A program made the position numbers and the translations under genes. A stretch of DNA of 64,000 nucleotides from Jatrophihabitans sp. GAS493 (GTDB taxonomy: Bacteria; Actinomycetota; Actinomycetes; Mycobacteriales; Jatrophihabitantaceae). Below the pieces are notes generated by a model. The model saw nothing but the letters and a program-made list of their open reading frames with translations, ran no database searches and had not been told where the DNA came from. Below are positions 1 through 64,000 of this stretch, piece by piece. Position 1 is the first letter of the stretch. Each line of letters begins with the position of its first letter. The DNA lies in the NCBI RefSeq assembly GCF_900230215.1, contig NZ_LT907982.1:744001-808000 (forward strand), written 5' to 3'.

Positions 1-537
1 GGGCTCGCTTTCGTCCCGATGGCGCTGCTGATGGCGGTGAGCGCGATCGTCTCCGAGCGGGTGGCCCTGCGCTTCGGCGCCCACCGCTCCACCGCATTCG
101 CCATGTTCCTGATGGCCGCCGGGATCGCCTCGGTGAGCATGCTCGGCGAGTCGGCATCCTTCCTCGATCTGATGCCGAGTTTCGCGATCATCGGCATCGG
201 CGGTGGCTTGACCATCCCGCTCACCACCTCGGTGCTGGCGGTGATGCCGGTCGAGCAGTCCGGAGTCGCATCCGCCCTCTTCAACGCCTCCCGGGAGGTG
301 GCCGGACTGTTGGGGATCACCGTCATCGGCGCCATCCTGGTAGCGCGCCAGACAACCGCGCTGGCTCAGGGTCACTCGGCCACCGACGCCTTCCTGACCG
401 GCTACCGCACCGGCCTGGTGGTGGCGGCCGTACTCGTCGCCGCCGGTGGCGTGGCCGCTTGGATCGCCCTGCGGCCCTCGACCGCGGTAACTCCGCCGAG
501 TCCCACCGAGGCGGCTGAATTGGCCCTGGCCGGCTAA
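1..537 (+). CDS. MFS drug exporter, C-terminal part (truncated by window start)
   Basis: The reading frame is open from base 1, so only the C-terminal part of the protein is present. It shows about four hydrophobic membrane segments and the glycine/proline-rich stretch GIGGGLTIPLTTSVLAVMP, followed by QSGVASALFNASREVAG. That pattern is typical of the late helices of 14-helix DHA2 (EmrB/QacA-type) proton-driven multidrug exporters of the Major Facilitator Superfamily. The protein ends in a short cytoplasmic tail (TPPSPTEAAELALAG). The substrate cannot be told from this fragment. The next plus-strand gene starts 160 bases downstream, after an inverted repeat that may end this transcript. Confidence 0.85.
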   Translation, partial: GLAFVPMALLMAVSAIVSERVALRFGAHRSTAFAMFLMAAGIASVSMLGESASFLDLMPSFAIIGIGGGLTIPLTTSVLAVMPVEQSGVASALFNASREVAGLLGITVIGAILVARQTTALAQGHSATDAFLTGYRTGLVVAAVLVAAGGVAAWIALRPSTAVTPPSPTEAAELALAG

Positions 538-564
538 CGGATCGCCCGCTCCGCGCGGCGTCGC

Positions 565-591
565 TGTGGATAACTTTTCCGGTTATCCACA
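565..591. other. Inverted pair of DnaA-box-like 9-mers / hairpin
   Basis: TGTGGATAAC (565-574) and GTTATCCACA (582-591) form a perfect 10-base inverted repeat around a 7-base centre. Each arm contains TTATCCACA, identical to the classical E. coli DnaA box; the usual actinobacterial form is TTGTCCACA. It lies 28 bases after the MFS stop, so it could be a pair of DnaA sites or a transcription terminator. A T-rich tail is lacking. Confidence 0.5.
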
Positions 592-696
592 GTGGCGCCG
601 TTCGTGCTTCCGGCGCCCGCGATTCGGCCTACATTCTCTGCGAGGGACCCGCTGAGCGGGTGCACCTCCAACTCGTCGCTCGGGAGGGAATTCGCA

Positions 697-963
697 GTGA
701 TCATCGTCGGAACACGCACAAAATTCAGGGTGTTGGCTATCGTGCACTTCGTCTGCGGCGTCTGTCACCGTCCGGCTCCGCAGCAGATGCTCGAGCGGAC
801 GAGCAAGTTCACCCTCTTCTTCATCCCGCTCTTCCCGGTCGCCAAATCGCGCTACGCACGGTGCGCGCACTGCGGTCTGTCCACACCGATGAGTGCGGCC
901 CGAGCCGACGAGTACGTGGCCTCTACGCGATCGCCTCAACTACTGCGCCTAACGGCAGTCTGA
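697..963 (+). CDS. Small zinc-ribbon domain protein
   Basis: This 88-residue protein starts at GTG 697, chosen because a GGGAGG-type ribosome site (about 682-687) precedes it and homologous small proteins begin near this point; the frame stays open further upstream without support. Two CxxC knuckles (CGVC and CAHC) flank the stretch TKFTLFFIPLFPVAKSRYA. This is the pattern of a family of small actinobacterial zinc-ribbon proteins of unknown role that carry a KFTLFF(I/V)PLFP motif. The four cysteines probably hold one zinc. No enzymatic motif is visible. It appears to be transcribed alone, between the MFS exporter and the cutinase. Confidence 0.6.
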   Translation: MIIVGTRTKFRVLAIVHFVCGVCHRPAPQQMLERTSKFTLFFIPLFPVAKSRYARCAHCGLSTPMSAARADEYVASTRSPQLLRLTAV

Positions 964-1005
964 CCTTCCTGTGTGTGGCCCGCGTCATGTGGATGGGACA
1001 TATTC

Positions 1006-1034
1006 TTGACTTGTCTCAGGACCCGTTCTAGCGT
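1006..1034 (+). promoter_or_regulatory. Putative promoter of the cutinase gene
   Basis: TTGACT (1006-1011), a 17-base spacer and TAGCGT (1029-1034) fit a housekeeping actinobacterial promoter (TTGACN, 17, TANNNT). It lies about 108 bases before the cutinase ATG, which implies a leader of about 100 bases. Nothing else in the 178-base gap is recognisable. Confidence 0.45.
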
Positions 1035-1141
1035 CCCTTCCGTCCGTCAGCCGACGGTCGTCACGCCGCACCGGGACAGGGTCCAGCCCGTTCTTGGGCC
1101 CGCGCCAGTGCCCGTGACAGCGTCTGAGATTTGGAGTGCAC

Positions 1142-1915
1142 ATGATCAGCTTCAAGCGTTCGAGCATCGTGGCTCGACGTATCCCCAAGAAGGTCACCGG
1201 TGCCGCCGCCGTACTCGCGTTCGGTGCCCTCGGTGTCGCCACCCTCGCCATCGCACCCTCGGGTGCCTCTGCGACGGCGGCCTCCGGATCAGGGTGCGCG
1301 GCGGTGCACGTGCTGGCCGCCCGGGCCTCCACCGAGTCGTCCGGCCCCGGCATCATCACCTCGCTCGTCTCAAAGATCCAGAGCGGCGTCTCGGCGTCGG
1401 TGAGCACCAGTTCGGTGGACTACCCCGCGTTGCTCTTCCCGTACGACACGAGCAGCACCGCCGGTGACACGGCGATCAAGTCGGAGCTCACGGCGCAGGT
1501 TCAGAAGTGCCCGTCCCAGAAGATCGTGCTCGTCGGCTATTCGCAGGGCGCGCAGTTGGTCGGTGACGTCCTCGCCGGCGGCGGTGGGTCGCTCGGGCTC
1601 GGTGCCGCGTCGGCTCCGGTCAGCTCGTCGATCTCCTCGCACGTCGTCGCGGTGATCCAGTACGGCGATCCACGGCACATGCCGAACACCTCCTTCGACA
1701 AGGGGACGGCCAACGGGGCAACCGGCCTCTTCCCACGGACGAGCAACCAGTCACTGGTGCCGTTCGCGTCCAAGATCCAGTCCTACTGCGACACGGGTGA
1801 CCCCTTCTGTGCAGGCGGGCTCAATGTCTTCGCCCATCTCGACTACACCATCAAGTACGACTCGTCGGCTACCCCGTTCGTGGTCGGCAAGTTGAACGCG
1901 GCCGGAATCCACTAG
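1142..1915 (+). CDS. Secreted cutinase-family serine esterase
   Basis: The 257-residue protein begins at ATG 1142, five bases after GGAG (1133-1136); an upstream in-frame GTG at 1136 overlaps that site and is less likely. A basic N-terminus and hydrophobic stretch ending near ASATAASG form a signal peptide, so the enzyme is exported. The alpha/beta-hydrolase nucleophile elbow GYSQGA carries the catalytic Ser, and the late segment CDTGDPFC...AHLDY carries the Asp and His, as in the cutinase family (PF01083). Four cysteines (near the mature N-terminus, mid-protein and in CDTGDPFC) can form the usual two disulfides. Actinobacterial relatives hydrolyse cutin, lipid esters or polyesters; the natural substrate here is unknown. 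Confidence 0.9.
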   Translation: MISFKRSSIVARRIPKKVTGAAAVLAFGALGVATLAIAPSGASATAASGSGCAAVHVLAARASTESSGPGIITSLVSKIQSGVSASVSTSSVDYPALLFPYDTSSTAGDTAIKSELTAQVQKCPSQKIVLVGYSQGAQLVGDVLAGGGGSLGLGAASAPVSSSISSHVVAVIQYGDPRHMPNTSFDKGTANGATGLFPRTSNQSLVPFASKIQSYCDTGDPFCAGGLNVFAHLDYTIKYDSSATPFVVGKLNAAGIH

Positions 1916-1996
1916 TCCGGCTCGCCGGCTGCCCCGCGCGGTCGCCCGGCGCGGAGACGTCCCTGCCTCGGACGCCTCCGCGCTGGGCATTCTCGG

Positions 1997-2002
1997 TATC
2001 GT
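1997..2002 (+). promoter_or_regulatory. Leaderless -10 box before the GroES-like gene
   Basis: TATCGT ends six bases before the GTG start at 2009, and no ribosome site is visible. This places the transcription start on or next to the start codon, as in leaderless actinobacterial mRNAs. A convincing -35 box is not seen. Confidence 0.4.
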
Positions 2003-2008
2003 GACCCT

Positions 2009-2326
2009 GTGACGACTGGCCTGCCCATCAAGATGCTGCACGACCGGGTGCTGGTGAAGATGCCCCGTGACGAGGGCGACCGGCGCTCCTCCGGCGGCAT
2101 TCTGATCCCGGCCACCGCGCAGGTGTCGAAACGCCTCACCTGGGCCGAGGTGCTCGCCATCGGCAATCACGTCCGCACGATCGAGGTCGGCGACCGGGTG
2201 CTCTTCAGCCCGGACGAGCAGCACGAGGTCGAGATCTCCGGGGATGACTACCTGCTGCTGCGGGAGCGCGACATCCACGCGGTGGCCGCCGAACGGGTCG
2301 ACTCCAACACCGGTCTCTACCTGTAG
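2009..2326 (+). CDS. GroES-like co-chaperonin family protein
   Basis: This 105-residue protein (GTG start) contains the Cpn10 signatures: LHDRVLVK near the N-terminus, the mobile-loop region GDRRSSGGILIPA, and GDRVLFSP and YLLLRERDIHAV in the C-terminal half. Its length suits a single GroES subunit, but it differs from canonical GroES and has an extra tail (AAERVDSNTGLYL). No groEL lies nearby, so it is probably an additional, stand-alone copy rather than the main chaperonin partner. Whether it still binds GroEL cannot be told from sequence. Confidence 0.75.
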   Translation: MTTGLPIKMLHDRVLVKMPRDEGDRRSSGGILIPATAQVSKRLTWAEVLAIGNHVRTIEVGDRVLFSPDEQHEVEISGDDYLLLRERDIHAVAAERVDSNTGLYL

Positions 2327-2364
2327 TTCGGGTCCACGCGGTTCAGCCGGAAGCCGACAGAGAC

Positions 2365-2370
2365 TAAAGT
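2365..2370 (+). promoter_or_regulatory. Leaderless -10 box before the CDP-alcohol transferase gene
   Basis: TAAAGT ends seven bases before ATG 2378 and there is no ribosome site, as expected for a leaderless transcript. The -35 region is weak. Confidence 0.4.
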
Positions 2371-2377
2371 TCGCACC

Positions 2378-3130
2378 ATGCAGACCGCTACGCCCTCGAC
2401 CGGAACGCCCACCCAGCGCGGGCAGGCGTGGGCACTGCATGTCTTCACCACACTCGGTGTCGTGGTCGGAATCCTCGCCCTTCGCGAGGTTCTGGTCGGC
2501 AACGCGAAGCTGGCGCTGATCTGGCTGCTCGTCAGTTTCGTCATCGACGGAGTCGACGGCCCGGTCGCCCGGGTGCTGGACGTCAAATCGCTGGTGCCGG
2601 TGATCGACGGCTACATCCTCGACGTGGTCATCGACTACGTCACCTGCGTCGTCGTCCCGGCCGCTTTCATGTACCAGTTCGACCTGCTGCCCAGTGGAAA
2701 CTGGGGCCTCTTCCTCATCGGGCTGATCGTCTTCACCTCGGCGATCTGGTTCTCCCGCACCGACATGATGAGCGATGAGAACTGGTTCCGCGGCTTCCCG
2801 GCCGCCTGGAACCTGGTCGCCCCCGTTCTCTACATCTTCCAGGCCCGACCGGTGATCGGCGCGATCATCACGGTCGCCCTCTCACTGCTGTCGCTGAGCA
2901 ACTTCCCGGTGCCGCACCCGGTGCGGGTCGTCTGGATGCGGCCGGTGACGCTGAGCGTCACGATTGCCTGGGTCGGCGCGATGACCGTCGGCGTGCTGGC
3001 CCTGCCCGACCACTGGTGGATACTGCGCCCGATCCTGCTGGCCGGCAGCATCTACTTCCTCGTGCTCGGCTTCGTTCAGATCGGCCGGCTGCGCAGCGGC
3101 GTCGCCAGTCGGCTCGACGCACCCCACTGA
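2378..3130 (+). CDS. pcs: CDP-alcohol phosphatidyltransferase, phosphatidylcholine synthase-like
   Basis: The 250-residue polytopic membrane protein carries the full CDP-alcohol transferase motif, DGVDGPVAR followed by GYILDVVID, whose aspartates bind the metal and CDP-diacylglycerol. About eight hydrophobic segments follow a short cytosolic N-terminus. Length and the positions of the motif fit phosphatidylcholine synthase (condensing CDP-diacylglycerol with choline) better than the shorter phosphatidylglycerophosphate or phosphatidylinositol synthases. Substrate choice is inferred from overall resemblance, so another head group is possible. The gene stands alone, 51 bases after the GroES-like gene, with its own likely leaderless promoter. 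Confidence 0.75.
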   Translation: MQTATPSTGTPTQRGQAWALHVFTTLGVVVGILALREVLVGNAKLALIWLLVSFVIDGVDGPVARVLDVKSLVPVIDGYILDVVIDYVTCVVVPAAFMYQFDLLPSGNWGLFLIGLIVFTSAIWFSRTDMMSDENWFRGFPAAWNLVAPVLYIFQARPVIGAIITVALSLLSLSNFPVPHPVRVVWMRPVTLSVTIAWVGAMTVGVLALPDHWWILRPILLAGSIYFLVLGFVQIGRLRSGVASRLDAPH

Positions 3131-3160
3131 TCCTCCCGCGCTGGCGGGTGGCGTTGGCCG

Positions 3161-4102
3161 CTAACTCCCGGCGGTCCGGATCCGCTGCAGCCAATCGCGT
3201 GCGCGGGCGAAGTCCTTGTCGGTGCGCCCCGGCGTGATCTCCTCGACGTCACCATCGCGGCGCGGGTAGGAGCCTAGGAACCGGATGTCCGAGCAGATCC
3301 GCTTCAGCGCGGCCACCGCATCACCCACCCGCTCGTCGGCGATATGCCCCTCGCAGTCGATGCTGAAGCAGTACTGGCCGATCCGCTCCTTCGTCGGGCG
3401 GGACTCGATGCGCGTGAGGTTCACTCCCCTGGTGGCGAACTCACTGAGGATCTCCAGCAGCGCACCGCTGTGATCGGCCCGCAGGTAGGCGACGACGGTA
3501 GTGCGGTCATTGCCCGTCGGCGGCCCGGGGACCGCCGGACGGGCCAGCAGGACGAACCGGGTGACGGCTGCGTGATTGTCGGCGATGTCCTTGGCCAGCG
3601 AGTGCAATCCGTAGATATCAGCCGCCACCGGTGGTGCGATCGCCGCGTCGAATTCACCGGCCTGCACCGACTGCGCCCCACCGGCGGTGGAGCCGACGAG
3701 GGCAACGGCCGCCTGCGGAAGATTGCTCATCAGCCATCGACGCGTCTGAGCCTCGGCGTGCGGGTGCGTGGCGACCGAGCGAATATCCCCCAGTCGCTGA
3801 CCGGGGCGTGTCATCAGATCGAAGACCACCGGGAGGTAGGCCTCCTCGGCGATGCGCAGCGGTTCGCCACCGGCCAGCTCGTCCAGTGTGGCCGGCACCG
3901 CACCCTCGACCGAGTTCTCCAGCGGCACCAGCGTCCCGTCGGCGCGCCCGTCGCGTAGCGCGTCGATCGCCAGAGTCACGTTCGTCATCGGCAGCAGACG
4001 CGCGTGTAGGGCGGCCGGAAGGGTCAGCAGCGCGGCGTGGGCGAAGGTGCCGGGAGGTCCGAGAAAGGCAAGCGTCGGCCGGGAGTCGGCGGCATCGGTC
4101 AC
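3161..4102 (-). CDS. pheA: Prephenate dehydratase
   Basis: The 313-residue enzyme (GTG start) converts prephenate to phenylpyruvate, the penultimate step to phenylalanine. The N-terminal half has the periplasmic-binding-protein-like catalytic fold with LGPPGTFAHAA at the start and the conserved TRFVLLARP. A C-terminal ACT domain (about residues 195-275) carries the ESRP motif in LTRIESRPTKERIGQY, which binds phenylalanine for feedback inhibition. A tail of about 30 residues follows. It is the monofunctional actinobacterial type, with no chorismate mutase domain. It lies 32 bases after the DUF4446 gene, and the transaminase for its product is encoded divergently at 4868. Confidence 0.95.
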   Translation of the reverse strand: MTDAADSRPTLAFLGPPGTFAHAALLTLPAALHARLLPMTNVTLAIDALRDGRADGTLVPLENSVEGAVPATLDELAGGEPLRIAEEAYLPVVFDLMTRPGQRLGDIRSVATHPHAEAQTRRWLMSNLPQAAVALVGSTAGGAQSVQAGEFDAAIAPPVAADIYGLHSLAKDIADNHAAVTRFVLLARPAVPGPPTGNDRTTVVAYLRADHSGALLEILSEFATRGVNLTRIESRPTKERIGQYCFSIDCEGHIADERVGDAVAALKRICSDIRFLGSYPRRDGDVEEITPGRTDKDFARARDWLQRIRTAGS

Positions 4103-4134
4103 GGTGCTAGAGCCTAGTCGGTGTGTGCGGTCGT

Positions 4135-4770
4135 TCAGCTGGCTTTGCGGTATTCCCGGCGCTTCGGGCGGCGGGACAGGGCGGCATCCACGGCCTGCGC
4201 CTCCTCGGGAGAGAGATCGTGCTCGCCGGATCCCTGACTGACACCCTTGGCGTAGAGGCGACTGTCGGTACGCCCGGCGATCGAGGTGAGGGTGACGCCG
4301 TCACCGGAGTCGTCCAGCAGGGCGAGGGAGAACGACATCCGCCCGGACATGTCGTCGAAGGCGTCGAAGCGAACCAGGGCGACGTTGCGCAGCGAACGGG
4401 CCAGCGTCGACCCGAAGCCGGAGATCGTCTCGGCGATCTGGGTGTGTTCGGACGCCACCTCGCCGACCGTGCGGTTCTGCGTCTCTTCGACCTGACTACG
4501 CATAGCCTCGACCTGGGCGCGCAGCTCCTGGGTCGTCGCCGCCTGAGTCGTCTCCAGCTGAGTCTGCATCGCCTGCACTTGGGCCGCCAGCGCCTCGGTG
4601 GTGGCGATGTGCCGCTCCACCGCCTCCAGTAGCGACTCCTTGCTGGTTGCGCCTCGACTGAGCACCGCGGCGGCCCGGCGCAGCCGGTACAGCGAGCGCA
4701 GTGCACAGTACGCGCCGACGAGGGCCAGGTAGCCCAGAGCGAGCGCGAAGACGGCAGCGTAGGTAGTCAT
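4135..4770 (-). CDS. DUF4446 family membrane-anchored coiled-coil protein
   Basis: The start at 4770 (MTTYAAVF) is preferred over a frame opening about 100 bases upstream, because it puts a transmembrane helix (about residues 4-24) at the N-terminus and avoids overlap with the divergent pat gene. A long glutamine-rich coiled coil follows (about residues 50-115). The C-terminal domain contains [21 protein letters not shown] and [16 protein letters not shown], the hallmark of DUF4446. The function of the family is unknown. Members commonly sit beside pheA in actinobacteria, as here; whether that reflects a shared function is unproven. Confidence 0.8.
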
Positions 4771-4867
4771 CAACAGCCAGGCTAGGGGGTCGCGGCAGCC
4801 CGGCGCGGTTGCAACGCTGAGACCGGTGAAATCGGGCCGCTCGGCCCCCGTGAGGAATGATGGGCTC

Positions 4868-5950
4868 ATGACTGTTCGCCTGCGCTCAACCCTTGCCTCA
4901 CTGCCGGCCTACGTCCCCGGCCGGTCGGTTCCGGGCGCGGTGAAGTTGGCCAGCAATGAGGTGGCGTATCCGCCGCTGCCGTCGGTACTGGCCCGCATCG
5001 CCTCCGCCGCCGCCACCGTCAATCGCTACCCCGACTCCTTCTCGACTGAGCTCACCGCCGCCATCGCTGCTCATCACGGCGTCCCGGTGGAGCAGGTCGT
5101 GGTCGGTTGCGGCTCGGTGTCGCTATGCCAGCAGCTGGTGCTGAGCACGGCCGGACCGGGCGACGAGGTGCTCTACGCCTGGCGATCCTTCGAGGCGTAC
5201 CCGATCGTCACCACGATCGGGGGAGCGACTCCGGTGCAGGTGCCCCTCGCCTCGCAGGTACACGATCTGCAGGCCATGGCCGCCGCGATCACGCCACAGA
5301 CGCGGCTGATCTTCGTCTGCAATCCGAACAACCCGACCGGAACCGTCGTCGGCGCCGCGGCCCTGACGCGCTTCCTGGATGCGGTTGCGCCGGACGTGCT
5401 GGTGGTACTGGACGAGGCCTACCGCGAGTTCGTCCGGGATAGCGACGTGCCGGACGGCCTTACTTTCCTTGATCGTCCGAACGTCATCGTGCTTCGTACC
5501 TTCTCCAAGGCCTATGGCCTGGCCGGACTGCGGGTCGGCTACGGCATCGCCGGCGATCCGGCGGTCATCAATGCACTGCGCCAGACCCAGGCCCCCTTCG
5601 CGGTCACCCATGTCGCCCAGCAGGCGGCGCTGGCCAGCCTGGAGCCGGAGGCCAGCGCGGAGTTGATGAGCCGCGTCGATGAGGTGGTACAGGAACGGAC
5701 GCGGGTGCATGACGCGCTGGCCTCCTACGGATATGCGGTACCGCCGACGCAGGCCAACTTCGTCTGGCTGCCCCTCGGCGACGCGGCGGTCGACTGGGCC
5801 GCGGAGTGCGAACGAAGCCGGGTGATCGTCCGTCCGTTTGGCGGCTTCGGAGTCCGGGTCACCATCGGTAGCGTGGAGGAGAACGACCAGTTGCTGGCCG
5901 CCGCGAAGACGCTCGCCGCTGAATACGCTCACCGGACTGCCATCGGATGA
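4868..5950 (+). CDS. pat: Aromatic amino acid (phenylalanine) aminotransferase, HisC2/Pat type
   Basis: This 360-residue fold-type I PLP enzyme starts at ATG 4868, behind GAGGA (4852-4856). The opening ([20 protein letters not shown]), [19 protein letters not shown], the PLP-lysine motif [12 protein letters not shown] and [10 protein letters not shown] resemble mycobacterial Pat (HisC2) more than histidinol-phosphate aminotransferase proper. Pat aminates phenylpyruvate to phenylalanine, which matches the neighbouring pheA. A histidinol-phosphate role cannot be excluded. Its stop overlaps the next start by four bases (ATGA), so translation of the following hutI is probably coupled. Confidence 0.85.
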
Positions 5951-7101
5951 GCATCCTGCTCACCGGCATCGCGCAGGTCGCCACCCAGGACGCTGAGCTG
6001 GGCGAACTGGCCGACGCCGCGCTGGTGCTGGACGGCGAGACGATCGTCTGGGTCGGCTCGGCCGGTCAGGCTCCGGCGGCCGACGAACGCGTCGACCTGG
6101 AGGGGCGAAGCGTCCTCCCCGGCTTCGTCGACTCGCACGCCCATCTGGTCTTCGCCGGCGATCGCACGCAGGAGTTCAACGCCCGCATGAGCGGATCCCC
6201 TTACAGCGCCGGGGGAATCAGGACAACGGTGGAGGCCACGAGAGACGCCACCGACGCGGCGCTGCGAGCCAATGTTGCCCGGCTGACCGGTGAGCTGCTC
6301 GCGGCGGGGGTGACCACCTTCGAGTGCAAGTCCGGGTACGGGCTGGACGTGGAGACCGAGGCCCGATCGCTGCGGGTGGCCGCCGAGTTCACCGACGAGA
6401 CGACCTACCTGGGGGCTCATGTGGTGCCGCCCGGAATCGGGCGCGACGAGTACGTGCGGTTGGTCTGCGGCGAGATGCTCGATGCCTGCGCCCCGTTGGC
6501 CCGCTGGGTGGACGTCTTCTGCGAACGAGGCGCCTTCGACGCCGGCGAGACCCGCAGCATCCTGCGAGCCGGGATCGAGCGTGGCTTGATGGCCCGAGTG
6601 CACGCGAACCAGCTCAGCGAAGGGGCCGGCGTGCAGGTGGCCGTCGACCTCGGTGCGGCCAGCGCCGACCACTGCACCCACCTCAGCGATGCCGACGTCG
6701 CGGCCCTGGCCGGCTCGACTACGGTGGCCACGCTGCTGCCGCTGGCCGAGTTCTCGACCCGTTCGTCGTACCCGGACGCCCGACGACTGCTGGACGCCGG
6801 GGTTTCGGTGGCGCTGGCGACCGACTGCAATCCCGGGTCGGCCTACTCGACCTCGATGCCGCTGGCCATCGCACTGGCCGTGCGCGAGATGAAGATGACG
6901 CCGGCCGAGGCGGTGCGGGCGGCCACCGCGGGCGGTGCCCAGGCCCTGCGGCGCGACGATATCGGCGTGATCGCCGTCGGGCGTCGAGCCGATCTGCTGG
7001 TGCTCGACGCGCCGTCGTATGTCCATCTGGCCTACCGCCCCGGGGTTCCGCTGGTGGCGCAGGTCTGGCGCGGGGGACGGCTTGCCCACCAAGTCCACTG
7101 A
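5947..7101 (+). CDS. hutI: Imidazolonepropionase
   Basis: The 384-residue amidohydrolase-superfamily enzyme shows the metal site [10 protein letters not shown], the substrate segment [36 protein letters not shown] and [15 protein letters not shown], all in the order found in HutI. It hydrolyses 4-imidazolone-5-propanoate to N-formimidoyl-glutamate in histidine breakdown. Length is close to the usual 400 residues. No other hut gene (hutH, hutU, hutF, hutG) lies in the window. The gene is instead coupled to pat, so its physiological role is less certain than its family. Confidence 0.9.
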
Positions 7102-7116
7102 GCCCACCTCGGCTCA
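7099..7116. terminator. Small hairpin between convergent genes
   Basis: TGAGCC, a six-base loop and GGCTCA overlap the hutI stop and precede the end of the convergent VOC gene. There is no T-tract. It could act as a weak bidirectional terminator. Confidence 0.3.
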
Positions 7117-7121
7117 GGCGG

Positions 7122-7889
7122 CTACTTCGTGCGGTGCATGCGGGCCCGGATCATCTCGCGTAGTTGCGAGACGGCCTCTTCATGCTGCTCCGCGGATTCG
7201 GGCTGCTCCGGCGTTTCGGGCTGCGCCGTGGATTCGGGCTGCTCAGGCGTTTCGGGCTGCTCCGTGGATTCGCGCTGCTCCGTGGATTCGGACGGCTCCG
7301 TGGATTCGGACGGCTCGGTGGACTCGGACTGAACGGCCGCCACTGGCGCGGGGTCGACGAACTCGGTTCGTACGGCATCCGGGATGGGTGCTGGCTCAGG
7401 TTCGGGTGCTAACTCGGGTTCGGGTGCTAACGCCGGTTCGGGTGCTAACTCAGGTTTGGGTGCTAACTCGGGTTCGGGCGCTGACTCAGGTTCGGGCGCG
7501 GATGCTGGCGGCGCCGCGAGCGGCTCGGCGTCGCGGAGCAGACAGAACTCATTACCCTCGGGGTCGGCCAGCACGTGCCAGCTGACACCGCCATCACCCT
7601 CACCGTCGCCCAATGCCAGCGGGCGAGCCCCGTGCCCGATCAGTCGCTCCAGTTCGCGCTGCTGATCGGTGTCGGTGGCGACCAGGTCGAGGTGGATTTT
7701 GTTACGCGTCTTCCCGCTCGCCTCGGGCATCTGCATGAAATCGATTCGAAACGGCGCTGTGGCCCCGGCGATCGTGACGTCGTCGCCGTTACGGGCGACG
7801 GCGCTCCACCCGAGCACCCGGCACCAGAAATTCGCCAGTAGCACCGCATCGCGGCAGTCGACCGTCAGCGTCGCGATCCGGTTTGCCAT
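7122..7889 (-). CDS. VOC (glyoxalase-like) protein with long Pro-Glu/Ser-Thr repeat tail
   Basis: Residues 1-125 form a vicinal-oxygen-chelate fold (MANRIATLTVDCRDAVLLA, then FWCRVLGW, RIDFMQMPE, KIHLDLVATD, WHVLADPEGNEFCLL), the type common in actinobacterial proteins annotated as glyoxalase or bleomycin-resistance-like. The substrate is unknown. The remaining 130 residues are low-complexity: repeats of (A/S)PEPEL and then ESTEP/EQPE units, strongly acidic, ending in a basic segment LREMIRARMHRTK. The tail is encoded by short in-frame DNA repeats and is absent from the paralogue directly upstream (7902-8288), so it was probably added after duplication. Confidence 0.8.
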   Translation of the reverse strand: MANRIATLTVDCRDAVLLANFWCRVLGWSAVARNGDDVTIAGATAPFRIDFMQMPEASGKTRNKIHLDLVATDTDQQRELERLIGHGARPLALGDGEGDGGVSWHVLADPEGNEFCLLRDAEPLAAPPASAPEPESAPEPELAPKPELAPEPALAPEPELAPEPEPAPIPDAVRTEFVDPAPVAAVQSESTEPSESTEPSESTEQRESTEQPETPEQPESTAQPETPEQPESAEQHEEAVSQLREMIRARMHRTK

Positions 7890-7901
7890 CAGGCAGTTCT
7901 A

Positions 7902-8288
7902 TCAGCCCGCCGCCGTGCCTGCGAACGGAGCAACCTGCGAGCGGAGCAGGCAGAACTCGTTCCCCTCGGGGTCCGCCAGCACATGCCAGCTCACATCACC
8001 CTGGCCGATGTCCACTGAGACCGCACCGAGGTCCAGCAGCCTCGCCAGCTCCGCCGCCTGGTCCCGGTCGGTCGCATTCAGGTCGAGGTGCAGTCGGTTC
8101 TTCGCCCCCTTCGCACCGTCCGGCACCCTCAGGAAATCAATACGAAACGGTGGTCCATCACCGGCGATCGAGATGTCTCCCTCGTCGTCGACCTCACTGA
8201 TCTCATACCCGAGCACCGCGCACCAGAAGTCGGCCAGCCGCCGCGGATCGGTGCAGTCCACGGCGAGGGCGCTGATTCGGTTAGCCAT
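7902..8288 (-). CDS. VOC (glyoxalase-like) protein, single domain
   Basis: The 128-residue protein is a paralogue of the next gene: both begin MANRI, share FWC.VLG, FRIDF and WHVLADPEGNEFCLLR, and lie in tandem 12 bases apart on the same strand. It is one VOC fold module of two beta-alpha-beta-beta-beta units. Conserved His and Glu positions (HLDLNATD, NEFCLL) could ligand a metal. Such proteins act in detoxification or small-molecule binding, but nothing here identifies the ligand. This copy lacks the repetitive tail of its neighbour. Confidence 0.8.
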   Translation of the reverse strand: MANRISALAVDCTDPRRLADFWCAVLGYEISEVDDEGDISIAGDGPPFRIDFLRVPDGAKGAKNRLHLDLNATDRDQAAELARLLDLGAVSVDIGQGDVSWHVLADPEGNEFCLLRSQVAPFAGTAAG

Positions 8289-8341
8289 GACGTCTGTCTA
8301 GCAAACGTCACCGACAACGTCGCCCAGTCGATCCGGAAGGC

Positions 8342-8386
8342 GTCAACCTTCGGTTGACAACTCTGGATCGTCAACTTACGGTTGAC
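8342..8386 (+). promoter_or_regulatory. Leaderless promoter with two palindromic operators
   Basis: A near-ideal promoter, TTGACA (8354-8359), 17-base spacer and TACGGT (8377-8382), ends six bases before ATG 8389, so the mRNA is leaderless. Two inverted repeats lie on it: GTCAACCTTCGGTTGAC (8342-8358) covers the -35 box, and GTCAACTTACGGTTGAC (8370-8386) covers the -10 box and start point. Their centres are 28 bases apart. A dimeric repressor bound here would block RNA polymerase. The downstream protein has its own helix-turn-helix, so autoregulation is an obvious possibility. Confidence 0.7.
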
Positions 8387-8388
8387 GC

Positions 8389-9141
8389 ATGAGCACCTCA
8401 CCTGAGCAGCAACCGATCAAACTCGACGACCTGATCGAGCACGTCGTGGAGCAGCACCCTGGCGCCGACGACCTGGAACTTCTCTCCGAAGCGGTGGAGA
8501 CCTCGTCCCACCTGGGCGAGGTGGCCGATCACCTGATCGGGCACTTCGTCGACCGGGCCCGGCAAGCCGGCGCCTCCTGGACCGACATCGGTCAGCACAT
8601 GGGGGTGACCAAGCAGGCCGTCCAGAAGCGCTTTGTGGCCAAGGAGTCGGACGAACTTGATCACCCGAATCGGGGCCGCTGGAAGCGATTCACCCCGCGG
8701 GCTCGCAGCGTCATCACCCACACAACGGACGAGGCCCGCCGGCTGGGTAGCCGACAGGTCGGCAGCGAGCACATCCTGCTCGGTCTACTCGACGAACCGG
8801 ACGGCCTGGCCGCCTACTGCCTGATCGGACTCGGCGTGCCGCTGGAGAGGGTTCGGCAGGCCACCCTCGATGTGCTGCCACCAGCCAGCGAGCCGACCAC
8901 CGGGCGGGTCGGATTCGGCCGCGACGCCAAGAAGACGATGGAGCTCTCGGTACGGGAGGCCCTGAGAATGGGGCACAATTACATCGGCACCGAACACATC
9001 CTGCTCGGCCTGATGCGAGCGGAGTCGGACCCGGCGGCGCAGCTGCTGGCGGGCCTCGGCGTCACGCTGCCCAGGGCCGATGAGTGGGTGCGCGCCACCC
9101 TTGAGGCGCATCGGGCGTCTCTGCGCGACGTGACCGGCTGA
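8389..9141 (+). CDS. HTH plus Clp N-terminal repeat protein
   Basis: The 250-residue protein joins an N-terminal helical region with a helix-turn-helix-like segment (ARQAGASWTDIGQHMGVTKQ, about residues 58-78) to two Clp N-terminal repeats (about residues 105-165 and 178-240). The repeats share the motif H(I)LLGL seen in SEHILLGLLDEPDG and TEHILLGLMRAESD. There are no AAA+ Walker motifs, so it is not a ClpA or ClpC unfoldase. ClpN-only proteins of this kind may act as adaptors or stress sensors. The HTH and the double operator at its promoter suggest a self-controlled regulator; this is inference. Confidence 0.75.
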   Translation: MSTSPEQQPIKLDDLIEHVVEQHPGADDLELLSEAVETSSHLGEVADHLIGHFVDRARQAGASWTDIGQHMGVTKQAVQKRFVAKESDELDHPNRGRWKRFTPRARSVITHTTDEARRLGSRQVGSEHILLGLLDEPDGLAAYCLIGLGVPLERVRQATLDVLPPASEPTTGRVGFGRDAKKTMELSVREALRMGHNYIGTEHILLGLMRAESDPAAQLLAGLGVTLPRADEWVRATLEAHRASLRDVTG

Positions 9142-9233
9142 CCCGCGAACCAGCTGACGCGCGAACCGGCTGACACGCGACATTCACGCCAAGTCATTGC
9201 CAAGCGTCGCCTGCGGGCAGCAGAGTTATCAGC

Positions 9234-10646
9234 ATGACGACTGCGCGGCAGGCTCCCCCCGAATCGCAGACACGGGAGTACGGCGACCGGGTGGCGGCCG
9301 TCGAACCCGGCGGCGTGGAGTTCATCCCACTTGCCGAACGGCACGGCTCGCCGATTCAACTCCTCTGGACCTGGGCCTCTCCGAACATGGAGTTCGCCAC
9401 CGTATTCGTCGGTGTGCTGGCGGTGGCGGTCTTCGGGCTCAGCTTCTGGATGGCGACATTCGCGATCATTCTGGGCAGCGGACTCGGTGCGATCAGCCAG
9501 GGCGCGCTCTCCACCTGGGGCCCGCGGCACGGACTGGCGCAGATGGTGCTCGGCCGATCGGCCTTCGGATTCTTCGGCAACATCCTGCCGGCCGGACTCA
9601 TGTCGATCACCGCCGGCATCGGCTGGTTCGCCGTCAACAGCGTCAGCGGCGCCTACGCCATCAACACCCTGACCCACCTGCCCAAGAGCGCGTCGCTACT
9701 GCTGGTCGTCGCGGTCCAGATCGTCGTGGCCTTCTTCGGGCACAACCTCGTCCAGACGTTCGAACGCTTCGCCTTCCCCTTCCTGGCCGTCATCTTCCTG
9801 ATCAGCAGCGTCGACATTCTGAGCAAGTCCCATCTCTCAACCCCGGGCCATGGCGGCATTCCGACGCTCGGCGCCTTCCTCATCGAGGTCGGCGCCTCCT
9901 TCGGCTATGCGGCCGGCTGGAACCCCTACGCGTCTGACTACACCCGCTATCTGAAGCCCGACGTGAGTTCGAAGGCGGTCGGCCTCTACGCCGGCCTCGG
10001 AATCTTTCTCTCCTGCGCGATCCTGCAGATCGTCGGCGCCGCGTCGGTGACGATCACCGGCATCGACCCCAGCGGTACCCCGACGGCTCAATTCACCCAG
10101 GCGATGCCGACCGTCATTGCCGACCTGACGCTGCTGGCGATCGCGGTGGGTGCGGTATCGGCCAATGTGCTGAACATCTACTCCGGCACCATGTCATTCC
10201 TGGCCATGGGGTTCAACATCCCGTTCGCGCTGCGGCGAGCGATCATCGCCATCGTCTTCGGCGCGATCGGCTTGGCGGTTGCCTTCACCGGTCTGCACGA
10301 CGCCGGCGAGAAGTACGAGAACTTCCTGCTCATCATCGCGTACTGGATCGGGCCGTGGCTGGGCATCGTCTTCACCGACCGCTGGCTGCGACGGCGATCG
10401 CTGGATCAGCTCAACGCGATCGTCACCGACCGCCGCTTCCAGAACTGGTGCGGGCCGATCGCGATGCTGGTCGGCATCGTCGTCTCGGTCTGGCTCTTCT
10501 CCAACCAGACGAAGTATCTCGGTCCCGTACCTTCGCACTTCCCCTCCGTCGGCGACATCACCTTCGAAGTCGGCTTCGTGATCTCGGCGCTGCTGTACCT
10601 GGCACTCTTCAACCTCATGAAACCGAAGGCAGCTGTCGATGTCTGA
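9234..10646 (+). CDS. NCS1-family nucleobase permease (cytosine/purine)
   Basis: The 470-residue protein has about 12 membrane helices and the NCS1 pattern: LLWTWASPNMEFATVFVG near the first helix, GTRHGLAQM-like GPRHGLAQMVLGRSAFG, NSVSGAYAIN and AGWNPYASDYTRYLKP. NCS1 carriers import cytosine, purines, allantoin or hydantoins with protons or sodium. Its stop overlaps the start of a cytosine deaminase by eight bases, which makes cytosine the best guess for the substrate. The start at 9234 has no strong ribosome site. A CodB/Fcy2-type salvage pair is the simplest reading. Confidence 0.85.
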   Translation: MTTARQAPPESQTREYGDRVAAVEPGGVEFIPLAERHGSPIQLLWTWASPNMEFATVFVGVLAVAVFGLSFWMATFAIILGSGLGAISQGALSTWGPRHGLAQMVLGRSAFGFFGNILPAGLMSITAGIGWFAVNSVSGAYAINTLTHLPKSASLLLVVAVQIVVAFFGHNLVQTFERFAFPFLAVIFLISSVDILSKSHLSTPGHGGIPTLGAFLIEVGASFGYAAGWNPYASDYTRYLKPDVSSKAVGLYAGLGIFLSCAILQIVGAASVTITGIDPSGTPTAQFTQAMPTVIADLTLLAIAVGAVSANVLNIYSGTMSFLAMGFNIPFALRRAIIAIVFGAIGLAVAFTGLHDAGEKYENFLLIIAYWIGPWLGIVFTDRWLRRRSLDQLNAIVTDRRFQNWCGPIAMLVGIVVSVWLFSNQTKYLGPVPSHFPSVGDITFEVGFVISALLYLALFNLMKPKAAVDV

Positions 10647-11109
10647 ACCCGTGGCACTCGATTTCGACATCGCCTCCGGTTGGTTGCAGACGGCAGCGGA
10701 GGAGGCTCGCACCGGGATGGCGGAGGGCGGCATTCCCATCGGCGGCGCTCTCTACGGGGCCGACGGCTCCCTGCTGGGACGGGGGCGTAACCGCCGGGTT
10801 CAGGACGACGATCCATCCATGCACGGCGAGACCTCAGCGTTTCGCAACGCCGGCCGGCAGGCCACCTACCGCGGCACGACGATGGTGACGACGCTCTCCC
10901 CGTGCTGGTACTGCAGTGGGCTGATACGGCAGTTCGGGATCTCCCGCGTCGTCATCGGTGAGGCCCGCACGTTCTACGGCGGCCACGACTGGCTGGCCGC
11001 CAACGGGGTCGAGGTGCTGCTGCTGGACGATCCCGACTGCGTGACGATGATGACCGAGTTCATCGAGAAATACCCCCAGCTGTGGAACGAAGATATCGGT
11101 GTCGATTGA
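10639..11109 (+). CDS. Cytosine deaminase, yeast FCY1-type
   Basis: The 156-residue protein belongs to the CDA zinc deaminase fold, with the catalytic HGE (in SMHGETSAFRNAGR) and PCWYC zinc motif (TTLSPCWYCSGLI). Length, the start EGGIPIGGAL and the end WNEDIG match Saccharomyces Fcy1 much better than the bacterial amidohydrolase-type CodA. It should convert cytosine to uracil and ammonia. It overlaps the NCS1 permease gene by eight bases, so uptake and deamination are probably coupled. Activity on other small nitrogen heterocycles or guanine is possible but less likely. Confidence 0.85.
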   Translation: MSEPVALDFDIASGWLQTAAEEARTGMAEGGIPIGGALYGADGSLLGRGRNRRVQDDDPSMHGETSAFRNAGRQATYRGTTMVTTLSPCWYCSGLIRQFGISRVVIGEARTFYGGHDWLAANGVEVLLLDDPDCVTMMTEFIEKYPQLWNEDIGVD

Positions 11110-11121
11110 CGGGACGGATCC

Positions 11122-11664
11122 GTGCAGACCGAACGGCTGATCATGCGGAGCTGGCGCGACGGCGATCGTGAACCATTTGCCCGGATGAACGCCGACCCCG
11201 AGGTGATGCGGTACTTCCCGGCGTTGCTCACTCGGGCCGAGAGTGACGCCGCGGTCGACCGGATTCAGGCCTCGATAGACGAGAACGGCTTCGGAATGTG
11301 GGCCATCGAGCGCATCGACACGGGCGCGTTCATCGGTTTCGTCGGGCTGGCCATACCCCGCTTCGAGGCCCCTTTCACGCCCTGCGTCGAGGTGGGCTGG
11401 CGGCTAACCCCTGAAGCCTGGGGACAGGGCTACGCCACCGAGGCCGCGCGTCGCTCGCTGGAGGCCGGCTTTGAGGAGTTCGGGCTGGAGGAGATCATCA
11501 GCATGGCCGTGGTGAGCAACCTCGCGTCGCGCGCGGTGATGGAGCGGATCGGGATGACCCTGGACCCGGACGGGGACTTCGACCACCCGCTGGTCCCCGA
11601 CGGGCATCCGCTGCGCCGGCACGTTCTGTACCGAATCTCCCGGCCCGATCCCGCCGGCGGGTGA
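11122..11664 (+). CDS. GNAT acetyltransferase, RimJ/RimL-like
   Basis: The 180-residue protein (GTG start, 12 bases after the deaminase stop) has the GNAT fold: [20 protein letters not shown] at the N-terminus, the acetyl-CoA loop region [19 protein letters not shown] and [18 protein letters not shown], typical of the Acetyltransf_3 (RimJ/RimL) subgroup. It probably transfers an acetyl group to a protein N-terminus or a small amine. It is the last gene of the permease-deaminase unit and ends just before urease. Its substrate is unknown. Confidence 0.8.
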
Positions 11665-11710
11665 CCCGAATCGCGCCACCGCGATTTACCGGCCCGAAAT
11701 CGGGTTGGAA

Positions 11711-11716
11711 TACCGT
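11711..11716 (+). promoter_or_regulatory. Leaderless -10 box of the urease operon
   Basis: TACCGT ends six bases before the ureA ATG (11723), with no ribosome site in between. The spacing fits a leaderless transcript. The -35 region has no clear hexamer, which may mean activator-dependent expression; no operator is recognisable. Confidence 0.4.
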
Positions 11717-11722
11717 TTAGCC

Positions 11723-12021
<299 letters not shown>

Positions 12022-12025
<4 letters not shown>

Positions 12026-12351
12026 TCCCCGGCGAGGTCGTCCCGGTCGACGGCAACATCGAGCTCAACGCCGGGCGGGAGAAGAAGGTGATCACCGTGG
12101 AGAACTCCGGTGACCGCCCGATCCAGGTCGGCTCGCACTATCACTTCGCCGCGGCCAACCCAGCGCTGAGCTTCGATCGGGAGGCGGCCTGGGGCTTCCG
12201 GCTGGACATCCCGGCCGGTACGTCCGTGCGCTTCGAGCCGGGCATCACCCGGGAGGTCAACCTGGCCGCGCTGGCCGGCAACCGGATCGTCCCCGGGCTG
12301 CGTCTCGAGTCCGCCGGCCCGCTTGACCGAAGGGTGACAACTCATGAGTGA
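12022..12351 (+). CDS. ureB: Urease beta subunit
   Basis: The 109-residue protein starts [19 protein letters not shown] and contains [21 protein letters not shown]-type sequence, then [19 protein letters not shown] and GNRIVPGL, the standard urease beta pattern. It stabilises the active-site-bearing alpha subunit. Start and stop both overlap neighbours (ATGA with ureA, eight bases with ureC), which indicates translational coupling and fixed subunit ratios. Confidence 0.95.
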
Positions 12352-14068
12352 GATTTCTCGGGCTCGCTACGCGGCGCTCTACGGCCCGACGGTGGGTGAT
12401 CGGGTGCGGCTGGCCGACACCGATCTCTTCATCGAGGTCACCGAGGATCGGGCCGGCGGCCCGGGCGGCCGGGCCGGCGACGAGGCCCTCTTCGGCGGCG
12501 GCAAGGTGATCCGCGAGTCGATGGGGCAGTCCGTCGCCACCCGAGCCGACGGGACGCCCGACCTGGTGATCACCGGCGTCGTCGTCCTCGACCACTGGGG
12601 CATCATCAAGGCCGACGTCGGCGTCCGCGACGGGCGCATCGTCGCCCTCGGCAAGGCCGGCAACCCGGACACGATGGACGGCGTGACGCCGGAACTGGTG
12701 ATCGGCCCGTCGACGGAAGTGATCGCCGGCAACGGCATGATCCTCACCGCCGGCGGCGTCGACAGTCACGTCCACCTCATCGCCCCGCAGCAGATCCCGG
12801 TCGCCATCGCGGCCGGCATCACCACGCTGATCGGCGGCGGGGTCGGCCCGGCCGACTCGACCAAGGCGACCACCGTCACCTCGGGCTCATTCTGGCTCGA
12901 GGCGATGATGCAGTCGCTCACCGAGTGGCCGATCAACGTCGTGCTCCTCGGCAAGGGGAACACCGTCTCCCGGGAGGGTCTCTGGGAGCAGTTGCGGGCC
13001 GGAGCCGCCGGCTTCAAGCTGCACGAAGACTGGGGCACCACCCCGGCCGCCATCGACGCCTGCCTGAGCGTCGGCCTGGCCGCGGGGGTGCAGACCGCGA
13101 TCCACACCGACACGCTGAACGAGGCCGGATACCTCGAGTCCACCCTGGCCGCCATCGACGGCCGCCCAATCCACACATACCACACCGAGGGGGCCGGCGG
13201 CGGGCACGCACCGGACATCATCCGGGTTGCCGCACACGCGAATGTGCTGCCTTCCTCGACCAATCCGACCCGGCCGTACACGCAGAACACGCTGCATGAG
13301 CACCTCGACATGCTGATGGTCTGCCACCACCTGAAATCCTCCATCCCCGAAGACCTCGCCTTCGCCGAGTCGCGGATCCGTCCGTCGACGATGGCCGCCG
13401 AGGATGTGCTGCACGACCTCGGCGCGATCTCGATGATCGGCTCCGACTCACAGGCGATGGGGCGCATCGGTGAGACGATCATCCGCACCTGGCAGACCGC
13501 GCATGTCATGAAGCAGCGCCGCGGATCGTTGCCGGGCGACACGGTCGCCGACAACCAGCGGGCTCAGCGCTACGTCGCCAAGTACACGATCGCGCCGGCC
13601 GTGGCCCACGGCCTGGACGGCGAGATCGGCTCCGTCGAGGTCGGGAAGCTGGCCGACCTGGTGCTCTGGGAGCCCGCATTCTTCGGGGTTTCGCCGCATC
13701 TCGTGCTGAAGTCGGGGGTGATCGCGTGGGCCAACATGGGTGACGCCAACGCCTCCATCCCCACTCCGCAGCCGCAGCTGCCCCGGCCGATGTTCGGTGC
13801 CTTCGGCGGGCTGGCCGCGCGCCTCGGGCTGCAGTTCGTCTCGCCCCTCTCGCTGGAGAGCGGCCTGCCCGAACGCTGGAACAGCGATCGCCCACTCGTC
13901 CCGACCCTCGACATCGCCGCTCGCACGAAGGCGGACATGCCGCAGAACACGGCACTTCCGAGGATCGATGTCGATGCTGACACCTTCGAGGTGCGCGTCG
14001 ACGGAGAGCTCATCGAACCCCAACCGGCGACCGAACTGCCGATGGCCCAACGCTATTTCCTCTTCTGA
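12344..14068 (+). CDS. ureC: Urease alpha (catalytic) subunit
   Basis: The 574-residue catalytic subunit hydrolyses urea to ammonia and carbamate at a dinuclear nickel site. Visible ligands are VDSHVHLI (two His), the carbamylated lysine in [20 protein letters not shown] and the later His of [13 protein letters not shown], with the mobile-flap MVCHHL carrying the flap cysteine and catalytic His, and GSDSQAMGR (Asp ligand). Length is exactly as expected. In this genome it should consume the urea released by allantoicase and ureidoglycolate breakdown. Confidence 0.97.
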
Positions 14069-14772
14069 TGGCGCTACGTTCCGAACCCGGCCCGGTGGAG
14101 GTGTCGGCTCGCCTGCTCCTCCTGCTGGACTCCCGCTCACCGGCCGGGTCGCACTCGCACTCGGGCGGCATGGAGGCGGCCATCGGTGCCGGCTTCGTCA
14201 CCGATCTGGCATCGGTGCAGGAGTTCGCGGCCGCTCGACTGCGCACCGCGGGGCGGGTCGCCGCGGCCTTCGCCGCCGCGGCCTGCCAAGCCTGGCTGGA
14301 CGGCGCTACGCCCGAGGAGTGGCTCGAACTGGACCGTGAGTTCAGTGCGCGCACCCCGTCCGAGGCGCTGCGAAAGGCCTCCCGTTCGCTGGGCAGCGGG
14401 CTGCGGCGGCTGGTCCAGGCCACTGTTCCCGAAGCCGATCTGCGCACCCCCTGGCAACTGGTCGGGACGCCGCACCAGCCGCTGGTCCTCGGCGCCGGGT
14501 GCGCGCTGGCCGGCGGTACGCCGCTGATGGCCGCACGGGCGGCGGCGCTGGGCACCTGCACCGCACCGGCGTCGGCGGCGATCAGACTCCTCGGCTTCGA
14601 CCCGTACGCGATCCACAGCATCACCGCCGGCCTCTCCGAGGAGATCGAGCTGACCGCACTCGGTGCGCTCGAATACTCCGCACCGGCCGATCTACCCGCC
14701 GACTCCGCCCCCGCCATCGACCTGCTGGCCGAGGTCCATTCCATTGAGGAGATGCGTCTCTTTGCCTCGTAA
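14068..14772 (+). CDS. ureF: Urease accessory protein UreF
   Basis: The 234-residue all-helical protein begins [21 protein letters not shown] after a short leader, followed by [10 protein letters not shown] and, late, GSGLRRLV and a C-terminal helix. UreF joins UreD and UreG on apo-urease and controls GTP-dependent nickel insertion. The start overlaps the ureC stop by one base. Length and order (ureABCFGD) are typical of actinobacteria. Confidence 0.9.
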
Positions 14773-15469
14773 CTCGCGAGCGTTTGCCCCGCCGACAGCA
14801 CCGCGGCATAACGACGGCACCACCCACGGTCATCAGTTCAGCGATCCGCCGGGGGGAGGCAGCCTGGTCGCTGCGATCCCCCGTATCGGTATCGGTGGCC
14901 CGGTCGGCAGTGGCAAGACCGCTCTGGTCGCTGCGCTCTGTCGGGCGCTCAGCACCGAGTTGAAGATTGCCGTCGTCACCAACGACATCTACACCGAGGA
15001 AGATGCCGAGTTTCTCAGGCGGTCCGGCGTGCTGCCGGCCGAGCGGATTCGGGCCGTGCAGACCGGCGCCTGCCCGCATACCGCGATCCGCGACGACATC
15101 TCGGCCAACCTGGACGCGGTCGAGCAGCTGGAGCAGGAGTACCCCGACCTCGACCTGATCCTGGTTGAGAGCGGCGGGGACAACTTGACGGCGACCTTCT
15201 CCTACGGGCTGATCCACAAGCAGATCTTCGTGATCGACGTGGCCGGCGGCGACAAGGTTCCCCGCAAGGGTGGCCCTGGTGTCACCCGCTCCGACCTGCT
15301 GGTCATCAACAAGACGGACCTTGCTCCGCTGGTTGGCGCCGATCTGAGCGTGATGGACCGCGACGCCACCGCGGTCCGCGCCGGACGGCCGGTGCTCTTC
15401 ACCTCGATCGCGGCTGACCCGGGGGCCGGTGAGGTCGCCGACTGGGTACGCAAGGTCGCGGCTGGATGA
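14762..15469 (+). CDS. ureG: Urease accessory GTPase UreG
   Basis: The SIMIBI-class GTPase has the P-loop [29 protein letters not shown], the metal site CPH in [12 protein letters not shown] and the specificity motif NKTDLA. It powers delivery of nickel to urease. I place the start at TTG 14762, ten bases after GAGGAG (14746-14751), overlapping ureF by 11 bases and giving 235 residues. The frame stays open upstream but has no family support there. A modestly His-containing N-terminus ([11 protein letters not shown]) may bind metal. Confidence 0.9.
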
Positions 15470-16170
15470 GCGCCGCGCTGGCCACTGCGGACCGGACGCT
15501 GCAGGCCGCTGCCTCCGCGACAGTAGCCGCCGGTGGGCGACTCATCGACGTGGTGTCGGCTCCGCCGCTCACGCTGCGTCGGGTCTTCTCGGAGGAGCCC
15601 GACGTCTGCGCACTCTGCCTGGTCGGATCAGCGGCCGGGCCGCTGCCCGGTGACAATCTCCTGCTGTCACTGGAGATTGGTGACGGGGCGCGGGCGTCGC
15701 TGATCGCCGCCGGCGCCACCATCGCGCAGGGTCGGGCCGCCTCGTCACCCCGCCCGGCGTCGGTGCGAACCCTGGTCACCCTTGGAGAGGCGGCTGCGCT
15801 CGACGCCGACCCAGGGGCGTTGATCGTCTGTGCCGGAAGTCAGGTCGACGTGACTCTGGAGATCGACCTGGAGCCGACGTCGACGCTGATCTGGCGTGAA
15901 TTGCTGGTACTTGGACGCTCAGGAGAACCGGCGGGATCGGCCACCCTGCGCTGGAACGTGACCCGGGGCGGCGAGCCGCTGCTACGTCAGTTCCTCGATC
16001 TCTCCGACCCTCGGCTACTCGTCTGGCCCGGGATGCTGGCCGGTCAACGAACCGTGCTGACCGAACTGCGGGTCGGCCCGGACGTGGTGGCCGAGACGTT
16101 CGTCCACTCGGCCACCGACGTGACGCAGAGGGTCGCCGATCGGGCGACCCTCCGCACCACACTCGGTTGA
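15466..16170 (+). CDS. ureD: Urease accessory protein UreD/UreH
   Basis: The 234-residue protein follows ureG with a four-base overlap and shows the diffuse UreD pattern: [21 protein letters not shown], then [15 protein letters not shown] and the C-terminal region [20 protein letters not shown]. UreD is the scaffold that binds apo-urease and recruits UreF and UreG. It is a little shorter than enterobacterial UreD, as is usual in actinobacteria. It ends four bases before the convergent hydrolase gene; no terminator hairpin is visible there. Confidence 0.88.
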
Positions 16171-16173
16171 CTC

Positions 16174-17736
16174 CTAGCTGGCGGCCCCCACCGGGGCGGT
16201 CGGCAGGTTGAGTGATGCCGAGATGGAGACCGCGCCTAGCGACTGCTGGGCATAGAAGAGCCCCGATGAGTCGGTCAATTGCAGCACAACCTTGCTCGAC
16301 GGGTCGAATCGCCACGGGTTGATGTTCAGCGCAACGGTGGTGCTGTGGCTACCGCCGTCGAGGATGAGCGGGAAGGCGGTCCCCTGGTCGTCCAGGATGT
16401 TGCCGGTGGTCGTGTCCAGCAGTTGCGCGACGACGGCGGTCGACTTCTTGGTCGCCAGTCCCCGGTAGTTCAGCGTGAGCGTTCCGGCGGTCACCGACTC
16501 CACCGGCGAAGTCGGTGCCTTCACCGCGATGTTGATGGCATTGGAGGCCTTGCCGGCCGCGATGAGCCCGCCGCTGCTGCTGAACGGGCCGACGCCGAGA
16601 GTCCCGCTGCCGGATGCCGTCACCGACGTGCTCGCCCCCGGTGGATAGTCGGCCTCGGAGTGCCAGCTGCCCGACTGGTCGATCCACTGGAATGGGGCAC
16701 CGGTCGAGATGTCCTGCTTCTTCAGGTACTTGTCCAGGAAGGCCAACTCCAGCGTCGTCGTGTAGGTGGAGGGTCCTGGGTTGTTGTTGCAGATCCCGTG
16801 CCCGCCGCAGTACCAGACCATCTGCACGGGCGTGCCGGCCGACTTGAGCGCGCTGTAGGTGAGGATGTCACCGTCGAGCGGGAAGAGCGTGTCACCGGTG
16901 CCGGCCAGTAGCAGCGTCGGGGCGGTGATCTGCCCCATCACCGGGCCGGGGCTGGCCGCGTTGCCGTAGGCGATCTCGGCCGCGGTGACGTTGCCGTTGC
17001 CGACCGACTTGCAGAGGTTGGTCACCTCGGTGTCGTACTTGGCGCCGACGAGGTTGCCGGTCAGGCAGAGGAGATTCCCCCAACCCGCCTTGATGATCTG
17101 ATTCGCGTAGACGCTGTGCACCAGGTCGAACCAGGACATGTTCGGCTCGATGGCGTCGATGCGGTGGTCGAAGGCGGCCGCCGAGAGTTGCACTCCGCCG
17201 CCGTAACTGAGGCCGGTCATGCCGACCAGCGGGTCGTTCGGCCCGTCGAGCTGCACCCCGGGCTGGGTGGCGACCCAGTTGATGATGGCGCTGACATCGC
17301 GACCCTCGACGCTCGGGCTGTCCAGGCTGGTCGCGCCGCCGGAGCCGAACCAGCCCCGGTTGTTCCAGGTGACGACGTTGTAGCCGTGGGCGGTGAGCGT
17401 CGCCGGCCCGACCAGCTCACCGTCGATGTGGAAGGAGCCAATACCGGCGTTGGTGATGTTCACCGTGTCCGGGCCGTAGGCGGGCAGCCCCCAGGCCGAG
17501 GGCTCCAGCACGGTGGGGGCGGTCTGCCCGGCCGTTAGCCCCTGGGCCGGGTAGAAGTTGGTGACGATATTCGTACCGTCGAAGGACTTGATGCCGACGT
17601 TGCTCTGCTTCGGGATGGCCAGCCCGACGGCGCCGGCTCCCGACTCGGCGGCGATGGACACCGCAGCGACTGCGCCCACCAGAGCCACTGCCCCAGTTGC
17701 CGCGACCCATCTCTTACGAACCTTGCGTTGGCGCAT
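16174..17736 (-). CDS. Secreted CocE/S15-type alpha/beta hydrolase
   Basis: The 520-residue protein has a basic start and hydrophobic stretch ending near AAESGAGAVG (signal peptide). The catalytic domain (about residues 45-350) contains WNNRGWFGSGG, the nucleophile elbow GLSYGGG, an Asp in LLLAGTGDTLFP and a His in YCGGHGICN, so a Ser-Asp-His triad is complete. The C-terminal third is beta-rich, like the jelly-roll of X-Pro dipeptidyl peptidase (S15)/CocE proteins. It is probably an exported esterase or peptidase of unknown substrate. A GGGGAG ribosome site lies four bases before ATG 17736. Confidence 0.8.
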   Translation of the reverse strand: MRQRKVRKRWVAATGAVALVGAVAAVSIAAESGAGAVGLAIPKQSNVGIKSFDGTNIVTNFYPAQGLTAGQTAPTVLEPSAWGLPAYGPDTVNITNAGIGSFHIDGELVGPATLTAHGYNVVTWNNRGWFGSGGATSLDSPSVEGRDVSAIINWVATQPGVQLDGPNDPLVGMTGLSYGGGVQLSAAAFDHRIDAIEPNMSWFDLVHSVYANQIIKAGWGNLLCLTGNLVGAKYDTEVTNLCKSVGNGNVTAAEIAYGNAASPGPVMGQITAPTLLLAGTGDTLFPLDGDILTYSALKSAGTPVQMVWYCGGHGICNNNPGPSTYTTTLELAFLDKYLKKQDISTGAPFQWIDQSGSWHSEADYPPGASTSVTASGSGTLGVGPFSSSGGLIAAGKASNAINIAVKAPTSPVESVTAGTLTLNYRGLATKKSTAVVAQLLDTTTGNILDDQGTAFPLILDGGSHSTTVALNINPWRFDPSSKVVLQLTDSSGLFYAQQSLGAVSISASLNLPTAPVGAAS

Positions 17737-17880
17737 TTGTCTCCCCAGATTTGGTTGCGCGGTACTCAGCGGCGGAAGCGGTTTCGGTTACCCGTGGGTA
17801 ATTCAGGGCAACGTTCGCATCAAGCTGTGAGTTTGGCAACCCGCAAAAACCCGGCAAACCAGGTGAATCTGGCGCCAATC

Positions 17881-17909
17881 TTGACAAGATTGCCTGCCGT
17901 GTCTAGGTC
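17881..17909 (+). promoter_or_regulatory. Orphan promoter-like sequence facing an opposite-strand gene
   Basis: TTGACA (17881-17886), 17 bases and TAGGTC (17904-17909) resemble a promoter reading rightward. The next gene in that direction is the 3' end of a minus-strand dehydrogenase, so a transcript would be antisense or very short. The -10 lacks the final T. The rest of the 228-base gap (17737-17964) holds only the ribosome site of the hydrolase gene. Confidence 0.25.
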
Positions 17910-17964
17910 GTATTTGGTCGACTGCGGAGATCCGCAGCCCTGCCCGGTACGGGGTTAGTACGGG

Positions 17965-19227
17965 TTACCAGAGGGCGAGCGAGCGGGTGAAGATGCCGGC
18001 CAGATCCTCGGCCTCGACCGGTTTCGGGGCAATGGCCAGCAGGCGCTGCTGCTTCAACGACCCCTCCACCAGCAGGTCGATGTCGGCCTCGGCGAAGCCG
18101 ACCGCATCGATCCCGTTCGGGATGCCGATGTCGCGCATCAGCGCGGTCAGCACTGCCGGTAGTACCGATTCGTCGTCGCCGGTAACGCTCGGATCGAGCA
18201 GCCGGGCCGCCCGCAGATGCCGCTGCGGAGAGGCCGAGAAAGTAAAGCGAAACGCCTCCGGTGCGGTGAGCGAGACGGACATCCCATGCGGCACCATCGG
18301 GTCGTCTCCGGGGTAGTCGGCCGGGTGGAAGCCGGTGACCCGGCCGGCAATCGGGTAGGCGTTGGCGTGTGGGATGTGCACCCCGGCGTTGCCGAAGCCC
18401 AGCCCGGCGAAGGTGGCAGCCATGGTCATCTCGCCGCGAGCCAGCACGTCCGAGCCGTCGCGGACCGCAGTACGGAAGGCGGTCGAGAGCAGCGACATCG
18501 CCTTCTCAGACCAGACGTCGGAGATCGGGTTCGACCCGCAGTAGGGGACGCGCTGGGCTGCGGTGCGCCGCTCGTAGGAGGAATACGGGCGCGCGGTGTA
18601 ACTCTCCAGGGCGTGGCAGAGGATGTCCATCCCGGCGGAGGCGGTGACCATCGGCGGTTGGGTGATCGTCAACTCCGGATCGACCACCGCGAGCACCGGG
18701 CGCAGCCGGGCATGGCTGATCCCGGTCTTCACCTTCAGCGACAGCACGTCCATCACGCAGACCGTGGTGCTCTCGGCCCCGGTTCCGGTCGTGGTCGGAA
18801 CGGCGACCAGGGGGAGCAGCGGCAGCGACGGCGCCTTCCCGCCGCCGATCGGGGCATTCACGTAGTCGAGCAGGTCCCCCGGATTCGTCAGCAGCAGATT
18901 CACCGCCTTGGCCGTGTCGATCGACGAGCCGCCGCCCACCGCGACCACCGCGTCGAACGGGCCGGCTGAGCGCGCCCATTCGGCGGCGCTGCGCATGCTC
19001 TCGTCGGTCGGCTCGATACTCACCTGGTCGTAGAGGACGGCCTCGATGGCGAACTGCGACATCTGCTCGGCGACGCGCTGCGGCAGGCCGGTCGCCGCCA
19101 TCCCCGGGTCGGTGACCACCAGGGCTCGCTTAGAGCCGAGCTGGGCCAGGTCGTAGCCGATCTCGGCGGAGGCACCGGCACCGAACTTCAGGGCCGGGGC
19201 ACCGTAGGTGAAGACGGTTTCGCTCAT
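17965..19227 (-). CDS. Iron-containing alcohol dehydrogenase, hydroxyacid-oxoacid transhydrogenase type
   Basis: The 420-residue protein is a group III (iron-type) dehydrogenase: VVAVGGGSSIDTAKA binds NAD(P), and metal ligands are expected in ASAGMDILCHALESY, GNAGVHIPHANAYPIAG and PHGMSVSLTAPEAFRF. The segments CGSNPISDVWSEKAM and GFGNAGVH are characteristic of ADHFE1-like hydroxyacid-oxoacid transhydrogenases, which move hydride between hydroxy acids (for example 4-hydroxybutyrate) and 2-oxoglutarate. Its place at the end of the purine block could mean it handles a small hydroxyacid or semialdehyde from glyoxylate metabolism, but this is only positional. Confidence 0.85.
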   Translation of the reverse strand: MSETVFTYGAPALKFGAGASAEIGYDLAQLGSKRALVVTDPGMAATGLPQRVAEQMSQFAIEAVLYDQVSIEPTDESMRSAAEWARSAGPFDAVVAVGGGSSIDTAKAVNLLLTNPGDLLDYVNAPIGGGKAPSLPLLPLVAVPTTTGTGAESTTVCVMDVLSLKVKTGISHARLRPVLAVVDPELTITQPPMVTASAGMDILCHALESYTARPYSSYERRTAAQRVPYCGSNPISDVWSEKAMSLLSTAFRTAVRDGSDVLARGEMTMAATFAGLGFGNAGVHIPHANAYPIAGRVTGFHPADYPGDDPMVPHGMSVSLTAPEAFRFTFSASPQRHLRAARLLDPSVTGDDESVLPAVLTALMRDIGIPNGIDAVGFAEADIDLLVEGSLKQQRLLAIAPKPVEAEDLAGIFTRSLALW

Positions 19228-19291
19228 GAGAACGTTCTACTCCGCTCCGCTCGGCTCCCCGCAACCGGCTAGGACACTATTGCCGTTTGTG

Positions 19292-19921
19292 TCAGGCGAT
19301 CGGGTCGGTGGCCGCCGCGGCCTGTCCGCGGCTGAAGAACGCGCTCACTGCGGCCGCGTCCGGGACCTCGTCCAGCGCTACCGCCGCCCCGAAGGGCGCG
19401 TTCCAGAAGTCACCCTGACGCAGCTTCTGCGGCCCGACATAGGCGTACGGCCGGTCGATGTAGGAGTCAGCGGCGCTGACGCCGTAGTTCACCTCGTCGA
19501 TGGTCACGCTGATGTCGAAGTGCTCCGGCCAGAGCACCGGTACCGCCTCACCGTCGAGCGTGGCGATGGCGGTTACCCCGGCCGCGAAGGCGGCGGCCAG
19601 CTGCTTCGCCTCGGCCGGGTCGACCTGGATCTCATCGTCGATGTCGACGACCGGTCCGTCGCTGTAGAGGCTACGCAGGTCGGCGGCCAGGAAGCCGGCC
19701 TCGCCGGCCAGACTGCGATAGGTGTGCCCCTTCAGTGGAATCCGCAGGATCGCCCCGACCACCAACACGTCCGCCTCGACCCGCAGCACCGGATCGGCGA
19801 CCGTGCCGAAGCCACCCTCGGTAGCCCGCAGCCGGATAGTCCCGGAGAGCGCGTACTGCGGCCCGGCCAGCACGTACTCGGCTATGCCATGCAGGGACTG
19901 GCGAGTGGTCGAAGCGCTCAT
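19292..19921 (-). CDS. Conserved-looking hypothetical protein in the purine block
   Basis: This 209-residue protein has no recognised family in my reading. It has no signal peptide or membrane helix and looks like a soluble alpha/beta or beta-rich protein (ALSGTIRLRATEGGFG, LRVEADVLVVGAILRIPL, VPVLWPEHFDISVTID). The last segment, WPEHFDI, followed by NYGVSAADSYIDRPYAYVGP, looks like a substrate- or cofactor-binding region because of its many aromatic and acidic residues. It lies between the urate/xanthine permease and the HOT dehydrogenase, all on the minus strand, which suggests a link to purine use. Confidence 0.6.
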   Translation of the reverse strand: MSASTTRQSLHGIAEYVLAGPQYALSGTIRLRATEGGFGTVADPVLRVEADVLVVGAILRIPLKGHTYRSLAGEAGFLAADLRSLYSDGPVVDIDDEIQVDPAEAKQLAAAFAAGVTAIATLDGEAVPVLWPEHFDISVTIDEVNYGVSAADSYIDRPYAYVGPQKLRQGDFWNAPFGAAVALDEVPDAAAVSAFFSRGQAAAATDPIA

Positions 19922-19980
19922 CCCCCGATCCTAACCGCCCCTAGACGGCCCGAGACGACGCTAACCGGCCCGAGCTGGCA

Positions 19981-21519
19981 CTAGCCGTCGATCACCGTGT
20001 TCGGCACCCCGGAGGCGGGCTGGTTGGTGACGGCCCCGGCGTCCAGCGCGGTGTCCATCAGGCTGTCCTGCTTGGGCTTGCGTACCCAGTGGTTGAAGAC
20101 CAGGTTCAGCATGAAGACCACCACCACGGTGGACGTGATCGCGGAACCGAAGATCGTCTGGAAATTGTTGGGGAAATGCCGGTAGAAGTCGGGGGCGATG
20201 ACCGGCAGCATGCCGACCGACAGCGATACCGCGATGATCAGGAGGTTGTGATTGTCCTCGTACTCGACCTTGTTCAGGGTGCGGATGCCGATCGCGGTGA
20301 CCATCGCGAACATGACCGTGCCGGCGCCCCCGATGACCGGCCCGGGGAGACCGGCCACGACCGCCCCCATCTTCGGAATCAGTCCGAGAATCGTCAGGAA
20401 AAGCCCGCAGGTCGCGACCACCCAGCGACTCTTGATCTTGGTTATCTCGATGAGCCCGACGTTCTCCGCGTAGGCGGTGTCCGGGAAGGAGTTCATGAAG
20501 CCGGCCAGCAGTGCGGAGAGGCCGTCGGTGGCCAGTCCGCGAGCCAGGTCGTTGGAGGTCAGCGGACGGTCGACCATCTCGGCGACGGCCAGCATGTCGG
20601 CGGTCGATTCGGTGTAGGTCACCAGAATCACGATGCACATCGAGATGATGGCGGCCGCCACGAACTTCGGGTGGCCGAAGTGGAACGGCTCGGCGATGCC
20701 GACCCACTTGGAGCCGTGCACGGCGCTGAAGTCGAGCAGGCCCATCGGCCAGGCCACCAGAGTGCCGACGATGATGCCGATCAGAACCGAGATCTGCCCG
20801 ATGAAACCCTTGAAGAAGCGGGCGATCAAGATCATCACCAGGATGACCAGACCGGCCAACGCGATGTGCGAGACGAGCCCGTAGTCGTGCGGGGTGATGC
20901 TGGCACTGCCGCCGTAGGTGGTGGTCTGCTTGAAGTCACCGTCGGTGACCGTGACCCCCGGCTGGAACGGCACGAACGGGAGGTTGCTGGTCGGGTTGTC
21001 GCCCTGACCCTTGCCGGTGATGAGGCCCGCGTCGGCGCCGACCAGGGAGAGACCGATGATCGTGATCACGGTTCCGGTAACCAGCGGCGGGAAGAACCTG
21101 ATCATGGCCGAGAACGGCTTGGCGATGATGAGGCCGAAGACGCCGGCGCAGAGCATCGCGCCGTAGACCGCGGGCAGACCGTACTGCCCGGCGATGATGA
21201 TCATCGGGTTCAGGACGGTGAAGGTGGCGCCGGCCACCACCGGCAGGCGGACACCGAGGATGCTGCGGATACCGATGGACTGAATCAGCGTCGCGATCCC
21301 GGAGACGAGCAGGTCCGCGCTCACCAGAATGGCGATGTCCTCAGCCTTCAGGCCGAGCGCCCCGCCGACGATGAGCGGAACCGCGACGGCACCGGCGTAC
21401 ATGATGAAGAGGTGCTGCAGACCCAGCACCACCAGCTTCTGTGGGGCTAGGAACTCGTCGACCGGGTGCACCGCGGCCTTGTGGGAGTCGCCCTGGGGTC
21501 GATCTTTCATCGTTGTCAT
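19981..21519 (-). CDS. NCS2-family urate/xanthine permease
   Basis: The 512-residue carrier has about 14 hydrophobic segments and the NCS2 (nucleobase-ascorbate transporter) signatures: VLGLQHLFIMYAGAVAVPLI, VVAGATFTVLNPM, the motif SFPDTAYAENVGLIEITKIKS and GLPGPVIGGAGTVMF. It should import urate or xanthine with a cation. A GAGGAG ribosome site lies five bases before ATG 21519. It follows the uricase gene by 76 bases on the same strand, which supports urate or xanthine as substrate. Distinguishing urate from xanthine carriers by sequence alone is not safe. Confidence 0.9.
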   Translation of the reverse strand: MTTMKDRPQGDSHKAAVHPVDEFLAPQKLVVLGLQHLFIMYAGAVAVPLIVGGALGLKAEDIAILVSADLLVSGIATLIQSIGIRSILGVRLPVVAGATFTVLNPMIIIAGQYGLPAVYGAMLCAGVFGLIIAKPFSAMIRFFPPLVTGTVITIIGLSLVGADAGLITGKGQGDNPTSNLPFVPFQPGVTVTDGDFKQTTTYGGSASITPHDYGLVSHIALAGLVILVMILIARFFKGFIGQISVLIGIIVGTLVAWPMGLLDFSAVHGSKWVGIAEPFHFGHPKFVAAAIISMCIVILVTYTESTADMLAVAEMVDRPLTSNDLARGLATDGLSALLAGFMNSFPDTAYAENVGLIEITKIKSRWVVATCGLFLTILGLIPKMGAVVAGLPGPVIGGAGTVMFAMVTAIGIRTLNKVEYEDNHNLLIIAVSLSVGMLPVIAPDFYRHFPNNFQTIFGSAITSTVVVVFMLNLVFNHWVRKPKQDSLMDTALDAGAVTNQPASGVPNTVIDG

Positions 21520-21595
21520 CGGATCTCCTCAAAATTCAGGGGGGTGGGAGTTCCCGATGCTCGCCGTTGAGGCCGGGAGATGGTGCTCGGTGGCG

Positions 21596-22468
21596 CTACG
21601 TCCAGGCGATTCCGGCATCCGGGGCGTCGTCGGCCAGTACGTAACCCTCGATCAGCCCGTACGGGCGATCAGCCGCGTAGTACACCTCGTTGTCGTTGGT
21701 CAGGTCGAACGGCTCGAGATCGACCAGGAAGTGATGCTTGTTCGGCAGGGCCAGGCGGACCTCGCAGATCTCCGGCACGTCGGCCAGGATCCGCTCGCCC
21801 ATCGCATAGAGCGTCTGCTGCAGCGAGTAGCTGTAGGTCGTGGCGAAGGCATCGAGGAGGGAGGCGGTGGCGGTGGCATACGCGTCGGCCCACTCCACCT
21901 CGGTTCCGCGGAAGCGCCAGGTGGCACTGACCTGGGTCGCCAGCATGCGGTCCTTCGTCTCACTGAGGGTGGTGTACGGATCCTTCGGAAAACCGAAGAA
22001 TTCAGAGTTCGTCGTGTTGAGCACGACGAGCTCCTTCAGACCACCGATGACACTTGTACCGAGCTGCTCGTCGTGCAGCACGGTGGTCGTGCGGACGACG
22101 CCGCCGGTGCGGGAGAAGGAGTGCGGCCCGCCGGGGAGCGACGTCCAGGGGTACTCCTCGATGCTCAGACGAGCTCGGGTGATCGGCTCCTGGGTGCCGA
22201 CGAAGTGCTCGGCCAGGGCGATCGCGAATGCCTCGGGCTCGACGCCACCGAGCTTCTTGGCGAAGGCATAGGCCGTGTTCTTCTGGGTGTCAGTGGCCAG
22301 CACGTTAGCGTTGTCGCCGGTGAGATGGGTGGCGGCCAAGTCCCCGGAGAGCGAGCTGGAGACGTTCCAATCCTTGATCTGATCGCCGCCGTCCGGGCCG
22401 GTGCCGCGCGACACGTGCACCACCCGCACCTCGGCCTTGCCGTAGCGGTTGAATCCCAGAACGCTCAT
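21596..22468 (-). CDS. Uricase (cofactor-independent urate oxidase)
   Basis: The 290-residue enzyme oxidises urate to 5-hydroxyisourate. It is a tandem T-fold protein with the catalytic Lys near the start (RYGKAEVRVVHVSR), the catalytic Thr in ATDTQKNTAYAFAK, a conserved SIEEYPWTS-type segment (LSIEEYPWTSL), and a C-terminal catalytic His in PNKHHFLVDLEPF. Length is typical. A GAGAGAGG ribosome site lies eight bases before ATG 22468. The products of the enzymes encoded at 47.7-48.6 kb (UraH, UraD) complete the conversion to S-allantoin. Confidence 0.95.
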   Translation of the reverse strand: MSVLGFNRYGKAEVRVVHVSRGTGPDGGDQIKDWNVSSSLSGDLAATHLTGDNANVLATDTQKNTAYAFAKKLGGVEPEAFAIALAEHFVGTQEPITRARLSIEEYPWTSLPGGPHSFSRTGGVVRTTTVLHDEQLGTSVIGGLKELVVLNTTNSEFFGFPKDPYTTLSETKDRMLATQVSATWRFRGTEVEWADAYATATASLLDAFATTYSYSLQQTLYAMGERILADVPEICEVRLALPNKHHFLVDLEPFDLTNDNEVYYAADRPYGLIEGYVLADDAPDAGIAWT

Positions 22469-22550
22469 GCCGTGCGCCTCTCTCGACTTAAGTCACCATT
22501 TCGGCTGCGTGTTTCATTCCGGTTCTGTTCACGTGCCGTTTCCATTTCCG

Positions 22551-25160
22551 TCAACTTTGCACAGCCTGCAGTCGGGCCCAGATCCGGTCGCGGGTCAGTG
22601 GCAGCGACTCGAAACGGACCCCGGTGGCGTCGCGGAGCGCGTTGGCCAGCGCCGGTGCGACCGGGTTGAACGGGCTCTCACTCATCGGCTTCGCTCCCAT
22701 CGGCCCGAGGTCCTCGTAGCTCGGCGCGAAGTAGACCTCAGTCGACGGAACGTCCGCGAAGGTAGGGATGTGGTAGCTGCGCAGCGTCGGGGTGGTGACC
22801 GTACCGGTGTCGTCGATGTCGACGTGCTCGAACATGGCCGCACCCAGCGCCTGAGCCACCCCGCCCTCGACCTGACCGCGGCACTGCATCGGGTTGATAA
22901 CCGTCCCGGCGTCGGCCGCCTGCACGCTGAAGAGAATGCGCAGCTCGCCGGTCGCCGGGTTGACGGCGACCCGGAAACCCTGCACGTTGAAGGTCACCGA
23001 GCGCGGCGTGCCGTCGGTGCGTCCATCGGCGGTGAGGGGCTCATGATCGGCCGGAGCAGCGTCGATCAAGCGGCGCAGCTCGGTGGCGGCGATGAGCGTC
23101 GCCTTCCCGGCCACCATGGTGCCGGTGGAGCCGTAGGCCCCGGTGTCGTGCGGTACATGATCCGTGTCCGACTGCACCACCCGGATCTGATCGGGGCGGA
23201 CGCCCAGCGCGGTCGAGGCGAGCTGCACATGAACCGTGGTGGTGCCGTTGCCGAACTCCGAGGTCCCCACCTTCAGCTCGAAGGTGCCATCCGCCGCCTC
23301 GCTGATCTGCGCGTGCGCGATATGCCCACCGGGCGGCGTGGTGTCGAGCATGGTGAAGCCGACGCCTTCACCGACCAGCCAACCCGCCGGGGCCACCTCG
23401 CCGCGCCCGCTGGCCAGTGCCGTCTGGACGAGGTCGATGCAGTCCGGCAACCCGTAACTGCCGATCGAGACGTCCTCCAGTTCACCCTCGATGGCGTGCA
23501 GCTCATCACCGGCGCGTACGACGTTGCGCAGCCGGAACTCGATCGGATCGATGCCCATGCCACGGGCCAGCTCGTCGATAGCCGAGTCGACGGCGAAGGC
23601 CATCTGGCTCACCCCGTAGCCGCGGAATGCCCCGGCCGGAAGGGTGTTCGTATAGACGGCAACCGCGTCCACCTTCTTGTTGGTGCAGTTGTAAAGCGAG
23701 ATCGCCTCCCCGCAGGAGTGAAAGAGCACCCCCGTCGAGTGATTTCCGTAGGCCCCGGCATTGGAGACGGTGCTCACCTGCATTGCGGTGAGCAGGCCAT
23801 CGGCATCGGCTCCGAGCCGGACGCTGATCCGCATCGGGTGACGGGTGGAGGTGGCGATGAACTGCTCCTCGCGGGTGAACTCCAGCTGCACCGGGCGGTC
23901 GAGACGAAGCGCGGCCAGCCCGACGAGTTCCTCGACGAACATCTCCTGTTTGCCGCCGAAGCCTCCCCCCACCCGTTCGACGAATACCCTTACTTTCTCG
24001 CGTGAAAGCCCGAGGAGCTTGGCCAGCGCGTCACGGGTGAGGAATGGGGTCTGACTGCTGGTGCGCACCACGAGGCGGTCACCCTCGGTCCAGGCGATGG
24101 CCCCGTGGGTCTCCAGGTGCACATGCTGCACCCGGTGGATCGCAAAGGTGTTCTCATAGATCGCGGTCGCCGCGGCGAAGCCGGCCTCGACGTCACCGAG
24201 GTGGCTATGGATGTCGGCGGCGAGGTTGCGCGTCGAATCGGCGACGAACTTCTCAGGCCCCTTTCCCGGGTGCAGCAGCGGCGCGCCCGGCGCCGTCGCC
24301 GACTCAGGGTCGAAGACCGCCTCCCGGAGTTCGTAGTCGACGCTGATCGCGGCGCAGGCCTGGTCGGCGATCGCCAGCGACTCCGCCACCACCGCGGCCA
24401 CTCGCTGCCCCTTGAAACGGACGTGCCGATCCAGCAGCAGGGTGTCCTGCGGGTCCTCGTCCGGGTTCTCGTGGCGGGCGGAGGAGAAGTGCCGCTCGGG
24501 GGCATCGGCGTAGGTGAGGACGAGGTGCACCCCAGGGATGGCGGTGGCGGCCGAGGTGTCGATGGAGCGGATCCAGGCCGAGGCGTGCGGAGAGCGGAGC
24601 AGCCGCATCTGTAGTAGGCCAGCCGGCGCCGTATCCATCGTGTATCGAGCCCGGCCGGTCACCACCTGCGGCCCGGCCGGAGCCGGCAGATTCCGTCCGA
24701 CGGCGGCACCCTCCGGTACGAGGTCGGCCTGCTTCACCCCACAGATCGCGTCGCCGATGGCCCGGTAGCCGGTGCAGCGACAGAGATTCCCCTTGAGCGA
24801 CCTGGGCAAGTCGGCCAGCTGGGCCTCGTCGAGGGCGGCCGTCGTCATGATCATGCCGGCCGTGCAGAAGCCGCACTGCAGCCCCTGGGCGTCCAGGAAG
24901 TTCTGCTGAACCGGATGCAGCTCAGCGCCGCCCAGCCCCTCGATCGTCGTCACTTCGCGACCCAGGGCCCGGGTGGCCGGGTAGAGGCAGCTGTGCACCG
25001 GCACCCCCTCGACGTGCACGGTGCAGGCACCGCAGTCTCCGGCGTCGCACCCCTTCTTGACCCCGAACCATCCCTCGCCCCGCAGGTAGGTGCGCAGACA
25101 CTGGCCGGGCAGCGGGGGCGTCTCGGCCGGAACACCATTGACCACCGGTAGATCAGTCAT
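22551..25160 (-). CDS. Xanthine dehydrogenase, fused [2Fe-2S] and molybdopterin subunits
   Basis: The 869-residue protein begins with a two-cluster ferredoxin-like domain (about residues 1-145; cysteines in [12 protein letters not shown], and CGFC with CRC) and continues as the molybdenum-cofactor subunit. The latter shows [49 protein letters not shown] and a C-terminal glutamate in PMSESPFNP equivalent to the catalytic GEPP Glu. FAD binding is left to the separate downstream-numbered gene (25153-25965), whose end overlaps this start by eight bases. It should oxidise hypoxanthine and xanthine to urate. A related aldehyde oxidase activity cannot be ruled out, but context favours xanthine. Confidence 0.9.
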
Positions 25161-25965
25161 CGCGCAGCTCGTCCCGTACTTCGCGACAGAACGTCGCCGT
25201 CATCGCCCGCCGCCACTCGGGGGCACCGTGGACGTCGTCGTAGTAGACCGCGCCGCAAGCTTTCAGCGTCTGGCCCAGCTGGGCGTCGGTGGGGATGGTG
25301 GCGAAGCGCAGCCGCACCGGGCGGGTGGTCGCAGCGGTCACGGTGATCTGCAGCGACCCGTCGCCGTCCCGCCGCCCGATCACCAGCGCGGCTGAGCGAC
25401 CGAGATTGTTCAGTGAGATCTGACGGAAGGCGGTCCGCCCCCGCAGCGCCTCGGCCGGCAGTGTCACCGAACGCAGCAGGTCGCCAGCCGACAGCACGTT
25501 CTGGTTGGGCCCGGTGACGAAGTCGGCCACCGGGACCTCGCGGCTGCCGCCGTCGGCGCTCCAGATGAGGCAGACCCCGTCGAGGGCCGCGGCCAGGGAG
25601 GTCATCGGCCCAGCCGGGAGGCTCATGCAGATGTTTCCACCGACGGTGGCGACGTTCCAGATCTTGAAGGAGCCGAGCAGCGCCTGGCAGCACTGCAGCA
25701 GCAGCGGCGCGGCCCGGTACTGAGGTGCCAACTGGAGGCGAGCGAGGTCGGCGATGGTGCAGGTGGCCGCGATCTCCAACCCGTTCTCGCCGAGCTGCAG
25801 CGGGCTCCAGCCGAAGGCCGCCAGGTCGAAGAGCCGCTGCACGCCGGGCTGCGGCTCGGAGAAGAGCCAGGTGCCACCGGCCAACCACCGGTCACCCGGG
25901 CGCCACTCGGCTTGCGGGCGGCGATCGGTTGCGTCGGCTAAGGCGGTTACCCCGGTCAGGTCCAA
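25153..25965 (-). CDS. Xanthine dehydrogenase FAD-binding subunit
   Basis: The 270-residue protein is the CoxM/XdhB-type flavin subunit: [14 protein letters not shown] stands for the FAD loop, followed by [32 protein letters not shown] (second flavin loop) and a C-terminal CO-dehydrogenase flavoprotein domain. I take the TTG at 25965 as the start because a GGGGGGAG ribosome site lies seven bases upstream. It overlaps both neighbours, the deaminase gene before it and the fused Fe-S/Mo gene after it, so the three are translated as one unit. Confidence 0.88.
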
Positions 25966-27353
25966 GGAACGCTCCCCCCGGCCGGCCGCACCGAGGCGGC
26001 GGCGGCCGCCGCGTTCCGGGCCAGCGTCTCGACATCGGCGGTCAGCAGTTCGCCGCCGGCGACCACCGCCCGCCCGTTGACGTACAGCCGATCCAGCGTC
26101 GTCGCGCCGATGACCAGGGTCACCACTGGGTCTTCGATGCTGGCCCCAGCCAGGTCGTCAATCCGCCAGACCGCGATATCAGCCAGCTTCCCGACCTCCA
26201 GCGAGCCGAGTTCCTCCTGCCGACCGAGGCAACGCGCCCCGCCCATGGTGGCCAGGGCCAGGGCCTCGCGGGCGTTCATCGCGAGCTCACCGTCACGCAC
26301 CCGGGCCACCAGCAGCGCCTGATGGAGCTCGTCGAGCATCCGCCCTGACTCGTTCGAGGCCGCACCGTCGACTCCCAGGCCGACGATGGCCCCAGCGTCC
26401 AGCAGGGCCCGGATAGGTGCGGCACCGGAGCCCAACCGCCCGTTGGAGGTCGGACAGTGGGCGACGCCGGTGCCGGTGGCGGCGAAGCGGCTGACCGCCT
26501 CGTCACTGAGATGGACACAGTGGGCCAACCAGACGTCCGGTCCGAGCCACCCCAATGACTCGAGGTACTGGGGCGGGGTCAGGCCGAACTTCTCCAGACA
26601 GAAGGCCTCCTCGTCCAGGGTCTCGGAGATGTGGGTGTGCAGCCGTACCCCTCGTGCGCGAGCCAGAGCGGCCGACTCGCGCATCAGCTCTCCGGTGACC
26701 GAGAACGGCGAGCAGGGCGCGAGGGCGATCCTGGTCATCGCATCGAAGGCGGGATCGTGCCAGCGGTCGATCGCCGACTCGCTGGCGGCCAGGATGGCAT
26801 CCATCGTCTCGACGACGGAGTCCGGAGGCAGGCCGCCGTCGGATTGGCCCAGGTTCATCGAGCCACGGGTCGGATGGAAGCGCACTCCGATGTCGCGGGC
26901 GGCGGTGATCTCGGCCTCCAGCAGGTCGCCGACACCACTGGGGTAGACGTACTGGTGATCCATGCTCGTCGTGCAGCCGGTGAGAGCCAGCCAGCCCAGA
27001 TTGGCCGCCGACGAGGCGTAGAGGGACTCAGCATTCAGCCTGGCCCAGATCGGGTAGAGCGTGGTGAGCCATCCGAAGAGCGTGGTGTCGGTGGCGTACC
27101 CACGGGTGATCCACTGGTTGAGGTGGTGGTGGGAGTTGACGAACCCCGCCGTAACCAGCCGCCCCGAGCCGTCGACCCGTATCGCCTCGCCCCGGGCGAT
27201 CGCGTCCTGGTATGACTGCGGCGCCGGCCCGGAGCCGACGGCCACGATATGGGTCTGCTGCACCACAAGGTGGCCGCTGCCGTATTCGCGACCGCCCGCA
27301 TCGCCGGTGACGACGTGCGCGCCCTCGATCACGGTTACCGCGTCGGGGGTCAT
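25956..27353 (-). CDS. 8-oxoguanine/guanine deaminase (amidohydrolase)
   Basis: The 465-residue amidohydrolase has the metal motif NSHHHLNQWITRG, then LFGWLTTLYPIWARL, GCTTSMDHQYVYPSG, HTHISETLDEEAF, LAHCVHLSDEA and GLGVDGAASNESGRML. These segments, particularly LYPIWARL and the DHQYVYP loop, fit 8-oxoguanine deaminase, a relative of guanine deaminase and of TrzN/AtzB. It would feed urate (from 8-oxoguanine) or xanthine (from guanine) into the adjacent pathway. The start at 27353 matches family length; the frame is open for 210 more bases upstream without support. The start lies in a threefold 14-15-base repeat, described separately. Confidence 0.85.
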   Translation of the reverse strand: MTPDAVTVIEGAHVVTGDAGGREYGSGHLVVQQTHIVAVGSGPAPQSYQDAIARGEAIRVDGSGRLVTAGFVNSHHHLNQWITRGYATDTTLFGWLTTLYPIWARLNAESLYASSAANLGWLALTGCTTSMDHQYVYPSGVGDLLEAEITAARDIGVRFHPTRGSMNLGQSDGGLPPDSVVETMDAILAASESAIDRWHDPAFDAMTRIALAPCSPFSVTGELMRESAALARARGVRLHTHISETLDEEAFCLEKFGLTPPQYLESLGWLGPDVWLAHCVHLSDEAVSRFAATGTGVAHCPTSNGRLGSGAAPIRALLDAGAIVGLGVDGAASNESGRMLDELHQALLVARVRDGELAMNAREALALATMGGARCLGRQEELGSLEVGKLADIAVWRIDDLAGASIEDPVVTLVIGATTLDRLYVNGRAVVAGGELLTADVETLARNAAAAAASVRPAGGSVPWT

Positions 27354-27384
27354 CGCGTCGGGGTCATCGCGTCGGGGGTCATCG
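27341..27384 (-). repeat. Three tandem 14-15-base units over the deaminase start codon
   Basis: On the minus strand the unit is (C/G)GATGACCCCCGACG. Copies lie at 27370-27384 (15 bases), 27356-27369 (14 bases, one C fewer) and 27341-27355 (15 bases). Each holds an ATG followed by ACC CCC/CCG, so the start codon region MTPDA is triplicated. The one-base deletion in the middle copy puts the upstream ATGs out of frame with the gene. Confidence 0.7.
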
Positions 27385-27593
27385 CATCCACAGGGTTCTC
27401 TCCACTTGTGTCTCCAGCAATTAGCGGCACCAGCCTGCCGGGCCCTTATTTCGCGGGTGTTGCCACCTCCGATTGAAGCAGTGTTTTGGCCCCGCGTAGA
27501 AGTAACCGCCAGCAGTCTCCGATTGCGCGAATTCGAATTCAGCCACATTATTTTCCTCGACAACTATTTCGATGCTCGAAGGTGGTGGTTCGC

Positions 27594-28028
27594 ATGTTCG
27601 GCTCGGATGCAGTTCTGACCGCGCTGATCGCGACTACGGCCCTGATCTGTCTGGTCGTGATGGTGGCGCGGGGGGTCGCGCTCAAGCCATCCCGCGACCG
27701 TGACCCGATTCGGCGCTTCAGCCACGACGAACTGATCGAGGTGGTCTCCCGGGCCGGCGGGCGCTGCGAACACCACGACTTCCTGGGGCGCCGCTGCGAG
27801 GCGACCACTGGCCTGCATGCCGATCACGTCCATCCGCACAGCAAGGGCGGGCAGACGTCGCTGGCCAACGCCGCCGCCCTCTGTGCCTGGCACAACATGA
27901 AGAAGGGCGCGCGGGTCCCCTACGACTGGGAGATTCAGCGTCTGGAGGCCCGCCGGGTCGGCTATTTCCCGCCTGGTGTCCCGAGAGGCATCGTGCGTCG
28001 AGGCAGCCGTTCACAACACACGGCGTAG
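27594..28028 (+). CDS. Membrane-anchored HNH endonuclease-like protein
   Basis: The 144-residue protein starts at ATG 27594 behind GAAGGTGG. One N-terminal transmembrane helix (about residues 5-23, LTALIATTALICLVVMVARG) precedes a cytosolic HNH domain: RCEHHDFLGRRCEATTG, then HADHVHPHSKGGQTSLANAA and CAWHNMKKG. The His-His pair of DHVHPHSKGG and the final Asn/His are the HNH metal and catalytic positions, and two CxxC-like pairs may bind zinc. HNH domains nick or cut DNA; a membrane anchor is unusual and its target is unknown. A possible promoter (TTGCGC, 17, CATTAT at 27523-27551) lies in the 240-base divergent gap before it. Confidence 0.75.
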   Translation: MFGSDAVLTALIATTALICLVVMVARGVALKPSRDRDPIRRFSHDELIEVVSRAGGRCEHHDFLGRRCEATTGLHADHVHPHSKGGQTSLANAAALCAWHNMKKGARVPYDWEIQRLEARRVGYFPPGVPRGIVRRGSRSQHTA

Positions 28029-28184
28029 CTGGCCGAACCGGCTCGGTAGGAACGAGCTAAGAGTTCAGTCACACCTGCATCTTTGAAGCTGTTCAGTACG
28101 ACACGGGGCGCCAGCCTCGCTAGCATGTGGATGCGCCTGTTGGACGGGTTCGGGGGGCTTCGGCCATAAGAAACGAGTACCACC

Positions 28185-29441
28185 GTGTCCCTTCCCTCGA
28201 TGAGCAGTGCGACCTCCGATGTCGTCGTCGGACGGCAGAGTATTCACGGGCGAGACAGCAAGATCGTCGCCTACGAACTGCAGTTCCTCTCCGTCGACGA
28301 GGCGAGCGAGCAGACTGGCTTCTCCGGCGAGGAGATGACCGACACCGTGCTCTTCGGTGCGATCAGCATCGGCCTCAAGCGTCTGATCGACGGGAAGATG
28401 CTCTTCTGCAGCGTGCCCCGCGCGGTACTGATCGGCGACATTCCGCTCACGCTGCCGCCGCGAATCACCGTGCTGCAACTCGATAAGTCCGTGGCCTCGG
28501 ACCCGGAGGCGATCGCCGGTTGCCGCCGCCTGATCGACGCCGGCTTCCAGCTCGCGATGGACGACTTCGAGTGGACGACGCTCTCGCCCGAGCTGCTTCC
28601 GATGCTTTCGGTGGTGAAGGTCGACGTTCACGATGTGCCGGTGAACCGGCTCGTACAGGCCCTGGAGCGTTACGACCCGTACCAGATGCGCCTGGTGGCC
28701 AAGAACATTCACACCGAACAGGAGTGGGAGACCGCCCACAGCCTTGGCTTCGAACTCTTTCAAGGGCAGTACCTGCACCGGCCGGTGGCCGTCGCCGGAC
28801 GCAAGCTGGAGCCGAGCAACCTGGCCCGATTGAAGATGGCCGCCACCGTTCTCAGCCGCACCCTGGACTTCGAGGAGCTTGAGGACGTGCTGCGCCGCGA
28901 GCCCGGCCTCACCTATCAGATTCTGCAACTGGCCTCGATCGGGCGGGTCGGCGAGACCGGGCGCAAGATCCACTCGATTCGCGAGGCGCTGATCATGGCC
29001 GGCAGCTATCGGATCCAGAACTGGCTGTCCCTGCTGCTGGCCCGGTCAACCGGTCAGTCCTCGGGCGATGCCATGGTCGCCACGCTGACCCGGGCGCGAG
29101 CCTGCGAGCTGCTGGCCGCCACCCTGAAGACGCCGGATGCCAAGAGCGCCTTCGCGGCCGGGATGCTGTCGGGCTTCGACGCCCTGCTGCAGATGCCCTC
29201 ATCCGAGGTGATCCGCACCCTGCCACTGGCCCCGGAACTGCAGGAGGCGGCCTTCGGCACCAAGACGCCGCTGGCGCGGGTTATCCGCGACGTCATCGCG
29301 TACGAGGATCTGCCGACCGGGACACCGTTCAGCGCCGGACCGGCCATCACCTCCGACGCCACCGCGTCGCAGATCGCGACGGCGCTGGCGCAGGGGTTCA
29401 GCTGGGCGATCGAAGCCAACGAATCTATTTCCGCTGCGTGA
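28185..29441 (+). CDS. EAL-HDOD signalling protein with degenerate EAL domain
   Basis: The 418-residue protein (GTG start) matches the YuxH-type fusion of an EAL domain (about residues 12-210) and an HDOD domain (about 215-400). In the EAL half, the signature EAL is replaced by ELQ in IVAYELQFLS, although LAMDDFEW and VKVDVHDV echo the metal-binding strands; several catalytic acids are missing, so cyclic-di-GMP hydrolysis is unlikely and binding or protein contact more likely. HDOD shows LRREPGLTYQILQLAS and SIREALIMAG. Such proteins act in motility, stress and cell-cycle control. It has no obvious operon partner. Confidence 0.85.
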   Translation: MSLPSMSSATSDVVVGRQSIHGRDSKIVAYELQFLSVDEASEQTGFSGEEMTDTVLFGAISIGLKRLIDGKMLFCSVPRAVLIGDIPLTLPPRITVLQLDKSVASDPEAIAGCRRLIDAGFQLAMDDFEWTTLSPELLPMLSVVKVDVHDVPVNRLVQALERYDPYQMRLVAKNIHTEQEWETAHSLGFELFQGQYLHRPVAVAGRKLEPSNLARLKMAATVLSRTLDFEELEDVLRREPGLTYQILQLASIGRVGETGRKIHSIREALIMAGSYRIQNWLSLLLARSTGQSSGDAMVATLTRARACELLAATLKTPDAKSAFAAGMLSGFDALLQMPSSEVIRTLPLAPELQEAAFGTKTPLARVIRDVIAYEDLPTGTPFSAGPAITSDATASQIATALAQGFSWAIEANESISAA

Positions 29442-29486
29442 GCAGCAATTGAAACCAGCTGCGTAAGCGGGCCCCGGAACTTCGGC

Positions 29487-29951
29487 CTAGTTGTTGGCTG
29501 ACGCCGGTGCTCCACCGCCGGCCGGCAGGGTGATCCCACAGGCCTTCAGCGCCGCCTGGATCTTGGCCTGCTGAGCGGAGTCCATCCCACCCGGCGCACC
29601 CGAGGGGCGCGTCCCGCCTGACGGCATGGCTCCCGACGGCATGGCTCCGGACGGACGGGTGCCACCCGAAGGCATGGCCCCCGACGGCGGCGTTCCGCCC
29701 TGACCGCCCGGACCGCCCTGACCACCGCCGGTTGGCTGGGAGATCCCCGCGGCCGTGAGGCACTGCTGGACCTTCGCGTTGTTGAAGAGGCCGCCCCCGC
29801 TTGCGGCCGAGCCATTGGCTGCGGCGGCCCCCGTGCTGGCTGCGGCCGAACTGGATGTCCCGGAGGTCGTCGAACCGCCGCAGGCGACCAGGGCGCCGGA
29901 GGCGAGCAGGATACCCGCGCCAGCCAGAGTGGCTCGGTGAATTGCCTTCAT
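29487..29951 (-). CDS. Small secreted lipoprotein with PSGAMPSGG repeats
   Basis: The 154-residue protein has a lipoprotein signal with lipobox LVAC (Cys near residue 24), followed by a Ser/Ala/Gly-rich spacer. Two short helical segments, NNAKVQQCLTAAGISQPT and QAKIQAALKACGITLPAGGG, resemble each other and each holds one Cys, so they may be two copies of one motif bridged by a disulfide. Between them lies a Gly/Pro-rich run of PSGAMPSGG-type units. It is the last gene of the MacAB-like unit and probably an extracytoplasmic accessory of that transporter. I know no named family. Confidence 0.6.
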   Translation of the reverse strand: MKAIHRATLAGAGILLASGALVACGGSTTSGTSSSAAASTGAAAANGSAASGGGLFNNAKVQQCLTAAGISQPTGGGQGGPGGQGGTPPSGAMPSGGTRPSGAMPSGAMPSGGTRPSGAPGGMDSAQQAKIQAALKACGITLPAGGGAPASANN

Positions 29952-29981
29952 TTAATTGCCTTTCGGTACTTTCGATCAGGG

Positions 29982-30671
29982 TTAGCGGACGGTTATCGAG
30001 GTGGCGGTCACCGTTGCGTCGGCGGCGGTGCTTCCAACCACGGTCACCGAGTCGCCCGCGGCCAGGGCTGGCGCCGATACGGTCTTGGTGACCGTGGTCG
30101 TCTTGGTGAGGGTGACCTTGACCTGCTTGTCGGCCAGGTTCTTCACCACCATCGAGGTTCCCTTGAGGCTGACGACGGTTCCGATAACGGCTGGGACGGC
30201 GCTGCTGTCGGTCGAGGACGCCGTGCCGGTGCCGGTGCCGGTGCCGGTGCCGGTGCCGGTGCCAGCTCCGGTGCCGCTGCCCTGCGGTCCGAAGGCGCCG
30301 GCGCCAAAGCCCTCTCCACCGGCGGCCCGGGCTCCCCCTGGACCGGCAAAGGCACTGGTGGTGGTGGTCGCGTGGCTCTTCTGCAACTGGATGCCACCGA
30401 GCAACCCGACTCCGGCGATGACGGCCGCGATGAGCAGCAGGCTCAACCTTCCAAGGCGTTGCCTGGGGCGCGGAGCGAACTCATCGTCAACGGTGTCGAC
30501 GAAATCATCCGAACCATCGGAGCCTGCCGGCAGGCCGGCTACCGACGTCTCCGCGTCGCCGGTGATCCACTGCCCGGCGCCGAGCACCGGTTCGGTACGA
30601 GCGTCGTCGTCCGCACTGCTCATCGGGAGCGAGCCGAGGTCGGCGGTGTCAGCTGGGGTATCTGATCTCAT
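29982..30671 (-). CDS. Single-pass membrane protein with DUF5666-like outer domain
   Basis: The 229-residue protein has an acidic, disordered cytosolic N-terminus (about 75 residues), one transmembrane helix (RLSLLLIAAVIAGVGLLGG), a Gly-rich outer linker with a run of Gly-Thr dipeptides, and a C-terminal beta domain (VIGTVVSLKGTSMVVKNLAD, VTKTVSAPALAAGDSVTVVG, ATVTATSITVR). The last part resembles the small OB-like DUF5666 module found in extracytoplasmic proteins. It is 9 bases from the permease gene and is probably co-transcribed with the MacAB-like transporter. Function is unknown. Confidence 0.6.
   Translation of the reverse strand: MRSDTPADTADLGSLPMSSADDDARTEPVLGAGQWITGDAETSVAGLPAGSDGSDDFVDTVDDEFAPRPRQRLGRLSLLLIAAVIAGVGLLGGIQLQKSHATTTTSAFAGPGGARAAGGEGFGAGAFGPQGSGTGAGTGTGTGTGTGTGTASSTDSSAVPAVIGTVVSLKGTSMVVKNLADKQVKVTLTKTTTVTKTVSAPALAAGDSVTVVGSTAADATVTATSITVR
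30223..30263. repeat. Hexanucleotide microsatellite (GCCGGT)n
   Basis: Nearly seven uninterrupted copies of a 6-base unit encode the Gly-Thr run in the linker of the membrane protein at 29982-30671. Being in frame (6 bases), copy-number change would only lengthen or shorten the linker. Confidence 0.7.
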
Positions 30672-30680
30672 CGTGCGTCC

Positions 30681-32041
<1,361 letters not shown>

Positions 32042-32045
<4 letters not shown>

Positions 32046-32809
32046 GAGGCGACCGCTTCACTTTCGAGCGCCTCGCCCGACTCCGAACCGAGGGCGTGGC
32101 GTGCGGCCACCGACATCGGGAACTGGCGCACATCGGAGATGATCTGCCCGTCTTTCATTCGGATAACTCGCTTTGCGTGCGCGGCGACGTCCTCCTCGTG
32201 AGTGATGACGACGACCGTGCGCCCCTGCTGGTTCAGCCGGTCGAAGAGGGCAAGTACCTCCTCGGTCGAGTGCGAATCCAGTGCGCCGGTCGGCTCGTCG
32301 GCTAGCAGCAACACCGGCTCGGTGACGATCGCGCGGGCGATCGCCACCCGCTGCTGCTGGCCACCGGATAGCTGGGTCGGCAGGTGTCCGGTGCGATCTC
32401 CCAGTCCGACCGCCTCCAGCGCCGCAAGCGCCCGCTGTCGCCGCTGCGCCCCACGCACTCCGGCGTAGGAGAGGGGCAGGGCGACGTTGTCGACGGCTCG
32501 GGTGCGCGGAATGAGGTTGAAACTCTGGAAGATGAAGCCGATCTTGCGGTTTCGGATGATCGCCTGCTGATGCTCGTCCAGCTCCCGGACGTCCACGCCA
32601 TCGAGTAGGTACTGCCCGCGGGTGGTGTCGTCTAGGCACCCGATGATGTTCATCAGCGTTGACTTGCCGGAGCCGGAGGCTCCCATGATCGCCAGGTATT
32701 CACCGCGCTCGACGATCAGATCGACATCGCTCACCGCATGTACTGCGGTGTCTGCGGATCCGTAGATCTTGCTGGCTCGGTGCAGGGCGATGACGGGGCG
32801 CCGGGTCAT
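32042..32809 (-). CDS. MacB/LolD-type ABC transporter ATPase
   Basis: The 255-residue ATPase shows Walker A GASGSGKS, signature LSGGQQQR, Walker [13 protein letters not shown] and the switch His in [10 protein letters not shown], in the mechanotransmission (MacB/LolD/FtsE-like) subfamily. It has a C-terminal extension of about 30 residues. It overlaps the adaptor gene (ATGA, 32806-32809) and the permease gene by four bases each, so the three form one unit. Confidence 0.93.
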
Positions 32810-34293
32810 CGCCCGCCACCGCCGCCGAGCAGGCTGCCGGCACCGCTGTTGCCACCGAGCAGGCTTGAGGTCGAGGAGGTGGTCGTCGGGATGACGATCA
32901 CCTCACCGGCGGTGACTCCTGAGGTGATCTCGGTGAAGCCGTCGCCGACCAGGCCGGTCGTCACGGTCACCCGCTTGGTGCTCGAGCCGTCCTGAACCTC
33001 CACGGTCTTCGACACACCCGCGGTGGTGACGGCGGTCGTCGACAGTCGCAGCACTCCGGTCTTGTTGGCTGTCGTAATGGTGATGGTCGCGCTCTGGCCG
33101 AGACGCAGGCCGGTTGGAACCGTGGTGAGGGTGACGGTCACCCCGTAGCTGACGACGTTGCTGGAGACCGTGCTGGTGAGGTCGACCGCGGTGACGGTTC
33201 CGGCGACGGTGGTGCCCGACGCGGTGGTGGTCACTCCCGGAACTGCGGCGGCGGCGGTGCCACTACTGCTCGAGGTGAGCGCGGCGAAGGTGATGCTGGC
33301 TGCGTCGCCGACCTTCACCGATCCGATGTCGGACTCCGAGACACTGGCCGGCACGGTGATCGCCTTCATGTTGGCGACAGTGATGAAACCACTGCTGGTG
33401 CTGGTCTTCGCCGCAGTACTGGTGCTGGTGCTGGTGGTCGAACTTGTGCTGCCGGTCGAACTTGTGCTGCCGGTCGAACCGGTACTGCTGCCGGTGGAGG
33501 AGGTCGCGGACGTCGTCGACGTGGAGGTGCTGGAACTGGAGGCCACCGAGCCGGAGCCCGGGGCGAGGCCGACCGAGCCGTTGACGGTCACCACGGTGGC
33601 GGCCACCGGGGAGGTGAGGGTGCAGTCGCCGAGCGTCGCCTTGGCCGCAGTGAGATTCGTCTGCGCGGTGGTGACGGCCTGGGCCTGCTGCGTCGAGCTG
33701 GCCTCAGCCGAGGCGAGCTGGCTCTCCGCACTGGAGATCTGCTGCTTGTCCTTCAGGACGGAGGCCTGGTACTGCAGCTTGGCGTTGGCGATGTCAGCGG
33801 CCAGCGTCGTCGCGTCCTTGGCGTCCTGCTGCTGGGCCTTGGCGACGCCCGCGGTGTAGGTGTTCTTCGCCTGCGCTATGTCCAGCGCGGCACTGCTTTT
33901 GGCGTCGCTCACCGCGGTGCTGGCCTGCGAGATCGACGTATCGAGTTCGCTCTGCGCTGCTGTGAGTGCGGTCTGGGCGGTGGCTACCGCCTCGTCGGCG
34001 GTGGTCGTGTCGACGGTGGCCAGTGCCTGCCCGACCTTGATCGTGTCTCCGGGCTTTACCAGCACCGAGGTGAGGGTTCCGGTGCAGTCGGTGAAGGAGA
34101 TGCCCAGATTTGTGGCACTCTCTGCCGTGCCGCTGGCCGAGACGGTCGCCGATACGTCACCGGTCGTCACCGTGGTGGTGGCGATCGTTGCCGCCTTGGC
34201 CGAGGTCGTGCGTAGCATCGCCCAGCCGGTCACCGAAATCGCGATCAGGGCCACCAGTAGTACGCCGTTCACAATGAGAGTGCGTCGCCGCAT
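32806..34293 (-). CDS. MacA/HlyD-type membrane-fusion adaptor
   Basis: The 495-residue protein has an N-terminal membrane anchor (LIVNGVLLVALIAISVTGWA), a lipoyl/barrel-sandwich half (SFTDCTGTLTSVLVKPGDTI KVGQ-type), a long Ala/Gln-rich coiled-coil hairpin (about residues 115-215), the second lipoyl half, and beta-barrel domains. A Ser/Thr/Gly-only stretch of about 60 residues (SSTGSTSST...) is inserted next to the second half (about residues 250-300) and is probably a flexible loop. It is the first gene of a five-gene unit: adaptor, ATPase, permease, membrane protein, lipoprotein. Confidence 0.88.
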   Translation of the reverse strand: MRRRTLIVNGVLLVALIAISVTGWAMLRTTSAKAATIATTTVTTGDVSATVSASGTAESATNLGISFTDCTGTLTSVLVKPGDTIKVGQALATVDTTTADEAVATAQTALTAAQSELDTSISQASTAVSDAKSSAALDIAQAKNTYTAGVAKAQQQDAKDATTLAADIANAKLQYQASVLKDKQQISSAESQLASAEASSTQQAQAVTTAQTNLTAAKATLGDCTLTSPVAATVVTVNGSVGLAPGSGSVASSSSTSTSTTSATSSTGSSTGSTGSTSSTGSTSSTTSTSTSTAAKTSTSSGFITVANMKAITVPASVSESDIGSVKVGDAASITFAALTSSSSGTAAAAVPGVTTTASGTTVAGTVTAVDLTSTVSSNVVSYGVTVTLTTVPTGLRLGQSATITITTANKTGVLRLSTTAVTTAGVSKTVEVQDGSSTKRVTVTTGLVGDGFTEITSGVTAGEVIVIPTTTSSTSSLLGGNSGAGSLLGGGGGR

Positions 34294-34317
34294 CGAGTAC
34301 CTCGTGTCATGTCAGGG

Positions 34318-34346
34318 TCGGCAGCCGGATGTTCGGCGGCTGCCGA
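34318..34346. promoter_or_regulatory. 10-base inverted repeat in the divergent macA/hydrolase gap
   Basis: TCGGCAGCCG (34318-34327) and CGGCTGCCGA (34337-34346) are perfect complements around nine bases. The repeat lies 25 bases upstream of the adaptor start, in its likely leader or promoter. It may be an operator for a dimeric regulator or an mRNA hairpin. Confidence 0.45.
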
Positions 34347-34464
34347 TCAGGGATTTCCAAGTCAGTGATTGATACTGGCGGAGCGAGTCCCAACGAGGTC
34401 TCAGCTTCAGATCAAGCTCAGGTCAACGCTTTCCATGCGCTGGCTGTGGAGACGAGGAACGGTT

Positions 34465-35276
34465 ATGACTGCCACACCGACGGGCCTGCGCGGCGACTAT
34501 CTGGAGGTAGCCGGGCTTCGGCTGTACTACGAGCGCAGCGACGAGTTCACCGCCGGGGGGCCCCCGCTGCTGCTCCTGCACGGCGGGTTGCTCAACATTG
34601 ACCTGAGTTTCGCGGGGTTGCTTGCGGCACTGGTTTCCGGTCGCGGGGTGATCGCCCTCGAACTGCAGGGACACGGCCGCAGCAGCGACGGCGACCGGCC
34701 GTTCACGGTCTCAACTCTGGCCAGCGACGTGACGGCCCTGCTGGATGAGCTGGGGCTGGAGCAGGTCGACATCCTCGGCTTCAGCCTGGGCGGCCTGGTC
34801 GCAACCGAGTTCGCCGTCGAGCATCCCGGGCGGGTACGCCGGCTGATCCTGGCCTCCACGCATTTCCGCGGCGACGGCTATCACGCCGAGATCAACGATC
34901 CGGGGTTGCACGCTACGTCGACCCGGATGCCGAGCGAGGCTGACTTTGCGGCGATGCAGCAGTCTTACGCCGAACTGGCGCCCGACCCGGACCACTTCGC
35001 CGAATTCCTGGCGAAGGCCTCGGCCGCGGTCGGCTCCTTCGACGGCTGGAGCGACGAGGCGATCGCGGGCCTGCCCGGGCCGACCCTGCTCGTGGTCGGG
35101 GACCACGATTTCGTCAGGCTGGAGCACTCGGTGGATTTCCGGCGCACCTGCGCCGAGGCCAACTTGCGGTGCTGCCGGCGACTACGCACATGCAGGTCAT
35201 GGACCGGATCGAGGTTCTGGTTCCGCTGCTTGAACGGTTCCTCGACGAACCGGATGGGAGTACGTCTGTTCACTGA
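34465..35276 (+). pseudogene. Alpha/beta hydrolase, frameshifted near the C-terminus
   Basis: ATG 34465 follows AGGA. The frame encodes a normal alpha/beta hydrolase (LLLLHGGLLN oxyanion loop, nucleophile elbow GFSLGG, Asp in VVGDHDFV) as far as CAEANL. At about 35164-35168 the reading frame must shift by one base: the shifted frame continues AVLPATTHMQVMDRIEVLVP and LLERFLDEPDG and stops at 35276, supplying the catalytic His in ATTHMQVMD. The unshifted frame runs to 35292 with Cys/Arg-rich nonsense and lacks that His. One base seems to be missing, by mutation or sequencing error. If real, the enzyme is probably inactive. Confidence 0.8.
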
Positions 35277-35411
35277 CGTCATGCTCTCGTAACGGGATGG
35301 ACACCGTCCCTTTTGTCAATTGTTTCCGGTACTGCAGGCCTCGTTGCAGGCAACTCGCCACAATTTCGACATGAGCATTGACAATCTTCCGGATAAGATG
35401 CGAGCCTGTCA

Positions 35412-35427
35412 GTGAACGTTCGTTCAC
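35412..35427. promoter_or_regulatory. Perfect palindrome upstream of the desaturase
   Basis: GTGAACGTTCGTTCAC has two perfect 7-base arms around TT, 53 bases before the desaturase start. The form matches operators of TetR-family regulators, and recalls the DesT-type sites that control desaturases in pseudomonads. TTGACA at 35378-35383 lies 28 bases upstream; a matching -10 box at normal spacing is not clear. Confidence 0.6.
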
Positions 35428-35479
35428 CGAAACTTCGGTCCGGCCCAGAAGCTTGCGAGCCGATCATGAGGAGCTGATC

Positions 35480-36607
35480 ATGACTACCGCACATCTCACC
35501 TTCGAACAGACCGAAGAGCTGGGGCGGGAGCTCGACGCGATTCGGGCCGAGCTGGTCGCGAAGCTCGGCCAGGAAGACCGCGACTACATCTACAACGTCA
35601 TCAAGGCTCAGCGGGCGCTTGAGGTCGTCGGCCGGGGAGCCATGTTCCTCGGCTTCCTGCCTCCGTTCTGGTTCGCCGGGGTGGCCGCGCTGTCGATGTC
35701 GAAGATTCTCGACAACCTCGAGATCGGTCACAACGTCATGCACGGGCAGTACGACTGGATGCGTGACCCGGCGGTGAACTCGAAGATGTTCGAGTGGGAC
35801 AACGTCTGCCCGTCCGAGCAGTGGCGCCACTCGCACAACTACATGCACCACACTTACACCAACATTCTCGGCAAGGACCGCGACATCGGTTACGGCCAGT
35901 TGCGCATGGACGAAGGCCAGAAGTGGCAGCCGTACTACCTGGGCAACCCGATCTACGCCTTCCTGCTGATGATGGCCTTCGAATGGGGCGTCATGGCCCA
36001 CGACCTCGAGCTCAACAAGATCTTCGACGGACGCAAGCCCTGGAATGGACCGGAGACCCGAGCTCAGCGCAAGCAGATCTGGGAGAAGGGCGTCAAGCAG
36101 GTGATGAAGGACTACGTCCTCTTCCCGGCGCTCACCGGCCCGCAGTTCATGCACACGCTGGCCGGCAACGCGGTGGCCAATGTCGTCCGCAACATCTGGG
36201 CCTTCGGCGTCATCTTCTGCGGGCACTTCCCGACCGGCGTGCAGGTCTTCAGCCGGGCGGAGACGGAGAACGAGACCCGCGGCGAGTGGTACATCCGGCA
36301 GATGACCGGCTCCGCCAATATCTCCGGCGGTCCGATCCTGCACATGCTCTCAGGGAATCTCTCGTACCAGATCGAGCATCACCTTTACCCGGACATCCCG
36401 GCTCGTCGCTACGCCGAGGTGGCCCCGCAGATCCGCGAGATCTGCGAGCGCTACGGCCTCGCGTACACCACCGGCCCGCTGCCGCGGCAACTGGCGCAGG
36501 TTGCGGTCAAGATCTGCAAGCTGGCCCTCCCGCCACGTAAGAAGTCGCGCAGCGCCCGCAGTAGTGAGATCCAGCGTCCCGAACTCAGCGCGGTCGCCGC
36601 AGCCTAG
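35480..36607 (+). CDS. Membrane fatty-acid (acyl lipid/acyl-CoA) desaturase
   Basis: The 375-residue protein starts at ATG 35480, seven bases after GAGGAG. It carries the three histidine boxes of integral-membrane diiron desaturases: GHNVMHGQYDWM, HSHNYMHHTYTN and, late, QIEHHLYPDIP. The final box with Q-x-x-HH is the front-end/omega type also found in actinobacterial linoleoyl-CoA desaturase-like proteins. It probably introduces a double bond into membrane acyl chains; position is unknown. No ferredoxin or reductase gene adjoins. A TetR-type palindrome upstream suggests lipid-responsive repression. Confidence 0.9.
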   Translation: MTTAHLTFEQTEELGRELDAIRAELVAKLGQEDRDYIYNVIKAQRALEVVGRGAMFLGFLPPFWFAGVAALSMSKILDNLEIGHNVMHGQYDWMRDPAVNSKMFEWDNVCPSEQWRHSHNYMHHTYTNILGKDRDIGYGQLRMDEGQKWQPYYLGNPIYAFLLMMAFEWGVMAHDLELNKIFDGRKPWNGPETRAQRKQIWEKGVKQVMKDYVLFPALTGPQFMHTLAGNAVANVVRNIWAFGVIFCGHFPTGVQVFSRAETENETRGEWYIRQMTGSANISGGPILHMLSGNLSYQIEHHLYPDIPARRYAEVAPQIREICERYGLAYTTGPLPRQLAQVAVKICKLALPPRKKSRSARSSEIQRPELSAVAAA

Positions 36608-36676
36608 CGATCACCTCGTACGCTGCTTCGCCTCCCGGCTCGCGGGGGTCCAGCGAGTAGGAGCAGCCAGCCAGAC

Positions 36677-36707
36677 GCGGTAGCTACCCGATGCGGGTCG
36701 CTACCGC
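36677..36707 (+). terminator. Terminator after the desaturase gene
   Basis: GCGGTAGC (36677-36684) pairs with GCTACCGC (36700-36707), and an inner ACCCG/CGGGT pair closes an ATG loop. The hairpin is followed by TTCTGTGTTT, a modest T-rich tail. It lies 70 bases after the desaturase stop. Confidence 0.65.
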
Positions 36708-36789
36708 TTCTGTGTTTCTGGATCGGCGGGGCTAATGCCAGGGCGAGCTGCTGCCGATAGGTCAGGGGAGAACTGACGATAGGAGCAGT

Positions 36790-37200
36790 GTGTCCGGCGA
36801 GAGCCTGCGCTACCGGCTGACGGTGGGGTGCGAGAGTGGCGGCGTTCGCATGCCCATTCTGCAGACCGCTGGCGTCTGGGTTGAGGCGGCCGTGGCGCTG
36901 AACCTGGCCTGCTCGATCATCGGCAAGCCGCTCAACGTCGCCGACGAGACGCTGCAGCGCAACGGAGTCGTGGCAGCCCCCTGCATTCCGTTCGGCTGGC
37001 GGTACGTGAAGCACCTACCGGTTGCCGGCGTCTCGATCGATCGGGTCAAGCTGGACGCCGACGGGCACGAGACGGCGGTTGACACGTCGTTCCCCGGGCT
37101 GCATCTTGACGCGAAGCGCGCGGGAGGGCTGCCGAGCGTGGGCGCCATCGGGCGACGGCCGGCCAGCCGTATCCTCTGGCGCGCCGACGACGCCGCCTAA
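36790..37200 (+). CDS. Hypothetical protein
   Basis: The 136-residue frame (GTG start) has AGGAG four bases upstream and no competing gene on either strand. The product has no signal peptide or membrane helix. VWVEAAVALNLACSIIGKPLNVADETLQRNG is not repeated elsewhere, so I keep to short segments: GVRMPILQT, AAPCIPFGWRYVKH and DADGHETAVDT look like a small soluble domain. I recognise no family. A strong hairpin 19 bases after the stop supports a real transcript end here. Confidence 0.45.
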   Translation: MSGESLRYRLTVGCESGGVRMPILQTAGVWVEAAVALNLACSIIGKPLNVADETLQRNGVVAAPCIPFGWRYVKHLPVAGVSIDRVKLDADGHETAVDTSFPGLHLDAKRAGGLPSVGAIGRRPASRILWRADDAA

Positions 37201-37219
37201 CCCAGCGCGACCCCCGACC

Positions 37220-37260
37220 TGGGGAGTTAAGTTCCCGGATTCCGGGAATTTGACTCCCCA
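37220..37260 (+). terminator. 19-pair hairpin after the hypothetical gene
   Basis: Arms 37220-37238 and 37242-37260 pair along all 19 positions around a three-base loop; 17 are Watson-Crick and two are G-U if transcribed. It is the strongest hairpin in the region and sits 19 bases after the stop at 37200. There is no T-tract, as is common for actinobacterial terminators. Confidence 0.6.
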
Positions 37261-37344
37261 AGATCGGCAAAGATCCCGTGCTACGTGCACCCCAGCGCGC
37301 ACATAGCCGGATCGTTCGGTGAAGCGAGGCGTCCGTGCCTGTTT

Positions 37345-37455
37345 GGGGGCTTACCACTTGGGGCCTGACCAGTTGGGGCCTGACCAGTTGGGGGCTGACC
37401 AGTTGGGGGCTGACCAGTTGGGGGCTGACCAGTTGGGGGCTGACCAGTTGGGGGC
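37345..37455. repeat. 15-base minisatellite, seven copies plus a partial copy
   Basis: Seven head-to-tail 15-base units, consensus GGGGGCTGACCAGTT, run from 37345 to 37449, with six more bases of an eighth. Units 4-7 are identical; unit 1 differs most. Because 15 is a multiple of three, every frame is open and encodes a pentapeptide repeat (LGADQ, WGLTS or, on the other strand, VSPQL), but no frame has a credible start and context. It lies in a 531-base gene-free stretch (37201-37731) together with three strong hairpins. Confidence 0.85.
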
Positions 37456-37456
37456 C

Positions 37457-37505
37457 AGGCAGGAGAAGCACGGCCTCGCCCCCCGGCGAGTGGCTTCTCC
37501 TGCCT
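37457..37505. repeat. 13-base perfect inverted repeat abutting the minisatellite
   Basis: AGGCAGGAGAAGC (37457-37469) and GCTTCTCCTGCCT (37493-37505) pair perfectly; the 23-base centre contains a further CTCGCC/GGCGAG hairpin. It starts two bases after the 15-base repeats. It may be a terminator (TTT follows) or part of a structured RNA or element end. Confidence 0.6.
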
Positions 37506-37661
37506 TTCGGCCTAGGAGCTCTTTCGACGTCCCCCGACGCCCGGCCCGAACTCCTACTTACGACACTAAACGATAATCACACATTTGTAATTTCGAAGTT
37601 GGGATTTCTTAAAATTGGCCGGATGAACACGGCATAACCTGACAAAAACGGGCAGGATCAG

Positions 37662-37714
37662 GCCGGGCCACCCCGGTCGCAGCCGCTGGCGGCTTGCTCC
37701 CGGAGTGGCCCGGC
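37662..37714 (-). terminator. Terminator of the secreted-protein gene A
   Basis: GCCGGGCCAC (37662-37671) pairs with GTGGCCCGGC (37705-37714), and the centre holds another GCCGC/GCGGC pairing. It lies 18 bases beyond the stop of the minus-strand gene at 37732. Confidence 0.65.
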
Positions 37715-37731
37715 TAACCTGCTTGAGCTAG

Positions 37732-39717
37732 CTACCCCTTCGTGGCCAGTTTCAGCGTGAGGGTGTTGGCGTTGCCCGGGAAGATCGCATTGAGCAGATC
37801 GGTCAGCGCGCCACAGTTGGCGAGCTTGCCGATGGCGAACTTGCTGCTGAGGGTGCCACCGGTGAACGGGCTGAACTCGCCCTTTCCGTTGGAGGCCAGG
37901 TGAATGCTGACCGGCGACGCGGTCGTGCAGTTACCTGAGGTCAGCGGCAGCACACCAAGAGCCTTGACCGACTTGACGCCGAGGTTGGCCTTCAGATCCG
38001 CCGTCACATCCGTCGCACCCGCAGCCAACTGCCCCGTGAGCAGACCCACCTGCGTGAACGACGACACGATCGTGGTCGGGATGAACCCGAACAGCGACGC
38101 ATTCACCGTGATATCCGGAATCGAGGACGTACCGGTGAACGAACCACCCTTGAGGTTGACATCCGTCGAGATCGTCCCCGGACCAACCTTGCCCGTCCCA
38201 TTCACCGTCGGCAGACCAATCGTCCCCGTGGCACTGAAATCGATGTGCGTCAGGTTCGGAGCCGGAGTCGGCGAGGGCGTGGCAACCGGTACGACCCTGG
38301 TGTCGACGATGTTCGAGGTCGCCGGGCCGTGGCCCGGGTCGCCGGAACTGACGCAGCACGTAAAGGTGTTTGCGACGTCAGCGTGGACGTGATGGGTAAC
38401 GCCGACGGTCGGAAACGTGACAGCGCAAGACCCGGACGTGTAGCAGAGGGTCGCACCGGTCGCGTCGTCCACGTATGTGATTGACGTGCCCAATGGCTGC
38501 CCACTCCGCGGCCCGCTCGTGTAGAGGGCGGTCGCGGTGTAGGTGGCCGGCGAACCAAGTTCGACCGTGCTCGGACCGATCAGTTGGACGGACACGGAGT
38601 ATGGGGCGAGATCACCGACCGGTGTGGGCGTCGGTGGTACCGGCGTCGGCTGGGGCGTCGGAAGCACCGATGCGATGACGACGGTGAGGGTGTTCGACAC
38701 ATTGTCCCGTCCGCCGTAGTCCAGCCCGTTCCAGCTCTCCGTCGTAGCGATCAGGTTGTGCGTGCCGGAGTTGAGGTAGAACGTCCCCGTGAAAGTGGTC
38801 GAGATCCCGTTGGGCGCGGTGCTCGTTCCCAGGAGCGTGGTGCCGTCGTAGAACGAGATGTGCCCGACCGGAAGTTGCGCCGTCGCTGTGTAGGTGAACG
38901 GTGTGGCCTCAGCCGCCGCGCTGGTCGGACCGGAGAGCACCACATGCTGGTTCACCGGAATCGGCGTGCCTCGCGGTGTCGGCGGTACGGGCGTCGGCGT
39001 CGGGAAGTCGAGCACCGGCGTCGGCGGCGCAGTTGTCGGCGTCGGGTCATGAACGGTGTTCGAACTGACCGGAATCGAGGCCAGGACGAGGTTGTCGCCG
39101 GCGTTGAACTTGCAGGGGATGATCTGCTTGGCCGCCGGGAGCACGCTGGTGCCGGCCGCGTTCTTCGGGTTGAAGACCGCGTTCACCGTCGTCGCGGTCA
39201 GCACGGCGGTGCCGGCCGAGGTGAGGGTCGCGGTCGGCGAGGGGCCGGTGGCCGTGATGGTGAACTCCGGACCGTCTCCGTTCTCGTCCTGCGTCTGCGG
39301 CACCGGGGTGACCGGTACCGTGGCGACGATCGAGAGATCCGACGGCGATGCATTGGTGAGCGTCGCGCCGGCCGTGATCGAGCCCTCGAGGGTCGTCGCC
39401 CCCAGGATCTGCAGTGCGTCGGTGGTGGCGACGTTCAGCACGATGCTGATGCTGAAGTTCAGCAGCTGGACGGTGTCACCAACCACCGCCCTGTCGGGAA
39501 TCGTGGCACTGATCTTGGCGTCATACGACTCGGCGCCGGCGACCGGAATGGTGCAGGTAGTGGGAACCGTCGCGTCGATCGTCGCTGCAGCGGCCGGCGA
39601 TCCACCGGCGTTCAACATCGCGAACGCGCCGGCGGCGAGTCCCACAACTCCCAGCCCGGCAATTGATCTAGATCTGCTCCACCGCTTCAGCGATGAGGGC
39701 GTGGCTTTACCACCCAT
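37732..39717 (-). CDS. Secreted modular protein A (R domain, two Ig-like domains, C domain)
   Basis: Start 39717 is chosen because GGGAG lies eight bases upstream; the product has 661 residues. After a signal peptide (cleavage near SPAAAAT) come: an R domain (about 46-215; [30 protein letters not shown], a second Cys in IIPCKFNAGD); a Pro/Thr linker; two Ig-like beta domains (VVLSGPTSAAAEATPFTYTA; VQLIGPSTVELGSPATYTA), the second rich in Cys; another PTP linker; and a C domain (about 490-661; [27 protein letters not shown], two Cys). The R domain recalls DUF6801-type actinobacterial secreted domains. There is no sortase motif or membrane tail. A surface or matrix role is inferred. Confidence 0.8.
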   Translation of the reverse strand: MGGKATPSSLKRWSRSRSIAGLGVVGLAAGAFAMLNAGGSPAAAATIDATVPTTCTIPVAGAESYDAKISATIPDRAVVGDTVQLLNFSISIVLNVATTDALQILGATTLEGSITAGATLTNASPSDLSIVATVPVTPVPQTQDENGDGPEFTITATGPSPTATLTSAGTAVLTATTVNAVFNPKNAAGTSVLPAAKQIIPCKFNAGDNLVLASIPVSSNTVHDPTPTTAPPTPVLDFPTPTPVPPTPRGTPIPVNQHVVLSGPTSAAAEATPFTYTATAQLPVGHISFYDGTTLLGTSTAPNGISTTFTGTFYLNSGTHNLIATTESWNGLDYGGRDNVSNTLTVVIASVLPTPQPTPVPPTPTPVGDLAPYSVSVQLIGPSTVELGSPATYTATALYTSGPRSGQPLGTSITYVDDATGATLCYTSGSCAVTFPTVGVTHHVHADVANTFTCCVSSGDPGHGPATSNIVDTRVVPVATPSPTPAPNLTHIDFSATGTIGLPTVNGTGKVGPGTISTDVNLKGGSFTGTSSIPDITVNASLFGFIPTTIVSSFTQVGLLTGQLAAGATDVTADLKANLGVKSVKALGVLPLTSGNCTTASPVSIHLASNGKGEFSPFTGGTLSSKFAIGKLANCGALTDLLNAIFPGNANTLTLKLATKG

Positions 39718-39736
39718 GGACATAACTCCCTCGATT

Positions 39737-39797
39737 GGCGGCCGCGACGGGCCCCGTGCCATCGGTCAACTTAAGAGATGACTGTGTCGCCACCGCG
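39737..39797 (-). promoter_or_regulatory. Structured 5' leader of gene A
   Basis: In the mRNA, the 12-base arm at 39786-39797 pairs with 39737-39748 (ten pairs including one G-U; one G-G mismatch and an unpaired outer end). The 5' arm begins five bases after the -10 box, so it is at or near the mRNA 5' end, and the ribosome site follows the 3' arm. The intervening part shares ATGGCACGGGG with the leader of gene B. Confidence 0.6.
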
Positions 39798-39802
39798 CCT
39801 TG

Positions 39803-39831
39803 AAGTTACGTCCTGTTGCACCCAAATACAA
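39803..39831 (-). promoter_or_regulatory. Promoter of gene A (family type)
   Basis: Read on the minus strand: TTGTAT (39826-39831), 17 bases, TAACTT (39803-39808). Genes B to E carry the same arrangement at the same place. From 39832 to 39972 I see nothing further. Confidence 0.65.
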
Positions 39832-39972
39832 CAGTTTGCGCCAAGGCAATATACCGTTATTACCGGTACTGCCTCGACTGCCGAGTAGTCAAGTTCTCTA
39901 TTTCCCAATCAACGTGAATCGTCAACGAAGTTCGAGGGAATCTCGACGGCGATGCCAGTGCGTTCGCAGCAC

Positions 39973-40015
39973 AATGGCCGGGCATCACCGTACTTGGCGG
40001 CGATACCCGGCCATT
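39973..40015 (-). terminator. Terminator of gene B
   Basis: AATGGCCGGG (39973-39982) and CCCGGCCATT (40006-40015) pair perfectly, with an extra ATC/GAT after one mismatch. It lies 50 bases beyond the gene B stop. It isolates B from A. Confidence 0.65.
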
Positions 40016-40065
40016 GGCCTTACTTCTTACCTACTGGTGGACTTACTTATCGACGAGCGATCTGG

Positions 40066-41496
40066 TCAGCTGTCCTGCGCAACCAGGTCAAGCGTCAGGG
40101 TGTTGTTCGGACCCGGGAAGATGACGTTCAACAGCGGCGTCAGCAGCCCGCAGTTGGCCAGATTCCCGATAGCGAACTTGCTGCTGACGGTGCCACCGGT
40201 GAACGGGCTGAACTCGCCCTTTCCGTTGGAGGCCAGGTGAATGCTGACCGGCGATGCGGTCGTGCAGCTACCGGAGGTCAACGGCAGCACACCGAATGCC
40301 TTGACCGACTTGACTCCGAGGTTCGCCTTGAGGTCGGCTGTCACGTCCTTCGCCCCCGGTGCCAGCTGACCGGTGAGGTCACCGAGCTGCGTGAAGGAGG
40401 AGACGATCGTGGTCGGGATGAAGCCGAAGAGCGAGGCCTTCACCGTGATGTCCGGGAAGGTGGACTTCCCGGTGAATGAACCACCCTTGAGGTTCACGTC
40501 GGTCGAGATGGTGCCTGGACCAACCTTTCCGCTGCCGTTGACCGTCGGAAGTCCGATGGTCCCCGTCGCGTCGAAGTTGATGTGAGTGATGTTCGGCGCC
40601 GGAGTCGGCGACGGCGTACCACCCGGGGTCGGCGTCACCTTCGGCGTCGCAACCGGAGTCGGCGTCACCTTCGGCGTCGCAACCGGAGTCGGCGTCACCT
40701 TCGGCGTCGCAACCGGAGTCGGCGTCACCTTCGGCGTCGCAACCGGAGTCGGCGTCACCTTCGGCGTCGCAACCGGAGTCGGCGTCACCTTCGGCGTCGC
40801 AACCGGAGTCGGCGTCACCTTCGGCGTCGCAACCGGAGTCGGCGTGCTGCCGGCGGTCACCGGAATCTTGGCCAGTACGAGATTGTCACCGGCGTTGAAG
40901 CTGCACGGGATCTTCTGCTTGGCGACCGGAAGCACACTCGTACCGGACGCGTTCTTCGGGTCGAAGACGGCATTCACGGTGGTCGCCGTCAGCGTCGCGG
41001 TGCCGGCCGAGGTCAGCGTCGCCGCTGGCGAAGGGCCGGTTGCGGTGATCGTGAACGCCGGGCCGTCGCCGTTCGCATCCTGCGTCTGCGGCACCGGCGT
41101 GGATGGCACGGTGGCCACGATGGACAGATCGGACGGGTCGGCGTTGGTCAGCGTGGCGCCGGCGGTGATCGAGCCCTGCAGGGTCGTCGCCCCGAGAATC
41201 TGTAGCGCGTCAGTGGTCGCGACATTCAGCAGGATGCTGATCTTGAAGTTATCCAGCTTGACCGAGTCACCGACCTTCGCAGTGTCCGGCACGGTGGCGG
41301 TGATCTTCGCGTCGTACTGCTCCGCGCCAGCCACCGGAATCGTGCAGGTGGTGGGGACGGTCGCGTCGATCGTCGCGGCCGAGGCCGCAGATCCGCCGCC
41401 CATCAGCGCGGCAGTGACGCCGGCGGTGAGACCGACGACCGTCACACCCGCAATGGATTTCATGGTTCTACGCCGCACAAGAGGTGCTGGCATCAT
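40066..41496 (-). CDS. Secreted modular protein B (R domain, [10 protein letters not shown] linker, C domain)
   Basis: AAGGGAG lies just before a double ATG (41496 and 41493); from the first, the product has 476 residues. A signal peptide ends near GSAASAAT. One R domain (about 45-220) contains [30 protein letters not shown] and a second Cys in [11 protein letters not shown] linker of seven identical ten-residue units ([10 protein letters not shown]) leads to a C domain (about 310-476; [35 protein letters not shown], two Cys). Its C domain is almost the same as that of A, including a 66-base identical stretch of DNA. It is exported and has no anchor motif; function is unknown. Confidence 0.8.
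40628..40845. repeat. 30-base tandem repeat encoding the linker of protein B
   Basis: Seven 30-base units (40628-40837) and eight bases of an eighth are identical to each other, including third codon positions. They encode [10 protein letters not shown] on the minus strand. Perfect identity indicates recent expansion or continual homogenisation. Copy number probably varies between strains without breaking the frame. Confidence 0.9.
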
Positions 41497-41512
41497 AGAT
41501 CTCCCTTTGATA

Positions 41513-41571
41513 TACGGCGAGACGCGAACGAGCCCCGTGCCCATTTCTTGGTAGCTGTCTATATCGCCGTA
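41513..41571 (-). promoter_or_regulatory. Structured 5' leader of gene B
   Basis: In the mRNA, TACGGCGA (41564-41571) pairs with TCGCCGTA (41513-41520) over eight perfect pairs. The first arm starts five bases after the -10 box; AAGGGAG follows the second arm after six bases. The loop contains ATGGGCACGGGGCTCGT, close to that of A. Confidence 0.65.
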
Positions 41572-41576
41572 ATTTG

Positions 41577-41605
41577 AACCTACGGACCAGTAGCAAGAAA
41601 TTCAA
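41577..41605 (-). promoter_or_regulatory. Promoter of gene B (family type)
   Basis: Minus strand: TTGAAT (41600-41605), 17 bases ending in TCCG, TAGGTT (41577-41582). In the rest of the 371-base gap to gene C I see only the C terminator and AT-richer sequence. Confidence 0.65.
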
Positions 41606-41736
41606 CTCCTTAAGCAATTCAGATTTTGTCGGCCTTACGAACTATCCAGCTATCGGAGGGATGCTGCGTTTGTCCACGTATTTGTTCCGTGTTCTGTGGT
41701 CGCTTGTACGCCTAGTAGGCGGATTCCCATAAACGT

Positions 41737-41779
41737 AAAGGCCGGGTTACGCCCGCCTGACGGACGCAACCCGGCCTTT
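41737..41779 (-). terminator. Terminator of gene C
   Basis: AAAGGCCGGGTT (41737-41748) and AACCCGGCCTTT (41768-41779) form a perfect 12-pair stem with A/T ends on both sides, so it can stop transcription in either direction. It lies 88 bases beyond the gene C stop. Confidence 0.8.
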
Positions 41780-41867
41780 AATGCCCAGCTAACTTAGCGG
41801 GTTCAGCAATTGCGGAATATACCCAGCGAATTGATATCTCTAACGCAAATTCGCGTGGCATTCATAA

Positions 41868-43589
41868 TTACGTGACGGTAATCGTTCCCAGCACCAGGCT
41901 CTGGCCGGAGTCGAACGAGCAGGGAATCTTCTGCTGCGTCGCGGAGAGCACGCTCGTGCCGGCGGCGTTCTTCGGATTGAAGACGGCGCTGACAGTGGTC
42001 ACCGAGAGCACGGCCGAGCCGGCCGAGGCCAGCGTCGCATAAGGCGCGGTACCGGTCGCCACGACGCTGAATGCCGGGCCGTCACCATTGGCGTCGACCG
42101 TCTGTGGCACGGCGGTCGTGGGCACGGTGGCCGTCGCCTTCAACGCTGTCGGAGTGGCGTGGGTCAGGGTGACCCCGGCCGTCACCGAGCCGGCGATGGT
42201 GGTCGCCCCCAGCAACTGGAGGGCGTCGGTGGTGGGGACGCTCAACAGGATGCTGATCTTGAGGCTGGAGAGCGTCACGGCCGCGCCGACCTTACCGCTG
42301 ATCGGCAGAATTCCGGTGACCTTGGCGACGTAGTGCTGAACTCCGGCAACCGGAATGGTGCAGGTCGCGTTGAGCGTCTTGCTCACCGCGACCGTGGTGG
42401 CCGGGGTGACGGTGATCGATCCGAGCACCAAGCTCTGACCGGCGTCGAAGGTGCAGGCGATCTTCTGCTTGGCTACCGGAAGGACACTGGTTCCGGCCGC
42501 GTTCTTCGGGTTGAAGACCGCGCTGACGGTTGTCGCCGACAGCACGGCGGTGCCGGTCGAGGTGAGCTTGGCCGTCGGAGCTGTGCCGGTCGCGGTGATC
42601 GTGAAGGGCGGCCCGTCGCCGTTCACGTCGACCGTCTGCGGAACAGCCGTGGTCGGGACGGTCGCGGTGGTGGAGAGTGTGGCCGGAGTGGCGTGGGTCA
42701 GCGATGTCCCGGCGGTGATCGACCCGGCAATCGTGGTGGCGCCGAGGATCTGCAGTGCGTCAGTGGTTGCCACGTTCAGCAGGATGCTGATCTTCAAGCT
42801 CGACAGCGTGACCGAGGCTCCGACCTTGGCGGTTATCGGCAAGGTGCCGGTGATCTTCGCCGCGTACTTCTGCGCGCCGGCGACCGGGATCGTGCAGGTG
42901 GTGTTGAGCGTCTTGCTCACCGCGGTGGTCGTTGCCGCCACCGGGATGGTTGCCAGCACCAGACTCTGCCCCGTGTTGAAGGAGCAGGCGATCGCCTGCT
43001 TGGCCACCGGTAGAACGCTCGTGCCGGCCGCGTTCTTCGGGTTGAAGACCGCACTCACGGTTGTCGCGGTCAGAGTCGCGGTGCCAGCCGACGTGAACGT
43101 GGCCGTCGGCGAGGTGCCGGTTGCGGTGATGCTGAACGCCGGGCCGTCACCGTTGGCATCCACGGTCTGCGGAACCGCGGTGGTGGGCACCGTCGCGGTG
43201 ATCGAGAGCGGCGATGGCGTGGCATGGCTCAGCGTGGCGGCCGACTTTATGGAACCCTGCAGCGTGGTCGCGCCCAGGATCTGGAGTGCGTCAGTGGTGG
43301 CGACGTTGAGCTTCACCGAGATGGAGAAGTTCTGCAATGCCACCTTGTCACCTACCTTCGCACTCGTCGGGATGGTGGCCTTCACGACGGCTGTGTATTG
43401 CTGCGCACCGGCCACCGGGATCGTGCAGGTGGTGTTCAGCGTCTTGCTGATGGTCGTGGTGGTGACGGCGGACGCGACGGCGGCACCACTGACAACGGCG
43501 ACCGCGGCGGTGGCGAGGCCGGCGACCAGGCCGACCACCGTCACACCGGATACGGATTTGATCAGCTTTCGCTTCTCAAATGAATCCAT
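41868..43589 (-). CDS. Secreted modular protein C (three tandem R domains)
   Basis: Start 43589 lies six bases after AAGGGAGAG; the product has 573 residues. The signal peptide (VVGLVAGLATAAVAVVSGAA) ends near AVASAV. Then follow three R domains of about 175 residues each, every one with (T/A)TCTIPVAG(A/V)Q, LQ(I/L)LGATT, TAVPQTVD(A/V)NGDGP, VFNPKNAAGTSVL and a second Cys (IACSF, IACTF, IPCSF). No Pro-rich linker and no C domain are present. The two Cys per domain probably form a disulfide. It is the only member made of R domains alone, which shows that R is an independent folding unit. Confidence 0.8.
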   Translation of the reverse strand: MDSFEKRKLIKSVSGVTVVGLVAGLATAAVAVVSGAAVASAVTTTTISKTLNTTCTIPVAGAQQYTAVVKATIPTSAKVGDKVALQNFSISVKLNVATTDALQILGATTLQGSIKSAATLSHATPSPLSITATVPTTAVPQTVDANGDGPAFSITATGTSPTATFTSAGTATLTATTVSAVFNPKNAAGTSVLPVAKQAIACSFNTGQSLVLATIPVAATTTAVSKTLNTTCTIPVAGAQKYAAKITGTLPITAKVGASVTLSSLKISILLNVATTDALQILGATTIAGSITAGTSLTHATPATLSTTATVPTTAVPQTVDVNGDGPPFTITATGTAPTAKLTSTGTAVLSATTVSAVFNPKNAAGTSVLPVAKQKIACTFDAGQSLVLGSITVTPATTVAVSKTLNATCTIPVAGVQHYVAKVTGILPISGKVGAAVTLSSLKISILLSVPTTDALQLLGATTIAGSVTAGVTLTHATPTALKATATVPTTAVPQTVDANGDGPAFSVVATGTAPYATLASAGSAVLSVTTVSAVFNPKNAAGTSVLSATQQKIPCSFDSGQSLVLGTITVT

Positions 43590-43608
43590 TGGAACTCTCC
43601 CTTGGTTA

Positions 43609-43665
43609 GCGGCGACCACTCGCAAGCCGGGTGCTCGCTACGGTAAGTAACTGTCCGGTCGCCGC
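43609..43665 (-). promoter_or_regulatory. Structured 5' leader of gene C
   Basis: In the mRNA, GCGGCGAC (43658-43665) pairs perfectly with GTCGCCGC (43609-43616); an inner GCGAGC/GCTTGC hairpin is possible. The first arm starts seven bases after the -10 box and AAGGGAG follows the second arm. Confidence 0.7.
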
Positions 43666-43672
43666 AGGAAGT

Positions 43673-43701
43673 AACCTACGGACTACTCTGCGCAATTACA
43701 A
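43673..43701 (-). promoter_or_regulatory. Promoter of gene C (family type)
   Basis: Minus strand: TTGTAA (43696-43701), 17 bases ending in TCCG, TAGGTT (43673-43678). Confidence 0.65.
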
Positions 43702-43777
43702 CGGTTTGCGTGACTTATTCGAATTTTACGATTCGGCCGCATTTGTCAGCATCCTGCCGCGTGGGTCGCCCCCGCTC

Positions 43778-43827
43778 TGTCTGCCGAACAACCGGTATCG
43801 GGCTGGAGACCGGTCGTTCGGCAGACA
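43778..43827 (-). terminator. Terminator of gene D
   Basis: Arms 43778-43796 and 43809-43827 match over 19 bases with one exception, which becomes a G-U pair in minus-strand RNA but an A-C mismatch in plus-strand RNA. This favours use by gene D, whose stop is 39 bases away. Confidence 0.75.
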
Positions 43828-43866
43828 AAGCAGCATGGTGTGGAGCGGCGGCGATGCGAAGGCGGA

Positions 43867-46830
43867 CTAGCTGGTCTTGGCTGCTGACAGTTTGAGGGTG
43901 AGGGTGTTGTTCGCACCCGGAACGACCAGGTTGAGCAGATCAGTCAACGGACCGCAGTTGGCCAACTTCCCGATGGTGAACTTGGAGGTGACGGTGCCGC
44001 CCTGGAGCAGGCTGAACTTGCCGGTGCCGTCGCTGGCGAGATGGATCTTCGCCGGGGTGGCCGTCGCGCAGGTGCTTGAGGCGAGCGATATGCCGAGCGT
44101 CTTGAGCGAGACGATCCCCAACCGTGCGGTCAGGTCGACCGAGATGTCCCTGGCGTTTGGAGCGACGCTGCCGGAGAGCCCGCCGACCTGTAGGTAGGAG
44201 GCGACCAGCGTCACCGGGACGAACCCGAATACCGTCGAGTTGATGGTGAAGTTCGGAACGGTGGTCTGGCCGGTGAAATGACCGGCGGTTAGGTCCACGT
44301 CCACCGAGATCAGTGCCCCGGAGATCTTCGCCGTCCCGTTGACGCTGGGGACGGTCGCCGATCCGGTCGCCGTGTAGCTGGCCTTAATGTGTGCCGGCGG
44401 CACAACAGGCGTCGGAAGAGGCGTCGGAAGAGGCGTCGGAAGAGGCGTCGCAACCGGCGTCGGATGCGCAGTGGGGATAGGAGTACCCGTCGGCGACGGG
44501 ACCGGCGTTGGCGTCGGTAGCGGGACCGGCGTGCCACCAATGGGCGTCGGGTTCGGCGTCGGTGTCGGCTCTGGTACTCCCCCGGGCGGAACCGTGCCAA
44601 TGGCCGCGTTGTCTCCCGCATTGAAAACACACGGAATGATCCGCTTCGCCGGCGGCAGGACGCTCACCCCGGCTGCGTTCTTCGGGTCCAGGGTCAGCGC
44701 GAAGGTGGTGGGGAAGAGGCTGATGAACCCGTTGGCGGTGGCCTGCAGGGTCAACGTTCCGCCGCTGGCGACCAGGTCGAACGGTGGACCGTCGCCATTT
44801 TCGTTCATCTCCTGCGGTACCGCTGTCGAGGGGAACGTGCCGTTGAAGGCGAGGGCGGACGGGTTGGCATTAGTGGCCGAGAGCCCGAGATCGAGGCTGC
44901 CTTCGACGGTGGTCGCCCCCAAGATCTGGAAGACGTCGGTGGTGGCGGCGTTACCCGGGATGCGCACATAGAAGTCCTTCAGCGTGACCGTGTCACCCGC
45001 CCTGACCGCGGTCGGCACGTTGGCGCCGATGTGCAACTGGTAGTCCTCGCTGCCGGCGACCGGGACGGCGCAGGTGACGCCGATGTCGGAGTTGAAGTTG
45101 GTCGAGGGCGGTGGCGGCCCGGGCGTGGGTGGCGGACCGCTCGGCGTCGGTGGCGGGCCACTCGGCGTCGGGGTGGGGGGTGGCGCGCCCGGCGTCGGGG
45201 TCGGGGGTGGCCCGCCCGGCGTCGGGGTGGGCGAGCCACTCACCGTGGTGGTGAAGATGTCCGAGATGGCCGGGGCATAGCCACTGGCTACCGGCCCGCT
45301 GCCCCAGGTCGCGGACGCCACGATGTTGTGCACCCCTCCGGCATCGGTGAACGTCGCCTGGCAGGAGGCGACGGTATCCGTGGAGGCCAACTGCAGCGGC
45401 GGGCAGAGGACCGTCGACGCTGATCCATCCACCTCGCTGAAGGAGATCGTCGCCCCCGGGGCACTCGCTACCGCGGTGTAGGTCGCCAGCCCGTCGACGC
45501 TGCTCGGGCCGTCGAGGGTGAGGGTCGTCGCCGTGATCGTGCCGCTACCGGTGATCGTGATGTGGCCCAGGTCGTACGTCTGATTGGAGCCGAGGGAACA
45601 GGGAATTGCCCGCTTACTCAACGGCAGCGTGCTCTGCCCCGCCTCATTCTTCGGATCGATGACCAGCGAGAAACCAGTGGGCGAGAGCACCGTCGATCCG
45701 GGTGCCAGCATGATCGCCGTAGTAGAGGTCGCGACACCGCTCACGTCGAACGGAGGTCCGTCCCCGTTGACGTCCACATCCTGCGGAACGGAGGCGGAGA
45801 TGGGCGCGACGGCGGTCAGCCTGCCGGGACTGGCGTCACCTATCGAGGCCGAGAAGCTGATCGATCCGTCGAGGGTGGTGCTGCCCAGAATCTGCAGCGC
45901 GGTCGTGGTCTGCGCGGTGAACGGCACAGTCAGCTTCACGTTCTGCAGGGCGACCGTGTCTCCGACGGCGGCGGTGGGCGGATAGGTCGCCTGAACCTTC
46001 GCGTCGTACTGCTGGGATCCGACGACCGGCAGGACGCAGGTGACGGGCACCGTCGTGTCGATCGTTCCGGCCGGAGCCGGGGTCGGGGTCGGCCCGGGAG
46101 TCGGTGAGTCGGTCGGTCCGGGCGTGATGTGCGGCGTCGGAAGGGGCGGCGTGGGGGCCGGAGTGACCGGCCCGGAGGACGGTATGGGTCCGTTGGTCAC
46201 CGAGATGCTCGCCAGCACTTGGCTGCCGGCGTCGAAGGAACACGGGATATTCCGCTTGGCGGCCGGCAGCACGCTCGCACCGCTGGCGCTCTTCGGGTCG
46301 AAGAAGGCGCTGACCGTGGTCGCGGTGAGCACCGCCGTACCGGCTGACGTGAGAGTCGCCGTCGGCGACGGGCCGGAGGCGCTGATGGTGAAGGCCGGGC
46401 CGTCTCCGTTCTCGTCCTGCTCCTGCGGTACAGCGGTTGTCGGGACCGTGGCGGTGATGGAGAGGTCTGACGGCGTCGCGTGGGTGAGGCTCGCGCCGGC
46501 CGTGATCGACCCCTCCAGGGTCGTCGCCCCAAGGATCTGCAGGGCGTCAGTGGTGGCGACGTTGAGTCGGATGCTGATGTTGAAGTCCTGCAGGGTGACG
46601 CTCTGTCCGACGACGGCGTCACTCGGGATCGTCGCGGTGACTCGAGCGTCGTACTCCTCGCTGCCGGCGACCGGAATCGTGCAGGTAGTCGGAATCGTGA
46701 CATCGATGGTGTCGGCTGAAGCCGGGCCGGCGCCGGCGACCAGGACGGAGGTGAGGCCGGCGACGAGGCCAACGATGGCGACCCCGGTGACTCTTCTCAT
46801 TGTGCGCTCGGACCGGAATGCACTCGGCAT
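43867..46830 (-). CDS. Secreted modular protein D (three R domains, Ig-like domain, C domain)
   Basis: Start 46830 lies eight bases after GAGGGAG; the product has 987 residues. After a signal peptide (cleavage near GPASADT) the order is R1 (about 40-220), PTP linker, R2 (about 258-432, more divergent), an Ig-like domain (LTLDGPSSVDGLATYTAVAS) with two Cys, a long GGPPPTPTPG-type linker, R3, a further PTP/PLPTP linker, and the C domain (TVPSVNGTAKISG, FGFVPVTLVASYLQVG, two Cys). All parts found in A, B and C occur here, so it is the most complete member. No anchor motif is seen. A structural surface role is inferred. Confidence 0.8.
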   Translation of the reverse strand: MPSAFRSERTMRRVTGVAIVGLVAGLTSVLVAGAGPASADTIDVTIPTTCTIPVAGSEEYDARVTATIPSDAVVGQSVTLQDFNISIRLNVATTDALQILGATTLEGSITAGASLTHATPSDLSITATVPTTAVPQEQDENGDGPAFTISASGPSPTATLTSAGTAVLTATTVSAFFDPKSASGASVLPAAKRNIPCSFDAGSQVLASISVTNGPIPSSGPVTPAPTPPLPTPHITPGPTDSPTPGPTPTPAPAGTIDTTVPVTCVLPVVGSQQYDAKVQATYPPTAAVGDTVALQNVKLTVPFTAQTTTALQILGSTTLDGSISFSASIGDASPGRLTAVAPISASVPQDVDVNGDGPPFDVSGVATSTTAIMLAPGSTVLSPTGFSLVIDPKNEAGQSTLPLSKRAIPCSLGSNQTYDLGHITITGSGTITATTLTLDGPSSVDGLATYTAVASAPGATISFSEVDGSASTVLCPPLQLASTDTVASCQATFTDAGGVHNIVASATWGSGPVASGYAPAISDIFTTTVSGSPTPTPGGPPPTPTPGAPPPTPTPSGPPPTPSGPPPTPGPPPPSTNFNSDIGVTCAVPVAGSEDYQLHIGANVPTAVRAGDTVTLKDFYVRIPGNAATTDVFQILGATTVEGSLDLGLSATNANPSALAFNGTFPSTAVPQEMNENGDGPPFDLVASGGTLTLQATANGFISLFPTTFALTLDPKNAAGVSVLPPAKRIIPCVFNAGDNAAIGTVPPGGVPEPTPTPNPTPIGGTPVPLPTPTPVPSPTGTPIPTAHPTPVATPLPTPLPTPLPTPVVPPAHIKASYTATGSATVPSVNGTAKISGALISVDVDLTAGHFTGQTTVPNFTINSTVFGFVPVTLVASYLQVGGLSGSVAPNARDISVDLTARLGIVSLKTLGISLASSTCATATPAKIHLASDGTGKFSLLQGGTVTSKFTIGKLANCGPLTDLLNLVVPGANNTLTLKLSAAKTS

Positions 46831-46849
46831 GAGTTCGCTCCCTCGAACC

Positions 46850-46908
46850 GCGACGAGCACCGAGGGGCAACCCCGCGTTGCCCCCACCTGCGGATGCGCA
46901 CTCGTCGC
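46850..46908 (-). promoter_or_regulatory. Structured 5' leader of gene D
   Basis: In the mRNA, GCGACGAG (46901-46908) pairs perfectly with CTCGTCGC (46850-46857). Inside is a second hairpin, GGGGCAAC/GTTGCCCC (46864-46871 with 46877-46884). The first arm starts seven bases after the -10 box; GAGGGAG follows the second arm. Confidence 0.7.
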
Positions 46909-46915
46909 AGGGTTG

Positions 46916-46944
46916 AAGCTACGGAGCAGTAACCCAGAACACAA
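46916..46944 (-). promoter_or_regulatory. Promoter of gene D (family type)
   Basis: Minus strand: TTGTGT (46939-46944), 17 bases ending in TCCG, TAGCTT (46916-46921). Confidence 0.65.
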
Positions 46945-47033
46945 TGGTTTTACATGCCGAACTGCTGGTAATTGGAAATTCTTCCAATACCGGGTGGTAC
47001 GTCAACGTTTTATTGGTATTTTTGGACACCCGT

Positions 47034-47696
47034 TCAGGCTGGCGCATCCGCCAAGACGGCCGCCGGCCGGGAGACCCCCAGGCGCGAGGCACCGGCATCG
47101 ATCATCGCCAGCGCCTGCGCGGTGGTGGCGATTCCACCCGACGCCTTAACCCCGAGCCGGTCCCCGACGGTCGTCCGCATCAACTGGACCGCCGCCGTGG
47201 ATGCTCCGCCGCTGGGGTGGAAGCCGGTGGAGGTCTTGACGTAGTCAGCTCCGGCCGCCTCGGCAGCTCGGCAGCAGGCCACGATCTCATCGTCGGTGAG
47301 CGCCGCCGATTCGATGATGACCTTCAGCAGCACCGGGGAGGCGGGCCTAACCGCCGCGATCTCTGCGGTGACGGCCTCCCACTGCTGGGCCTTCACCAGT
47401 GCGAGGTTCACCACCATGTCGATCTCCGCCGCTCCGGCCTCGACCGCGGCCGCCGCCTCGACGGCCTTCACCGTCGCCTCGTGGGCACCTGACGGGAACC
47501 CGCAGACGGTGGCCAGCGCAACCGTCGACGGCAGGACCGCGGCGGCGACACTCACCAGCGACGGCGAGACACAGACGGCGAAGCCCCCGACCTCGACCGC
47601 CGTCGCGCAGAGCGACTCGACGTCGGCCGCAGTCGCGGTCGGCGCCAATAGGGTGACGTCCAGGTACTTCGCCAGTTCGGATCGGGAGAGGCTCAT
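47034..47696 (-). CDS. deoC: Deoxyribose-phosphate aldolase
   Basis: The 220-residue TIM-barrel aldolase splits 2-deoxyribose-5-phosphate into glyceraldehyde-3-phosphate and acetaldehyde. [41 protein letters not shown] and the Schiff-base lysine in [15 protein letters not shown] are all present, as is VKASGGI. The usual DHT near the start reads DVT. It is seven bases downstream of uraH, in a minus-strand unit uraD-uraH-deoC, which combines base and deoxyribose catabolism. Confidence 0.93.
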
Positions 47697-47702
47697 CGCC
47701 GG

Positions 47703-48023
47703 TTAACTTCCTCGGTAGGTGGAGTAGGCGTAAGGGCTTAGCAAGACCGGTACGTGGTAGTGCTGAGAAGCGTCCCGCACCCGGAAGGCGATGGCCACCT
47801 CCGGATAGAAGGTGTTCTCGGCGAAGACCTGCTCGACGTCGAAGGTGAGCCGGTAGATCCCGGCGCCCAGGTCGGGAGCGAGATCGGCGATCCGGCCGTC
47901 TTCGCTGGTCGTCCGCTGCTCGATCGGGCGCCAACCGTCGTCGCCGCGCTGCTCCAGCAGCACCGGCATCCCGGCCACCGGGCGTCCGGTGACCGAGTTG
48001 AGGACGTGCGTGGAGAGGCTCAT
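47703..48023 (-). CDS. uraH: 5-Hydroxyisourate hydrolase
   Basis: The 106-residue transthyretin-like enzyme has the N-terminal STHVLNSVTGRPVAGM, the mid-protein TTSEDGRIADL (catalytic Arg region), HYHVPVLLSPYAYSTYRGS with the diagnostic C-terminal YRGS and the catalytic His. It hydrolyses 5-hydroxyisourate from uricase to OHCU. It lies three bases after uraD. Confidence 0.95.
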   Translation of the reverse strand: MSLSTHVLNSVTGRPVAGMPVLLEQRGDDGWRPIEQRTTSEDGRIADLAPDLGAGIYRLTFDVEQVFAENTFYPEVAIAFRVRDASQHYHVPVLLSPYAYSTYRGS

Positions 48024-48026
48024 CGG

Positions 48027-48581
48027 CTACAGCGCAATCGTATCGTCGTCGGGGCTAAACGACTTAGCCAAGCGCAGACGGACGATCTTCCGCAGCTCGG
48101 TGGCGACCACGTCCCGTTCGCTCTCCTCATCATTGACCAGGCGCGCGTTGAGGTTCATCAGCATCTCGTCGGTGCTCAGACCGGTGGCACAGATCAGGAA
48201 GACGAAACCGAACTTCTCCTCGTAGAGCCGGTTACCGTCCAGCAACTCGCTGCGGGTGGCCTCATCGACCCCGGCGGCGCCGGCCTGCTCGGCCCGCGAC
48301 CAACCGGACTCCCGGTCAGCACCGCCGACCCGCTCGCCGATGCGCGGGTGGGCGTCGAGCGCCTCCAGCACGTCCTCCCAGCCCAGACCGGCTAGCACCT
48401 GATCGGAGGCGGCGGTGAGAACCTCCAGGGTTGCGAAGGGGCGGGCGTTGACCACCTCGGTGATCCAGCGCCGGCTGGCGCAGCAGGGCAGCAGCTCGGC
48501 CGCCGCATCGATCGCGGTGGCGCCGTCGAATTCGCCCACGGTCAGGGTCGGCGGCGCAGTCGCACCGTTGGCCTCGCTCAT
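48027..48581 (-). CDS. uraD: OHCU decarboxylase
   Basis: The 184-residue all-helical enzyme converts 2-oxo-4-hydroxy-4-carboxy-5-ureidoimidazoline to S-allantoin. The catalytic His in LDAHPRIGERVGG, the SRAEQAG motif, and YEEKFGFVFLICATGLSTDEML are all intact. An AGGTG site five bases upstream supports ATG 48581. It starts the minus-strand unit uraD-uraH-deoC and is divergent from allB. Confidence 0.93.
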   Translation of the reverse strand: MSEANGATAPPTLTVGEFDGATAIDAAAELLPCCASRRWITEVVNARPFATLEVLTAASDQVLAGLGWEDVLEALDAHPRIGERVGGADRESGWSRAEQAGAAGVDEATRSELLDGNRLYEEKFGFVFLICATGLSTDEMLMNLNARLVNDEESERDVVATELRKIVRLRLAKSFSPDDDTIAL

Positions 48582-48814
48582 GCCATCACCTGTTCTTCCT
48601 CCGCTGGTATCTCATCAACGGTTGCTCGGGCTGGTCGCTACCAGTCGGATATACCTGTACCGAACGCTATCCGAAACATTTCCGACGTACCGTGGGCCCC
48701 GGCGAAGCTGCTGCGGGTGGTCCGGAATGGGCACCTGCGAAGGCAACTCGCACTTCATGCAAGCCAGCAGCCACCTCGGGCGACGGCGCCGGAGAAGAAC
48801 GTAGGGGGTGCACT
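48582..48814. promoter_or_regulatory. Divergent control region between uraD and allB
   Basis: This 233-base gap must hold the promoters of both ureide units. I see CGGATA and TATCCG 16 bases apart (around 48645-48672), a possible weak operator, and AGGGGGTG before the allB start, but no convincing hexamer pairs. The half nearer allB is open in the allB frame but has no start support. Confidence 0.35.
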
Positions 48815-50209
48815 GTGGGGTCCGCGGTCCGCGCTGTTCGAGCGCGCCGAATCGTCAGCGCCGACGGTGAAGTACCGGGCCTGCTGCGGTTGCGCGATGG
48901 AGTCGTCGAATCGATCCACCCCTTCGACGAGATGGCCGGGTTGGTCGGGTTATCGGAGGCGGAGATTCTCACCGTCGACGACAGCTGCGTGCTGCTGCCC
49001 GGCCTGGTCGACACCCACGTCCACGTGAACGAGCCCGGACGCACTGAGTGGGAGGGCTTCGCCACCGCGACCGCGGCCGCCGCCGCCGGCGGTGTAACGA
49101 CGCTGGTCGACATGCCGCTCAACAGCATCCCCCCGACGACCACCAAAGCCGGCCTGCAGGCCAAGCGGACCGCGGCCACCGGGCAGACCCAGATCGACGT
49201 CGCATTCTGGGGCGGCGCGGTGCCGGGCAACGTGGAGGATCTAGAACCGCTCTGGAATTCCGGAGTGGTTGGCTTCAAGTGCTTCCTCCTGCCATCCGGG
49301 GTCGAGGAGTTTCCACCGCTGAGTCCCACCGAGTTGCACGAGGCGATGGCCCGGATCAGCTCGTTCGGCGGGCTGCTCATCGCCCACGCGGAGGAGCAGT
49401 CGGTGCTCGACGCCGCACCTGCCCCCAACGGCCGTAGCTACCACGACTTCATGAACTCACGTCCGCCGGCGGCGGAGTCCACCGCCATCGCGCTGCTGCT
49501 CAACGCGGTGCGGGCCACCGGCTGCCGCACCCACATCGTGCACCTCTCGGCGGCCAGCGCATTGCCGCTCATCGCCGCGGCCAAGGCCGAGGGGCTGCCG
49601 CTTACCGTCGAGACCTGCCCGCACTACCTGGTACTCACCGCCGAGACGATCCCGGACGGAGCGACCCAGTTCAAATGCTGCCCGCCGATCCGCGAGGAGG
49701 CGAACCGGGAGCTGCTCTGGCAGGCCCTGCAGGATGGGCTGATCGACTGCGTGGTCAGCGACCACTCGCCGTGCACACCGGACCTCAAACTCCTCGACGT
49801 CGGCGACTTCGGGGCGGCCTGGGGCGGGATCGCCTCAGTGCAGCTCGGCCTGCCGGTGATGTGGACGGCCGCCTCCGAGCGCGGCCTTCAGCTGAGTGAC
49901 CTGGTGCGCTGGATGGCGGTGCGACCGGCCGCGCTGGCCGGCCTCGGCCTGCGCGGCACGCTGCAACCCGGTGCCAGTGCCGACTTCAGCATCTTCGCCC
50001 CCGACGAGACCTTCACCGTCGATGTGGCCGCGCTCCGGTATCGCAATCCGATCAGCCCGTATGCGGCGACTACGCTTCGCGGCGTGGTGAAGCAGACCTA
50101 CCTGCGCGGCGAGCTGATCGACGGCAAGAGTGTGCCTGGGCGCCTCATCGAGCGTGAGAACGCGCAGCAGACTGGCCCGCAGAACGACATGCAACGGAGC
50201 ACCTCATGA
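48815..50209 (+). CDS. allB: Allantoinase
   Basis: The 464-residue amidohydrolase starts at GTG 48815 (AGGGGGTG just upstream); the frame is open further upstream without support. Metal ligands appear in DTHVHVNEPGRTEWEGF, the carbamylated lysine in GFKCFLLPSG, HIVHLSAA, CPHYLVL and VSDHSPCTPD. It opens the hydantoin ring of S-allantoin to give allantoate. Its stop overlaps alc by four bases. Confidence 0.93.
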   Translation: MGSAVRAVRARRIVSADGEVPGLLRLRDGVVESIHPFDEMAGLVGLSEAEILTVDDSCVLLPGLVDTHVHVNEPGRTEWEGFATATAAAAAGGVTTLVDMPLNSIPPTTTKAGLQAKRTAATGQTQIDVAFWGGAVPGNVEDLEPLWNSGVVGFKCFLLPSGVEEFPPLSPTELHEAMARISSFGGLLIAHAEEQSVLDAAPAPNGRSYHDFMNSRPPAAESTAIALLLNAVRATGCRTHIVHLSAASALPLIAAAKAEGLPLTVETCPHYLVLTAETIPDGATQFKCCPPIREEANRELLWQALQDGLIDCVVSDHSPCTPDLKLLDVGDFGAAWGGIASVQLGLPVMWTAASERGLQLSDLVRWMAVRPAALAGLGLRGTLQPGASADFSIFAPDETFTVDVAALRYRNPISPYAATTLRGVVKQTYLRGELIDGKSVPGRLIERENAQQTGPQNDMQRSTS

Positions 50210-51261
50210 CCGAAGACTTCCGAGCCCTTCCCGATCTGGCCAGTGGCGCCCTCGGCGGAGCCGTGGTCTGGTGCAACGACGAGTTCTACGCCGACGCCTT
50301 CAACCTGGTGAGCCCCGGCAAGCCGACGCACGATCCAGCGGACTTCAACACCAAGGGGAAGATCTATGACGGCTGGGAGACCCGACGGCGTCGCGACCCG
50401 GCCCGCGACGGTGACTCCCACGGACTGGCCGACTGGGCCATCGTGCGGCTGGCGACCCCAGCGGTGGTGCGCGGGGTGAATGTCGATACTTCCTTCTTTC
50501 GCGGCAACTTCCCGCCGTTCGCCTCGGTCGAGGCCGCCACGATGCTCGGCCATCCGACGCTCGAGGACCTCGAGAACGCGCAGTGGTTCACCGTTGTCGA
50601 GAAGACCGGCCTGGAGGGCGACTCGGCCAATGTGATCGCCGCCGAGCCGGGGAATCAGCTGGTGACCCACGTTCGCCTGACGATCTACCCCGACGGGGGT
50701 GTGGCCCGCTTCCGGGTCTACGGGGAGGCGCTGCCCGATCCGCGCTTCCTCGGCGGCCGAATCGATCTGGGTGCGACCATCAACGGTGGACGGATCACCG
50801 GCTGTTCCAACATGTTCTACAGCTCGCCGGCCAACGTTCTGGCCCCGGGACGCGCCGCGATCATGTCCGACGGCTGGGAGACCGCGCGGCGCCGTGACGA
50901 CGGCAATGACTGGCTGATCGTCGATCTCGGTGCCGCCGGGGTGCTGCACAACGTGGTGATCGACACCCTTCGTTTTGTTGGCAATGCGCCTGGCTGGGCT
51001 CGTCTCACCGATGCCGATACCGGTGAGGAGTTGCTGGAGTACACCGCGCTGCTGCCCGACTCCGAGCATCGATTCCGAATCGCCTCGGAGTCGGTGGTCT
51101 CACGGGTTCGCCTGGACATCTACCCGGATGGCGGCATCTCCCGGTTGCGTATCAACGGGCAGGTCTCGGCGGCGGCCGGCGAGGAGTACGGCGCCCGCTG
51201 GCTTTCGATGCTGCCGCCGGATCAGGCAAAGTTGTGCGACACCGCCGAATTCTTCGAGTAG
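50206..51261 (+). CDS. alc: Allantoicase
   Basis: The 351-residue protein consists of two allantoicase repeats (about 20-170 and 190-335), each with a DGWET(R/A)RRR segment (YDGWETRRRRD; SDGWETARRRDDG) and (L/I)TIYPDGG/LDIYPDGG(V/I)(A/S)R(F/L)R. It splits allantoate to ureidoglycolate and urea. It is coupled to allB and followed by malate synthase after 12 bases. Its urea is the likely substrate of the urease at 11.7-16.2 kb. Confidence 0.95.
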   Translation: MTEDFRALPDLASGALGGAVVWCNDEFYADAFNLVSPGKPTHDPADFNTKGKIYDGWETRRRRDPARDGDSHGLADWAIVRLATPAVVRGVNVDTSFFRGNFPPFASVEAATMLGHPTLEDLENAQWFTVVEKTGLEGDSANVIAAEPGNQLVTHVRLTIYPDGGVARFRVYGEALPDPRFLGGRIDLGATINGGRITGCSNMFYSSPANVLAPGRAAIMSDGWETARRRDDGNDWLIVDLGAAGVLHNVVIDTLRFVGNAPGWARLTDADTGEELLEYTALLPDSEHRFRIASESVVSRVRLDIYPDGGISRLRINGQVSAAAGEEYGARWLSMLPPDQAKLCDTAEFFE

Positions 51262-51273
51262 ATAGGTAGTCCC

Positions 51274-52839
51274 ATGGTCGACCACGTCGCGGTATCCGGG
51301 CCACCGGTCGAGCGCTCCGAGGAGATCCTCACCGAGGGTGCGCTCTCCTTCGTCGCGATGCTGCACCATGCCTTCGCCGATCGCCGCAACAAGCTTCTCG
51401 AGTTGCGCGAGGAGCGTCGGGCCGAGGTGGCCCGCACCGGCCGGCTCGACTACCTCCCGGAGACAGCCGATATTCGCTCGGGATTCTGGCGCGTTGCCCC
51501 GGCGCCGGCCGACCTGCTGGATCGGCGGGTCGAGATCACCGGGCCGACCGAGCGAAAGATGATGATCAACGCGCTCAACTCGGGAGCCAAGGTATGGCTG
51601 GCCGACCTGGAGGACGCCAACACGCCGCATTGGCAGAACGTCATATCCGGTCAGGTGAATCTCCGTGACGCCACCGCCGGAACCGCTTCCTTCACCAACC
51701 CGGACGGGCGCGTCTACGCACTACGCACCGACGCGCCGCTGGCCACCATCGTGGTGCGCCCCCGGGGCTGGCATCTGGACGAGCGGCACATCACGATCGA
51801 CGGATTCCCGGCCATCGGCGCCCTGGTCGACTTCGGCCTGCACTTCTATCACAACGCGAATGCGCTGATAAACAAGGGATCCGGGCCGTATTACTACCTC
51901 CCCAAGATGGAGAGCCACCAGGAGGCGAGACTCTGGAATCAGGTGTTCCGCCTCGCCCAGTCGACGCTCGGCATCGATCACGGCACGATCCGCGCAACCG
52001 TGCTCATCGAGACAATTCCGGCCGCCTTCGAGATGTCGGAGATCCTCTACGAGCTGCGGGAGCACGCCTCCGGCCTGAACGCCGGCCGCTGGGACTACCT
52101 CTTCAGCATCATCAAGTATTTCCGGGATGCCGGCTCCGAGTTCGTCCTCCCCGACCGCGGTGACATCACCATGACGGCCCCGTTCATGCGCGCCTACACC
52201 GAACAGTTGGTACGTACCTGTCACGCCCACGGGGCGTTCGCGATGGGCGGCATGGCCGCCTTCATCCCGTCCCGCCGCGACGCCGAGGTGAACGCCATCG
52301 CCTTCGCCAAGGTGCGCGAGGACAAGCTCCGTGAGGCGAACGGGGGCTTCGACGGCTCCTGGGTGGCCCACCCCGACCTGGTCCCGGTGGCCCAGGAGGT
52401 CTTCGACGAGGTGCTCGGCTCCGCACCCAATCAACTACGGGTAAACGACGAGACGACCCCGGAGACGGTCGGGCTCATCGACCTCTCCGGCGTCCCCGGA
52501 TCGGTCACCAGCGCGGGCCTGCGGGCCAACATCGATGTCGGCGTCCGCTACCTGGCGGCCTGGCTCGGCGGACTGGGTGCGGTCGCGATCCACAACCTCA
52601 TGGAGGACGCGGCGACCGCCGAGATCTCCCGCTCCCAGATCTGGCAGTGGGTCCACGGTTCGGTGGTGCTGGCCGACACCGGCGAGACGGTGACGTCCGA
52701 GCTGGTGGCGAAGATTCTGGCCGAGGAGGCCTTCGATGATCCGCACTACGAGCAGGCCCGCGAGCTCTTCGAGCAGGTCGCGCTAGCCGATGACTTCGCC
52801 CCGTTCCTCACGGTCCCGGCCTACGACCTCATCGACTGA
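51274..52839 (+). CDS. aceB: Malate synthase A
   Basis: The 521-residue enzyme condenses glyoxylate with acetyl-CoA. LADLEDANTPHWQN, RPRGWHLDERH, PKMESHQEARLW, LIETIPAAFEM and the signature GLNAGRWDYLFSIIK are all present, with AMGGMAAFIPSR near the active site. It is the A isoform by length (the G form is about 720 residues). Its place after allB-alc shows its job here: using the glyoxylate from allantoin, not only the glyoxylate shunt (no aceA in view). Confidence 0.95.
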   Translation: MVDHVAVSGPPVERSEEILTEGALSFVAMLHHAFADRRNKLLELREERRAEVARTGRLDYLPETADIRSGFWRVAPAPADLLDRRVEITGPTERKMMINALNSGAKVWLADLEDANTPHWQNVISGQVNLRDATAGTASFTNPDGRVYALRTDAPLATIVVRPRGWHLDERHITIDGFPAIGALVDFGLHFYHNANALINKGSGPYYYLPKMESHQEARLWNQVFRLAQSTLGIDHGTIRATVLIETIPAAFEMSEILYELREHASGLNAGRWDYLFSIIKYFRDAGSEFVLPDRGDITMTAPFMRAYTEQLVRTCHAHGAFAMGGMAAFIPSRRDAEVNAIAFAKVREDKLREANGGFDGSWVAHPDLVPVAQEVFDEVLGSAPNQLRVNDETTPETVGLIDLSGVPGSVTSAGLRANIDVGVRYLAAWLGGLGAVAIHNLMEDAATAEISRSQIWQWVHGSVVLADTGETVTSELVAKILAEEAFDDPHYEQARELFEQVALADDFAPFLTVPAYDLID

Positions 52840-52869
52840 CCGGCCGTCGCGAATGGAAGCGATTCACCC

Positions 52870-54096
52870 ATGAAATTGACCGATGACGTACTGGCCGGGC
52901 TCGACCAGGCCCTGGCCGACGACGACGCGGCCCGAACCCAGCGCTACCCCGGCCCACCGGCCGGGCGGCAGCCGGTGCACACCGCCTACGTCCCGGCCGA
53001 TCTGTTCAGCCCGCAGACGCCGCTCGTCTGGGGTACGGCGGCGCTCACCGCGATGGACGAATTCGGGCCCCTCCCGGGCACGAGCAGCGAGATCGAGGAT
53101 CGGGTACGGGCGAAGCTGGTGGCCGAGCCGATCGAGGATGTCCGTATCGACTTCGAAGACGGCTACGGCCTGCGTTCGGACGCCGAGGAGGATCGCGATG
53201 TCCTCACCGCCGCCGACGCGCTCGCCCAGCTGCTCAGCACCGGCTCCGCCCCGCCGTTCAGCGGCCTGCGGATGAAGTCCTTCGAGGGGCCGGAGCTGCG
53301 GCGCCGAGGCGTGCGCACGCTGGACGCCTTCATCGGCGCGCTGCTGGACAGCGGCGGCTGGATTCCGCCGGGGTTCCGGGTGACGCTGCCCAAGGTGACG
53401 TCGGTGCCCCAAGTCGAGGCGATGGCCGTTCTCTGCTCGGCGTTGGAGGCGGCCTACGGGATCGAACCGCTGCGGTTGGAGCTGCAGGTGGAGACACCTC
53501 AGGCCATCCTGGGGGCCGACGGCACAGCGCTCATCGCCCCGATGATCCACGCCACCGCTGGTCGCTGCGTCGGACTGCACTACGGCACCTACGACTACAG
53601 CGCGTCGGTCGGCGTGGCTGCCGCCTTCCAGAGCATGGAGCATTCGGCGGCCGACTACGCGAAGTCGGTGATGCAGGTGGCCGCCGCCGGTACCGGAGTC
53701 GCGGTCAGTGACGGTTCGACGAACATCCTGCCGATCGGCGACCGGGCCCAGGTGCAGTCGGCCTGGGAACTGCACTCACGACTGGTGACCCGCTCGTTGG
53801 AGCGCGCGTTCTACCAAGGCTGGGACCTGCACCCGGCGCAGTTGCCGACCCGCTTCGCGGCGACCTACACCTTCTACCGTCAGGGAGTGCAGGCCGCCGG
53901 GGAACGGCTGCGCAACTACCTCGGCCGGGCGGCGAGCGGTGTCCTCGACGAACCGGCGACGGCGGCCGCGCTGGCCGGCTATCTGGTGCGCGGCCTGGAC
54001 GCCGGCGCGGTCGATGAGGCCGAGGTGCGCAGCACCTCCGGTGTCGAGCGGGATGAGCTGGAGCGATTGATGCGACGAACGCCGGCTACTCGCTGA
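52870..54096 (+). CDS. DUF6986, HpcH/CitE-like aldolase-family protein
   Basis: The 408-residue protein resembles the HpcH/HpaI/CitE TIM-barrel lyases: VRIDFEDGYG, LRLELQVETPQAIL (acidic metal-binding positions) and CVGLHYGTYDYSA. I recognise it as the actinobacterial DUF6986 type, frequently next to aceB and ureide genes. It follows aceB by 30 bases on the same strand. Related lyases act on glyoxylate-derived or malyl compounds, so it may form or use glyoxylate; it is a candidate for the missing ureidoglycolate-cleaving step. The last 11 bases overlap the convergent gene E. Confidence 0.75.
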   Translation: MKLTDDVLAGLDQALADDDAARTQRYPGPPAGRQPVHTAYVPADLFSPQTPLVWGTAALTAMDEFGPLPGTSSEIEDRVRAKLVAEPIEDVRIDFEDGYGLRSDAEEDRDVLTAADALAQLLSTGSAPPFSGLRMKSFEGPELRRRGVRTLDAFIGALLDSGGWIPPGFRVTLPKVTSVPQVEAMAVLCSALEAAYGIEPLRLELQVETPQAILGADGTALIAPMIHATAGRCVGLHYGTYDYSASVGVAAAFQSMEHSAADYAKSVMQVAAAGTGVAVSDGSTNILPIGDRAQVQSAWELHSRLVTRSLERAFYQGWDLHPAQLPTRFAATYTFYRQGVQAAGERLRNYLGRAASGVLDEPATAAALAGYLVRGLDAGAVDEAEVRSTSGVERDELERLMRRTPATR

Positions 54097-54784
54097 GCGT
54101 CAGGCTCAGCGCCAGCGTGTTGGAGACACTCTGGAAGAGGCGGCTGAGGGAGGTGTTCAGCGACCCGCAGCCGACCAGTGGCCCGGTGGCGAAGGTGCCG
54201 ACCATCTTGGCCGCGCCGGCCGCGCGGAAGCGCGCGTTCCCGTCAGTGCTGAGGATGATGTCGATCGGGGCCTGCACCCGGCAGCCCGGCCGCGACAGCG
54301 GCATCGACCCGAAGGCGTTGATCGCCTTGAGAGCGAGTACCACGGTGATCTCCGCCGTCACCTCGCCGGCCGGATTGAGACTCCCGGTCAGCGGCCCGGA
54401 CTGACGCAGGGCCGCGGTCACCACGGAGGGGACGAAGCCGAAGATGGCTCCGGTGATCTTGATGTCGGGCAGTGTCGCCTTGCCGGTCAACTCGCCGGTG
54501 CGCAGGTTGACGTCGGCGGCCAGGGTTCCCGGCTTCAGCGTCCCGTAACCCTCTATCGCCGGCAGCTCAAGCGAGCCGCCCACCGCGTAGACGATGTGAA
54601 TCGGGGCCACGATCGGCGCCATGATCGGCGCACCGGCCGCCGGTTTCGCCGCTGCCGTGAGCAGGCCGAAAGTGAGTAGAGAGACGGTGAGCAGGGAGAC
54701 GGTGAGCAGCCGCACCGAGAGCCGCCGCACGGCAGGCGGCACGGTGGAGCGGCGACGGTATCCGTCGCTAGCCACTGCAGGCAC
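54086..54784 (-). CDS. Secreted protein E (C domain alone)
   Basis: Start GTG 54784 follows GGGGGAGG by four bases; the product has 232 residues. A long signal peptide (repeated LLTVSLLTVSLLTFGLLT) ends near AAAKPAAGA. The rest is one C domain like those ending A, B and D: LELPAIEGYGTLKPG, ADVNLRTGELTGKATLPDI, FGFVPSVVTAAL, and Cys in SRPGCRVQ and VGCGSLN. No R domain or linker occurs. It is the minimal member of the family, 7 kb from the array, and shares its promoter type. Confidence 0.75.
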   Translation of the reverse strand: MPAVASDGYRRRSTVPPAVRRLSVRLLTVSLLTVSLLTFGLLTAAAKPAAGAPIMAPIVAPIHIVYAVGGSLELPAIEGYGTLKPGTLAADVNLRTGELTGKATLPDIKITGAIFGFVPSVVTAALRQSGPLTGSLNPAGEVTAEITVVLALKAINAFGSMPLSRPGCRVQAPIDIILSTDGNARFRAAGAAKMVGTFATGPLVGCGSLNTSLSRLFQSVSNTLALSLTLSE

Positions 54785-54826
54785 GGCGCCTCCCCCGAGA
54801 TGCACGGAATGTAGCTGCGTCCGTAA

Positions 54827-54855
54827 AAGCTACTGACGCCGATGGTCGATCACAA
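54827..54855 (-). promoter_or_regulatory. Promoter of gene E (family type)
   Basis: Minus strand: TTGTGA (54850-54855), 17 bases, TAGCTT (54827-54832). Two bases further, ACGGA and TCCGT can close a short 5'-proximal hairpin before the GGGGGAGG ribosome site. Confidence 0.6.
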
Positions 54856-54886
54856 GCGATCTGGGGGAATTCTGCGGTATGGGCGG

Positions 54887-55666
54887 CTACCCCGTCCAAT
54901 CCTGACGAAAAGCCGGCTCACCGGTCGGCGCAGAGCCAGCGGGCGTACTCGCCGGGTGTTCAGAGGGGTATCCGGCGGGTAACCGGCCGGGGTATGCGGA
55001 CGGGTGACCGGCGGGAGCGATCCGGTCGCCCCGTGAGTAGAGGAGCACATCGATCGCGAGCAGGATGCCGGCCGCGGCACCGAGTCCGGTGACCAGCGCC
55101 AGCCACACCCCGGGCCCGACGGTGGCGGTGTAGGTGCCGTCGGCGCGCACGTAGTTGTAGGAGCGGCGGGAGGCGACGTCGAGGCCGAGCAGGCAGACGA
55201 TGGCGAAGAGGAACGTGCTCCCCATCAGCGCCAGGATGCCACCCCACGCTGCGGCCGGACGCCAGAGCAGCAGCACCGCCGCCGAGACGAGTACCACCGC
55301 CGCCACGGCGAAGGCGTAGCCATACACGGTGTCGTGCCCGGCGATCCGGGCGGCCAACGAGTCGTAGCGCCCCCAGCCGTCGGCGGTGACCTGATTGCCA
55401 CTGCGGCCGGCACCGGTGGTGCTCCAACCGTTGAATCGCAGGTACGGGATCCCGGCGCTGAGCAGCGCGAGCACGACCCAGAGTGTGATGGCGGCGATGC
55501 GGCGCGGACTCGCCCGGTCCCACGACGGGGCTGCGGCCGGCTCGGGCTGGACGGCGAAGTAGGACTGCCCGGCCAGCGGGGGTGCGGGCAGGTAGCCGTG
55601 CTCATTGGGGTGATTCGGGGGCACCGGCAGCGACGGTGGAGGTGGGGAATACTGCTCCCCGGTCAT
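54887..55666 (-). CDS. Four-helix membrane protein with Pro-rich ends
   Basis: The 259-residue protein has a Pro-rich cytosolic N-terminus (YSPPPPSLPVPPNHPNEHG), about four transmembrane helices (around residues 57-75, 118-138, 142-162, 190-210) and a disordered Pro/Ala/Ser tail. No enzymatic motif is visible. It is translationally coupled to pabA (four-base overlap) as the last gene of the DUF881-srtE-pabA unit, which hints at a cell-envelope role. I do not recognise the family. Confidence 0.7.
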   Translation of the reverse strand: MTGEQYSPPPPSLPVPPNHPNEHGYLPAPPLAGQSYFAVQPEPAAAPSWDRASPRRIAAITLWVVLALLSAGIPYLRFNGWSTTGAGRSGNQVTADGWGRYDSLAARIAGHDTVYGYAFAVAAVVLVSAAVLLLWRPAAAWGGILALMGSTFLFAIVCLLGLDVASRRSYNYVRADGTYTATVGPGVWLALVTGLGAAAGILLAIDVLLYSRGDRIAPAGHPSAYPGRLPAGYPSEHPASTPAGSAPTGEPAFRQDWTG

Positions 55667-56346
55667 GACGATACGAAGGCGGTCTCGCGGAGGGCTTCCA
55701 TTCCGGACTCCAGTTCCTGCACCCGGTCCCAGTCGATGGCGAAACCACAGCGCAGCAGCCAGTTGGCCACCATCCGGTGCCCGCCCTGAGTGAGCACCGA
55801 CTCCGGGTGGAACTGCACGCCGTCGATGGGCAGGTCCCGATGGCGCAGGGCCATCACCACCCCGGACGCCGTTCGTCCGGTGACGATCACCGAATCGGGC
55901 AGTTGCGACTCCACGACGGTGAGGGAGTGATATCGAGTGGCGATGAACGGTGACCGGATGCCGGCGAGCACCCCGGTGCCGTCGTGCAGCACGTCAGAGG
56001 TCTTGCCGTGCAGCAACTCAGGTGCCCGCACGACGTCGGCGCCGAAGACGGCACCGATGGCCTGGTGACCGAGGCAGACGCCGAAGAGCGGCAGGCCGAG
56101 GTCGGCGCAGGCCTGCACGATCTCCATGCTGTTTCCGGCCTCCTGCGGGATACCCGGACCGGGCGAGATGAGCACCCCGGCGAAGTCTCCGTGGCGCAGA
56201 TCGGCAGCCGCCACCACATCGTTGCGGCGTACGTCGACCTCGGCACCGAGCTGCCCCAGGTACTGCACCAGGTTGTAGACGAAGCTGTCGTAGTTGTCGA
56301 CGACGAGAATCGGCTTCGACGCCGACTGCCCACTGGCGCCGGTCAT
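55663..56346 (-). CDS. pabA: Aminodeoxychorismate/anthranilate synthase glutaminase subunit
   Basis: The 227-residue class I glutamine amidotransferase has the triad in VCLGHQAIG (Cys) and QFHPESVLT (His, Glu), with LVVDNYDSFVYNLVQYLG and ISPGPGIP at the N-terminal half. It supplies ammonia for aminodeoxychorismate (folate) or anthranilate (tryptophan) synthesis. In actinobacteria this gene commonly sits with crgA and sortase near the origin, exactly as here. No synthase component I adjoins, so dual use is possible. Confidence 0.92.
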   Translation of the reverse strand: MTGASGQSASKPILVVDNYDSFVYNLVQYLGQLGAEVDVRRNDVVAAADLRHGDFAGVLISPGPGIPQEAGNSMEIVQACADLGLPLFGVCLGHQAIGAVFGADVVRAPELLHGKTSDVLHDGTGVLAGIRSPFIATRYHSLTVVESQLPDSVIVTGRTASGVVMALRHRDLPIDGVQFHPESVLTQGGHRMVANWLLRCGFAIDWDRVQELESGMEALRETAFVSS

Positions 56347-56504
56347 TGCTGGTTCACCGTGACGTTGTCGAAGGGCAGCCGCGGCTCGGCGAACGGGAAG
56401 ATGACGAAGAGCAGCAGCAGGCTGACCACGACCAGCAGCAGCACCACCTGGGCGATGCGCACGGCCAATGGGCCAGGCAGATGTCGCCAGATCCAGACAT
56501 ACAT
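56343..56504 (-). CDS. 53-residue single-pass membrane protein between srtE and pabA
   Basis: An ATG at 56504 opens a frame that reads MYVWIWRHLPGPLAVRIAQ, then a hydrophobic helix (VVLLLVVVSLLLLFVIFPF), then AEPRLPFDNVTVNQQ and a stop overlapping the pabA start by four bases (ATGA). Coupled spacing on both sides (three bases from srtE), a clean membrane helix flanked by basic and Pro-rich segments, and the overlap make it a real gene. Small membrane proteins of this kind occur at the same place in other actinobacteria. Function unknown, probably envelope-related. Confidence 0.8.
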   Translation of the reverse strand: MYVWIWRHLPGPLAVRIAQVVLLLVVVSLLLLFVIFPFAEPRLPFDNVTVNQQ

Positions 56505-56506
56505 GA

Positions 56507-57355
56507 CTAGATCGTCCCTCCCGGTAGTTCCTTCGGTAGCGCCGACCCGGATGCCTGGACCGTGCGGGTGAGCGTGCCGTGAATGATCATGCGCTGGGTG
56601 GCGCTGAACTTCGGGTGGCAGGTGGTGAGCGTGATCAGCGATTCGGTGGCCTTCGACGCCGGGACGCCGGCGTGGCCGGGCACCGGGTCGATCACCGTCG
56701 TGTTCGACGGGTGCACGATCTCGCGGCCGGGTACGCCGAGCGCGTTCGGTGTGGAGAGGTTCTTCGTCGCCTGGTCACCGAGAACCGTGTAGACGTACCA
56801 GGTGGCCTTGGTCTGCACCACGATGGCGTCACCGGGCTGCAGCTCGTCCAGGTTCAGGAAGGGCTCGCCCTTGCCGACCCGGTGGCCGGCGATGGCGAAG
56901 TTGCCCTTCTGCCCGGGAAGCTGGGTGCCCACGTAGTGGCCCGGCCCCTTCTCCAGGTCGGAGGCGTCCGTTCCCTCGACGATCGTCTTGGCGTAGTCCT
57001 TGCCGAAACGTGGGATGTAGAGGACGGCGATGCCGGTTCCGCTCGGGATGGTGTACTGGCCGCCGCTGGGGAGACCGAGCTCGGCCTTCACCACCGGGTC
57101 GTCGCCGGTCGGCGACTCCCACTCCTTGATCAGCTCGGTATGCACCTTCTCCTGCTTGGCCGCGCTGAAGATGTTGGTGACCCAGACTTCGTAGACCACG
57201 AAGAGCAGCACGATGACGCCGGCGGTGATGAGGGTCTGGCCAAGCCCGCTCAGCAGCAGGCCAAGGCGGTCGCGCTGCGGTTTGACCGGCAGCGGCGCCG
57301 GCGGCTCCGGAGGCTCTAGGACGTCGGTCGCGCCGTCGTCAGGGGTGTTCGCCAC
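56507..57355 (-). CDS. srtE: Class E sortase
   Basis: The 282-residue transpeptidase (GTG start) has a cytosolic Pro-rich N-terminus, one membrane helix (TLITAGVIVLLFVVYEVWV) and an outer sortase domain: catalytic His in FAIAGHRVGKG, catalytic Cys in LITLTTCHPKFSATQRMII, and the Arg in the same strand. The pattern and context are those of actinobacterial class E sortases, which prefer LAxTG-like signals. No protein in this window carries a clear sorting signal, so its substrates are elsewhere. It is two bases from DUF881. Confidence 0.92.
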   Translation of the reverse strand: MANTPDDGATDVLEPPEPPAPLPVKPQRDRLGLLLSGLGQTLITAGVIVLLFVVYEVWVTNIFSAAKQEKVHTELIKEWESPTGDDPVVKAELGLPSGGQYTIPSGTGIAVLYIPRFGKDYAKTIVEGTDASDLEKGPGHYVGTQLPGQKGNFAIAGHRVGKGEPFLNLDELQPGDAIVVQTKATWYVYTVLGDQATKNLSTPNALGVPGREIVHPSNTTVIDPVPGHAGVPASKATESLITLTTCHPKFSATQRMIIHGTLTRTVQASGSALPKELPGGTI

Positions 57356-57357
57356 GT

Positions 57358-58161
57358 CTACTTAGATCCTGCTTTCGCATAGGTGAGGCTGATCGCCTGT
57401 CCGTAGGCCGGCAGAGTCAGCTCATCCGAGGTGGCGGTGGAGTAGTCCAACCCGTAGTAGGTCGCCGCCTGCCGGAAGAGCCGCACCCCCGCCGACGCGT
57501 CGAGTGCTTTCTGCATTGTCCTTGATGGGCCGATCGCCGCCACCCGGAAGGGTGGGGAGTAGACGCGGCCGTTGAGCAGCAGCGTGTTACCCACGCAGCG
57601 CACCGCACTGGTGGCGATGACCCGTTGACCGGCGATGGTCATCGCCTCGGCGCCGCCCTCCCACATCGCATTGACGACTGCCTGCAGGTCCGATTGGTGC
57701 ACGACGAGCTCGTTCAGGTCGACGTTGGGATCCGACGGCACACTCTTGGCGTCGTCGAGCGTGACCGTCAATCCAGGTCCCGAGACCGCGGTGAGGCCGG
57801 CCGGGGCCCGCAACGGAGCCGCCGCCGCCTGGGCCCGGGCCACCGCCTGGTTGCCGACCGCCGCCGCGTCAGTCTCGGACTTCACCTGGGCCTGCAGCTT
57901 GGCCAGCGTGGCCGCCTGGGCGTCAAGATTGGCCTGCGCGGTGCGCACCAGGCTGGCCAGGTTCACGTCGGATGAGCTGCGCAGGTCGGTGCCCCGAGAG
58001 ACGCTGTGGCTGGTCGCGAACATGACGCCCGCGACTACGAAGACGACCGGAACGCCGACCTGCCACCGCCAGGATCGCCGTGGCGGAGGCGGGATGACCC
58101 GCTCACCGGACCGGTGCGACGCATCGGAGGCGGGCACCGACTGCGCGTCAGCGCTGCTCAT
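57358..58161 (-). CDS. DUF881 family protein
   Basis: The 267-residue protein has one N-terminal helix (VGVPVVFVVAGVMFATS), a coiled coil (about residues 75-120) and the outer DUF881 domain with GPGLTVTLDDAK, DLNELVVHQSDLQAVVNAMW, GGAEAMTIAGQRV and FRVAAIGP. DUF881 proteins lie by cell-division genes in many actinobacteria and firmicutes; molecular function is unknown. It starts the minus-strand unit leading to srtE and pabA and is divergent from crgA across 109 bases. Confidence 0.88.
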   Translation of the reverse strand: MSSADAQSVPASDASHRSGERVIPPPPRRSWRWQVGVPVVFVVAGVMFATSHSVSRGTDLRSSSDVNLASLVRTAQANLDAQAATLAKLQAQVKSETDAAAVGNQAVARAQAAAAPLRAPAGLTAVSGPGLTVTLDDAKSVPSDPNVDLNELVVHQSDLQAVVNAMWEGGAEAMTIAGQRVIATSAVRCVGNTLLLNGRVYSPPFRVAAIGPSRTMQKALDASAGVRLFRQAATYYGLDYSTATSDELTLPAYGQAISLTYAKAGSK

Positions 58162-58270
58162 CGGTCCTCCGCTTCGCTCTCGGGTGGTAGTGAATTTGGG
58201 TGTTCGCAGGCTCAGTAGTGCATCATGGTCAGCGAGTTAGCCATAACCATTTCACGTTGTAGGAGAGACA

Positions 58271-58531
58271 GTGCCCAAGTCAAAGGTACGCAAGAAGGTA
58301 GTGCACGACCGGGCCGTCTCAGCCTCTCACCAGGCACCGGTCCTCGCGCCGAGCCCGCGTTGGTACCCCATCGTCATCGGCATCGTATTGGTCTTCGGGC
58401 TGGCGTACATCGTGCTGTACTACCTGGCCGGCGACAAGATCGGCTTCATGAACGACCTGGGCAACTGGAACCTGGCGATCGGCTTCGCGTTCCTCGTGCT
58501 GGGGCTGACGCTCACCGTTCGCTGGCGCTGA
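58271..58531 (+). CDS. crgA: Cell division protein CrgA
   Basis: The 86-residue protein (GTG start, AGGAGAG just upstream) is the actinobacterial septum protein: MPKSKVRKK start, two membrane helices (WYPIVIGIVLVFGLAYIVLYYLAG and a second ending FLVLGLTLTVRWR, here cited in part as positions 35-58 and 68-84) and the short outer loop GFMNDLGNWN. CrgA coordinates FtsZ-ring placement and peptidoglycan synthesis enzymes. It confirms the actinobacterial origin of the DNA. Confidence 0.95.
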   Translation: MPKSKVRKKVVHDRAVSASHQAPVLAPSPRWYPIVIGIVLVFGLAYIVLYYLAGDKIGFMNDLGNWNLAIGFAFLVLGLTLTVRWR

Positions 58532-58570
58532 TCCAGCGGCGAGTATCGAGCGCACCCCAGTGTTCATCGG

Positions 58571-58645
58571 TATCCACAGAGATTTCCACGCCTGTGATTA
58601 CACGGCTGTAATTTTGTCCCCAGGTGTGTAGAACACTGTGGATAT
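58571..58645. other. Inverted repeats and DnaA-box-like ends between crgA and PH gene
   Basis: TATCCACA (58571-58578) and TGTGGATA (58637-58644) form a distant inverted pair; between them ATTACA and TGTAAT (58597-58602, 58607-58612) form a palindrome around CGGC. The outer elements resemble DnaA boxes less one base. The inner palindrome may be the crgA terminator or an operator for the PH-domain gene. Confidence 0.4.
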
Positions 58646-59069
58646 AGACCGCAGGCCAACCTGTCGCTACGGCCCGGACCGGCGGCTGGCCTGGGGTGCC
58701 GCCGTTTTCGCGGTGCTCGCCGTGGTCGCCGCGTTGACCATGACCGACCCGGCCGGGCGGCTGGTCGCGGGCCTGCTGGCCGTGGTTCTGGGGGCCTACG
58801 CGTTCGTCGGTCTCAAGTACTCGCCCTGCCTGGTGGCGACCAGCGAGGGCCTCCGGATCCACACCCTCTCGGTGACAACCACGCTGCGCTGGGAGGAGAT
58901 CAGCTCAGTGCGGGTGGATAACGCGACCCATCTCGGCATCGCCAACCGAGCCCTGGAACTGGACTTCGACGAGCGACTGGTCGTACTCGGCCGCCATGCC
59001 CTCGGCACCGATCCCCAGGAGGTCTGCGGGGTGCTGCGCAGCTTCGGCGCCGCGCCGGGGAAGAGCTAG
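58638..59069 (+). CDS. PH-domain membrane protein
   Basis: The 143-residue protein (GTG start) has two adjacent membrane helices (about residues 18-35 and 40-58) and then a bacterial PH (bPH)-like beta domain: LVATSEGLRIHTLSVTTTLRW, WEEISSVRVD and LVVLGRHALG. Such proteins occur near crgA in actinobacteria; function unknown. The stop overlaps that of the convergent rhomboid gene by four bases. Confidence 0.8.
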   Translation: MDIDRRPTCRYGPDRRLAWGAAVFAVLAVVAALTMTDPAGRLVAGLLAVVLGAYAFVGLKYSPCLVATSEGLRIHTLSVTTTLRWEEISSVRVDNATHLGIANRALELDFDERLVVLGRHALGTDPQEVCGVLRSFGAAPGKS

Positions 59070-59965
59070 TCGATCAGGGTCGGGAAGGTGGCCGTCCGCC
59101 AGGCGACGGCCAGAATCAGCACCGCCAGCAGCAGCAGAAGCAACGCCGCTTGCGTGTTGTTGGCCAGCTTCCCGCGGTGCTTCGGCAGTCCGCCGATCGC
59201 AAAGGCGGCCGCGGCGCCGGTGAGGAAACCGCCGATGTGCCCGAGGCGGGAGATGTCGGCCACCGCGAAGGTGAAGATGAAGTTGAGCACCAAGGTCATG
59301 ATCAGCGACCGCGGATCCAGGCCGAGCTCACGGACGAAGATCAACGCCGCCGCGAAGAGTCCGAAGATGGCCCCCGACGCCCCGGCCACCCCCTGCAACT
59401 GGGCACCGAAGAGGTAGACGGCCACCGAACCGCCGAGGGCGCTGAGCAGGTACAACCCCAGATAGCGGGCCGGCCCGAGCAGCCGCTCGAGGTAGGGACC
59501 GATGATCCACAGGGCCAGCATGTTCACCGCGATGTGCAGCAGCGACACGTGCAGGAAGGCGGAGGTGAGTAGCCGCCAGTACTGGTGATTCTGATGTACC
59601 GCGTAGGGAAAGAGCTGCCAGTCGGTGAACAGCCGGGACTGGGTGGGGTTGTTCAAGCCACCCGGGGAGCCGATCGCCGAGGCCAGATACACCAGGACGT
59701 TGATCCCGACGATCGACCAAGTGACGATCGGTGCGCCGGAGCCGATCCGGGCCCCGACCGCCGTGCGGGGCCGGGCCCGGTCGACCTGGCCCAACCGGAC
59801 GTCGTCCGGGCACTGGAAGCCGACCGACGCCGGACGCATGCAGTCAGGGCAGATCGGGCGGTCGCAGCGCACGCAGCGAACCCCGGTCTCGCGAGTGGGG
59901 TGGCGGTAGCAACGGGCGATCGGATCAGCTGGTGCTCCGACCTCGCCGCTCATCGGCCCTGACAT
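59066..59965 (-). CDS. Rhomboid intramembrane serine protease
   Basis: From 59965 the protein has 299 residues (ATG 59953 is an alternative start). An N-terminal B-box-type zinc finger (CYRHPTRETGVRCVRCDRPICPDC) is present as CxxH/CxxC pairs, followed by six or seven helices with the catalytic Ser in GVAGASGAIFGLF and the catalytic His in ISRLGHIGGFLTG; HIAVNMLALW supplies the helix-2 His-Asn. It cleaves membrane-spanning substrates. It lies 10 bases after the peptidyl-prolyl isomerase on the same strand. Confidence 0.93.
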   Translation of the reverse strand: MSGPMSGEVGAPADPIARCYRHPTRETGVRCVRCDRPICPDCMRPASVGFQCPDDVRLGQVDRARPRTAVGARIGSGAPIVTWSIVGINVLVYLASAIGSPGGLNNPTQSRLFTDWQLFPYAVHQNHQYWRLLTSAFLHVSLLHIAVNMLALWIIGPYLERLLGPARYLGLYLLSALGGSVAVYLFGAQLQGVAGASGAIFGLFAAALIFVRELGLDPRSLIMTLVLNFIFTFAVADISRLGHIGGFLTGAAAAFAIGGLPKHRGKLANNTQAALLLLLLAVLILAVAWRTATFPTLID

Positions 59966-59975
59966 GCCCCGCGAC

Positions 59976-60494
59976 TCAGGCGTCGGTGACGTCGATCGAG
60001 TTGATGACGATCTCGGTCTTGGGACGATCCCGACCATCGGTGGCGGTCGTGGCGATGGCGTCGACTACCTTGCGGCTGTCGGCGTCGGCCACCTCACCGA
60101 AGATGGTGTGCTTGCGGTTGAGATGCGGGGTGCGGGCCACCGTGATGAAGAACTGCGAGCCGTTGGTGCCGGGGCCGGAGTTCGCCATCGCCAGCAGGTA
60201 CGGCCGGTCGAACTGCAGTTCCGGGTGGAACTCGTCGCCGAACTTGTAACCCGGGCCGCCGTAGCCCTGACCGAGCGGGTCGCCGCCCTGGATCATGAAG
60301 TTGCCGATGACGCGGTGGAAGACCGTGCCGTCATAGAGCGGGTCGCTGCTCTTCTTGCCCGTCTCGGGGTGCGTCCATTCACGCTCTCCCTTGGCGAGCT
60401 CGACGAAGTTCTTGACGGTCTTCGGAGCCTGATCGGCGAAGAGGTTGATGACGATATCTCCGGCGCTGGTGTGCAGCGTTGCGGTCTGAGACAC
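59976..60494 (-). CDS. ppiA: Peptidyl-prolyl cis-trans isomerase (cyclophilin)
   Basis: The 172-residue cytosolic cyclophilin (GTG start, AAGGAG nine bases upstream) has the active-site [30 protein letters not shown] and [16 protein letters not shown]. It speeds proline isomerisation during folding. No signal peptide. The gene is a standard marker of the actinobacterial origin region. Confidence 0.93.
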
Positions 60495-60520
60495 GGTGAT
60501 GAACTCCTTGGTAAGGCCGG

Positions 60521-62362
60521 TTAACGGAAAGTTACGTCCTCCACCATCCTGCCACGTCGCGATGACTCATCGCCCCGCCCGCCGCTGGTCGGTCGCCAAA
60601 GGCTCACGAGCATCCAAGCGCCAGCAAGCACCGGGAAGACGAAAGTGAGCAGGATAGTGATCACGGATGGCAACGGTGACCATCGGAGCAGGCTGTGATA
60701 TCCGTTGAGCACGCTCGGCGAGGCGCCCCGCGCGATGTGTGCATACCAAGTGCGAAGCACCACCCGCCAAGCAAGCAGGTTTGTCAGCAAGGCGGCAATC
60801 GCCAACGCCCGTGCGAGCCAACGGATGAGACGCTCTGGCACGAGCGAAGCCCAGCCGATCGCCGCCAGTGCGGCCACCGCGACGATGCCGTGGTAGACAT
60901 AGCGACCCTGCACGCCGGCGAGAACCAGGTATTGGTGATATTCACTAAACGAGCCTGCGAAGACGATCAGGAAACTCAGCAGCGGCACGGCAAGCAGAAT
61001 CATCGACCGCAGCCGGTCGCCGACGTCGCGTCGCCGCAGCAGACTGACGACCACGCCGAGAAGCACCAGAAAGAACCAACCGTAGACGAGCCACCCGGCG
61101 AGGGCCGGCTTGTCCAGCAGACCGAGCCCACCCCAGAGCCGGAGGACGAAGCCACGCACGAAGGGTTGCCAGAATCCGCCCAAGGTGCCGGTGTTCTTGG
61201 GTTCCCCGCGGATGAGGCGGGTAAAGGTCGGCCCGAGCCCGTTGATCTGGACCGTGCCGAACTCCAGAAGGTTGCGCAGCCACCACAAACCGCCAACAAC
61301 TGCGCCGCAGAGGCTGATCAGCAGCGGAACGAGAACGGCCCGCAGCCCTAGGCGCGACCCTCGGCTAGCGCCGCCCGCCGGGTCGACGTCGACGGACCCG
61401 GGTTCTTCAACACCTTCCGCCCCGCTCGAGGGATCCACCACCATGACCCTGCGGGTCGCGGCGAAAACATAAGCGGCGACCACGATCGGCGGAAACCCCA
61501 GTGCGAAGCCCTTGGTCCAAAGCGTCGCGCAGAGGGCTACCGCGACCCCTACTGCCGTACGACGGCTCAGGTCACCGGTGAGGACCCGACATAGCAGGTA
61601 TAGCAATACCGAGGTGGCGGCGATCAGCAATGAGTCGTTGGTAACTGCGGAGCCATCCCGAACGAGGTTCGGAACGGTCAAGGGAACCAACGCGGCCAGC
61701 AAGGCCGTCGAGTCACTCCGTGTGCCCAATGGCAACAATCGTCGGGTACTGGCCCAACAGAGCAGCGGAACCGGGAGCATAAACAGCATACTCAGGCACC
61801 GGACGAGCCAGACCTGAATGTCCCAGGCCAGGTTATTCACGCCCGGCAGGCGCAGCACTACCGCGGCCCCCCAGTAGTACAGCGGCGGGTGCTGAACCAT
61901 CTGATTCGGCTGTGAGCCGACCACAAACGCTGTCCCACCGAGATCGTCGAAGCTTGGCCGCAGAGACCTGGGAGCGACCGGCACGTCAGCGAACCGCTTG
62001 ACCGGCGGGAAGCCATCCACGAGACGCTGGGCGCCCACGCTGCCGCTCGTCAGCGGCAACTCGCCGGGACCGAAGAAGGTGAACGGGTGTTGGGAGTAGA
62101 CGTACCCCATGTCGAGGTGCTGTGGCTCATCAAAGCCGTAGAACATTGGCCAGATAATGCTGGCACCGAGCAATAGTGCCGCCCAGGCGATCGTTATGCC
62201 CCAGACGGATCTTGGCACCATTCGGAGGCGACCCTTTACCGAGCCGAATCGACCCGGCACCCGGCCTTGGCTAACTGCTGTCGAGGACAAGATTGGTTGG
62301 CTCTCTCGCGCTGAGACCGCTGCGGTACGACGACCCGACCGGCGGTAACGCACCGCGCTCAT
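60521..62362 (-). CDS. Large polytopic membrane protein, GT-C/DUF2142-like
   Basis: From ATG 62362 the protein has 613 residues with about 12 membrane helices. An outer loop after the first helix carries [19 protein letters not shown], and [10 protein letters not shown] follows later; acidic residues after the first helix and the HPPLYY motif are seen in GT-C glycosyltransferases and DUF2142 membrane proteins that use polyprenyl-phosphate sugars. A cytosolic acidic insertion ([18 protein letters not shown]) splits the helices. It is probably involved in cell-envelope glycan or lipid modification; substrate unknown. The start may lie further downstream (VPRSVWG). Confidence 0.7.
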
Positions 62363-62526
62363 TAGGCAGACATGCTCACCGACCCTAGAGCACGTCAATC
62401 ATGGTCGGAGTGAATTTGACGTCAGCGTACCCGAGTGCCGACGGCGCAACGAGTTCTATACGGTGTGGCCGCTTTCCGCGGGTCATTGCCGCTCACATTT
62501 CGACGTTTACTGCCGATAAGAGCCCC

Positions 62527-64000
62527 ATGAACGCGTATCAGGACACCTCAGCTTCTGAGGGCGACGGCACGGAGCCACGAAACACGGCGGGAAATGCTCC
62601 CGAATTGGACATCTTCGACCCGCGGGCTGAGCCCCGGACGGAGCGTCTGGGCGAAGCCGAATGCAGCCACATCCTGAACCGCTTGCTGAGTACCCATCCC
62701 TATGCCAGTGTCGTCGCGATCGTCCCCGACGGGCGCTTCACCCCCATGCCGTCCGAGGTGCCGCTCACCTCGCAGACCGTCATCAGCGGCCACTCCACCG
62801 CGCTGGAGCTGGTGATGCCGTCGGATATCGAGCCGGTGATCGACGCCTGGAAGCGGCTGCTCGTACAGGGCGCGGCAATGGTCGACGTACACCCGCTGGA
62901 CGGGGGCGACCTCACGATGGGAATCTTCTTCGTCGACGTGCGCCACGAGTACGGCGTGATTCTGGGCGTCATCGTCCACCCGGAAGGCTCGGTGACCACC
63001 TCCCGCGGCGCGCAGAACCTGCTCCGGGCCCGCGTCACCACGATCAAGAAGAACAACCTCTCCGAGATCGTCGAGGTCGACGCGGCCTTCGAGCAGATCC
63101 TCGGCTACGCCCGGGACGAGCTCACCGGGCGACGCAATCTCGATTTCGTGCACCCGGACGATCACCCGCGGGCCATCGCCAACTACGTCGACATGCTCGG
63201 GTCTCCGGGCGGCAGCCGCCAGGTGCGGCTGCGCCAACTGCACCGCGACGGCCACTGGTTGTGGTTCGAAATCACCAACCACAACCATCTCGACGACCCC
63301 GACGACCCGTGTGTATTGGCCGAGATGATCGACATCTCCGAGGAGATGGCGGCCCAGGAGTACCTGCGGGCCAGTGAGCAACTGCTGCGCCGCCTCACCG
63401 AAAGCCTCCCGGTCGGCGTGCTGCAGATCGACACCGAGGGCGGTGTCATCCATCGCAACCCCGGCGTGACGCAGATTCTGCACTGCATCTCGGCCGAGAA
63501 CATCACCGAGGCCTTCGCCAAGGTCGACCCACGCGATCGGGGCGCCCTCGACAAGGCGATCCACGCCGCGACGACCACCGCCGAAGACGCCGACCTGGAA
63601 TTGAGCGTCCTGGCCAACGACGACGTACGCCGCTGCAAGGTCAGCCTGCGGGCCCTTATCGGCGACGACGGCACCCCGACCGGTGTTCTCATCTGCATCG
63701 ACGATGTCACCGAGGCAGCGCGGCTGCGCGAGCAACTGCGTGAACGGGCCACCTTCGACGCGCTCACCCGCTGCTACAACCGGGCCGCGACGCTCGCCGC
63801 GCTGGACCGTGCCCTTGACGAGACAAAGTCGACCCAGTCCGGTGTCGCGGTGATCTTCATCGACCTGGACAGTTTCAAGGCCGTGAACGACCGCCGCGGT
63901 CACGCCGCCGGGGACGCACTGCTGCAGAAGGTGTCCCAGTGTCTGAGCCGTGCGCTTCGCCCGCAGGATCTGGTCGGGCGCTTCGGGGGCGACGAGTTCG
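62527..64000 (+). CDS. PAS-PAS-GGDEF diguanylate cyclase (truncated by window end)
   Basis: The frame from ATG 62527 has no stop before the window end and codes for 491 residues. An N-terminal region (about 1-170) of a possible sensor fold is followed by a PAS domain (about 175-275; FEQILGYARDELTGRR, FVHPDDHPRAIANYV), a second PAS (about 285-395; LPVGVLQIDTEGGVIHRNPG) and the start of GGDEF: FDALTRCYNRAATLAALD, VIFIDLDSFKAVNDRRGH and, at the very end, GRFGGDEF. The intact GGDEF and the FIDLDSFK metal motif predict an active cyclic-di-GMP synthase. An EAL domain may follow outside the window. Confidence 0.92.
   Translation, partial: MNAYQDTSASEGDGTEPRNTAGNAPELDIFDPRAEPRTERLGEAECSHILNRLLSTHPYASVVAIVPDGRFTPMPSEVPLTSQTVISGHSTALELVMPSDIEPVIDAWKRLLVQGAAMVDVHPLDGGDLTMGIFFVDVRHEYGVILGVIVHPEGSVTTSRGAQNLLRARVTTIKKNNLSEIVEVDAAFEQILGYARDELTGRRNLDFVHPDDHPRAIANYVDMLGSPGGSRQVRLRQLHRDGHWLWFEITNHNHLDDPDDPCVLAEMIDISEEMAAQEYLRASEQLLRRLTESLPVGVLQIDTEGGVIHRNPGVTQILHCISAENITEAFAKVDPRDRGALDKAIHAATTTAEDADLELSVLANDDVRRCKVSLRALIGDDGTPTGVLICIDDVTEAARLREQLRERATFDALTRCYNRAATLAALDRALDETKSTQSGVAVIFIDLDSFKAVNDRRGHAAGDALLQKVSQCLSRALRPQDLVGRFGGDEF

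Follow-up and report, generated by a model that had tools for sequence, protein, structure and literature searches.

Stem-loops at the 5' terminus stabilise the ompA and papA mRNAs of Escherichia coli and the aprE mRNA of Bacillus subtilis. In Mycobacterium, DrrS holds a stem-loop that begins at the transcription start nucleotide and is associated with a half-life of more than 6 h; this element raised a reporter about three-fold, was perturbed by the addition of two or more 5' bases, and is presented by its authors as the first determinant of this kind to be characterised in mycobacteria (PMC5360333, available portion). Purified RppH from B. subtilis requires two or more unpaired bases at the 5' end (PMC3997798, available portion).

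The window examined here—the whole stretch of 64,000 nucleotides from Jatrophihabitans sp. GAS493—holds four minus-strand genes for DUF6801 proteins: A (37732..39723, 663 aa), B (40066..41496, 476 aa), C (41868..43589, 573 aa) and D (43867..46830, 987 aa), the last two with three DUF6801 stretches each. A short gene on the same strand (~54086-54784) resembles, by eye, the C-terminal part of this family. The proteins are apparently secreted and probably abundant. The predicted structure of residues 1-230 of B (mean pLDDT 78.8) consists predominantly of beta strands, and its best PDB match, 3lso (E 8e-4, TM 0.40), names no function. A paper search returned no literature on DUF6801, and the papers listed for the leaders included none on the A-D type, as judged by titles and abstract openings. 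A sister species carries orthologues of A-D together with one further gene, F, giving nine comparable leaders across both genomes; two pattern scans of the genome contigs for further family members gave 51 and 39 matches, none confirmed as a relative.

Each of the leaders of A-D holds a real helix (P1), which begins at the inferred 5' end of the mRNA and ends 7 nt ahead of the GGGAG ribosome site. On the minus strand, P1 joins TACGGCGA (41564..41571) to TCGCCGTA (41513..41520) in B, GCGGCGACC (43657..43665) to GGTCGCCGC (43609..43617) in C, and GCGACGAG (46901..46908) to CTCGTCGC (46850..46857) in D; these arms, quoted in the original prediction, lie where it had placed them and pair perfectly. 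The longer, imperfect helix that it described in A is also found, between GCGGTGGCGAC (39786..39796, starting at the inferred +1) and GTCGCGGCCGC (39738..39748), with one G-G mismatch and one U-G pair. P1 is present in all nine class-1 leaders (A-D of both species and F), although in B it has 8 pairs in this genome and 6 in that of the sister species. The ribosome sites and start codons, likewise on the minus strand, comprise GAGGGAG in A (39721..39732) and D (46828..46844), and AAGGGAG in B (41494..41507) and C (43587..43603). The gap before GGGAG, first given as 4-7 bases, is exactly 7 nt in eight of the nine leaders and 8 nt in the ninth. The 5' arm does begin close to the -10 box, but at 5-8 nt after its last T rather than the 5-7 proposed.

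P1 encloses a hairpin, P3, whose pentaloop is of the C-ACGGG-G type: GGC-ACGGG-GCC in A (39750..39760), AATGGGC-ACGGG-GCTCGTT in B (41527..41545), GCGAGC-ACCCG-GCTTGC in C (43622..43638) and GGGGGCAAC-GCGGG-GTTGCCCCT in D (46863..46885), all on the minus strand. A possible second inner hairpin, P2, which C and the sister species' A have and B lacks, was set aside. A reading frame passing through the B leader, in frame with B in this genome, was not taken as coding because the sister alignment has an indel there. Between the species, the leaders of B and E2 are identical in 93% and 99% of their letters, respectively, exceeding the flanks on both sides; this conservation is above the needs of a pure stabiliser.

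A second class of leaders precedes the paralogues E1-E5, which lack P1 and hold a similar pentaloop hairpin near the 5' end in its place. This hairpin is present in the predicted folds of 7 of 10 class-2 leaders taken alone; extending the sequence by 30 nt into the coding region lowers this to 3 of 10. Both classes lie behind one promoter motif, seen on the minus strand as TTGTAT-17-TAACTT in A (39803..39831, within TTG-N19-GTARNTT), TTGAAT-17-TAGGTT in B (41577..41605), TTGTAA-17-TAGGTT in C (43673..43701) and TTGTGT-17-TAGCTT in D (46916..46944). The form TTGT-N18-GTARNTT is near-private to the protein family: all 10 of its sites in the genome lie at family members (one short relative included), and among 24 genomes of the taxonomic family it gives 10 and 13 matches in this genus and 0-2 elsewhere. 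A scan with the standard sigma-70 consensus found none of the four promoters of A-D, and thus the "-10 box" depends on the motif of the family. An A-D-type motif also stands before the short gene (54827..54855, minus strand), whose short leader holds neither P1 nor P3 by eye; E6 and H likewise have the family promoter and lack both elements. The two short-gene promoters were entered in the promoter table only, and the leader tests omit gene g_G, which lacks the family promoter. The 25 promoters, inspected for a WhiB7-type AT-rich motif above the -35, have a weak A/T bias upstream; the genome encodes five genes of the WhiB family, which is described as exclusive to Actinobacteria (PMC6282962, available portion). 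The second leader class, the common pentaloop hairpin, the private promoter and the sister orthologues all go beyond the original prediction.

The pairing itself is conserved in P1 of the nine class-1 leaders. Compared with shuffled arms, the P1 arms give p = 0.004-0.056, the weakest being D of the sister species (0.056). Cognate arms outrank swapped arms (rank 1/24 here, 1/120 in the sister species and 1/120 by family), and when the arms of all nine leaders were freely permuted 20000 times, with orthologues counted as independent, the cognate pairing was never matched. Compensatory changes are directly visible: one P1 pair of gene C reads C-G in this genome and U-A in the sister species, and at the outer end of P3, B has an A-U pair where C has G-C. 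Over nine orthologue pairs, counted in both directions, 48 of 90 substituted pair-cells still pair, versus 32.4 expected. These cognate-arm tests and compensatory changes, together with the G-U pairs that make up 10 of the 132 pairs of P1 and P3, support the earlier claim that the arms differ between genes but pair within each gene, and that the RNA structure is under selection. E6 and H were kept in the orthologue-alignment, P3-loop, folding and ANTAR counts, and left out of the arm-permutation, cognate-rank/G-U, GGA and substituted-pair tests; F, without an orthologue here, is absent from the orthologue-alignment and substituted-pair analyses. A model built only from the B and C leaders of both species, when run on the loci, finds D here with 25.9 bits (E 0.0007) and A of the sister species with 25.9 bits; A here is a weak match at 16.2 bits (E 0.14), and D and F of the sister species are not among the matches listed. 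In the whole genome, D here was not among the matches listed, and a chance site in an open frame (22.2 bits) scored above A (16.2).

The favoured reading, to which we assign a probability of about 0.5, is that the P1-type leaders form a 5'-terminal closed RNA domain that would stabilise the mRNA in the manner of ompA, aprE and DrrS. The leaders of A-D, their orthologues and F are predicted to fold into this domain, with the first transcribed bases held in P1, P3 inside, and the ribosome site fixed 7 nt past the helix; in E1-E5, the pentaloop hairpin near the 5' end would take the place of P1. A 5' end paired in this way may resist pyrophosphate removal and the 5'-end-dependent entry of RNase E or RNase J, and long-lasting mRNAs are therefore proposed. 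RNase E/G is encoded in the genome. If a purine 7 or 8 bases past the -10 is taken as the transcription start, the first base pair falls at the putative +1 in 8 of 9 class-1 leaders. All 19 class-1 and class-2 leaders have their first pair by +4, but so do 48-87% of shuffled leaders, which makes 5'-end pairing alone weak evidence; in several class-2 leaders the early pair involves coding sequence rather than P3. The modest folding scores of the whole leaders also count against this reading. In orthologue alignments, z averages -1.7 for leaders (n=11), -1.1 for their coding starts and -1.0 for the sequence upstream, where the stretches of A (-4.3) and H (-6.0) fold strongly.

The main rival to a stabiliser is a cis-regulatory RNA whose P3 pentaloop would be recognised by a trans-acting protein, P1 merely presenting it, with translation or decay set together across the family. 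This is a tentative possibility, suggested by the recurrence of P3-type loops in two architectures (18 of 23 leaders), and by the B and E2 leaders, which are nearly identical in the two species and more conserved than their flanks. The exact C-ACGGG-G loop occurs in 9 of 23 leaders versus 0.3% in shuffles; for the wider pattern, the shuffle rate of 4.9% and the presence of A at position 1 in 17 of 18 loops are flattering, because those same loops supplied the pattern (A first, or GCGG); G stands at position 4 in 16 of the 18. The genome encodes candidates from two protein families, CsrA (81.8 bits) and ANTAR (three matches), but no regulator is linked to these loci. CsrA/RsmA target leaders (PMC7652899, available portion) also combine a hairpin loop with a ribosome site, but the GGA core essential to CsrA is absent from 14 of the 18 P3 loops. 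The four loops with GGA are those of the E2 and E3 leaders, and GGA occurs 12 times versus 20.9 expected in 19 leader bodies; a CsrA target was thus rejected. ANTAR-target RNAs (PMC8164766, available portion) resemble most P3 loops in having A1 and G4, but comprise two hairpins with six-base loops, unlike the single hairpin with a five-base loop found here. Hexaloop hairpins with A1 and G4 number 11 in the 23 leaders versus 7.4 by chance, with no consistent pair, and this candidate was also rejected. It seems rather doubtful that the leaders represent a lineage-specific regulatory RNA class, defined by the pentaloop in two architectures and the near-private promoter, through which one trans-acting protein, possibly ANTAR-like in view of the A1/G4 of the loops, tunes the paralogous family.

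That the leaders have no specific RNA function, owing their repeats to common descent, to chance folding of GC-rich sequence or to DNA operators, is unlikely. Whole-leader folding is indeed modest against shuffles (z -0.1 to -2.35 for A-D, +0.5 to -2.35 for the nine leaders). Substitutions are alike in paired (119/749) and unpaired (93/549) bases, and the GCCGC-N5-GCGGC conserved by class-2 leaders would suit a DNA operator well. However, the cognate-arm tests, the pair-keeping changes, the G-U pairs, the fixed spacing and the conservation of the B and E2 leaders above both flanks argue against this explanation.

A translational gate concealing the ribosome site, whether riboswitch, thermometer or attenuator, is quite improbable: the constant 7-nt gap shows joint placement of helix and ribosome site, and several predicted folds pair part of the site, but the site lies outside P1 in 9/9 leaders, which counts against the gating by P1 raised in the original prediction, its predicted openness over 19 leaders is patternless (0.19-0.91), no terminator-like stem is listed for the four window leaders, and no Rfam match overlaps any leader at gathering level (whole window) or relaxed level (39700-47000; L043, L045, L046, L047), in agreement with the earlier statement that the leader fits no known riboswitch class. 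A thermometer or other SD-sequestering switch was rejected with the site unpaired within P1, pairing by other helices being possible.

The P1/P3 element appears to be carried by two species only. No similar leader was seen by eye at 12 DUF6801 loci from three genomes in two other families of the order, many of the starts there being uncertain. Under stricter filters, a class-2 model run over 150 genomes of the order matched both genomes of this genus and gave one weak match elsewhere (E 0.04, half of the model covered). If the stabiliser reading is true, a multigene protein family would be controlled as a unit by a matched promoter and 5' RNA domain, and paralogues within one genome would serve as natural compensatory mutants, offering a ready test of how 5'-end structure affects mRNA life in Actinobacteria.

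Like ompA, papA and aprE, the A-D leaders have a base-paired 5' end (predicted here) and a ribosome site outside the helix. Unlike them, they hold a long-range helix enclosing a domain with an internal pentaloop hairpin, and this element is repeated across a gene family behind one promoter motif. DrrS (PMC5360333, available portion) shares with the A-D leaders an actinobacterial host and a stem that starts at the start nucleotide (putatively so here), but it is a small RNA whereas these are leaders of protein mRNAs.

DUF6801 proteins are present in 5 of the 61 genomes searched. In the 4.88-Mb, single-contig genome of Jatrophihabitans sp. GAS493, 17 DUF6801 matches were found: eight in genes A–D of the window (minus strand; one or three stretches per protein), six in a second cluster, E1–E6 (locus L043), and one in gene H (L044); the remaining two are weak outliers. 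The A–D proteins hold Pro/Thr-rich linkers, A, B, and D have a common C-terminal end, and their N-termini appear signal-like by eye, making them putatively secreted. The same genes were found in only one other of the 61 genomes, a sister species of the same genus (G001), which encodes orthologues of A–D, E1–E6, and H together with an additional gene, F, and an unusual one, G. The E1–E5 cluster (L043 173–13582; L045) lies between DnaJ-like and ClpB-like frames, named by eye, with E6 beyond; a link to heat-shock control is conceivable. Tandem repeats occur in gene B (40612–40845; 7.8 copies of 30 bases, encoding a linker unit of ten residues) and downstream of gene A (37343–37455; 7.5 copies of 15 bases).

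Across both species, 25 genes are preceded by a TTG and a GTARNTT at constant spacing (in this genome 11 DUF6801 genes plus a short gene, in the sister 12 plus one), with an A (21/25) and a C (19/25) conserved in the spacer; a standard sigma-70 scan detected none of the four A–D promoters. The form TTGT-N18-GTARNTT has 10 matches in this genome, all at the family when the short gene is counted, and 13 in the sister, 12 of them at the family, versus two and four for the reversed control. The looser TTG-N19-GTARNTT, which includes B and E6, is at background (16 and 18 matches versus 19 and 18 in controls). The short gene's promoter (54827–54855, minus strand; orthologue at G001:C1:486173–486201) precedes a protein at about 54086–54784 (minus strand) that resembles, by eye, the family's C-terminal part; its leader was seen by eye to hold neither of the two helices described below. 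Many spacers contain a TTACT-like half opposite an AGTA-like half at the −10; together the two nearly form a palindrome, a candidate regulator site. Five WhiB-family genes, which mark the genome as actinobacterial, are encoded, and WhiB7 acts together with an AT-rich block that precedes the −35 (PMC3905903); the A/T bias upstream of the 25 motifs is weak.

Nine leaders (class 1: A, B, C, and D here, and A, B, C, D, and F in the sister) hold a helix, P1, whose 5' arm begins 5–8 nt past the −10 and whose 3' arm stops short of GGGAG by 7 nt in eight leaders and by 8 nt in one, enclosing 35–43 nt. By these spacings, the P1 domain probably opens with the first base of the mRNA and keeps a constant distance from the ribosome site. 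The original prediction thus placed the helix correctly, just past the −10 and shortly before GGGAG, although its ranges (5–7 and 4–7 nt) need correction.

That the arms pair within their own gene was borne out, within the bounds of two species and inferred transcription starts: cognate arms average −20.3 kcal/mol versus −14.9 for arms from different genes, and rank first among permutations in this genome (1/24), the sister (1/120), and the pooled families (1/120). Against shuffled arms, P1 gives p values of 0.004–0.056. In a four-sequence alignment (B and C, both species), 94.6% of cells pair, versus 32–46% with a slid partner. Double changes occur in 3 of its 14 pairs, a number not decisive by itself because 51 of 500 letter shuffles reach it; for the covariation score, 2 of 500 do so. 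Of the 90 pair-cells with a substitution across nine orthologue pairs, 48 keep their pairing (32.4 expected), as do 16 of the 25 doubly changed; D does poorly here, and its leaders from the two species align badly. Mean alignment-level folding z-scores are modest (−1.7 for 11 leaders, −1.1 for coding and −1.0 for upstream controls), on a GC-rich background where short helices are common.

A covariance model built from the B and C leaders of both species and run on eight loci recovered three leaders outside its training set, D here and sister A (25.9 bits each) and A here (16.2 bits, E 0.14), followed by three unrelated places at 11.3 bits and below; sister D and F were not listed among these loci. 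Genome-wide, the model does not pick out the leaders cleanly: it misses D here and ranks a place within an open frame (22.2 bits) above A.

Inside P1, a hairpin, P3, is predicted in all nine class-1 leaders, with a four-base loop in sister D. C-G-closed pentaloop hairpins occur in 18 of 23 leaders, with the loops ACGGG (nine), ATGGA (three), and ACGGA, AACGG, AACGA, ACCCG, AACCG, and GCGGG (one each). The motif, drawn from the observed loops and requiring A first or GCGG, appears in 4.9% of shuffled leaders, and exact ACGGG in 0.3%. In class 2 (E1–E5, both species), the five inner hairpin pairs begin 8–9 nt past the −10, which places this hairpin near the inferred 5' end; it is in the predicted fold of seven of ten leaders alone and three of ten with 30 nt of coding sequence added, so that it may compete with pairing to the first codons. 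The E6 and H leaders are longer and fold differently.

The B and E2 leaders are more conserved in their letters than their flanks, which, together with the repeated loop, hints at a factor bound to the leaders besides any stabilisation. CsrA is encoded next to frames that look like a flagellar hook-associated protein and FliW (L116 131–1461), but GGA, required by the site rules of PMC7652899, is depleted in the leaders (12 versus 20.9 expected, one of the 12 being the ribosome site of gene A itself). Three ANTAR matches are encoded, and the dual hexaloops expected from PMC8164766 were not found in the leaders. Rfam gave no match to the leaders in the window or in L043, L045, L046, and L047, in agreement with the original view that they fit no known riboswitch class. 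Elsewhere in the window, 12507–12803 (minus strand) matches Rfam 5_ureB_sRNA (65.1 bits, gathering score 40), which may reflect merely a urease gene.

Both classes have a helix near the likely mRNA 5' end, and in class-1 leaders this helix excludes the ribosome site, an architecture that suits a 5' stabiliser. Such a helix would presumably lengthen mRNA half-life; an RNase E/G is encoded in this genome. The B. subtilis pyrophosphohydrolase requires at least two unpaired bases (PMC3997798), and a Mycobacterium stem is associated with great stability and can be transferred to a reporter (PMC5360333). The latter stem starts at the first base of its transcript, as P1 likewise would from the inferred starts of the class-1 leaders.
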